Below, in pieces: positions 1 through 35,427 of a stretch of DNA of 35,427 bases. The stretch's first letter is position 1. Each line of letters begins with the position of its first letter. The stretch is from Myxacorys californica WJT36-NPBG1 (lineage in GTDB: Bacteria; Cyanobacteriota; Cyanobacteriia; Leptolyngbyales; Leptolyngbyaceae). Below the pieces are notes generated by a model that was given only the letters and a program-made list of their open reading frames with translations, had not been told where the DNA came from and did not search any database. Both the position numbers and the translations under genes were made by a program. The stretch covers positions 1 through 35,427 of the forward strand of contig JAHHHO010000054.1 in NCBI GenBank assembly GCA_019359315.1. Direction: 5' to 3'.

Positions 1-478
1 GTTCAGCGTAATTGCGGGCGTACAGATTTGCGACGGAAATAGCATCTGTACGAGGATTAAAATTATCTGCAAGAAACTGAATAGGTTCTTTGCTTGGTTG
101 AATTTCTAGCTCTGGAAGCGATCGTATCTGTAGCGAAAGTGTCTGACCATCGTAACGCTTGTCCAGTAAGCCAAGCGCTGCCAGCCGATCGATCATCAGT
201 CCAGCAGCACGATCGCTGCCTCGCTCTTTATTGCTGTAAAACACATCGGCCGCTTCGCGGTGCGTGCAGGCGACTAACCCCTCTGGTGCAGAGAGTTGAT
301 CGAGCGATCGCGGTAAGCATCCATCCAGTTCCTCGCGCTGCTTGAGCAACAAATACGCCCATAACCTCACAAAATACTCTGCTCGCTGGCGCGTTAGACC
401 GCCGCGCCCCTGCATCATTCTGATGTAATTGCGCTGTTGTTCAATTGGAAACAGTTCATTTAGGCGTTCTGGAGTCAT
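1..478 (-). CDS. Conserved protein of unknown function, C-terminus beyond window edge
   Basis: An open frame reads leftwards from an ATG at 478-476 to the window edge without a stop, giving 159 codons. It begins MTPERLNELFPIEQQRNYI. The first 120 residues are rich in Arg, Leu and charged residues and look helical. The stretch containing HREAADVFYSNKERGSDRAA could be part of a winged-helix-like domain, but I cannot assign one. From memory, similar proteins occur in cyanobacteria; I do not know a function. No Shine-Dalgarno site precedes the ATG. It is divergent from the LuxR-type gene at 1016, and the 537-bp space between them carries several repeats that may control either gene. HIP1 octamers inside it match the rest of the window, so I see no sign of transfer. 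Confidence 0.6.
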   Translation of the reverse strand, partial: MTPERLNELFPIEQQRNYIRMMQGRGGLTRQRAEYFVRLWAYLLLKQREELDGCLPRSLDQLSAPEGLVACTHREAADVFYSNKERGSDRAAGLMIDRLAALGLLDKRYDGQTLSLQIRSLPELEIQPSKEPIQFLADNFNPRTDAISVANLYARNYAE

Positions 479-855
479 GGCTAAGCAAAGGAGACCAAAT
501 CAACGAAAAACGACCCGTTTGGGTGAAGCAGGTTAGTCAATCAATCGGCGAGAATCCTGAAATCTCACCTTCGCCATGAAGAAACCTGTGATGGTTGCCT
601 TGAGCAAGTAATACTGACCACCAAAATTGATTTGGCGTCAAAGCCGCTAGCAATTTTGATATCTTCCCAAAAATGATGGTTACCAATGAATGCTTCTACA
701 AGGGCGTAGCATTGCTATGCCTCTATGAAGGACGGTTGCATTAATTTAGAAAATTGGTTGACAAGCTAGACCTGAGAAGGAATCGCTTTTTAGTGCGTTT
801 CAGTGCTGAAGTCAGTGCCAAAACAACTGTGTAACATTATTCCGCAGTCAACCTT

Positions 856-885
856 TTTTCACAATGTTACTTTTCACAATGTAAC
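856..885. repeat. 15-bp tandem direct repeat, possible operator
   Basis: TTTTCACAATGTTAC (856-870) is followed immediately by TTTTCACAATGTAAC (871-885), one mismatch. The junction also forms an interrupted palindrome GTTAC-N10-GTAAC (866-885). This is a plausible binding site for a dimeric regulator, but nothing shows which protein binds. Confidence 0.5.
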
Positions 886-910
886 TATCTAGAGCTTCAG
901 GTTGTTTCAG

Positions 911-930
911 CTTACTTCAGCTTACTTCAG
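911..930. repeat. 10-bp tandem repeat inside a run of TTCAG motifs
   Basis: CTTACTTCAG occurs twice in tandem. Further TTCAG motifs lie nearby (around 895-899, 906-910 and 946-950). The second copy overlaps the right arm (924-935) of the 12-bp inverted repeat whose left arm is at 801-812. It lies about 85 bp before the LuxR-type start codon. Confidence 0.45.
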
Positions 931-1015
931 CACTGTAGACTGAAATTCAGGGTACTCGTTGTATTTTCACAAGCAAGGCAACCACAATAGGCGCAGTGCT
1001 TGAGGACTCTGAGTT

Positions 1016-1765
1016 ATGACAGCCCGCTTAATCTCTGTGCCACCCGAATTGCAACTTTCCATCAAATCATGGTTTAGCCAACCGTCTCGCAAGCCCTCAT
1101 CGCCTTGCTCTAGCCGCAAGCAACTGTCTAGCAACCCTCCTGTATTCTCGATAGAGAATCACTCTCCTAATAAGCAGGAGCGTCCTGCTCCTGATTTGGG
1201 CGGACAAAATCGCGTTAGTGCAGACCTGCTTTGGAAAGTTCTTCTCGAATCGATTCAAGAAGGCGTCATTGTTGTCTCCCGAAGCCTTCAACCCATCTAC
1301 TTGAACCACCAAGCAGAGGAGATTTGCCAACAGTTACAAGGCCCGAGAGAAGGTCTTCCAGCTGCGATCGCTGAGGCTTGCCATCGACTAATCCGAGAGA
1401 AGATGACCACTTCAGAACCACTCGTGGTGGAATATCAGGGTGATTCGAGGCAATTTATTCGACTACGAGTGCGCTGGATTTCATTTGATGCTCATCCTGC
1501 CGACGAAGCGCCTGCTAACTATATTCTGGTTCTGCTAGAAGACTGTTATATGGCGCTGAGAGAAGAACTTGCGTTGGAGCAGAAGAAGTATGATTTGACC
1601 GATCGAGAAGCTGAAATCTGGCTTTTGCTCCGTCAGGAATATACCTATCAGGAAATCTCCGATATGTTGAAAATCAGCCTCAACACGGTCAAGACCCATA
1701 TCAAAAATGTCTACGCCAAACGTAGAAGCCTGTTACGAGATCGAAACGTGTGGCATTCCAGGTAG
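1016..1765 (+). CDS. LuxR-family transcriptional regulator with PAS-like N-terminal region
   Basis: A 249-residue DNA-binding regulator. The C-terminal part (about residues 195-240) is a LuxR/GerE helix-turn-helix, with LTDREAEIWLLL leading into YTYQEISDMLKISLNTVKTH, the usual recognition-helix pattern. The region from about 70 to 180 (LLESIQEGVIVVSRSLQPIY onward) resembles a PAS sensory fold. The first 65 residues are low complexity, rich in Ser and Pro. There is no receiver domain, so it is not a classical response regulator. The ATG at 1016 has only a weak GAGG upstream, and a start nearer residue 60 is possible. The upstream repeats could be its own operators. From memory this architecture is common in cyanobacteria; its targets are unknown to me. 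Confidence 0.8.
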   Translation: MTARLISVPPELQLSIKSWFSQPSRKPSSPCSSRKQLSSNPPVFSIENHSPNKQERPAPDLGGQNRVSADLLWKVLLESIQEGVIVVSRSLQPIYLNHQAEEICQQLQGPREGLPAAIAEACHRLIREKMTTSEPLVVEYQGDSRQFIRLRVRWISFDAHPADEAPANYILVLLEDCYMALREELALEQKKYDLTDREAEIWLLLRQEYTYQEISDMLKISLNTVKTHIKNVYAKRRSLLRDRNVWHSR

Positions 1766-1777
1766 ATCAACTAGTTA

Positions 1778-1800
1778 CGAGAGGTTACCCTCGCTCTTCT
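1778..1800 (+). terminator. Short GC-rich hairpin after the LuxR-type gene
   Basis: CGAGAGG (1778-1784) and CCCTCG (1788-1793) pair around a TTA loop with one bulged A, followed by a pyrimidine-rich CTCTTCT. It starts 13 bp after the stop codon. The T-tract is weak, so this is a tentative terminator. Confidence 0.35.
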
Positions 1801-1831
1801 ACAGATGATGGCTTCTAATAATTGCCACAAC

Positions 1832-1881
1832 CTCAAAACTCTAGGCTTAACCATTCGACAGTTTTGAGTTTAAAGCCTAGA
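1832..1881 (+). promoter_or_regulatory. Interleaved complementary arms in the cofG leader (pseudoknot-like or switching)
   Basis: Two perfect 9-base complementary pairs are arranged A-B-A'-B'. CTCAAAACT (1832-1840) pairs with AGTTTTGAG (1860-1868). TCTAGGCTT (1840-1848) pairs with AAGCCTAGA (1873-1881). Because the arms interleave, the RNA could form either hairpin alternately, or both as an H-type pseudoknot. The structure ends 35 bp before the cofG ATG and is followed by AAAGGGAG at 1888-1895. It matches no riboswitch class I recognise. Confidence 0.35.
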
Positions 1882-1916
1882 TTCTTTAAAGGGAGTCGTG
1901 ACTCAACGTAAAGTGA

Positions 1917-2912
1917 ATGGTATCGTCTCGAACCGTAACTTATAGTCCTGCGTATACGCTTGTGCCGACTTACGAGTGTTTTAATCGCTGCACCTACTGC
2001 AACTTTCGGGCTGATCCAGGTAAGAGTCCATGGATGAGCTTGACCGAAGCAGAGGCAACGCTGAAAACGCTTCAAGGGCAAGGCGTTGTTGAAATTCTAA
2101 TCCTCAGTGGTGAAGTTCATCCTAATAGTCCTCAACGAACAGCTTGGTTTCAGCGTATTTTTGAACTGTGTGAGCTTTCCCTATCTCTTGGATTTCTACC
2201 TCACACGAACGCTGGAATTTTGAGCGTTGCAGAGATGGAGAAGCTGAAATCTGTGAATGTGTCAATGGGATTGATGCTAGAGCAGGTGACGCCTGCATTG
2301 CTAAAGACGGTGCATCGGTACGCTCCAAGTAAAGTGCCTGATGTACGATCGCAGCAGCTTGCTTGGGCAGGAGAACTGCAAATTCCCTTCACAACTGGGT
2401 TATTGCTAGGCATTGGTGAAACAGAGCGCGATCGCATAGATACGCTAGAAGCGATCGCACAATTGCACGATCGCTGGGGACATATTCAAGAAGTTATTTT
2501 GCAACCTTATAGTCCAGGGCAACATGAGGATTGGGGAAGCTCAGCGTTTCAGCCCGAACAGTTACTAGATGTAATTAAGACTGCGCATGAGATTTTGCCG
2601 ACGTCTATTTGTTTGCAGATTCCGCCTAATCTGCTTCCAACTCCTGAAATGCTGATTGCTTGTTTAGAAGCAGGAGCAAGAGATCTGGGCGGAATTAGCC
2701 CTCATGATGAAGTAAATCCTGACTATCCTCATCCTAAAATCACCGAGTTAGGACAAATTCTTCAACAGGCAGGTTGGAATTTTGTTCCGCGCCTGCCTGT
2801 TTATCCTCAATATGATCAGTGGTTATCGCAAGAGTTGAGAGCGGCAACGGCGCGAGCTTTGACTCAGACGCTGGCGGGAGCCGAGACCCCCAAAAACTCC
2901 TTGACCTGCTGA
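1917..2912 (+). CDS. cofG: 7,8-didemethyl-8-hydroxy-5-deazariboflavin (FO) synthase subunit CofG, radical SAM
   Basis: A 331-residue radical SAM enzyme. With CofH it couples a tyrosine-derived adduct to the flavin precursor to make FO, the deazaflavin antenna of some cyanobacterial photolyases. The cluster motif CxxxCxxC is present as ECFNRCTYCNF (Cys21, Cys25, Cys28). CofG-type signatures follow: an LSGE stretch, LLLGIGETERDR (radical SAM glycine region), LQPYSPG, and PNLLP near the C-terminus. Length agrees with stand-alone CofG; CofH is not in this window. The 3' end overlaps the convergent hydrolase gene by 49 bp. The leader contains an interleaved stem arrangement. No strong Shine-Dalgarno site precedes the ATG. 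Confidence 0.9.
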   Translation: MVSSRTVTYSPAYTLVPTYECFNRCTYCNFRADPGKSPWMSLTEAEATLKTLQGQGVVEILILSGEVHPNSPQRTAWFQRIFELCELSLSLGFLPHTNAGILSVAEMEKLKSVNVSMGLMLEQVTPALLKTVHRYAPSKVPDVRSQQLAWAGELQIPFTTGLLLGIGETERDRIDTLEAIAQLHDRWGHIQEVILQPYSPGQHEDWGSSAFQPEQLLDVIKTAHEILPTSICLQIPPNLLPTPEMLIACLEAGARDLGGISPHDEVNPDYPHPKITELGQILQQAGWNFVPRLPVYPQYDQWLSQELRAATARALTQTLAGAETPKNSLTC

Positions 2913-3751
2913 AGGTAGGTTTCTGGGTCTTCCAGCATCGGAAAGTGAGCGGTATTAGGCATCACCACATGTCTAACCTTCTCATTCAGAACCGCCGCTC
3001 GTCGTCCTAATTCAGCTGGGATGATGACATCATGTTCACCTGAGATTAGCAAGGTTGGCACGGCGAGCTGACTAAATTCTTGAGGCATAACCTCTGCTGC
3101 CTTTTTGCTAACGGCTGTCATCATCGTCCCGATCGCGGCAGCTTGATCGGCCATCAAAAAGTCTTCTAAGAACGCTTGACCAATTTCTCGCGCAATCGGG
3201 CGGTGCAAGAAACGCTGCATAAAGAGTTTATCCATAAAAGGTAGCCCATAAAGCCAGCGCGGACGGAACTTAACGACATACCCACCAAATTTATGAAAAG
3301 CGTCGAATGATTTTTTGTCGTACTCAAAAATTCCGCTACAGGTCAAGATCGCTCTCTCGACTCGTTCAGGGTACAAATTTAGAAAGAAGACGGCGATCGA
3401 GGATCCGGTTGAATGGGCATTGAGATAAACTCGCTGAAGTTTTAATGCATCCAGTAAAGCCGCCAAATCTTCAGCGTAAGTTTCTAGCTCATAACCTGGT
3501 TCTATAGATTGATCAGGAGATTGAGTAGAAGGATCTGGGGCAGACTGGCGAGAACGACCAAAGCCACGCATGTCATACAGCAGGCAATCAAACTGCGGCG
3601 ATAGCGCGATCGCGGTACTCTCCCAATAGCGAAGTGAACCACCCCAACCATGAATAAAGACTAAAACAGGTTTACCAGATGGTTCTGATAAACCTGATGC
3701 GGTAATCCATTTGTAATAATGGCTGTACCCATTCACTGCAATGTTTGGCAT
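2864..3751 (-). CDS. Alpha/beta-fold hydrolase
   Basis: A 295-residue alpha/beta hydrolase with a full catalytic set: oxyanion-hole motif HGWGG (from residue 34), nucleophile elbow AHSTG (Ser114), acid in SGEHD (Asp241) and histidine in NTAHF (His269). A lid-like insert lies around residues 145-225. There is no signal peptide, so it is probably cytoplasmic. The substrate cannot be read from sequence; it could be an esterase, a C-C hydrolase or similar. It lies 68 bp downstream of clpX on the same strand and may be co-transcribed with it. Its last 16 codons overlap cofG tail to tail, so the C-terminus SAPASV is encoded opposite the cofG 3' end. Confidence 0.85.
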   Translation of the reverse strand: MPNIAVNGYSHYYKWITASGLSEPSGKPVLVFIHGWGGSLRYWESTAIALSPQFDCLLYDMRGFGRSRQSAPDPSTQSPDQSIEPGYELETYAEDLAALLDALKLQRVYLNAHSTGSSIAVFFLNLYPERVERAILTCSGIFEYDKKSFDAFHKFGGYVVKFRPRWLYGLPFMDKLFMQRFLHRPIAREIGQAFLEDFLMADQAAAIGTMMTAVSKKAAEVMPQEFSQLAVPTLLISGEHDVIIPAELGRRAAVLNEKVRHVVMPNTAHFPMLEDPETYLQQVKEFLGVSAPASV

Positions 3752-3819
3752 CTTAAACGCTTCGATTTCAAGGTCTAAGATTTAAAGTATCATCTACGCC
3801 TCACTGCTCAAAGCTAACT

Positions 3820-5160
3820 TTATGCAGATTCCGGTTTGGGCAGAGAAGAGGGATGGAGCAGCAGTTCTGCAGTCGAGCGCTTTTCAACCATCTCGCGCGT
3901 AATTGCACAGCGCGTTACGTCTTTACGAGATGGCAACTCATACATAATGTCTAACATCAGTTCTTCAATAATGCTGCGGAGGGCGCGCGCTCCAGTTTTG
4001 CGGCGGTAGGCTTCTTGTGCGATCGCTCGAATGGCGTCCTGCTTAAACTCAAGCTGCACGTTATCCATCTTCATCAGCTTCTGGAATTGCTTCACTAGCG
4101 CATTCTTCGGCTCAGTCAAAATCTCGGCTAATGCGTCTTCATCTAACGGATTAATGACAGCTTGTACCGGAATCCGTCCAATGAATTCAGGAATCATACC
4201 GAATTTCACTAGATCATCGGGTTCCATGTGTTGCAGAATATCGGCGATGCGCTTCTCGCGCGATTGGGCATCTCCAGGCTGAATAAATCCCATCGATCGC
4301 TTACCCATGCGCTGTTCGACCGCTTTATCTAATCCAACAAAGGCTCCACCACAAATAAATAAAATATTGCTGGTATCAATTTGAATACAGTCTTGATAGG
4401 GATGCTTGCGTCCGCCTTGAGGAGGAACGTTCGCAACCGTTCCCTCTAGCATTTTGAGAAGGGCTTGCTGAACTCCCTCCCCAGACACATCACGAGTAAT
4501 AGAAGGATTCTCACTCTTACGGGCAATTTTATCGATCTCGTCAATATAAATGATGCCGCGTTGGGCTTCTTCAACATCTAAATCGGCAACTTGCAGCAGG
4601 CGAAGCAAAATATTTTCAACATCTTCACCAACGTAACCTGCTTCAGTCAACGTTGTAGCGTCTGCAACCGCAAAGGGAACGTCTAAAATTTCAGCAAGCG
4701 TCTGAGCCAGAAGCGTTTTACCGCACCCCGTTGGACCAATCAGCAAAATGTTAGATTTCTGAAGTTCAACATGATCATCAGAAGAATTTTTGTCACTACC
4801 GTTCGCTTGCAGAAAGCTCAATCGCTTGTAGTGGTTGTACACAGCGACCGAAAGTACTTTCTTTGCTTCATCTTGCCCAATGACATGTTCATCTAAATAC
4901 TTCTTAATCTCTCGCGGCTTCGGAATCTGATTGAGCGAGATATTAGTCGACTTGGCTCGACGCTTCTCCGGAGCTTGCTCACGTTTAGGAACAGGCTCCG
5001 GAGAAGCGCCAGAGTCAAACAACTCCTCATCTAAGATCTCGTTGCACAAATCCACGCATTCGTCACAGATGTAAACACCTGGACCTGCAATGAGCTTGCG
5101 GACTTGCTCTTGAGATTTTCCACAAAAGGAACATTTCAGATGGGAGTCGTACTTGGACAT
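3820..5160 (-). CDS. clpX: ClpX, ATP-dependent unfoldase subunit of ClpXP
   Basis: A 446-residue AAA+ unfoldase that recognises, unfolds and feeds substrates to ClpP. The N-terminal zinc-binding domain has four cysteines (10, 13, 32, 35) in CSFC and CDEC. The ATPase domain has Walker A GPTGCGKT (142-149), the pore loop GYVGED, Walker [10 protein letters not shown], a sensor region with RIPV, and the C-terminal TGARALR sensor-2 motif. The loop containing KRSMGFIQP corresponds to the ClpP-docking IGF loop. Length is close to other cyanobacterial ClpX. It starts 9 bp after the clpP stop, so clpP-clpX are clearly one operon. Confidence 0.97.
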
Positions 5161-5169
5161 ATCTGCCTC

Positions 5170-5862
5170 TTATCTTGCTGCAACAACAGATTCTCCGGGT
5201 TGGGGAAGATTCTGTCGAGAAATCACCTGATCGATCAAACCATAGTCTTTGGCTTCTTGAGCGGACATAAAAAAGTCTCGCTCCGTATCCTCTTCAATCC
5301 GCTCCAGGGGTTGTCCGGTATGCTGAGCTAACAATTCGTTGAGCTTGCGCTTATGATAGAGGATTTCTTTGGCTTGGATCTCAATGTCCACCGCTTGCCC
5401 TTGAGCACCGCCTAGCGGTTGGTGAATCATAATTCGAGAACTAGGCAGAGACATCCGCTTACCCTGAGCGCCGCCAGAGAGCAGAAATGCCCCCATACTA
5501 GCAGCTAAGCCAAAACAGATGGTGACGACATCGCAGTTTACCTGCTGCATGGTGTCATAAATTGCCATTCCTGCTGTAACCGAGCCGCCTGGAGAATTGA
5601 TGTACAGCTGAATATCTTTTTCAGGATCTTCGGACTCTAGAAACAAGAGTTGCGCCACGATTGAGTCTGCGATCGTGTCATCAACTTGGGTTCCCAAAAA
5701 GATAATCCGCTCTCGTAAGAGGCGAGAGTAAATGTCGAATGCCCGTTCTCCGCGTCCAGATTGCTCAACTACCATCGGAACGACGGCATTAGGAGCAGCG
5801 GAAACGACATCGAAATCACTTAAGCCGTAGACAAAATTGGAGTTGGACTGAGAGTAAACCAT
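5170..5862 (-). CDS. clpP: ClpP serine protease subunit
   Basis: Proteolytic subunit of ClpXP. The catalytic triad is visible: Ser in GLAASMGAF, His in IMIHQPLGG and Asp in ERDFFM. The conserved core runs from [19 protein letters not shown] onward. Three starts are possible: 5931 (253 residues, GAGG four bases upstream), 5862 (230 residues, MVYSQSNSN) and 5775 (201 residues, MVVEQSGRG). I chose 5862 because the first 23 residues of the longest form are Arg-rich and unlike ClpP; this is a judgement, not proof. It sits between tig and clpX. Cyanobacteria usually have several ClpP/ClpR paralogues, and this is the one linked to clpX. Confidence 0.93.
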
Positions 5863-5965
5863 AAGCGGAGTCTTTATTCGGACACGATAGACCGGAGTTA
5901 CTTTGCGCGTTCTGCCCTCATTATGCCTCAACTCATTTGGAGTTGTTGGGATCGGTTAAAAGAGT

Positions 5966-6004
5966 TTGAGGGGGGTGAAGCTGATGCGACTACCCACCCC
6001 TCAA
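5966..6004 (-). terminator. Hairpin in the tig-clpP gap
   Basis: Read on the minus strand, TTGAGGGG (6004-5997) pairs perfectly with CCCCTCAA (5973-5966), with extra partial pairing inside. It is followed by ACTCTTTTAACC. It could attenuate transcription from tig into clpP or act as a processing stem. The U-tract is short and interrupted. Confidence 0.45.
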
Positions 6005-6013
6005 GTTGAGTTT

Positions 6014-7447
6014 CTATTGAGCGTCTTCAGCTTGGGTATCTTCAACTACGTCAACATCCACGATCGCGTCAGTCGCGTCCAGTTCCTCAGCTTCTACCTC
6101 ATCCGGTTCATCTTTCTTGAGCGTTCCTTCCGGAACAAGCTCGATGGTGGAGTGCTCTTCAAGCCAAGTCATGATCTTTTCTTTCAACAGATCTTCTGCA
6201 ACAGCACTGCGCAGCCGTTCGGGATCAACGTCGCGATCGCTCAGTTCTGTCAAAACTTCTCGAACTCGCTCATTCAGTTCGGCATCTTCAACTTTCAAGT
6301 CTTCTCGTTTGGCGACTTCACCAAGCGCTAAGGTCCGCTTGATGCGCTCAATTGCGTCAGGGCGCGATCGCTCCTTTAGCATTGGAATCGTATCTTGATT
6401 CAGCAATTGTTTGATATCGATCCCCTGCTGCTGTAATTGCATTGCAGTTTGGGTAATCATGTATTCAACTTCGCGCTCAATCAAGGTTTCAGGTAAATCA
6501 ACTTCAACCTGACCCAGCAGTTCATCCAGCAAGGCTTGCTCCTTGTTGGATTTGGTTTGTTGTTCGGCTTCATCGGCGTAGCGTTTTTCTAACGATTCAC
6601 GCAGTTCTGCGATCGTTTTGAAATCTCCACCGCTTACATCCTCTGCAAAGTCATCATCTACCTCAGGAAGCTCTTTCTCCTTCAGCTCTTTCAGCGTCAT
6701 AGCAAAGGTAGCAGGACGACCCGCCAGATCTTCTTGAGGATAATCTTCAGGGAAAGTCACCGAAATTTCTTTTGATTCTCCCGGCTTCATGCCAATGATG
6801 CCATCGATAAAGCCTTCAATAAAGCGGCCGTCTTCGAGTTCAAGCTGAAAATCTGTTGCTTCGCCGCCTGGGACGTCCTGCTCCTCAGCATCTTCGCCCG
6901 CAGGCAGATAGCGCCCTTTGTAGTCAACCACGGTTGTATCGCCCTTCTGAGCCGGACGATCTTCAACGGGAATCAGCGTCGCCATCTGTTTGCGGTAGCC
7001 TTCGATCGTTGTGTCTACTCGTGTAGGATCTGGCTTTACCTCTTCGGCTTGCAAAGTGAAATCTTTGTACTGCTTGAGGTCTACTTCAGGTTGAACGTCT
7101 ACTGACGCCGAGAACGTTAAAGCACTGTCAGGACTAAATTTTTCGACTAATTCATCAAACTGAGATTTCAGTTGAAAATTCCCGATCGCGTCAATTTTTT
7201 CTTGCTTCAAAGCTTCTTTCAGCGCTGCATCCACTAGTTCTTCAACTACAGATGCTTTGATGCGGGTCATGCCAAAGCGCTGGATAATGACTTGACGCGG
7301 GACTTTTCCTTTACGGAACCCAGGAATATTCAACGAGCGAGTAAAATCTTGGACGACTCGCTCGTAGGTCTGTTTCGACATCTCTGGCGTAATTTCGATC
7401 TCCAGTCCAATTTGACTGGCGGGGAGCTTTTCCTGGGTAACTTTCAT
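6014..7447 (-). CDS. tig: Trigger factor, ribosome-associated chaperone and prolyl isomerase
   Basis: Trigger factor binds the ribosome exit tunnel and shields nascent chains. The ribosome-binding signature GFRKGKVPRQVI lies near residue 44. The FKBP-type isomerase domain spans about 150-250 (GDTTVVDYKGRY; FIEGFIDGIIGMKPGE). A helical C-terminal chaperone domain follows, ending in a very acidic tail (DEPDEVEAEELDATDAI and beyond) typical of cyanobacteria. The frame is open upstream to a TTG at 7483, but the ATG at 7447 starts at MKVTQEKLPAS, the expected N-terminus, so I use it (477 residues). It is the first gene of tig-clpP-clpX. The promoter should lie in the AT-rich gap to asd. Confidence 0.95.
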   Translation of the reverse strand: MKVTQEKLPASQIGLEIEITPEMSKQTYERVVQDFTRSLNIPGFRKGKVPRQVIIQRFGMTRIKASVVEELVDAALKEALKQEKIDAIGNFQLKSQFDELVEKFSPDSALTFSASVDVQPEVDLKQYKDFTLQAEEVKPDPTRVDTTIEGYRKQMATLIPVEDRPAQKGDTTVVDYKGRYLPAGEDAEEQDVPGGEATDFQLELEDGRFIEGFIDGIIGMKPGESKEISVTFPEDYPQEDLAGRPATFAMTLKELKEKELPEVDDDFAEDVSGGDFKTIAELRESLEKRYADEAEQQTKSNKEQALLDELLGQVEVDLPETLIEREVEYMITQTAMQLQQQGIDIKQLLNQDTIPMLKERSRPDAIERIKRTLALGEVAKREDLKVEDAELNERVREVLTELSDRDVDPERLRSAVAEDLLKEKIMTWLEEHSTIELVPEGTLKKDEPDEVEAEELDATDAIVDVDVVEDTQAEDAQ

Positions 7448-7998
7448 CGGCGTATGAGTCGCAAACAGTTTCAAATATTGCAAATGCAGTAAGCTATACT
7501 AACCGATCCTAGTGACCGATTGAGTCATTCCTTCGATTCAAAATCTTAAGAATTCAGCAGACCAACGAGTCTGTATTAGAGAACATCAGAAACTTTCTTG
7601 TCATATCAACCCAAATGGGGGAATACTGATGATAGGCTTCAGAAAAGTTGGTGATAAGTGAAAAGTTGGTGTAAGTATTGGAACAAACGCTTGAATTTGA
7701 TCTATGACTCGCGATAGTCTCTGAAAAGTGCGACCAGAACAAACCGCACCCAGATTTCAGAACACTCATATATTATTGGACTCTGAAGCAATTGGAGTCA
7801 TTAATCAGAACATTAAATTCAACAGTTAATCGATATATTTGGATTGGATTAAATAAAATTTAATGTAATCAATAAACAATTAAGTAATCAAAATTATATT
7901 TTCTGTAAATATCAAAACACTATTGGACGCTAGTTTATTTATTCCACGGTTTCTATTCTTAAAATTAAATTTCGCTTAGGTTGGGGAGGACGTGAATT
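7448..7998. other. AT-rich divergent promoter region between tig and asd
   Basis: About 550 bp with no supportable gene. It must carry the promoters of tig (leftward) and asd (rightward). It is clearly AT-rich, especially 7790-7980. It holds a direct repeat GAAAAGTTGGTG at 7642-7653 and 7660-7671, each followed by a TAAGT. The short frame on the minus strand at 7554-7769 has no family features. Confidence 0.5.
7642..7677. repeat. 18-bp imperfect tandem repeat
   Basis: GAAAAGTTGGTG occurs at 7642-7653 and 7660-7671, 18 bp apart. The following bases (ATAAGT and TAAGT) extend the match with one base missing in the second copy. It lies in the tig-asd promoter region and could be a regulator site or a slippage product. 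Confidence 0.45.
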
Positions 7999-9039
7999 TT
8001 GGGTCAATCATATCGAGTTGCCATTTTAGGGGCTACAGGTGCTGTCGGAACTGAGCTGCTGGAGCTCTTAGATAGTCGCAATTTTCCTCTTGCTGACTTA
8101 AAGCTATTAGCTTCTCCTCGCTCTGCGGGTAGCACTCTTCCATTTCGCGGGGACATGCTAACCGTTGAAGCGGTTCAGGCGTCTTCCTTTAAGGATGTTG
8201 ATATTGTGCTGGCGTCGGCAGGCGGATCGATCTCGAAAGCTTGGGCAGATACCGCGATCGCAGCCGGGGCCGTCATGATTGACAACTCCAGCGCCTTTCG
8301 GATGGATCCATCTGTGCCGCTTGTTGTGCCAGAAGTCAATCCTGATGCGGCAGCAAACCATCGTGGGCTAATTGCAAACCCAAACTGCACTACGATTTTG
8401 ATGGCGGTTGCTGTGTATCCGCTCCACCAGGTTCAGCCAATCCAGCGGATTGTTGCTTCGACCTATCAATCGGCAAGCGGCGCAGGCGCACGAGCAATGG
8501 AGGAAGTCAAAACCCAGTCGCTCGACATCTTGCAGGGCAAGGAGCCAAGACCCGAAGTCTTTCCTTATCCTTTAGCGTTCAATCTTTTTCCTCACAACTC
8601 TCCACTCAATGAGCTTGGATATTGTGAAGAAGAACTGAAAATGGTGAACGAGACCCGAAAGATCTTTGGTACAGAGAATTTAAGAATTACGGCAACGTGT
8701 GTACGGGTTCCCGTCTTACGGGCACACTCAGAATCGATTAACCTAGAGTTTGCTCGTCCATTTAGCGTTCAGCAAGCTAGAGAAATTTTGAGTCAGGCTC
8801 CGGGCGTTAAGTTGGTCGAAGATTGGCAGAAGAATTATTTTCCAATGCCGATTGATGCAAGCGGCAAGGATGAAGTCTTAGTTGGGCGAATTCGCCAAGA
8901 TCTCTCCAATCCTAACGGGCTTGAGTTGTGGCTCTGTGGCGACCAGATTCGTAAAGGAGCAGCTCTGAACGCCGTTCAGATTGCTGAACTCTTGATCCGT
9001 AAGAATCTACTCAAACCTGCATTAGCTACCAACGGCTAG
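7999..9039 (+). CDS. asd: Aspartate-semialdehyde dehydrogenase
   Basis: Reduces aspartyl phosphate to aspartate semialdehyde with NADPH, the branch point for lysine/diaminopimelate, threonine and methionine. The NADP-binding motif GATGAVG is at residues 11-17. The catalytic cysteine is Cys130 in NPNCTT, and the base is His243 in VLRAHSES. Length (346) is normal. The start is a TTG at 7999: the Shine-Dalgarno-like GGGGAGGA at 7983-7990 stands eight bases before it, and the protein then begins MGQSYRVAILGATG as expected. The nearby GTG at 7992 is in another frame. It is followed 32 bp later by dapA, the next enzyme of the lysine branch. Confidence 0.96.
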   Translation: MGQSYRVAILGATGAVGTELLELLDSRNFPLADLKLLASPRSAGSTLPFRGDMLTVEAVQASSFKDVDIVLASAGGSISKAWADTAIAAGAVMIDNSSAFRMDPSVPLVVPEVNPDAAANHRGLIANPNCTTILMAVAVYPLHQVQPIQRIVASTYQSASGAGARAMEEVKTQSLDILQGKEPRPEVFPYPLAFNLFPHNSPLNELGYCEEELKMVNETRKIFGTENLRITATCVRVPVLRAHSESINLEFARPFSVQQAREILSQAPGVKLVEDWQKNYFPMPIDASGKDEVLVGRIRQDLSNPNGLELWLCGDQIRKGAALNAVQIAELLIRKNLLKPALATNG

Positions 9040-9071
9040 TCTAACTACGACTTACGCACTACAAAGCATTT

Positions 9072-9968
9072 ATGGATTTTGGACGGGTTCTGACCGCAAT
9101 GATCACGCCTTTTGAGGCGGATGGCAGCGTAAATTATGCTGTCGCAGAAAAACTAGCTGTTCATCTTGTTGAAACGGGAACAGATACTCTCGTACTCTGC
9201 GGAACGACAGGTGAATCTCCAACGCTTTCTTGGGACGAAGAATTTGAGTTGTTTCAGGTCGTGAAGCAAGCTGTGGCTGGGAAAGCGAAAGTCATGGCAG
9301 GGGCGGGATCAAACTCAACCAAAGAAGCGATCGCAGCGACTCAAAAAGCCGATACAATAGGCATAGATGGAACGCTTCAGGTTGTGCCTTACTACAACAA
9401 GCCGCCCCAGTCAGGGTTGTACCAGCATTTCAGTGCGATCGCACAAGCTGCCCCTAATCTGCCACTTATGCTCTACAACATTCCAGGGCGTACAGGTCAG
9501 AATCTTCTGCCAGAGACAGTAGCGCGTCTTGCTGAGATTCCCAACATTACTGCCATTAAAGAAGCCAGCGGTAATTTGGATCAAGTGAGTCAGGTGCGGC
9601 AATTGACTCCTCCAGACTTTGAAATTTACTCAGGGGACGATTCACTTACTTTGCCGATGTTGTCAGTCGGTTCAAAAGGCGTTGTTAGTGTTGCTAGTCA
9701 TCTCGTTGGAAGTCAGCTTCAAAATATGATTCAAGCCTTTGAAGCGGGGCAAAATCAAGTCGCTATTCAACTTCATCTCAAGCTATTTCCTTTATTTAAA
9801 GCGCTATTTGTGGCTACTAATCCAATTCTTGTTAAAGCTGCTCTGAATCTACAGGGCTGGAATGTCGGTTCCTTACGTCCACCCCTGTGTGCTGCCGATG
9901 AGGATATGTGTGCTCATCTTGCTCAGGTCATGAACGAACTTGATTTGCTCAAGAATGCATCCGTGTAA
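9072..9968 (+). CDS. dapA: 4-hydroxy-tetrahydrodipicolinate synthase
   Basis: Condenses pyruvate with aspartate semialdehyde, the first committed step to diaminopimelate and lysine. It follows asd, which makes its substrate. Family residues are clear: [10 protein letters not shown] (Thr45/Thr46), Tyr135 in YNIPGRTG, and the Schiff-base lysine Lys163 in AIKEASG. At 298 residues it is a normal TIM-barrel DapA. The gap to asd is 32 bp, so the two are very probably co-transcribed. No strong Shine-Dalgarno sequence precedes the ATG. Confidence 0.96.
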
Positions 9969-9973
9969 AAGTT

Positions 9974-10002
9974 TTGACAAGTAAAAGCTTTAACAATCAA
10001 AT
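9974..10002 (+). promoter_or_regulatory. Candidate sigma-70 promoter for the RNase J gene
   Basis: A perfect -35 TTGACA (9974-9979) is followed after 17 bases by TCAAAT (9997-10002), four of six matches to TATAAT. It begins 6 bp after the dapA stop and 93-135 bp before the two possible RNase J starts. A second -10-like TACAAT at 10067-10072 has no good -35. Confidence 0.35.
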
Positions 10003-10136
10003 AGCGATTTCTGTGGCTTAGACTCACCCACTCAGATGCATGTGTGAGTAGCCACGTCTTATTCTCTACAATCAAAGTTTTTTGACTGCTACATATGACT
10101 CAAACCCATTCTCTAAATCTCCGTTCAAGGAAACCT

Positions 10137-11888
10137 ATGACAAAAGACAACGAAACGCTCAGAATTATTCCACTTGGTGGACTGCATGAGATTGGAAAGA
10201 ATACCTGCGTATTTGAGTACGATGACGAAATCGTATTGCTGGATGCTGGGCTTGCATTCCCTACTGATGGGATGCATGGAGTGAACATTGTTCTGCCCGA
10301 CATGACTTATTTGCGGGAGAATCGCCACAAGATCAAGGGGATGATTATCACCCACGGGCATGAAGATCATATCGGCGGCATTGCATTCCATCTGAAACAG
10401 CTAGACATTCCGGTGATGTATGGCCCGAAATTGGCGCTGGCCTTGCTTGAAGGCAAGCTAGAAGAAGCGGGCGTTAGCGATCGCACTGAACTACGAACCG
10501 TCAGTCCTCGTGATATTGTTCGATTCGGTAAGCATTTCTTCGTCGAATTTATTCGCAACACCCACTCGATCGCTGATAGTTTCTCAGTCGCGATTCACAC
10601 CCCAGTCGGTGTTGTCATTCACACGGGCGACTTTAAGTTTGACCATACTCCTGTTGATGGTGAGATGTTCGATATTCAGCGCTTGGCAGAGTACGGCGAG
10701 AAAGGCGTTCACTGCCTGATTAGTGATTCGACCAACTCCGAGATTCCTGGCTTTACTCCATCTGAGCGATCGGTCTTTCCAAATCTCGATCGCGTCTTTA
10801 GCCAAGCGAAAGGACGATTGTTAGTCACGACGTTTGCATCTTCGGTTCACCGAATCAATATGATTCTGGAACTTGCTGAGAAGCATGGTCGCGTCGTCTC
10901 GGTTTTGGGACGCTCAATGCTGAATGTGATTGCTCACGCTCGTACGCTTGGCTATATCAAGTGCAGAGACGACTTGCTTCAACCGTTGCACACCATTCAC
11001 AAGGTTCCTGATGAGAATGTTTTGATCCTGACGACCGGCTCGCAGGGCGAGCCGATGTCTGCCATGACCCGGATCTCTAGGGGTGACCATCGTCAAGTCA
11101 AGATCCGTGAAGGTGATACTGTCGTTTTCTCAGCGAATCCGATTCCTGGCAATACGATCTCAGTGGTCAATACCATTGATCGGCTGATGATGTTGGGCGC
11201 AAAAGTAATTTACGGACGTGAACAAGGGATTCACGTTTCGGGACATGGCTGCCAAGAAGATCAAAAACTCATGATCAACTTGACCCGACCGAAGTTTTTC
11301 TTGCCAGTGCATGGTGAGCATCGGATGCTGATCAAACACTCCCAAACCGCTCAGAGTATGGGAATTCCCGCTGATAACATGGTGATCATTGATAACGGCG
11401 ATGTTGTGGAGCTGACCAAAGATTCCATTCGTAAGGGCGAGAAGGTTCCGGCGGGGATTGAATTAGTCGATACGTCTCGTTCGGGTATGGTCGATCAGCG
11501 CGTGTTGAAAGAACGCCAGCAGTTAGCAGGAGATGGCATCGTCACGATCGCGGCTTCTGTGAATATAGAAGGTCGTCTGTTTGCTAAGCCTGAAGTTCAC
11601 TTGCGCGGTGTAGTTTCGTCGATCAATCGAGATCAGTTACGAGCTAAAGTTCAGGAATCGATTGAGATTGTACTACGCGATCGCTGGTCGGAATTTGCCC
11701 GCACGCTGGATAAAAAGCTTGAAGTCGATTGGCCAGGGCTGAACGTTCAAATCGAGCGTGAATTGCAGCGCCTCTTGCGCCGAGAGTTACAAAGTAATCC
11801 GCTCTTGGTCTTCTTGCTGCAAACCCCTGAACCAACTGCCGTTAAGAGCGCGGCTCGACAGCGTACCCCGGCTAAAGTGGCATCATAA
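10137..11888 (+). CDS. rnj: Ribonuclease J
   Basis: A metallo-beta-lactamase/beta-CASP ribonuclease with 5'-3' exonuclease and endonuclease activity, a main enzyme of mRNA decay and rRNA maturation in bacteria that have it. The metal motif HGHEDH follows MIITHGHEDHIGG. Further motifs are NTHSIADS, HTGDFKFD, SDSTNSE, the beta-CASP region with TGSQGEP, HVSGHG and PVHGEHRM. A C-terminal dimerisation domain follows. The frame is also open from an ATG at 10095, but the ATG at 10137 has AAGGA (10127-10131) five bases upstream and begins MTKDNETLRIIPLGGL, so I prefer it (583 residues). Co-occurrence with asd-dapA is, as I recall, a conserved cyanobacterial arrangement. Confidence 0.94.
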   Translation: MTKDNETLRIIPLGGLHEIGKNTCVFEYDDEIVLLDAGLAFPTDGMHGVNIVLPDMTYLRENRHKIKGMIITHGHEDHIGGIAFHLKQLDIPVMYGPKLALALLEGKLEEAGVSDRTELRTVSPRDIVRFGKHFFVEFIRNTHSIADSFSVAIHTPVGVVIHTGDFKFDHTPVDGEMFDIQRLAEYGEKGVHCLISDSTNSEIPGFTPSERSVFPNLDRVFSQAKGRLLVTTFASSVHRINMILELAEKHGRVVSVLGRSMLNVIAHARTLGYIKCRDDLLQPLHTIHKVPDENVLILTTGSQGEPMSAMTRISRGDHRQVKIREGDTVVFSANPIPGNTISVVNTIDRLMMLGAKVIYGREQGIHVSGHGCQEDQKLMINLTRPKFFLPVHGEHRMLIKHSQTAQSMGIPADNMVIIDNGDVVELTKDSIRKGEKVPAGIELVDTSRSGMVDQRVLKERQQLAGDGIVTIAASVNIEGRLFAKPEVHLRGVVSSINRDQLRAKVQESIEIVLRDRWSEFARTLDKKLEVDWPGLNVQIERELQRLLRRELQSNPLLVFLLQTPEPTAVKSAARQRTPAKVAS

Positions 11889-11898
11889 ACACGGGATG

Positions 11899-11942
11899 AG
11901 GGATGAAAGTTGAAGTAGGACGGCAATTCCTCTTTCATCCCT
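11899..11942 (+). terminator. Stem-loop after the RNase J gene
   Basis: AGGGATGAAAG (11899-11909) and CTTTCATCCCT (11932-11942) form a perfect 11-bp stem with a 22-base loop. It starts 10 bp after the stop codon and is followed by pyrimidine-rich sequence. Likely terminator or 3'-end stabiliser; the T-run is broken. Confidence 0.55.
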
Positions 11943-11983
11943 TCCCCTCATTTCTCTAAAACCTGCTATACTTTGCAGCGTGA

Positions 11984-12056
11984 GGGCATGTAGCTCAGTG
12001 GATAGAGCATTAGATTCCGGTTCTAAGGGTCGGGGGTTCGAATCCCTCCATGCTCG
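11984..12056 (+). tRNA. tRNA-Arg, anticodon CCG
   Basis: A 73-base cloverleaf. The acceptor stem GGGCATG (11984-11990) pairs with CATGCTC (12049-12055), discriminator G at 12056. The D arm contains TAGCTCAGTGGATAGAGCA, the anticodon stem is TTAGA/TCTAA, and the T arm contains GGGTTCGAATCCC. The anticodon CCG (12017-12019) reads CGG arginine codons. The 3' CCA is not encoded. A strong terminator follows within five bases. Confidence 0.96.
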
Positions 12057-12060
12057 TTAA

Positions 12061-12096
12061 AAAAAGTTCTGAAGCATACGTGTTTCAGAACTTTTT
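12061..12096. terminator. Strong bidirectional rho-independent terminator
   Basis: AAAAAGTTCTGAA (12061-12073) and TTCAGAACTTTTT (12084-12096) form a perfect 13-bp stem around a 10-base loop. The T-run serves the tRNA on the plus strand and the A-run serves the convergent dihydroorotase pseudogene on the minus strand. Confidence 0.85.
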
Positions 12097-12109
12097 AGCG
12101 TTAAGGGTC

Positions 12110-13433
12110 TTATGAGCCGAACCGGAGGGCTTGACCTTGGACGGCTGTGTTGAGAGGGCCGCGATCGTAGGCCACTTGTCCACCAACGATCGTCACCTGT
12201 GCCCATCCGGTTAAGTTCCAACCTTCAAATGGACTCCAACCGCACTTTGTGACGACTTCCTCACGGAGTACGGGATGGTAGTGTTCTAAATCAACTAATA
12301 CCAAATCAGCATCGTAGCCTGGTTCGATTAAGCCCTTGTTAAGGATTTGATACGCTTTGGCAACTGCCGTTGACATCCACTTTGCCACTTGAGCAACGGA
12401 GCAGCGTTCTGCTTTAGCTTGGGTCAGCATCAATGCTAGCGATGTCTCAACTCCAGGCATTCCAGATGGAGTACTTGGGTAGGCTTGGGATTTTTCTTCT
12501 AAGGTGTGAGGAGTGTGATTGGTGGCGATGGAATCGATCACGCTATTGAGGAGCGCTTGCTAGAGAACCTCGTTGTCATGAGGCGATCGTATGGACGGGT
12601 TCATCTGCAACAGCGAACCGAGTTTTTCGTAGTCGTTGATATTGAGCAGGAGGTGTTGGGGTGTAACCTCTGCTGTCATCCAAGCCGGCTTCTCGTGACG
12701 CAGCAGATCTGTTTCTTCGGCAGTAGACATGTGCAGAATGTGCAGCCGTCGCCCGTACTTCTTGGAGAGCTTTAGAGCTAACTGGGTGGCATTGAGAGCG
12801 GCTTGATTGTCTTGAATTTGAGAATGAATGGCGGGATCAGTGCTTCCAGCAAACTGGGCGCGGCGATCGCGGATGCGATTTTGGTCTTCGGCGTGAACGG
12901 CGATCAAGCGATCGCCGTTGGCAAAAAAGGGATCTAATGCTGATTCTTCATTGACTAGTAAGTTGCCGTGCATTGATCCCATAAAGATTTTGATGCCAGG
13001 TGTGGGATTTGCACTGGTCAGATCGGGCAAATTCTCTGGCATTGCGCCGATAAAGAAGCCGTAATTTGCTAAACACTTTTGCCAGGCTCGGTTAAGCTTA
13101 TCGTCCAATGCGGCTTGAGGGGTGGTAAGCGGGTGAGTGTTAAGCATTTCTAAAAATGATGTCACTCCGCCTCACAGACGGGCACAACTTGCCGTAAACA
13201 AGTCTTCCTTATGTTCGAGTCCTGGTTCTTGAAGGTGGACTTGCGGATCAATCTACACCCGCAACAAAGTTAAGCCTGTTGCGTCAATAACAGTAGTTTC
13301 ACTTACTTGACTCTGATAAGCCGTCGCCAACTCGAATGATCTTGCCTGCCTGAACCTCAACATCCCCTAGAATATATTCTTCAGATAGAAGTAAAATCTG
13401 TGCGTGTTGAATGAGAAGAGATGACACAGACAT
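12110..13433 (-). pseudogene. pyrC: Decayed dihydroorotase gene (pyrC-type)
   Basis: Read from the ATG at 13433, the translation follows a dihydroorotase over its whole length but is broken at least four times. It starts MSVSSLLIQHAQILLLSEEY, runs to a frameshift near DGLSESSK, has an in-frame TAG just before IDPQVH, a TGA where I expect Lys/Arg before GGVTSFLEM, and a TAG at 12562-12560 in place of the usual Trp after HDNEVL. Substitutions also hit conserved positions: VHLQEPG where HFREPG is expected, and IATNHTPHT where IATDHAPHT is expected, losing the catalytic Asp. Metal-type residues such as GIKIFMG, VHAED and ILHMST survive. The two open pieces, 12110-12541 and 12560-13165, are in the same frame and are not separate genes. 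Expected family sequences are recalled, not searched. Confidence 0.85.
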
Positions 13434-13595
13434 AATGAAAATGCGCGATCGAGGGTTATTCAGTTTAGACTACAGAGACGCTACCTGAAACGACTTCTAC
13501 AAATCGCCGTTACATACTGAATGTTGATAAACTCGCCTGTAGATTAAACTAGATAGGCGTGACGCTTAGCAATCCCTATTTTTCATTGATACCTT

Positions 13596-14189
13596 ATGGC
13601 TCGTGTAGAAAACCCAGCACCGAATAGCAAGTCCTCATCGACCAAAAATGAGAATCCTTGGATAGAAGGGCTTAAAACCATTGGACTGAGTGCAGTGTTA
13701 GCGATCGGCATTCGTCAATTTGTGGCGGAGGCTCGCTATATTCCTTCTGGTTCGATGCTGCCGACGTTGCAAATCAACGATCGGTTGATTGTTGATAAGC
13801 TTGGCTACCGCTTTAGTAATCCTCAGCGTGGCGATGTGGTTGTGTTTTCGCCGACCGCCACGTTAGAAAAACAAAATTTCCACGATGCGTTTATCAAACG
13901 GGTGATTGGGCTGCCGGGTGACAAGGTTGAGGTCAAGGGCGGGCGCGTTTATGTGAACAATCAGCCGTTGCGGGAAGACTACATCGGCAAGGACGAAGCT
14001 CCGCAGTATCAGTGGAGTCCTGCTGTGGTTCCAGAGAATTCTTACTTGGTGTTGGGAGACAACCGGAACAATAGCTACGACAGCCATTACTGGGGATTTG
14101 TCCCGCGTGAGAAAATTATTGGTCGGGCCGTCGTGCGGTTTTGGCCCCCCGATCGAATTGGGGAAATTGTGCCAAAACCTAAATATTAA
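13596..14189 (+). CDS. lepB: Signal peptidase I
   Basis: Membrane serine protease that removes signal peptides from exported proteins, acting on the periplasmic or lumenal side. After a polar N-terminus there is one membrane segment (about residues 25-45). The catalytic Ser53 lies in YIPSGSMLP and the catalytic Lys101 in [11 protein letters not shown]. The later box [14 protein letters not shown] and GRAVVRFWP complete the S26 signature. At 197 residues with a single transmembrane segment it is typical of cyanobacterial and plastid forms. It is convergent with the dihydroorotase-like gene; 76 bp separate them with no clear terminator. Confidence 0.94.
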
Positions 14190-14265
14190 ACGTTCTACCC
14201 CATCTACGATTCTCCTTAAAAAGCTCGGAAGGATCGCTCCCTTAACGCACTTTACAACAAACAGC

Positions 14266-15555
14266 TCAGACCCAGACTTGTAAAACTTTTCCAGTGAGAG
14301 GTTTGTTGAGCCAGAAGGTATTGTTTGAGCGAGACAGGAGCGACTGAGGAGTGGCGTTCCAGGTTTGATTGGGATCAAATAAGACGAATTCAGAAGGAGC
14401 CTTAGACGAGGCTCCTTTTGCGTTGGGCATTGCCTCTATTGCTATTGGATTTTGCCCCAGGCATTCGGCAGGGCGAGAACTGAGCGCACGCCACAACTCC
14501 AAAGCAGACCATTGCTCAGTCGCAACAAAGGCTTGCCAGAGTAAGGGCAGTGCGAGTTCTAAGCCAAGTGCACCGGGGGGTGCTTCACCGAAGGAGACGG
14601 TTTTCTCTTCGTAGGTGTAAGGCGTGTGATCAACCGCGATCGCATCAATCACGCCCTCTTTAACGGCTTGCGCGATCGCGGCTCGATCCTCTGGGTTGCC
14701 GAGGGGTGGATCAAGGCGGAGGTTGGGATCGTAACTCGCAAGAGCTTTTGTGTCTAACAGCAAGTGCAGCCAGGTTGTGCTGGCTGTGATGGGAACGCCG
14801 CGAGATTTGGCAAGGCGAATCAGTTCGACGCTGCGGGCGGTGGAAATTCGCATCAGGTGAACGGGCGTTCCGATTTCTGCGACACATTCCAAAATGGCTG
14901 CAAGGGAAGCGGTTTCGGCCATGACAGGAATGCCCGATAAGCCAAAGCGCATGGAGTTGACGCCCTCGCGGATGATTCCTGTCCCTGCAAGTCCGGGATC
15001 AGAGGCCCACAGCGCGATCGCGGTGTTAAGGGGCTGAGCGTATTCTAAAAGCCGTCGAAGCAGCGTTAGATTCGTGATGGGTTTGCCGTCGGTAAAGCCT
15101 GTGATGTCGGCTTGGGCAAGTTCGAGCAGTTCGGTCATGTGCTGCCCTTCAGTATTGGTCGTCAGGGCTGCCCAACAACTGAGATGGGGGAGCGGACGTT
15201 GAGGAATGGACTGAGTTTTACGGGTAATCCAGGCAACAGTTGTTGGATTGTCGATCGCAGGATGGGTATTCGGGAGAATGTTCAGACGAGTGAAGCCACC
15301 CGCGATCGCAGCCTGCATCAGCGAATCCAATGTCTCGCGATCTTCAAATCCTGGCTCTCCGCTATGGCTATAGAGATCGACTAATCCCGGCGCTAAGATT
15401 AGCCCATCACAGGGTTGCACCTGAGCATCTGCGGGAATGTCAGAGAGATGGGACTCGATCGCTTGAATCACTCCATCCTGGATTAAAACATCGACAATTT
15501 GATCCGTGTTAGCGACCGGATCGAGGAGTCGGACTTGTTGAAGAAGAGACACCAT
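14266..15555 (-). CDS. Dihydroorotase-like protein lacking several metal ligands
   Basis: A 429-residue amidohydrolase of the dihydroorotase family. Family landmarks are LAPGLVDLYSHSGEPGFED (N-terminal metal region), LNILPNTHPA, ASTTWLHLLLD, AIAVDHTPYTYEEK and the C-terminal GKVLQVW. Compared with the class I pattern as I know it, only one His of the HxH motif is present (YSHSGEP), no carboxylated lysine is evident, and the HVCHVST position reads VHLMRIST, so a catalytic His is Arg. DH in AVDHTPY is kept. It may be a non-catalytic homologue, like the inactive dihydroorotases that pair with aspartate carbamoyltransferase, or it may act on another substrate. It starts 11 bp after the histidine phosphatase gene and is surely co-transcribed with it. 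Confidence 0.8.
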   Translation of the reverse strand: MVSLLQQVRLLDPVANTDQIVDVLIQDGVIQAIESHLSDIPADAQVQPCDGLILAPGLVDLYSHSGEPGFEDRETLDSLMQAAIAGGFTRLNILPNTHPAIDNPTTVAWITRKTQSIPQRPLPHLSCWAALTTNTEGQHMTELLELAQADITGFTDGKPITNLTLLRRLLEYAQPLNTAIALWASDPGLAGTGIIREGVNSMRFGLSGIPVMAETASLAAILECVAEIGTPVHLMRISTARSVELIRLAKSRGVPITASTTWLHLLLDTKALASYDPNLRLDPPLGNPEDRAAIAQAVKEGVIDAIAVDHTPYTYEEKTVSFGEAPPGALGLELALPLLWQAFVATEQWSALELWRALSSRPAECLGQNPIAIEAMPNAKGASSKAPSEFVLFDPNQTWNATPQSLLSRSNNTFWLNKPLTGKVLQVWV

Positions 15556-15566
15556 AACCCTAATGA

Positions 15567-16895
15567 TTAAAGCGCTCCGGCAGCAGTTTTGTCTAAGACG
15601 CCACCTAGATGCGTGGTAATATTCATCGCCATCAGCATTGGTGTGCTGTCTGCACCGTTGGGATAGTCGATGACGCTAACGGCTCCGTTGCCTTGCTTGA
15701 AGTTCCAGAAGGATTCGGCTCCCAGTCCGGCAATGTAGCAGAGAATGGCTTTGTTGATCGCATCGTGAGCAACCACTAAAACAGTGCAGTTTTGACCGGA
15801 GTAGGATTGGACAATCGCGTTCCAACCCGCGATCGCGCGTTCCCAAACCTGCTCTAGGTTCTCACCTTCTGGCATTTGTACGGTCTCAGGATGAAGCTGC
15901 CACTGATGCAGTAAGCCTGGATAACTCTGTTCAATTTCGGCTTCAAACTTGCCTTCCCACAGTCCGTGGCTGATCTCGCGGAGGTCGTCGCGGGTATCAA
16001 GCTGCACGTCGGGATGGTGTTTGAGAATGATCTCAGCCGTTTCTTTTGGACGTAGCATCGAGCTAGTCACGGCGAAGTCAATCTGAACTGATTTGAGGAA
16101 TTCGCCTGCTTGAGCAGCTTGGCGGCGTCCGTTGTCGTTCAGCGGCACATCAATTTGCCCCTGAAATTGTCCGTTGCGGTTCCACTCGGTTTCACCGTGA
16201 CGGACTAAGAGGAGCCTAGGACCTTGATGCTTGGGTCTGAGGTTGGGAAGGGGTTCACCTAGATGAGAAGTGATATTGAGAGATTCAATCTGGACAGATT
16301 GCCCTAACTCGCCGGAAAAGTTTAGGATGCTGATGCCACAGTTGGAGATTTGAAAGCGCTGATAGGACTCGGGTGGGAGCGCGATCGCGCTGTAAATCAA
16401 CGCCCGGTTAATGCCGCTATGCGCTACGACTAGCACGGTCTGTCCTGCATGGTTTGCCAGAAGCGTTTGCCAAAATCGGCGGGCTTGCTCAAATAGTGCC
16501 GGAATTGGAAAGAAGTCACTGCCATCCGGTAGAGTCATCTTCAGCTTGTGGGGCTGGTCTTTCCAATCGCGAAACTCATCTGGATATTTTGATTCGACTT
16601 CTGTAAAAGGCAATCCTTCCCACAAGGGTAAGCTGATTTCTTTGAGGTCGTCTGTGGTTTGCAGGGCAGGCGGATTGGGTAAGCCGGACACGATAATGTC
16701 TGCGGTTCGTTTTGCCCGTTGCAGCGGACTGCTATAGATGGCATCAAACGTTAAGTCTTGCAGGGCAGTGGCAACCTGAGCCGCCATTGCTTCGCCTTTG
16801 TCTGTCAGTGTTGACAAGTCACAATGCCCCTGAACTCTCCGTTCTGCGTTGTAGCTGCTCTCTCCGTGGCGCACCAGAATAACGCGAGTAGTCAA
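15567..16895 (-). CDS. Two-domain histidine phosphatase (phosphoglycerate-mutase-like)
   Basis: A 442-residue protein made of two complete histidine phosphatase domains. The first has RHGESSYN (His10), EISLPLWEG and VVAHSGINRA (His159). The second has RHGETEWNRNGQ (His233), EISHGLWEG and VVAHDAINKA (His377). Each half ends in a similar NIT(S/T)HLG motif, so it arose by internal duplication and both active sites look intact. Substrates may be phosphosugars, phosphoserine or others; this cannot be told from sequence. No signal peptide or membrane segment is seen. It is the first gene of a two-gene unit with the dihydroorotase-like protein, 11 bp apart. Confidence 0.88.
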   Translation of the reverse strand: MTTRVILVRHGESSYNAERRVQGHCDLSTLTDKGEAMAAQVATALQDLTFDAIYSSPLQRAKRTADIIVSGLPNPPALQTTDDLKEISLPLWEGLPFTEVESKYPDEFRDWKDQPHKLKMTLPDGSDFFPIPALFEQARRFWQTLLANHAGQTVLVVAHSGINRALIYSAIALPPESYQRFQISNCGISILNFSGELGQSVQIESLNITSHLGEPLPNLRPKHQGPRLLLVRHGETEWNRNGQFQGQIDVPLNDNGRRQAAQAGEFLKSVQIDFAVTSSMLRPKETAEIILKHHPDVQLDTRDDLREISHGLWEGKFEAEIEQSYPGLLHQWQLHPETVQMPEGENLEQVWERAIAGWNAIVQSYSGQNCTVLVVAHDAINKAILCYIAGLGAESFWNFKQGNGAVSVIDYPNGADSTPMLMAMNITTHLGGVLDKTAAGAL

Positions 16896-17006
16896 ACGGG
16901 TTCCTCCCTTTTACTGAAGTGGGGCACAAGTCAGGATAATCTTACCGTAATTTGTAGTTCACAATTTGTGATTTGGGTAGAGGCGGCTTGGGTTATTAGA
17001 GGGGAT

Positions 17007-17090
17007 GCCCTCACCTCCAGTCCCTCTCCCGCAGGAGAGGAGAGCCAACTCTTGTTCCCTCTCCTACGAGGAGAGGGCTAGGGTGAGGGC
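17007..17090. repeat. Cloverleaf-like palindromic repeat
   Basis: Outer arms GCCCTCACC (17007-17015) and GGTGAGGGC (17082-17090) enclose two inner hairpins: CCTCTCC/GGAGAGG (17023-17029, 17034-17040, loop CGCA) and CCCTCTCC/GGAGAGGG (17057-17064, 17070-17077). The composition resembles the CCCTCACCCC/CCCTCTCC interspersed palindromes I know from cyanobacterial genomes, so it is probably a REP- or MITE-like unit. It follows the 5' end of the histidine phosphatase gene, not a stop codon, so it is not an ordinary terminator. Confidence 0.6.
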
Positions 17091-17146
17091 GGGATAAATT
17101 CAAGTTTCGTCAGTCCATCAGCATTTCATTGTTCCTAATCACCTAG

Positions 17147-17311
17147 GTTGCAGTTCTAACCAAAGGGTTTTTATCGGTAGCGAAACAGTACGTGTTGATT
17201 ATGAAAAAGTTTGCGTTGGTTACCACAGGGTTTGCATTGGTTACCACAGGGTTTGTATTAGTAACGAAACGGGTTGCAGTCGTGATTACAAGACTTTTGC
17301 TGTCCACCTAA
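17147..17311 (+). repeat. Degenerate 21-bp tandem array, heptapeptide period
   Basis: Starting at 17147, 17168, 17189, 17210, 17231, 17252, 17273 and 17294, successive 21-bp units translate in one frame as VAVLTKG, FLSVAKQ, YVLIMKK, FALVTTG, FALVTTG, FVLVTKR, VAVVITR and LLLST-stop. The units at 17210 and 17231 differ by one base; the others are diverged but keep the pattern. A further unit at 17126 (SLFLIT-stop) may extend it upstream. An ORF of 36 codons starts at the ATG at 17201 and ends at 17311, without a Shine-Dalgarno site. The rest of the 16896-17427 gap has only the cloverleaf palindrome and presumably the lemA promoter. This may be a decayed minisatellite or an undescribed small hydrophobic protein. 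Confidence 0.55.
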
Positions 17312-17427
17312 TCCGTTTGCTTCTCTCCCACAAAAACGCCATGTAACCGAATTAGAAATTCATCTTTTGACTGGGGAATACTGCAAGCAGAGCAACGATT
17401 TTCTCAATCTACCAAGAGCTAAGCAGT

Positions 17428-18018
17428 ATGGGATTTCTAATTTTTCTGGTCGGAGCCATTCTTCTGATTGGCTACATTGCCGTCGATGCTTACAATCGGC
17501 TCGTCACGCTTCGCAACCGCTACAAAAATGCGTACGCTCAAATCGATGTTCAGCTTCAGCGTCGCTATGACCTCATTCCTAACTTGGTTGAAACGGCGAA
17601 GGGCTACATGAAGTATGAGCAAGAAACCTTACAAGCCGTGATTGCGGCGCGAAACTCTGCCATTACTGCCAATTCTCGTGCGGCCCAAAGCCCTGGCGAT
17701 CCGCAGGCGATGCAACAGTTAGGCAACGCCGAAGCCGCTCTGACCGACACGCTAGGACGCTTTCTTGCCATCTCTGAAGCGTACCCCGATCTCAAAGCCG
17801 ATCAGACCATGACCCGGGTGATGGAAGAACTCTCATCAACCGAGAACAAAGTCGCCTTTGCCCGTCAAGGCTTCAACGATGGCGTCATGGTGTACAACAC
17901 AAAGCGCGAAGTGTTCCCTAGCAATATTGTCGCAGGCATGTTTAATTTTGCCGCCGCAGAACTGCTCCAAGAAGTTGCCCCCGAAGTCAAAGTTGCTCCT
18001 CGCGTCTCCTTTGGGTAA
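17428..18018 (+). CDS. LemA family membrane protein
   Basis: A 196-residue LemA protein: one N-terminal membrane segment (residues 2-20, GFLIFLVGAILLIGYIAV) followed by a cytoplasmic or periplasmic helical bundle. The family signature YDLIPNLVETAKGYMKYE is present, as is the later FNDGVMVYNTKREVFP. The biochemical role of LemA proteins is poorly defined, but they often sit next to HtpX/M48 metalloproteases, as here: the M48 gene starts three bases after this stop. That arrangement suggests a joint role in membrane protein quality control. The ATG has only a weak upstream purine stretch. Confidence 0.92.
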   Translation: MGFLIFLVGAILLIGYIAVDAYNRLVTLRNRYKNAYAQIDVQLQRRYDLIPNLVETAKGYMKYEQETLQAVIAARNSAITANSRAAQSPGDPQAMQQLGNAEAALTDTLGRFLAISEAYPDLKADQTMTRVMEELSSTENKVAFARQGFNDGVMVYNTKREVFPSNIVAGMFNFAAAELLQEVAPEVKVAPRVSFG

Positions 18019-18021
18019 GCC

Positions 18022-20100
18022 ATGAATTTCTTCGAGCATCAAGACCAAGCGCGGCGCAATACTCAGCGATTGGTCGGGCTATTTATTCTGTCGCTCCTCA
18101 CTATTATTGCGGGCATTTACGTTACCGCGATCGCAACGTTCGGGCAGGGAGGCTGCGTTCAATCCATCCGCTCGGCCCTGCCTCAACCAAGTCCTACTTA
18201 CGTTGAGATGAAGTTAAGCGGAGCGAAAGGAGTGTCCAAACTCTTTGGCAATGGCTCTCGCTCCAGAGGATCAGGAATTTCTGGTTTCTCTAGCGATCGT
18301 CCTGGCACGGGTACTTCATCATGGAGCGTGACACCGGGCTATCGAGCGTCGAATTGCGTCTCTAAAAAAAGCTTTATCTGGTGGAATCCTCAACTGCTCT
18401 TTTGGACTTCAACGCTGACGCTACTGGTGATCGGCGGTGCGAGTTGGTACAAAGTGTCAACCTTGCAATCGGGAGGAGCCGCGATCGCGCAAGACTTGGG
18501 CGGGCGACTGCTCGTGCTAGAAATGGCAGACCCGCAAGAACAGCAGCTATTGAACGTCGTAGCAGAAATGGCGATCGCATCCGGAGTCTCCGTTCCAGCG
18601 GTCTATCTCCTAGATAATGAGCCAGAAATCAATGCGTTTGCGGCGGGCTACACTATCAACGATGCGGTGATCGGCGTGACACGGGGGAGTTTAGAGCAGT
18701 TAACCCGTGATGAGCTTCAAGGCGTGATTGGTCATGAATTCAGTCACATTCTGAACGGTGACATGCGGCTCAACATTCAACTTATCAGCGTGATCCACGG
18801 ATTGCTATTTGTTTATTTAGCGGGTCGAGTGATTTGGGAAGCCCGCGATCATGGTAAGTTCTCCCAATTTGGCTTTGCCTTAATCGTGATTGGCAGTATT
18901 GGCGTCTTCTTTGGTCGGTTGATTAAAAGTGCCATTTCTCGCCAGCGCGAATTTCTGGCGGATGCCTCTGCCGTGCAGTTCACCCGCAACCCGGATGGCA
19001 TTGCTGGAGCGCTAGAAAAAATTGGCGGTATCGGCTCACAAGTCCGTTCACCCAAAGCCGAAGCTGCTAGCCACATGTTTTTTGGCAATGCTTTGAAGGT
19101 TTCCTGGCTAGAAGATCTTCATGCCACACATCCACCACTGCCCAAACGAATCCAGCGGATTCGAGGATCAAGCGTCCAATTTGAGGGCGCTCCATCTCAA
19201 TCCTTCGGCGGTGAATCAGGCGTAATGGGATTTGCGGCAGGAACTTCAACCCGTGTCCCCGCACAAGTTGTGGCACAAGTCGGAACCGTTACTCCGGCTC
19301 ACTACGCCCATGCTCAGGGCTTACTCGCTCAACTCCCAGACGCTCTCCGGGCAGGCGTTCGAGAACGGCAAAGCGCGATCGCCATCCTCTACGCACTGAT
19401 GCTCGATCCGCAAAATCAATCCGGTCGCGCTCAACAACTCGAATTTCTCCGCCAAGTTGAGTTTGCCGACGTGGTTGAAAAAACTGTGCAGTTCAGCACT
19501 CACCTTGACCAGAGTGATCCGCGTGTTCGGTTGCCTCTCGTCGATCTAACCGTTCCCGTCTTACGTCAAGGCACTGCCGAGGAAAATCAGAAACTATTCA
19601 AATGTCTCCACGGTATTGCAAAAGCAGATGGAAGCTGGTCGCTCTCTGAGTTTGTGGTGTATTTGGTATTGAGTCATCGGCTGAATCCACCGAGTGATCA
19701 AGCGGTGGAATATAGTGCGATCTCGTCCGTTTGGTCAGACTGTCTCAATCTTCTATCTGCCTTAGCACGAGTAGGAGAAACCCGCGCCGATGCAATCCGA
19801 TATGCCTTCCGTTCCAGTGTATTTCGATTACCAGAAGCCACAGCTCAAGGGATTCCTGAAACGCCTCCTGCCTGCCATTTGGGCAATTTGAAAACCAGTT
19901 TAGAGCGGTTGCGAAACGCCTCTCCGAAGATCAAACAAGCGATCGTTGATGCTTGCGCCCATACTGTCCTGCTCGACAACACCGTCACCGTTCAAGAAGC
20001 CGATTTACTGAGAGCGATCGTCATTACCCTCGACTGCCCAATTCCTCCGTTTCTAAACGCCACCTCTACTCGCTCTAAAAAAACCTCAAAATCCATTTGA
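18022..20100 (+). CDS. M48 family integral membrane metalloprotease
   Basis: A 692-residue HtpX-like zinc protease, probably degrading misfolded membrane proteins. Membrane segments lie at about 17-38, 122-142, 253-272 and 283-303. The zinc motif HEFSH is at 238-242, and Glu310 in RQREFLADASAV is the third ligand. Between segments 1 and 2 (about residues 41-118) is a Gly/Ser-rich loop with a few cysteines. After the protease core, from about residue 430, comes a long soluble part; LFKCLHGIAKADGSWSLSEF resembles a TerB-like helical domain. It is much longer than E. coli HtpX (about 290), because of this extension. Translationally linked to lemA (3-bp gap). Confidence 0.9.
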   Translation: MNFFEHQDQARRNTQRLVGLFILSLLTIIAGIYVTAIATFGQGGCVQSIRSALPQPSPTYVEMKLSGAKGVSKLFGNGSRSRGSGISGFSSDRPGTGTSSWSVTPGYRASNCVSKKSFIWWNPQLLFWTSTLTLLVIGGASWYKVSTLQSGGAAIAQDLGGRLLVLEMADPQEQQLLNVVAEMAIASGVSVPAVYLLDNEPEINAFAAGYTINDAVIGVTRGSLEQLTRDELQGVIGHEFSHILNGDMRLNIQLISVIHGLLFVYLAGRVIWEARDHGKFSQFGFALIVIGSIGVFFGRLIKSAISRQREFLADASAVQFTRNPDGIAGALEKIGGIGSQVRSPKAEAASHMFFGNALKVSWLEDLHATHPPLPKRIQRIRGSSVQFEGAPSQSFGGESGVMGFAAGTSTRVPAQVVAQVGTVTPAHYAHAQGLLAQLPDALRAGVRERQSAIAILYALMLDPQNQSGRAQQLEFLRQVEFADVVEKTVQFSTHLDQSDPRVRLPLVDLTVPVLRQGTAEENQKLFKCLHGIAKADGSWSLSEFVVYLVLSHRLNPPSDQAVEYSAISSVWSDCLNLLSALARVGETRADAIRYAFRSSVFRLPEATAQGIPETPPACHLGNLKTSLERLRNASPKIKQAIVDACAHTVLLDNTVTVQEADLLRAIVITLDCPIPPFLNATSTRSKKTSKSI

Positions 20101-20325
20101 ATACGAAGCTCTAACTTGCGATCGCGGATTTAGCGAACTAGTTCTGCCTGGATCAATTTTGAGTGACTCAATCTCGAAGTGACCTGCGATTAGGCATGAC
20201 CTTTTCCAACACTCACTGCCAAATTGAGTTGTACTTGAGTAGCTGCTGTTGTCCTTCACTCCTCATTCCTTCCGTCATCCCGTGTTAACGTAAATTCTCA
20301 GAGACCCCTATGCACGAGTAGATCC

Positions 20326-21876
20326 ATGACAGCTAAGCGAATCTTTCTAGGGCTTTTGACCCTAGTTGCGGCAGCTTCCGTAGTCCTCAGTTTGGTTGAA
20401 AGCTGGAATCAGCCGCAATTTCAAAGCCGCTTAGAACTTTACGAAACGGATCTTTTGTTGCAAGCCTCCCAATGGAAGGGTGCAGAGCAACTCAATGCTC
20501 AAGAGAAACCTGTTGAAACGGCGCTGAATGCCTATCAGAAAACCCGCAAATCGACCGAGAAAGCGATCGCCACCGTTCAAGCTCGCCTCGACGATACCAG
20601 CAATCCATCTCTAACGGCTCAGTTGAGACAACAGCAAGGATTGCTCAACGAATTAGATGTTCGGATTGGCGTGTTGCAAGCTGAGCAAAACCAAGTCGAT
20701 GCTGCCCTCAAAACATGGTCAGGACTTAAAACACCATCTACTGCTCCAGTAATCTCCGAAACACCCACCATTCGCAAAACCTTGAATGAGCGTCCGGTGT
20801 CTACCTCCATTCAAAGCACTGCTTCAGTGTTGAGTGAGTTGTGGAGCCAACCTTCTAAGATTTCGCCCAAGGCAGAACCCATTCTCAAACAAAATCTCAA
20901 CGGCTGGTTTCGCTATCAAGGACTCGCCAAACTCTATGGGCTTCAGCAACGCTCTGATGACCTAGCTCAGTTGCAAACTCTCGAACAGCAAGCGGCGCAG
21001 CAAGCCTTTCTCAGGTGGGCGGGTGCAAATGCCATTCCAGCGATCGCGGTCTTAGTCGGCATTGGCGTGCTGCTCTTTTTGATTGGACAACGCGCCATCA
21101 AAGGCAAACAAGCCTTGCTCTCAGGAACCGATGCCGTGACTTGGAACGTGCCGTGGGATGGCGAAATTGTTTGGCAAGTTTTGATTGTTGGATTCTTCTT
21201 TGTTGAGCAAGTTCTGATCGGCGCACTGATCCTGCCGCTTGGCTTGAGCGCTATTCAAGCTGTCTTTCATGTTTCACCTGCGGCTTTCTCAATTCGTGAA
21301 AAAGCGCTCTTGTCGCTGACCACCTACATATTATTGGCAACCGGTGGCTTAGGAGTGCTGTATTGGTCAGTCAAACGATTCTTGCCGTTACCGGAAGGCT
21401 GGTTTCGCTTCAGTTTGCGGGGCAACTGGTTTTGGTGGGGATTGGGTGGATACGCTGCCGCATATCCATTAGTCTTAGCGGTATCGTGGTTCAATAACCT
21501 GATTTGGCAAGGACGGGGCGGCAGCAACCCGATTCTGTCGGTAGCGCTCGAAGGACGAGATCCGTTTGCGTTTTTGATCTTTTTGATCACGGCTGCGATC
21601 GCGGCTCCCTTGTTTGAGGAAACCTTCTTTCGCGGCTTTTTGCTCTCGTCGCTCACAAAATATTTCTCAACTTGGCAATCGATTCTCCTCAGTAGTTTAA
21701 TCTTTGCCGTTGTTCACCTCAGTCTCTCGGAAGTCTTGCCCTTGATGACGTTGGGCATCATTCTGGGATTTGTCTACACCCGGACTCAAAATTTGATGGC
21801 ATCGATTTTGTTACATGCGCTGTGGAATAGCGGCACACTAGTGGCGCTGTATTTACTTGGCGGAAGTGGCGCTTAA
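20326..21876 (+). CDS. CPBP family intramembrane (CAAX-type) protease
   Basis: A 516-residue membrane protein. The C-terminal CPBP/Abi domain has the glutamate pair and arginine of EETFFR (Glu431, Glu432, Arg436), His464 in AVVHLSLSE and His497/Asn501 in LLHALWNSG, so the active site is complete. Several membrane helices run from about 233 to 510. The N-terminus has one membrane segment (about 5-24), then a Gln/Ala-rich region to about 230 that looks coiled-coil and probably faces the periplasm. Substrates are unknown; bacterial members are linked to membrane protein processing. A small membrane protein follows three bases after its stop. The 225-bp gap to the M48 gene has nothing I can assign. 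Confidence 0.88.
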   Translation: MTAKRIFLGLLTLVAAASVVLSLVESWNQPQFQSRLELYETDLLLQASQWKGAEQLNAQEKPVETALNAYQKTRKSTEKAIATVQARLDDTSNPSLTAQLRQQQGLLNELDVRIGVLQAEQNQVDAALKTWSGLKTPSTAPVISETPTIRKTLNERPVSTSIQSTASVLSELWSQPSKISPKAEPILKQNLNGWFRYQGLAKLYGLQQRSDDLAQLQTLEQQAAQQAFLRWAGANAIPAIAVLVGIGVLLFLIGQRAIKGKQALLSGTDAVTWNVPWDGEIVWQVLIVGFFFVEQVLIGALILPLGLSAIQAVFHVSPAAFSIREKALLSLTTYILLATGGLGVLYWSVKRFLPLPEGWFRFSLRGNWFWWGLGGYAAAYPLVLAVSWFNNLIWQGRGGSNPILSVALEGRDPFAFLIFLITAAIAAPLFEETFFRGFLLSSLTKYFSTWQSILLSSLIFAVVHLSLSEVLPLMTLGIILGFVYTRTQNLMASILLHALWNSGTLVALYLLGGSGA

Positions 21877-21879
21877 CTA

Positions 21880-22065
21880 ATGCTGAAATTTCAAAAGCCA
21901 ACGTTGTTTTTCTGGTGTGTCGTTTTAGGAATGGGTGGGTTTAACGTACTGTCCGAATTAAATGTAAATGTCATTCTGAGAACAGAACTGATTCTTGTCA
22001 TAGCTGGGGCGGGTTTAATCTCTACCTTTTTTGAGTTTCGACGCCGATCGAGACTGTCAGATTAA
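21880..22065 (+). CDS. Small two-helix membrane protein, unknown function
   Basis: A 61-residue frame starting three bases after the CPBP protease stop. It has two hydrophobic segments (about residues 8-24 and 34-50) and ends with a basic FRRRSR stretch, consistent with a small membrane protein with a cytoplasmic C-terminus. The tight spacing suggests translational coupling with the protease. I recognise no family; a chance frame cannot be excluded at this length. Confidence 0.5.
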   Translation: MLKFQKPTLFFWCVVLGMGGFNVLSELNVNVILRTELILVIAGAGLISTFFEFRRRSRLSD

Positions 22066-22140
22066 ACGCTACGGTTAGAAAAGTTAGCGATCGCGCGTCA
22101 ATATGGCAAAACATCATCTACGCTCAAGATAGACGCTTGT

Positions 22141-24549
22141 GTGGAGCCTGACATTTTGCCTGAGAACCTCTTGTCGATCGCAACAGAAGAAAAGCCCTCC
22201 TCAACCGAGACCGTCACGCTTGATGTGACGGGGATGAAGTGCGCGGGGTGCGTTAGCGCGGTTGAAAAACAATTGACCCAGCAACCCGGCGTTCTGAGCG
22301 CGACTGTAAATCTAGTGACAGAACTGGCTACGGTCGAATGTGAACCGAGCGTCGATCCGGCTAGTCTTGCAGATGCCTTAACAGAATCTGGATTTCCGAG
22401 TCAGCCAAGGTCGTCAGCAGGTCAGTCCGAGGCCGTCGATCTCAGCGAGCGGCGACAGCAAGAGCATCAACAGCAAAATCGACGACTCGCGATCGCAATT
22501 CTCTTACTCATATTTTCAACGATTGGACATCTCAACCAATTCACCGGAATCCTGATTCCAGGACTCGGCAATATTTGGTTTCATTGCGGCTTAGCGGCGG
22601 CAGCATTAGCCTTTCCCGGACATTCCATGATTGTGGACGGCTGGCAAGGCTTGCGTCGCAACGCGCCTAACATGAACACCTTAGTGAGCCTAGGCACGAT
22701 CACAGCCTTTACTGCCAGCCTAGTTGCCCTCCTGTTTCCGCAGTTGGGATGGGAATGCTTTTTTGACGAGCCTGTGATGCTCGTCGGCTTCATTTTGTTA
22801 GGACGCACCCTAGAGCAACGAGCAAGAGGTCGAGCCGCGTCTGCCCTGCAAGCGCTATTTGCGCTCCAGCCCCAGTCTGCCAAATTGATCGCCCAAGGAG
22901 CCGGAGCAACTCAAACCCCAATCGAAGTGCCGATCTCACATGTCCGGTCTGGGGAATGGCTACAAGTCCTTCCTGGAGAAAAAATTCCGGTCGATGGCGA
23001 AGTCGTGGCAGGACAAACCACAGTTGATGAATCGATGCTCACGGGTGAACCCGTTCCAGTTCAGAAACAGCCTGGAGAATTCGTCGCGGCGGGAACGCTT
23101 AATCAATCGGGCGCGATCGCACTGCGCGTTACTCGCACTGGACAAGATACTACCCTCGCTAAAATCATCGGGTTAGTGGAATCGGCTCAAGCCCGCAAAG
23201 CCCCGATCCAAAAACTAGCTGATACCGTTGCAGGCTATTTCACCTACGGCGTCATGGCGATCGCGACGCTGACCTTTCTGTTCTGGTTCTTTGTCGGCTC
23301 GCACCTTTGGGCAGAGGTGTTGATGCACTCCAACTATTCGTTGCTGGGAGCAGAACATGCCATGATGCATGTCTCCGCCTCTTATACGCCGCATCCTACG
23401 CCCCTGCTGCTGAGCTTTAAGCTCGCGATCGCGGTGCTGGTGATCGCCTGCCCTTGCGCTCTCGGACTTGCCACACCTACCGCCATCCTGGTTGGCTCAG
23501 GCATCGGAGCTGAGCGGGGCTTGCTGATTCGGGGGGGAGACGTTTTAGAGCAGGTTCATCATCTCGATACGATCGTTTTTGATAAAACCGGAACCCTCAC
23601 TAGTGGACAGCCGACGGTCACAGACTCGATCGCCATCAGCAATGGTGTACCGCTTCTTCAACTTGCCGCAACCGTTGAAAGTGGAACTCGTCACCCCTTA
23701 GCTCAAGCGATCGCTCAAGCGGCGACAGCGCAAAACTTATCGCTCCTAACGGCTCAAGATTTTTATACTGAGGCAGGATTTGGGGTTTCCGCTAACGTTT
23801 GGTTGGATGGCACCTCTCAACCCGTTTTACTCGGAACTTCCGCTTGGCTGGAGCAGCATCACGTGGATGTGCCTCAAGCGGTTCAAGGTCAAGCCACCAC
23901 TTTAGCCGCCCAAGGCAAAACCGTTGTCTATGTTGCGCTATCCTCATCGCTCGTCGGGTTAATTGCCGTTAAGGACACCCTTAGAACCGATGCCAAAGCA
24001 ACCATAGAAGCGCTGAAGACAATGGGGCTTCAGGTGGTCTTGTTGACAGGGGATCGTCGCGTTACCGCAAGTGCGATCGCGGCAGATCTTAACCTTGATT
24101 CGGTGCTGGCAGAAGTCTTGCCTGACGGCAAAGCAGCCAAAATTGCTGAACTGCAAGCTCAAGGGCATTGCGTTGGCATGGTGGGTGACGGCATAAACGA
24201 TGCGCCTGCTTTAGCCCAGGCTGACGTAGGCATTGCTCTAAAGTCGGGAACAGAGGTTGCGATCGAGACGGCTGGCATTATTTTGATGCGCGATCGCTTA
24301 AGCGATGTGGTGGAGTCGATTCGTCTCAGTCGTGCGACGTTTCGTAAAATTCGGCAGAACTTGTTTTGGGCATTTGCCTATAATTTGCTAGGCATTCCGA
24401 TTGCCGCAGGTGTACTGCTTCCCTCGCTAGGACTGTTGCTCAGCCCGGCGGCGGCAGGTGCATTCATGGCATTTAGCTCTGTTAGCGTTGTCACCAATTC
24501 TCTGTTGCTCAGGCAATCCTTTTTCTCTTCTCATCCCTCCTTGCGTTAG
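22141..24549 (+). CDS. Copper-type P1B heavy-metal-transporting ATPase
   Basis: An 802-residue P1B-type ATPase that moves copper (probably Cu+) across a membrane. The N-terminal metal-binding domain has GMKCAGC (Cys34, Cys37). Core motifs are TGEP (301-304), the ion-path CPC (437-439), the phosphorylation site DKTGT (Asp481) and [10 protein letters not shown]. Eight membrane helices are expected. Cyanobacteria have CtaA (import into the cytosol) and PacS (export to the thylakoid). The length and an N-terminal extension before the HMA domain suggest CtaA, but I am not sure enough to name it. Residues 386-418 form a His- and Met-rich loop just before the CPC helix. The start is GTG; no Shine-Dalgarno site is seen. 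Confidence 0.92.
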
Positions 24550-24778
24550 CGTTGCCGCCAGCGTCCCTTCTTCCTCATCCCTAAACTTAGGTATGCGCTA
24601 ATTGCTGAAACTCTGCTAGGATGCAGTCGGTCATCTATCTAGAAGAACAGTCCTACTCTCCCTCACAACGGCTCCAAGTCAGTATTAGCACTGAATCTTT
24701 CAACTTGCGATCGAGTATTTTATTTTAGGTAGGTTGCAGATTCTCCCCACTGTCGCTCATCACCCCTATTGAGTTTCA

Positions 24779-25201
24779 ATGCCCTCAGAACCCCACCAAA
24801 ACCATCTATTAATCATCGAAGACGATAAAGGACGCCGAGAATTTGTCTTAGATGCGCCTGTGTACTCGATTGGGCGAGATCCGAAGTGTGACATTCGGTT
24901 GGTGTCACAATTTGTGTCTCGTCGTCACGCAACGCTGTTGCAGTTGCCCAACGAAGATGGGACTTACTATTACCGAATTGTAGATGGCAACCTCAAAGGA
25001 AAGCCCAGCGCGAATGGGTTGCTAATCAATGGTCGCAAGCTTCAGCAGTATGACCTGCGGAATGAAGATGAAGTGGTGTTTGGTCCGCAGGTTCGAGCGA
25101 TTTACTACTTACTAAAGCGCGATGCTGTCTTGACTGTGCCGCCTGACGAGTTTGACATTACTCTGATTAGCCCAAATATGGTGGGCGATCCTGAAGATTA
25201 A
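24779..25201 (+). CDS. FHA domain protein
   Basis: A 140-residue protein that is almost entirely one FHA domain, which binds phosphothreonine peptides. The conserved residues are in YSIGRDPKCDIRL (Gly-Arg), VSRRHATLL (Ser and His) and SANGLLINGRKL (Asn-Gly). No kinase gene is adjacent, so its phosphoprotein partner is unknown. It stands alone, with 229 bp upstream and 198 bp downstream that contain no gene. ATG at 24779; no clear ribosome-binding site. Confidence 0.88.
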   Translation: MPSEPHQNHLLIIEDDKGRREFVLDAPVYSIGRDPKCDIRLVSQFVSRRHATLLQLPNEDGTYYYRIVDGNLKGKPSANGLLINGRKLQQYDLRNEDEVVFGPQVRAIYYLLKRDAVLTVPPDEFDITLISPNMVGDPED

Positions 25202-25399
25202 TCTGGCGGGCCTTTTCTTTGCGATAGGGCAAGGCGTAAGTGAGACACGCCTTTATAAATTCTTGATCTTTCAAATTTTCAATTCTTTGACTGAACGACT
25301 GATGTTCCTAGGCGATGTCCCGTATTCAGATAAGGGATATCAAACAGTGAACAGGGACAATACAATACCAGCCAACTCTCTAACCCAAAGCTCTGCGAG

Positions 25400-25744
25400 T
25401 CATCTTACCGTTTCGATCAGTCGCCAGTTTTTGTCTTCGCTGATCGCTTTTGTGACGACATCAAACATCTGATGGCAGTGGTTATCCACCTGGAGGGGTA
25501 ACTCTTCGTTTTTGCTGACCAAATTCACTTTTACTTCTTGATCTGTCGCCGTTGTGCGATCGACTAGCACTTCGACGGTGACTAGCTTAGGAAAGGGAAT
25601 TTTCCCCGGAATTTCCTTCGCCATGATATAATCGGCATTAGAGTAAATCACATTGAGATTGCACGACTGAAGGGTTTCGTTTAGCAGCGGAATCAGATTT
25701 TCCAGCGAAGCGCCGAGTGTGAAGAGACAGGTGTAACGAGCCAT
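25400..25744 (-). CDS. Conserved cyanobacterial protein of unknown function
   Basis: A 114-residue protein beginning MARYTCLFTLGASLENLIPL. The frame is open upstream to 26035, but that part is antisense to tmk and looks non-coding, so I use the ATG at 25744. The sequence alternates predicted strands and helices (KLVTVEVLVDRTT, VKVNLVSKNEELPL, NHCHQMFDVVTKAI). It has no signal peptide or membrane segment. From memory, similar small proteins are present in many cyanobacteria; I know no function. It is divergent from tmk with about 185 bp between them, which would hold both promoters. Confidence 0.75.
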   Translation of the reverse strand: MARYTCLFTLGASLENLIPLLNETLQSCNLNVIYSNADYIMAKEIPGKIPFPKLVTVEVLVDRTTATDQEVKVNLVSKNEELPLQVDNHCHQMFDVVTKAISEDKNWRLIETVR

Positions 25745-25929
25745 AACTAACCCTAAGCGTGCAACAAATGAATCTTTATCATACGTGTCTGTCGTCCCCC
25801 TGCGTAGAGAAAATGGACAGTAGTGTTTTAGTCGCAGAAGTGTTCTAGTCACAGAGAGAAACCCTACGACCTTTATACCGGATTCTGCATTGTGTGGGAT
25901 AGTTTCTTGAAGGCGAATTGAGAATTGAC

Positions 25930-26619
25930 ATGACGGGTAAATTGATTGTTTTTGAAGGAACAGAAGGGTGTGGAAAGACGACGCAGCTTGAACGATCGCG
26001 CCAGTGGCTTTTGCAAAGTCGGTGGCTGCCAACACTTCAGCAAAAAGGATTGATCAAAGATTTAGTTTTGACTCGCGAACCGGGCGGAACTCAGTTAGGC
26101 ATTGGCATCCGGCAGTTGCTTTTAAGTCCTACAAAAGAACCAATTCACGATCGCGCAGAATTATTACTTTATGCGGCTGATCGCGCTCAGCATGTCGAGC
26201 GATTTTTGCGCCCTCACTTAGAAGAAAACCATCTAGTTCTGTGCGATCGCTACACAGATTCTACGATTGCCTATCAAGGTTACGGTCGAGGATTGGATCT
26301 GACGCTCATTGATCAACTGAATCAAATTGCAACGCGGGATCTTCTAAGCGATCTGACGATTTGGCTGGATCTTGATGTAGAAACAGGATTAGCGAGAATG
26401 CAGCAGCGCGGCAAGCGCGATCGCATTGAGCAAGCCGACCTCGATTTTCATCAGCGAGTCCGTCAAGGCTTTGCTCACCTAGCTCAAACGGAGCCACAGC
26501 GCTTTATTCAAGTCGATGCGAGGGGCAGTGAACTTCAGGTGGCTGAGCGCATTGAGTCCGTTTTAAGTCATTCCTTGACGCAGTGGTTTAACCTCGCCAG
26601 CTATGACGTTGATTCGTAG
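25930..26619 (+). CDS. tmk: Thymidylate kinase
   Basis: Phosphorylates dTMP to dTDP, an essential step for DNA synthesis. The P-loop is GTEGCGKTT (residues 10-18), the DRY motif is CDRYTDSTIAYQGYGRG, and the lid region contains RGKRDRIE. I start at the ATG at 25930 (229 residues) rather than the TTG at 25918, because MTGKLIVFEGTEG is the normal N-terminus. The stop codon lies inside a 14-bp tandem repeat (26605-26646), and the C-terminus is VDS. It is followed by holB, as commonly seen in bacteria. Confidence 0.95.
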   Translation: MTGKLIVFEGTEGCGKTTQLERSRQWLLQSRWLPTLQQKGLIKDLVLTREPGGTQLGIGIRQLLLSPTKEPIHDRAELLLYAADRAQHVERFLRPHLEENHLVLCDRYTDSTIAYQGYGRGLDLTLIDQLNQIATRDLLSDLTIWLDLDVETGLARMQQRGKRDRIEQADLDFHQRVRQGFAHLAQTEPQRFIQVDARGSELQVAERIESVLSHSLTQWFNLASYDVDS

Positions 26620-26646
26620 ACATTGATTCGTAGACATTGATTCGTA
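26605..26646 (+). repeat. Three 14-bp tandem repeats across the tmk stop codon
   Basis: GACGTTGATTCGTA (26605-26618) is followed by two identical copies GACATTGATTCGTA (26619-26632 and 26633-26646). The tmk stop TAG (26617-26619) spans the first unit boundary. The extra copies lie between tmk and holB. Confidence 0.85.
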
Positions 26647-26694
26647 GCGCTACACTGAATACGCTTCTCTCCATTGCTGTCTGTCTGTTTCTGT

Positions 26695-27639
26695 ATGTCT
26701 GTCTTTGCTCCTCTGATCGGACAACCCCAAGCCGTGGAACTGCTGGCACAAGCCATTGCTCGCGATCGCGTTGCGCCCGCCTATCTTTTCGCGGGTTCTT
26801 CGGGCATTGGCAAACGCTTAGCGGCTCAATGCTTCTTGAAACTTTTGTTGTCTCCATCGCCTCGACTGTCAATTGCGCCCTCACTTCAGCACCGCATCAC
26901 GGCGCGAAATCATCCTGATTTATTGTGGGTCGAGCCGACGTATCTTTACCAAGGCAAACGGCTCTCTCCAATCGAGGCAGACGCGGCAGGGCTAAAACGC
27001 AAAACTCCGCCGATGGTACGGCTGGAGCAGATTCGAGAAATCACACAGTTCCTTGGTCGTCCGCCAATGGAAGCGCCGCGATCGGTGGTGATCATGGATG
27101 CTGCCGAAACCATGCCCGAATCGGCGGCGAATGCTCTGCTTAAAACCCTAGAAGAACCTGGAAAAGCAACGATTATTTTGCTCGCTCCGAGTGTCGAAGC
27201 GCTGCTACCAACGCTCGTTTCTCGCTGCCAGCGCATTCCCTTTTACCGCCTAGATCCCGTTGCGATGACGCAAGTTCTGCGGCAAGTGGGACAGGAAGAG
27301 ATTTTGTCTCAGCCGCAAATTTTAGACCTGGCACAAGGCAGCCCTGGAGCCGCGATCATGCATCGTCAAAAGCTCGAAACGATTCCACCAGACTTGCTCT
27401 CAGCGCTGACCTTGCCTCGGACGTTGCGAGAGGCATTGAGTCTTGCCCGCGCGATCGCAAAAACCTTAGACAGTGACGCGCAGTTGTGGCTCGTGGACTA
27501 TCTCCAGCAGGTGTATTGGTCACAATCAGGTAGTGCAGCCGCGCTCCAATTGCTCGAAGATGCTCGAAAGTACCTACTAGCCTACGTTCAGCCGCAGCTT
27601 GTCTGGGAAGTTACCCTGATGTCAATGCTGAATGGTTAG
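26695..27639 (+). CDS. holB: DNA polymerase III delta' subunit
   Basis: Clamp-loader subunit of the replicative polymerase. The protein (314 residues from the ATG at 26695) begins [17 protein letters not shown]. The P-loop position reads GSSGIGKR, with Arg after the Lys, which fits the known loss of ATP binding in delta'. [10 protein letters not shown] and the SRC motif (LVSRCQRI) are conserved. The usual zinc-ligand cysteines between the P-loop and NHPDLL are absent here. The frame is open to a TTG at 26674, but MSVFAPL is the better start. It ends in a 4-bp overlap with the convergent pyrD. A CTGT-rich stretch precedes the start. Confidence 0.93.
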
Positions 27640-28802
27640 TGGTGAGCCAACCCGATCGCGTCTCCGATCGAGGTCATTCCGTGCTGGTCTAGCTTCTGCA
27701 CCAAGCCTTGAAGAATGCGGCGAACCATGCCAGGGCCTTCGTAAATCCAGCCCGTGTAAACTTGAACGAGACTTGCCCCTGCCGCGATTTTCTCCCAGGC
27801 ATCATCTGGAGTGAAAACGCCTCCGACTCCAATAATCGGCAGCTTGCCACCCGTTTGTTTGTAGATGAAATGGATCACTTCGGTCGATCGCGCTCTCACT
27901 GGCATACCACTAATGCCACCTGCTTCCTCTGTGACGGGTTTCCCGGTTGCCGCGATCGTTGCTGTTTTCAATCTATCGCGACGAATTGTTGTATTCGTCG
28001 CAATGACTCCTGACAGAGCGTAGCGCTGAGCTAGACTCACCACATCAGCAATGTCTGCCCAATCCAAGTCAGGCGCAATTTTGATAAGAAGCGGCTTGGC
28101 AGCGCTATTTTCCTGTTGTAAGGCAGACAAAATTGGTTCTAGCTGATCGGTTGCTTGCAGCGATCGTAGTCCTGGTGTGTTGGGAGAGCTGACATTGACG
28201 ACAAAATAATCTCCTAATTCTTTCAGCAGCCGAAAACTTCCTAAATAATCCTCTGCTGCGTCTTCTAACGGCGTGATCTTCGACTTCCCTAGATTCACCC
28301 CAACCGGAAACGCGCCCTTTCGATGCATCAATCGCTCTGCTAGGGCTGCCGCGCCTTGGTTGTTGAATCCCATGCGATTGAGGGCTGCTAAATCCTCTGG
28401 CAAGCGAAACAAGCGAGGCTGCGGATTTCCGGGTTGAGCATGAAGCGTGACTGTCCCAACTTCTGCAAAGCCAAAGCCAAAATTTGACCAAATATTGGCT
28501 GCTACGCCATCTTTATCAAATCCTGCGGCGAGTCCAATCGGATTTGAGAACGCATGTCCCCACAGCGTCTGCTCTAGCCGAGCATTCTGAAAGCCATAGA
28601 GCTGATCTAATCGTGATCGCACCCAACGCTTCGGAGCAGAATTGGTATTAAACCAACTGAGCGATCGCAGCGTTTGCTGAGCCAACCATTCTGGATCAGC
28701 GTTCACTCCTGAAAATAGAACCGGACGCACAATTGCTCGATACAGATCAGCCAACAGAACCTCAATCTTGCGATCGCAACTCACGAACCCAAAAATCACC
28801 AT
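27636..28802 (-). CDS. pyrD: Dihydroorotate dehydrogenase (quinone), class 2
   Basis: Oxidises dihydroorotate to orotate with FMN and passes electrons to quinone at the membrane. Class 2 features: an N-terminal amphipathic region ([12 protein letters not shown]), [10 protein letters not shown], the substrate and FMN stretch FNNQG, and the catalytic serine in NVSSPNTPG (Ser206). GVIATNTT and IIGVGGV bind FMN. The frame is open to 28886, but the ATG at 28802 (388 residues) has GGGAG 11 bases upstream and fits the family length. Its stop TAA shares bases with the holB stop. Pyrimidine-related genes at 12-15 kb are not in the same unit. Confidence 0.93.
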
Positions 28803-28932
28803 AGCGCATCTCACTCCCTTCCAGGGCACTCTAAGCCAGGAGCACGAGTGTTTTCGTCTCTTTTTCGTTGCATTGCCCAATTGCATTGCCCAGAAATTGC
28901 ACCGCTATCGCTAGTTTTAACCGCCAGATCCT

Positions 28933-31728
28933 ATGGGTCAGACAAAAGAGCCAACCGCCTATGATCAGCACCTCGTTACCTTGGGACACGTGTTGCAGAC
29001 TCTACGTGAAGGAACAACCCCTGATGCGCTTGTCGATGCAGTCTTGGCCTATCTCAAAGCTGAATTTAGCTATGAACTGATCTGGATCGGACTCTACGAT
29101 CGCGTCAGTGGTCGGCTTTCTGGCAAAGGTGGGGTCAGTCCTTTAGGCGGCGGTGATGCTCCATTGCTAAGGCAGCGCCTCACGCTCACGTCAGGCGATG
29201 TGCTAGAGCAAATCGTCATGCAGCAACGTCCGCTCACCTTTCCTGATCTGCGAGAAGAAGTTCGAGCGAACGAGTGGCGCAAATTAGCTCAACGAGCCGG
29301 TATTCAAGGCACAATGATGTTCCCGATCTCCTATCAGGAGAAGTGCTTTGGTGTAGCAATGCTGGGATCGCGGTTGTGGGGAAATTTTCCTAAAACTGAA
29401 GATAAAGCCTTATTGTCAATGGTATTGGGCGGCTTGGCCAGTGCGTTAGATGCGGTTGAAACGGAATGGCAACGACAGCAAATTAAGCAGCTAGATGAGC
29501 CACTCCTGCGGTTACTGGCTCAACTGCGATCGCGCTCTAATCTGGGTCAGCGTCTTGATGCTGTGGTTGATAGTACTCATCAGTTTATTCAGCCGACCCG
29601 CACCAGTGTGTACTGGTTTGAGCGCCAACGTCGCTATTTTTGGCGGAGAGTGACAACCCAAAAAACCGCCACTCGCCTAGCGCCAAACTCCGGAGGAGCA
29701 CTCAACGAACACCAGCCCATTTCGGGAATGACGGTGCAGGAGATGAGTAGTTTCTACCAGGCTCTGATGGCAGATCAAGTCGTGTCCATTGGAGAAGCGA
29801 CGAGTTCGCTCAGAGCTGATGCCACGAGCCGCTTAATGCAAAATATTAAAGCGCGATCGCTGTTGGCCGCACCCATTCTTTACCGCAACGAACTCTTAGG
29901 CTTTCTCGCCGCCGAAGGCAGCGATGCCAGAATTTGGCAAGAAGGGGAGAAAAATTTTATTCGAGGAGCTGCCCAACTGATCGCCTTGGTCGCTCCGCTC
30001 GAAGGCATGGAGACGCTGATTGAGCAGACGAGGCTCGATCAGGCACTGACGGCTGAAATTGCTCACTCGATCTATGACACGAGCGATTGGAAAGTCACCC
30101 TGAAGAATGCAGCAGAGCTGGTAGGCAAACGCCTCCGCACCGATCGCTTTCTCGCCCTATTCTATAACCGAGAGCAGGGACACTTCGAGGTTTGCTATCA
30201 GAGCCATCCCAAGAACCGACGAACCCTAACAACGATGCTGGGCAGTCTCAGTCCAATCGATTGGGACATGCTAGAGCGCAAACAAGGCGCGATCGCTATC
30301 GAGAACCTGGAAGAGGATTTACGCTTGGCGGCATGGCGCGATCCCTTGCTGGGTCTAGGCGTGCGATCGCTGTTGGTCTGCAATACGGCTCCTGAACAGT
30401 CGGTAGAAGGATTACTGATCATCGCTCATGACGCTCCCCGGTCTTGGAGTGAGTCCGAAGGCGAATTGGCTCAAGCTGTGGCGCGACAAATCGGCTTGAT
30501 GTTGCGGCAGTGGCAACTGCAACGGCAATATGAACAACAGCAGAAGATCTATCAAACCGTTCAGTGGGGGTTGGCGTCGATTCAACAAACCCAGCATTTA
30601 GATCTATTAGAACGCTCTGCTCTGCACTATATTGCTCAAGTCCTGCAAGCGCCCATCGCCCTCCTCGTGTCATGGTTTCCCGGCAAACGATGGGGACGGT
30701 TAATGCAATCGATTGAAACCGATCCAAGCTTTAGCTGCAATCCTGTCTTGAAGGTGTCTCTTGAAACCGATGTGCTGATGCATCGCGCCCTTGCCCACGA
30801 TGGCATTTTGCCACTTTCGATCGACGATATCCCAGCTGAAACTCGTCAATGGCTGAATGTACCAGACGCCGGACAACTCCTGGTGATGGCGCTGCGAACG
30901 GCGAGTGAGCACGAACCATCGGCAGTGCTGATTGTGGTAGATGTTCTAGAGCGCCAGTGGCTCGATCGTCAAGTCGCGGCCTTGACGATTTTGGTGAGTC
31001 AGTTTGCCTGGTCGCGGCGCTACCTGATGCTGTCTGAAAGCTTAAAGGCTCAGCGAGATCGCTTAGAGCGTCTCAGTTGGTACAAGCATCGCCGTCTAGA
31101 AGATCTGCATCGAACCGTCAAATCTGGCGTGAAGCGACTGAAGGAAATTCCTAGCCCCCATCCCGACCCACTCATGGCAACTCGTCAGCAGCAGATTCTC
31201 CGACAGATGGAGGACGAGATGGTGCCAATTAACGCCGTGATTCGCGATGAACAGTGGCAACTGGCCCAGCGAACAGACACTGTACCGCTGATCAGTCTGC
31301 TCCGCCGCGCCCTCGATCGCGTCGATCATCTGATTAAACAGCGACAACTCTGGTCACAGGTTCACAACGAGACAAACCCGATGATTACTGGGGATATCAC
31401 TAAAATCGAACTCGTGCTGTACGAACTGCTGTTACTTGCGGGTGGGCGATCGCACCCTGGCGGACGCCTCGATATTTGGTGTCGTCCTCTAGATTCACGC
31501 TGCGTAGAAGTCTCGATTACCGATGATGGAACGATTGAGCCGCGTTTAATTGAAGACTTAGAAACGGGCAGAGCTGTTGATTTATTAGCCCCGTCTATGA
31601 TTGACAAATCGCCCGGTCTGCATCTCGCCATCTGTCAGTCATTAATGAAGCAACTGGGTGCAGAATTCAACCTTTACAAGCTAGAAGACGGACGACTCAT
31701 GAGTCGATTGGTTCTCCCACTCGGCTAA
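28933..31728 (+). CDS. Multi-GAF sensor protein with degenerate histidine-kinase-like C-terminus
   Basis: A 931-residue soluble signalling protein. The first GAF-like domain covers about residues 20-175 (DAVLAYLKAEFSYELIWIGL), and further GAF-like regions lie at about 195-360, 375-520 and 545-690. From about 715 there is a helical stretch containing WYKHRRLEDLHRTVKSG, in the place of a dimerisation helix. The last 110 residues resemble a histidine-kinase ATPase: ITDDG recalls the G1 box and GLHLAICQSLMKQLG the G2 box. The N-box Asn is missing (IELVLYELLLLAGG) and no standard H-box is seen, so kinase activity is doubtful. No cysteine in a typical phycobilin-binding motif is obvious. It is divergent from pyrD. 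Confidence 0.8.
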   Translation: MGQTKEPTAYDQHLVTLGHVLQTLREGTTPDALVDAVLAYLKAEFSYELIWIGLYDRVSGRLSGKGGVSPLGGGDAPLLRQRLTLTSGDVLEQIVMQQRPLTFPDLREEVRANEWRKLAQRAGIQGTMMFPISYQEKCFGVAMLGSRLWGNFPKTEDKALLSMVLGGLASALDAVETEWQRQQIKQLDEPLLRLLAQLRSRSNLGQRLDAVVDSTHQFIQPTRTSVYWFERQRRYFWRRVTTQKTATRLAPNSGGALNEHQPISGMTVQEMSSFYQALMADQVVSIGEATSSLRADATSRLMQNIKARSLLAAPILYRNELLGFLAAEGSDARIWQEGEKNFIRGAAQLIALVAPLEGMETLIEQTRLDQALTAEIAHSIYDTSDWKVTLKNAAELVGKRLRTDRFLALFYNREQGHFEVCYQSHPKNRRTLTTMLGSLSPIDWDMLERKQGAIAIENLEEDLRLAAWRDPLLGLGVRSLLVCNTAPEQSVEGLLIIAHDAPRSWSESEGELAQAVARQIGLMLRQWQLQRQYEQQQKIYQTVQWGLASIQQTQHLDLLERSALHYIAQVLQAPIALLVSWFPGKRWGRLMQSIETDPSFSCNPVLKVSLETDVLMHRALAHDGILPLSIDDIPAETRQWLNVPDAGQLLVMALRTASEHEPSAVLIVVDVLERQWLDRQVAALTILVSQFAWSRRYLMLSESLKAQRDRLERLSWYKHRRLEDLHRTVKSGVKRLKEIPSPHPDPLMATRQQQILRQMEDEMVPINAVIRDEQWQLAQRTDTVPLISLLRRALDRVDHLIKQRQLWSQVHNETNPMITGDITKIELVLYELLLLAGGRSHPGGRLDIWCRPLDSRCVEVSITDDGTIEPRLIEDLETGRAVDLLAPSMIDKSPGLHLAICQSLMKQLGAEFNLYKLEDGRLMSRLVLPLG

Positions 31729-31861
31729 TCATCAGATTCCTAAATTTTCGGTATCACTTTGCAAGTCTGTCGATACAATGAAGGGCGTTTATGGCAGTGT
31801 TGGACTGTCTCCGTAATACTGATGCTTCGATCCAGGGTGTATTGGTCTCACTGCTATAGGA

Positions 31862-32386
31862 ATGCTGGTAACGCTTATGTCTGCTGCGCTAAAGTCGTCT
31901 CGACGCAAACGCTCTGATTCAAACCGCTCTCGGGTTCACCCTAGTGCTCTAGATGCTCGCCGCACCGCAACCTTCAGTCCGATTGGCGTTAAGCGTTTGC
32001 CGTCGCAAGACAGTGTTCCAACGTGGGTGCGATCGCTACTGGTGGTGCAGCAGGCATCGGTTGTCGCCACTTTTGCGCTGGTAGGCTCTGTACTAGCCGT
32101 GTATGGCTGGACAGTTTATTCTCAGCAGGTGTGGGGAAAAGAGTACCAGCATCTCGAAACCCTTCGGCGCAACGAGCGTCAACTCACCACCAACAAAGAA
32201 ATGCTGAAGGATCAAATTGCCAAACAGGGCAATCGTCCAGGGACAGTATTAACGCCGCAAAGTCCAGATAAACTGATTTTCTTGACGCCTACTTCTAGCC
32301 AAGGGAGTGCGGCTACGGCCTCTCCTCAAGCACCGCCGACGGGCGTAGAGGCGGATTCTAAAGGAACCGCGCCCCTAGGTTATTGA
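31862..32386 (+). CDS. FtsL-like single-pass membrane protein next to ftsI
   Basis: A 174-residue protein with a basic, Ser/Arg-rich cytoplasmic N-terminus, one membrane segment (about residues 62-84, ASVVATFALVGSVLAVYGWT), then a charged coiled-coil (LETLRRNERQLTTNKEMLKD) and a Pro/Ser-rich tail. This topology and its place directly upstream of the septal transpeptidase match FtsL, part of the FtsQLB divisome complex. Sequence similarity in this family is low, so the call rests on topology and context. It may start at 31862 or at an in-frame ATG at 31877. The gap to ftsI is short (11-35 bp), so they form one unit. Confidence 0.72.
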   Translation: MLVTLMSAALKSSRRKRSDSNRSRVHPSALDARRTATFSPIGVKRLPSQDSVPTWVRSLLVVQQASVVATFALVGSVLAVYGWTVYSQQVWGKEYQHLETLRRNERQLTTNKEMLKDQIAKQGNRPGTVLTPQSPDKLIFLTPTSSQGSAATASPQAPPTGVEADSKGTAPLGY

Positions 32387-32421
32387 ACTGATGAGGGGTG
32401 AACAGCAAGGAGCTCGAACGA

Positions 32422-34473
32422 ATGGTGAAGCGGGGTAGATCCATTAAGAATTCGCGGTTGGCGCATCTAAGGCAACCTCCATCCGGGTCTATTCGATCGA
32501 ATGGCTCGGGCTATTCTGGTACGCTTTCGGCTCTTCTATCGGACTTGAGGGAGACTTCTTCTCGCGTCGCATCAGAGTTTTTAGACTCACGCCATGGTAC
32601 CTCCAGAGCAGCGAGGCTGATAGAGCGTCTACGTACCGCACACGCCAAACCCAGCCTGCGTCGATTATTTATCGTGTGGGCGGTGTTGCTGGGGGCAATG
32701 GTATTGCTCTTGCTCAATTTAGTGCGGCTTCAGGTGGTTCAGGCTCCAGATCTGTTAAAGCAGGCGCGATCGCAACAAACGACTTTTTTGCGTCCGTTTA
32801 TTCCTCGTCGTCCAGTGGTTGATCGAGTGGGAAACGTGCTTGCAATCGATCAACCAGTTTACACACTGTACGCACATCCGATTGCGTTCAAGGAGCCTAA
32901 AACGGTTGTTGCTGAAAAGCTGGCTTCAGTTTTAGGACAATCGCCCGGAGAAATTTTACGCAAACTCGATTCTGCGGAAAGCGGCATCCGATTAGAAGTG
33001 GCCTTGTCTGAAAATGCTGCCGACCGACTCCAAGATTTGCAGATCGACGGGCTAGATTTGGCGCAGCAGCAACAGCGCTTGTATCCCCAACAAAATCTCA
33101 CGGCCGATGTAGTCGGGTATGTCGATGTTGATCAGCAAGGTCAAGCAGGTGTTGAACACAGCCACAAGAATTTATTAGAGCGCTCGATCAAATCCGTGCG
33201 GTTAAGTCGGACAGGCCTCGGCTCGATGATGCCCGATCGGATTCCGGGCGGCTTCTTGCACATTGATAACCTGCATTTGCAGTTGACGATCGATAGTCGG
33301 GTGCAACGGACGGCGCAGACCGTGCTCCAGCAGCAGGTGAAGAAGTTTGGGGCGAAACGAGGCGTCGTTTTGGTAATGGATGCCACTGATGGAGCGCTGC
33401 GGACACTAGTTTCTGAGCCCTCCTACAACCCGAACGAGTATTACAAAGCAAACGTCGAGCGGTTTAAGAACTGGGCGATGACTGACCTCTATGAACCGGG
33501 TTCGACCTTTAAGCCGCTTAATGTTGCGATCGCGCTCGAAACCAAGTCGATTAAACCAGATCAGGTGTTTAATGATGAAGGCTCGATCTACGTGGACCAG
33601 TGGCCCATCCAAAACTTTGACTATTCCACCGCGGGAGCGCGTGGAATGACGACCGTAACCCAAATTCTAGAGCGCTCTAGCAACGTGGGTATGGTACATA
33701 TCATTCAACAGATGCAGCCTAACGAATATTACAACTGGCTGCAAAAAATTGGACTTGGACAAACCACGGGAACCGATCTTCCCTTTGAAATTGCCGGACA
33801 GCTTAAAGATCGCAAAACCTTTACCGAATCGTCTATCGATCCGGCAACGAGTGCCTTTGGACAAGGTTTTTCGCTGACGCCGATTCAGCTTGTACAACTG
33901 CATGGCATCTTGGCAAGCGGCGGTAAACTGATCACGCCGCATGTGGTGCAAGGCTTGTATGACGATGCAGGACAACCGTACTGGCAACCCATCCAAAATC
34001 AAAATCCACCGAAACAAATTTTCTCGCCGCAAACGACGCAGACCGTGCTTCAGATGATGGAATCGGTGGTGCAAAATGGCAGTGGCAAAGCGGCTCGCGT
34101 TCCGGGGTATCGCGTCGCTGGAAAAACGGGAACGGCACAGAAGGCGAGTGCTGGCGGTGGCTATCAGGAAAGCGCTAAAATCACAAGCTTTGTATCTATC
34201 TTCCCGGTGGAGAATCCGCGTTACGTGGTAGCAGCCGTGATTGATGAGCCGAAAGGTGAAGATGCCTTTGGCTCAACAGTAGCGGCTCCGATCGTCAAAT
34301 CGGTGATCGATGCGCTGATTACTTTGGATAAGATTCCGCCCAGTCAACCTACAGGTCAACCCCCAGGTCAGCCGATTCCGGGTGTTACTCCAACTCCTGG
34401 AGCCAGCCCGACGGAAAGCCTTGATCCGGCAGCAAATCCAAGCGCTGAGGTAACCCCGTCTCCAATTCAGTGA
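32422..34473 (+). CDS. ftsI: FtsI/PBP2B-type septal peptidoglycan transpeptidase
   Basis: Class B penicillin-binding protein that crosslinks septal peptidoglycan. I take the ATG at 32422 (683 residues), because AAGGAG (32407-32412) stands nine bases upstream; the frame is also open from a GTG at 32398. A cytoplasmic N-terminus of about 80 residues precedes one membrane segment (82-105). The dimerisation domain contains RRPVVDRVGNVLA. The transpeptidase domain has SxxK in GSTFKP (Ser361, Lys364), SxN in RSSNVG (419-421) and KTG in GKTGTAQ (568-570). The C-terminal 45 residues are Pro/Gly/Ser-rich, a flexible tail. It follows the FtsL-like gene. Confidence 0.94.
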   Translation: MVKRGRSIKNSRLAHLRQPPSGSIRSNGSGYSGTLSALLSDLRETSSRVASEFLDSRHGTSRAARLIERLRTAHAKPSLRRLFIVWAVLLGAMVLLLLNLVRLQVVQAPDLLKQARSQQTTFLRPFIPRRPVVDRVGNVLAIDQPVYTLYAHPIAFKEPKTVVAEKLASVLGQSPGEILRKLDSAESGIRLEVALSENAADRLQDLQIDGLDLAQQQQRLYPQQNLTADVVGYVDVDQQGQAGVEHSHKNLLERSIKSVRLSRTGLGSMMPDRIPGGFLHIDNLHLQLTIDSRVQRTAQTVLQQQVKKFGAKRGVVLVMDATDGALRTLVSEPSYNPNEYYKANVERFKNWAMTDLYEPGSTFKPLNVAIALETKSIKPDQVFNDEGSIYVDQWPIQNFDYSTAGARGMTTVTQILERSSNVGMVHIIQQMQPNEYYNWLQKIGLGQTTGTDLPFEIAGQLKDRKTFTESSIDPATSAFGQGFSLTPIQLVQLHGILASGGKLITPHVVQGLYDDAGQPYWQPIQNQNPPKQIFSPQTTQTVLQMMESVVQNGSGKAARVPGYRVAGKTGTAQKASAGGGYQESAKITSFVSIFPVENPRYVVAAVIDEPKGEDAFGSTVAAPIVKSVIDALITLDKIPPSQPTGQPPGQPIPGVTPTPGASPTESLDPAANPSAEVTPSPIQ

Positions 34474-34579
34474 AGCACTCATGTGTGGCAATATTATCGG
34501 AACGGCATTTGTGATTGCGGCATTCGGAGCAGAGGAAAATGCAGCCGATAAGCTGCTTTATCGGAATGAGGTTGTATTG

Positions 34580-35113
34580 CTAATGTAAGTTCGACGGATT
34601 AGAAGAAGGCAGCGCAGGTAAGCCCTTCGATCGCAAGTCGAGCGACGGTAACTTGGGCTGATAGATGTAGGCAATCAATCCTGCCAACACATTGACGAGA
34701 AAGTTCCAACCACTACAATGCCGAGAATGCTCGATTTGGCAAATGTTCTGCAGTTGGTCATTCACCGACTCAACGATCGACTGCTTTCTGAGCAGAATCT
34801 TGTCAATCAGTTTGACCAAGTGCTGCTGCATGTTTTTACGCGCTTTGGTCACAAGCTGAAGTCCGCGTTGGTAGAGTTCCTCAAACAGCTTTTGAGCGAT
34901 ATAGCCTCGATTACCCCTGCGGAGCAGGGCCGTTTCATTGTGAGAAATGAAAAACTGGCTGCTTGATTCCCTCGTTCGACGTTCTTGAATTTTTTGAACC
35001 TTGCAAACGAGGACTTGGGGCTTCCAGATATCTCCCGGTGACAATGAAACAACCCTGCCCTCAAACCGTTGGCAGAAGTCATCCACGCTGCAGAAGATGG
35101 CGGTGACATCCAA
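34580..35113 (-). pseudogene. IS982-family transposase remnant with internal deletion
   Basis: The first 18 codons read (M)DVTAIFCSVDDFCQRFE, the usual start of IS982-family transposases. The last half (GYIAQKLFEELYQRGLQLVT, then LLRKQSIVESVNDQLQN and RHCSGWNFLVN) is the normal C-terminal domain with the last acidic residue. The middle, which should hold the first two catalytic acidic residues, is missing: 177 residues instead of roughly 270-300. The initiator is TTG where ATG is usual, and there is a TAG seven codons upstream. It is probably inactive. I could not define the terminal inverted repeats. A 35-codon frame at 34481-34588 runs into this end and may be what the insertion truncated. 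Confidence 0.75.
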
Positions 35114-35134
35114 GCGCGATTTGATCGGTTCTAT

Positions 35135-35191
35135 AAGCTGAGTCTCGAAAGATTGAGATTACCTTCAAACGTAGTCTCAGCTTTTCTTTTG
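35135..35191 (+). terminator. Stem-loop with T-rich tail near the insertion-sequence remnant
   Basis: AAGCTGAG (35135-35142) and CTCAGCTT (35176-35183) form an 8-bp stem with a 33-base loop, followed by TTCTTTT. It lies just upstream of the IS982-like reading frame, so it may block outside transcription into the element or be part of its end. Confidence 0.35.
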
Positions 35192-35323
35192 CGCTACTTC
35201 TCTCTCGTCGAACTCACGTTAAGAATAGTTCTAGCTGGGTCTTTGATTGGCAGCTCAAAGATGTGATTTCTGTACTTGATTTTGTAATCTTTGGTGAAAG
35301 TTGTCCTAGGTTCTGTTGACCTT

Positions 35324-35427
35324 TCAGCGAAGTTCAATCAGCAAGGCTGTGAAATAAACAAAGCTCAGAAAATTCTTGGCGGTCTTCTCGAAGCGAGAAA
35401 AGACCCGGCGAAAGTGCTTGAGCTTGT
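35324..35427 (-). mobile_element. IS5-family transposase, C-terminal end, cut by window edge
   Basis: Reading leftwards from the window edge, 34 codons end at a TGA at 35326-35324. The peptide includes KLKHFRRVFSRFEKTAKNF and ends ALLIELR, the characteristic C-terminus of IS5-family (IS427/IS1031-like) transposases with the YxxLKHFRRIFSRFEK motif. The rest lies outside. Just past the stop, GGTCAACAGAACC (35322-35310) next to a CTAG (35306-35309) may be the element's end and target site. Confidence 0.75.

Follow-up and report, generated by a model that had tools for sequence, protein, structure and literature searches.

Probable recent inactivation of the PRK07575-type dihydroorotase gene in the cyanobacterium Myxacorys californica

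Dihydroorotase carries out the third step of pyrimidine synthesis and is needed wherever pyrimidines are made de novo. The window analyzed here, a stretch of 35,427 nucleotides from Myxacorys californica WJT36-NPBG1 (contig JAHHHO010000054.1 of assembly GCA_019359315.1), contains a broken gene of this type, an open dihydroorotase-like paralogue on the other side of the signal peptidase gene lepB, and, further along, the gene for the next pathway step. The features referred to below are the following:

12110..13433, minus strand: PRK07575-type dihydroorotase pseudogene (profile NF005751; ends and lesions mapped)
13302..13366, minus strand: region in which the reading frame changes (overlap of both frames in tblastn; DNA alignment)
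13253..13255, minus strand: in-frame stop TAG
13220..13237, minus strand: HLQEPG, where relatives have HFREPG (substrate arginine to glutamine)
13172..13174, minus strand: in-frame stop TGA
12560..12562, minus strand: in-frame stop TAG
12506..12526, minus strand: ATNHTPH, where relatives have ATDHAPH (aspartate to asparagine)
13596..14189, plus strand: lepB, signal peptidase I, open, between the pseudogene and the paralogue (TIGR02227; synteny)
14266..15555, minus strand: PRK07369 dihydroorotase-like paralogue, open, without most canonical metal ligands (NF005614, 645 bits; cut-off 456)
27636..28886, minus strand: pyrD, open, encoding the quinone-dependent dihydroorotate dehydrogenase of the following pathway step (NF003651, 555 bits)

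The pseudogene spans the full length of a PRK07575-family dihydroorotase and is interrupted by three in-frame stops and one frameshift. Its start codon ends at 13433 and its natural stop, TAA, lies at 12110-12112, so the coordinates at which the earlier note had placed a decaying dihydroorotase gene are exact. In tblastn the first 44 codons (13433-13302) are read in a different frame from the remainder (13366-12113), and, aligned at the DNA level with Myxacorys almedinensis, the pseudogene carries one additional base near 13305. With the stops read through, the pseudogene passes the PRK07575 profile (NF005751, 686 bits; cut-off 529); it falls below the cut-off of the class I dihydroorotase profile (TIGR00857, 250.5 bits; cut-off 279.05); for both of its pieces the second-best profile is NF006559 (PRK09060). 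The continuous reading frame expected of PRK07575 is absent, the family motif DPQVHFREPG reads DPQVHLQEPG, and the catalytic aspartate of ATDH is replaced in ATNH. Over 395 residues the pseudogene shares 83% identity with its M. almedinensis counterpart, and it is flanked by tRNA-Arg (11984-12056) on one side and lepB on the other; the order paralogue-lepB-PRK07575 recurs at many of the cyanobacterial loci (80 in all) compared by synteny. Intact PRK07575 members are probably catalytic dihydroorotases, judging from their family and from the alternation with class II PyrC described below.

Motifs were compared in 17 near full-length matches from the 80 loci, M. almedinensis included, with loci L048 and L083 left out because they hold only remnants. 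DPQVHFR[ED]PG is found in all 17, and 16 of them are open with ATDHAPHT in frame, while the remaining one (L036) is itself broken yet retains ATDHAPHT further on. Both substitutions pointed out in the earlier note, HFREPG to HLQEPG and ATDH to ATNH, are thus confirmed at otherwise conserved positions. The glutamine replacing the first metal histidine (DPQVH) was considered as a further sign of decay and rejected, since all 17 relatives have DPQVH and Porphyromonas 2GWN also has glutamine. The aspartate-to-asparagine change was likewise rejected as proof of death by itself, because ATNH, as in the pseudogene, occurs in an open PRK09060 dihydroorotase gene on a Sphingomonas plasmid (L253:4989-6308). 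The earlier note had held that finding these changes in active enzymes of relatives would speak against decay; the Sphingomonas gene touches this argument without overturning the reading, and the case for a pseudogene is carried by the stops and the frameshift, not by the aspartate change.

Myxacorys almedinensis A, the nearest named relative found (paralogue 79% identical) and the only congener compared, has an open PRK07575 copy. In 10 outgroup proteins 244 columns are invariant; at these, 22 lineage-only changes fall on the window's copy and 2 on that of M. almedinensis (sign test, p = 3.6e-5). The corresponding counts in control genes are 3 and 2 for the paralogue, 0 and 1 for lepB, 3 and 4 for the gene at 15567-16895, and, with just four outgroups each, 1 and 1 for pyrD, 5 and 2 for pyrB, and 4 and 1 for pyrF, the last two leaning slightly the same way as the pseudogene. 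At invariant bases the pseudogene has 32 single-base changes, compared with 3 in M. almedinensis; 20 of the 32 are transitions, and codon positions 1, 2, and 3 account for 16, 14, and 2. The dN/dS ratio of the pseudogene relative to M. almedinensis is not raised (0.040, with a saturated dS of 2.2), which we attribute to the saturation itself and to the gene having been constrained for most of the branch. General decay of the region was rejected: after exclusion of 10 of 35 rows that represented overlapping open reading frames in other frames, 24 of the 25 orthologues common to the window and the M. almedinensis contig are free of stops over the part that aligns.

The genome is a draft, and the stops and the frameshift could in principle have been introduced into a functional gene by faulty sequencing or assembly. 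We regard this as extremely improbable, because the neighboring genes are clean and because 22 changes at otherwise invariant positions, mixing transitions and transversions and falling at codon positions 1 and 2, are hard to ascribe to base-calling noise. The gene at 12110-13433 is therefore very probably a recently inactivated gene for the only recognizable catalytic dihydroorotase of this genome, belonging to the PRK07575 branch. By a rough estimate, the gene has evolved without selection during some 5-7% of the branch that began with the split from M. almedinensis, a crude value that takes about 20 of the 22 changes as neutral, the branches as equal, and the dS of the control genes as usable; together with the open M. 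almedinensis copy, it bears out the earlier suggestion that inactivation was recent.

The neighboring paralogue passes the class I dihydroorotase profile (TIGR00857, 346.8 bits; cut-off 279.05), and the NCBIfam label "dihydroorotase" on PRK07369 would alone hide the gap left by the broken gene. Structure prediction (mean pLDDT 87) places its fold nearest to that of Aquifex dihydroorotase in the complex with aspartate carbamoyltransferase (ATCase) (3d6n, TM 0.89). In an alignment to 3d6n, in which the His180 column is approximate, the positions of Aquifex His61, His63, Arg65, Asp153, His180, and His232 are occupied by Tyr, His, Gly, Asp, Trp, and Arg, so that, unlike in a zinc dihydroorotase, four of the six residues are lost and two (His63 and Asp153) remain. 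Judging from this alignment, Arg65 is presumably the substrate residue of the Aquifex enzyme. The same pattern characterizes the family: among 85 PRK07369 sequences, the residue most often found at each of these positions is, in the same order, Tyr in 83, His in 66, Gly in 77, Asp in 81, Trp in 58, and Arg in 81, and the Arg65 position is Gly or Ser in 84. All 85 have the counterparts of Asp305 and His306 as well as another invariant histidine, which, with Asp153 kept in 81, indicates a conserved pocket; with the tyrosine for His61, the Gly or Ser for Arg65, and the variable His63, the family nevertheless looks unlike a zinc dihydroorotase. The first-site zinc ligands of the Aquifex enzyme are His61, His63, and Asp153, as given in PMC3880350.

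A PRK07369-like second match, recognized by position and score, occurs in all 33 genomes of the order examined below, and reading the two whose scores stood out (G023 and G024) showed them to be of the same type. We think, by analogy with Pseudomonas pDHO, that PRK07369 may be a partner of ATCase. Pseudomonas PyrC'/pDHO is likewise reported to be dihydroorotase-like without conserved zinc-binding residues (PMC2770081) and to have no activity of its own, although ATCase needs it to be active (PMC7053772). Unlike pDHO, PRK07369 is cyanobacterial and does not lie beside pyrB here, pyrB being on contig C14. A relative on a Ruegeria plasmid, with PRK09059 as its best profile (below cut-off) and the motif VDIGVKVCEPG, lies one gene from pyrB.

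A replacement was sought in the whole M. californica assembly (5.97 Mb, 128 contigs, estimated 99.98% complete). PF01979 gave seven matches, namely the pseudogene, the paralogue, and five others; TIGR00857 gave two real matches, the pseudogene and the paralogue, and four others at 12.9 to 17.4 bits; for class II PyrC (TIGR00856) nothing exceeded the cut-off, and the sole match, at 21.2 bits, was the pseudogene itself. Another working copy, which the earlier note had counted among the possible explanations, was accordingly not seen with these three profiles in the assembly. The five other PF01979 proteins invite the idea that one of them now performs the reaction, but judging from sequence they are probably a urease, a guanine deaminase, a pair of cytosine deaminase-like proteins, and a protein resembling N-acetylglucosamine-6-phosphate deacetylase; as four of them are those with 12.9 to 17.4 bits on the dihydroorotase profile and the fifth does not appear at E-values up to 10, such a takeover is very unlikely.

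The remaining pathway was searched with a joined query of six Escherichia coli K-12 proteins. PyrB (contig C14), PyrE (C95), and PyrF (C120) are present without stops, and relative to M. almedinensis the dN/dS values are 0.05 for pyrB, 0.10 for pyrD, and 0.08 for pyrF. A further PyrB-like match on contig C6, flagged with two stops, corresponds to an open 311-residue frame and is presumably ornithine carbamoyltransferase. Two matches to Upp-type uracil phosphoribosyltransferase were found, the one on contig C109 containing a single flagged TAA within the region scored. No match to a UraA-type permease was obtained in this genome or in G129 or G261 (genomes of the class sample below), whereas M. 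almedinensis has two.

Class II (E. coli-type) PyrC, defined by TIGR00856, has by family name the same reaction as PRK07575 and, unlike PRK07575, is not found in the window's genome. Among 33 genomes of the order with completeness of at least 95%, an open PRK07575 gene is found in 24 and class II PyrC (501.9 to 521.8 bits) in 7, without overlap. The two genomes left over, the window's and G032, each carry a broken PRK07575 gene and no class II PyrC. Among 289 genomes of the class with completeness of at least 98%, PRK07575 is matched in 160 (154 over the cut-off, including the window's broken copy) and class II PyrC in 137. Ten genomes, read off by eye, are on both lists (G035, G075, G105, G108, G114, G125, G155, G156, G165, and G186), six of them with PRK07575 over the cut-off, and the lists together cover 160 + 137 - 10 = 287 genomes, leaving G199 and G261. 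The six matches below the cut-off, identified by E-value, are in G032, G035, G075, G105, G129, and G156. PRK07575 is apparently intact in 153 of the 289 genomes, an upper bound, because stop status is lacking for the weakest matches (among them G058, G069, and G108).

In five of the 289 genomes, neither type appears to be represented by a working enzyme: the window's own (G000), G032, and G129, which carry a broken PRK07575 gene without class II PyrC, and G199 and G261, in which neither type nor any remnant was found and which may reflect assembly gaps. Hydantoinase-like genes in G129 and G199 were considered as dihydroorotases and rejected, judged from sequence only. Class II PyrC is absent in three of the seven genomes with a broken or partial PRK07575 gene, whereas neither type is present in 2 of the 282 others (Fisher's test, p = 8.6e-5); of the seven, G000, G032, and G129 were read as sequence, and the other four were taken by weak E-values and may be cut by contig ends. 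The remnant in Kastovskya adunca (locus L048; apparently G163) lies below the search threshold, and its genome is counted among the 282; when it or G108 is moved to the broken side, the contrast becomes 3 of 8 versus 2 of 281 (p = 1.4e-4), and further uncounted short remnants would weaken it more. As the random assembly-gap rate looks to be near 0.7%, three of seven exceeds what random gaps would give, although binning may lose acquired genes more often.

Broken PRK07575 and class II PyrC occur in the same genome in Trichocoleus sp. FACHB-40 and Kastovskya adunca, and Symplocastrum torsivum provides a third named broken copy. Most broken copies met sit in genomes with class II PyrC, and the two types largely alternate, a class-wide alternation in which broken copies are caught part-way. 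When 14 class II loci were compared (seven from the order, five from the class, and two from named relatives), no neighbor within 1.5 kb was common to more than two of them, as expected of an acquired gene, so there is no syntenic hole to inspect. A loss in Phormidesmis priestleyi, suggested by the missing match beside lepB, was rejected, because an open copy apparently lies on another contig. In G024 and in G023, the latter apparently this species, open PRK07575 is on a different contig from PRK07369 (observation at L257:559-2891), and a small PRK07575-like fragment remains near PRK07369 in G024, an arrangement that suggests relocation or re-acquisition. No paper on dihydroorotase redundancy in cyanobacteria was found among titles and abstract openings of the openly licensed literature.

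The loss in M. californica fits this known kind of process, PRK07575 alternating with class II PyrC; the unusual point is that no replacement is visible while the tested pathway genes pyrB, pyrD, pyrE, and pyrF are open. Selection on PRK07575 would have been lifted because another source of dihydroorotate or pyrimidines took over. Our leading guess, held tentatively and short of an even chance, is an acquired dihydroorotase missing from, or unrecognized in, the 128-contig draft; against it stand the near-complete assembly in which no replacement was found and the share of genomes with broken or partial copies that lack class II PyrC, higher than random gaps would leave. The alternatives are dependence on uptake and takeover by the paralogue, both raised in the earlier note. 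If the strain lived on imported pyrimidines and no longer completed the de novo pathway, the two Upp matches and the two cytosine deaminase-like proteins, named from sequence, could salvage bases, and non-axenic Myxacorys collection strains are described in PMC8354539, the window's strain perhaps not being one of them. The stop-free genes and the low dN/dS of pyrB, pyrD, and pyrF argue against long-standing auxotrophy, while a very recent loss would leave no visible decay; as the permease match present twice in M. almedinensis is also missing, uptake appears rather unlikely, a judgment for which transport was searched as UraA-type permeases.

That the PRK07369 neighbor now makes dihydroorotate despite missing most of the usual zinc ligands has several points in its favor: the gene is open and under selection (dN/dS 0.096 relative to M. 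almedinensis), no other open class I-like match remains in G000, G032, or G261, and its pocket is conserved. In addition, a PyrC paralogue without the conserved zinc residues is cited as active (PMC2770081), and replacement of second-site ligands in Aquifex dihydroorotase is reported to leave activity unaffected (PMC3880350). On the other side, in 31 of the 33 order genomes the PRK07369-like match is accompanied by an open PRK07575 or a class II gene, which indicates, for the order, that PRK07369 alone is normally insufficient; the family has lost the residues matching His61 and Arg65 and is variable at His63, the window's copy has gained no ligand at the positions examined, and the place of the Ruegeria relative near pyrB points to an ATCase partner. 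Rescue by the paralogue is thus unlikely, although the gene is indeed open, and it is quite improbable that a few cyanobacteria (the window's strain, G032, and possibly G129 and G261) make dihydroorotate with PRK07369, the handover having just happened here and the old gene being still readable. A photosynthetic bacterium without a recognizable dihydroorotase is nevertheless a natural test of PRK07369 catalysis.

Apart from the acquired dihydroorotase that we tentatively favor for this strain, the alternation itself offers a lead. Glutamine in place of the first metal histidine is common to the PRK07575, PRK09060, and PRK09236 members read, 2GWN included. By profile, the PRK09060/PyrC2-type dihydroorotases belong to the same branch as PRK07575 and share the motif QVHFREPG; PRK09060 proteins are 44-47% identical to M. 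almedinensis PRK07575, and PyrC2 of Pseudomonas aeruginosa probably belongs to PRK09060. Zur-regulated zinc-limitation clusters are described in PMC2770081, and their content is matched by a gene set in Burkholderia arboris, which gives the zinc-sparing lead for PRK07575. This set (L255:535-5311), where the gene table has no features, comprises ZigA, FolE2, a 6-pyruvoyl tetrahydropterin synthase-like protein, and a hexapeptide protein together with a PRK09060 gene (NF006559, 746 bits). Unlike the PRK09060/PyrC2 genes of zinc-limitation clusters, PRK07575 adjoins lepB. By this analogy, the cyanobacterial alternation may be one between a zinc-sparing and a zinc-dependent enzyme.

Two other observations concern the window. 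The single protein encoded at 15567-16895 has two stretches matching the alpha-ribazole phosphatase profile and apparently consists of two histidine-phosphatase halves. The 140-residue FHA-domain protein encoded at 24779-25201 shares 99.3% identity with that of M. almedinensis, and the other 23 stop-free proteins shared with that species are about 63-98% identical.
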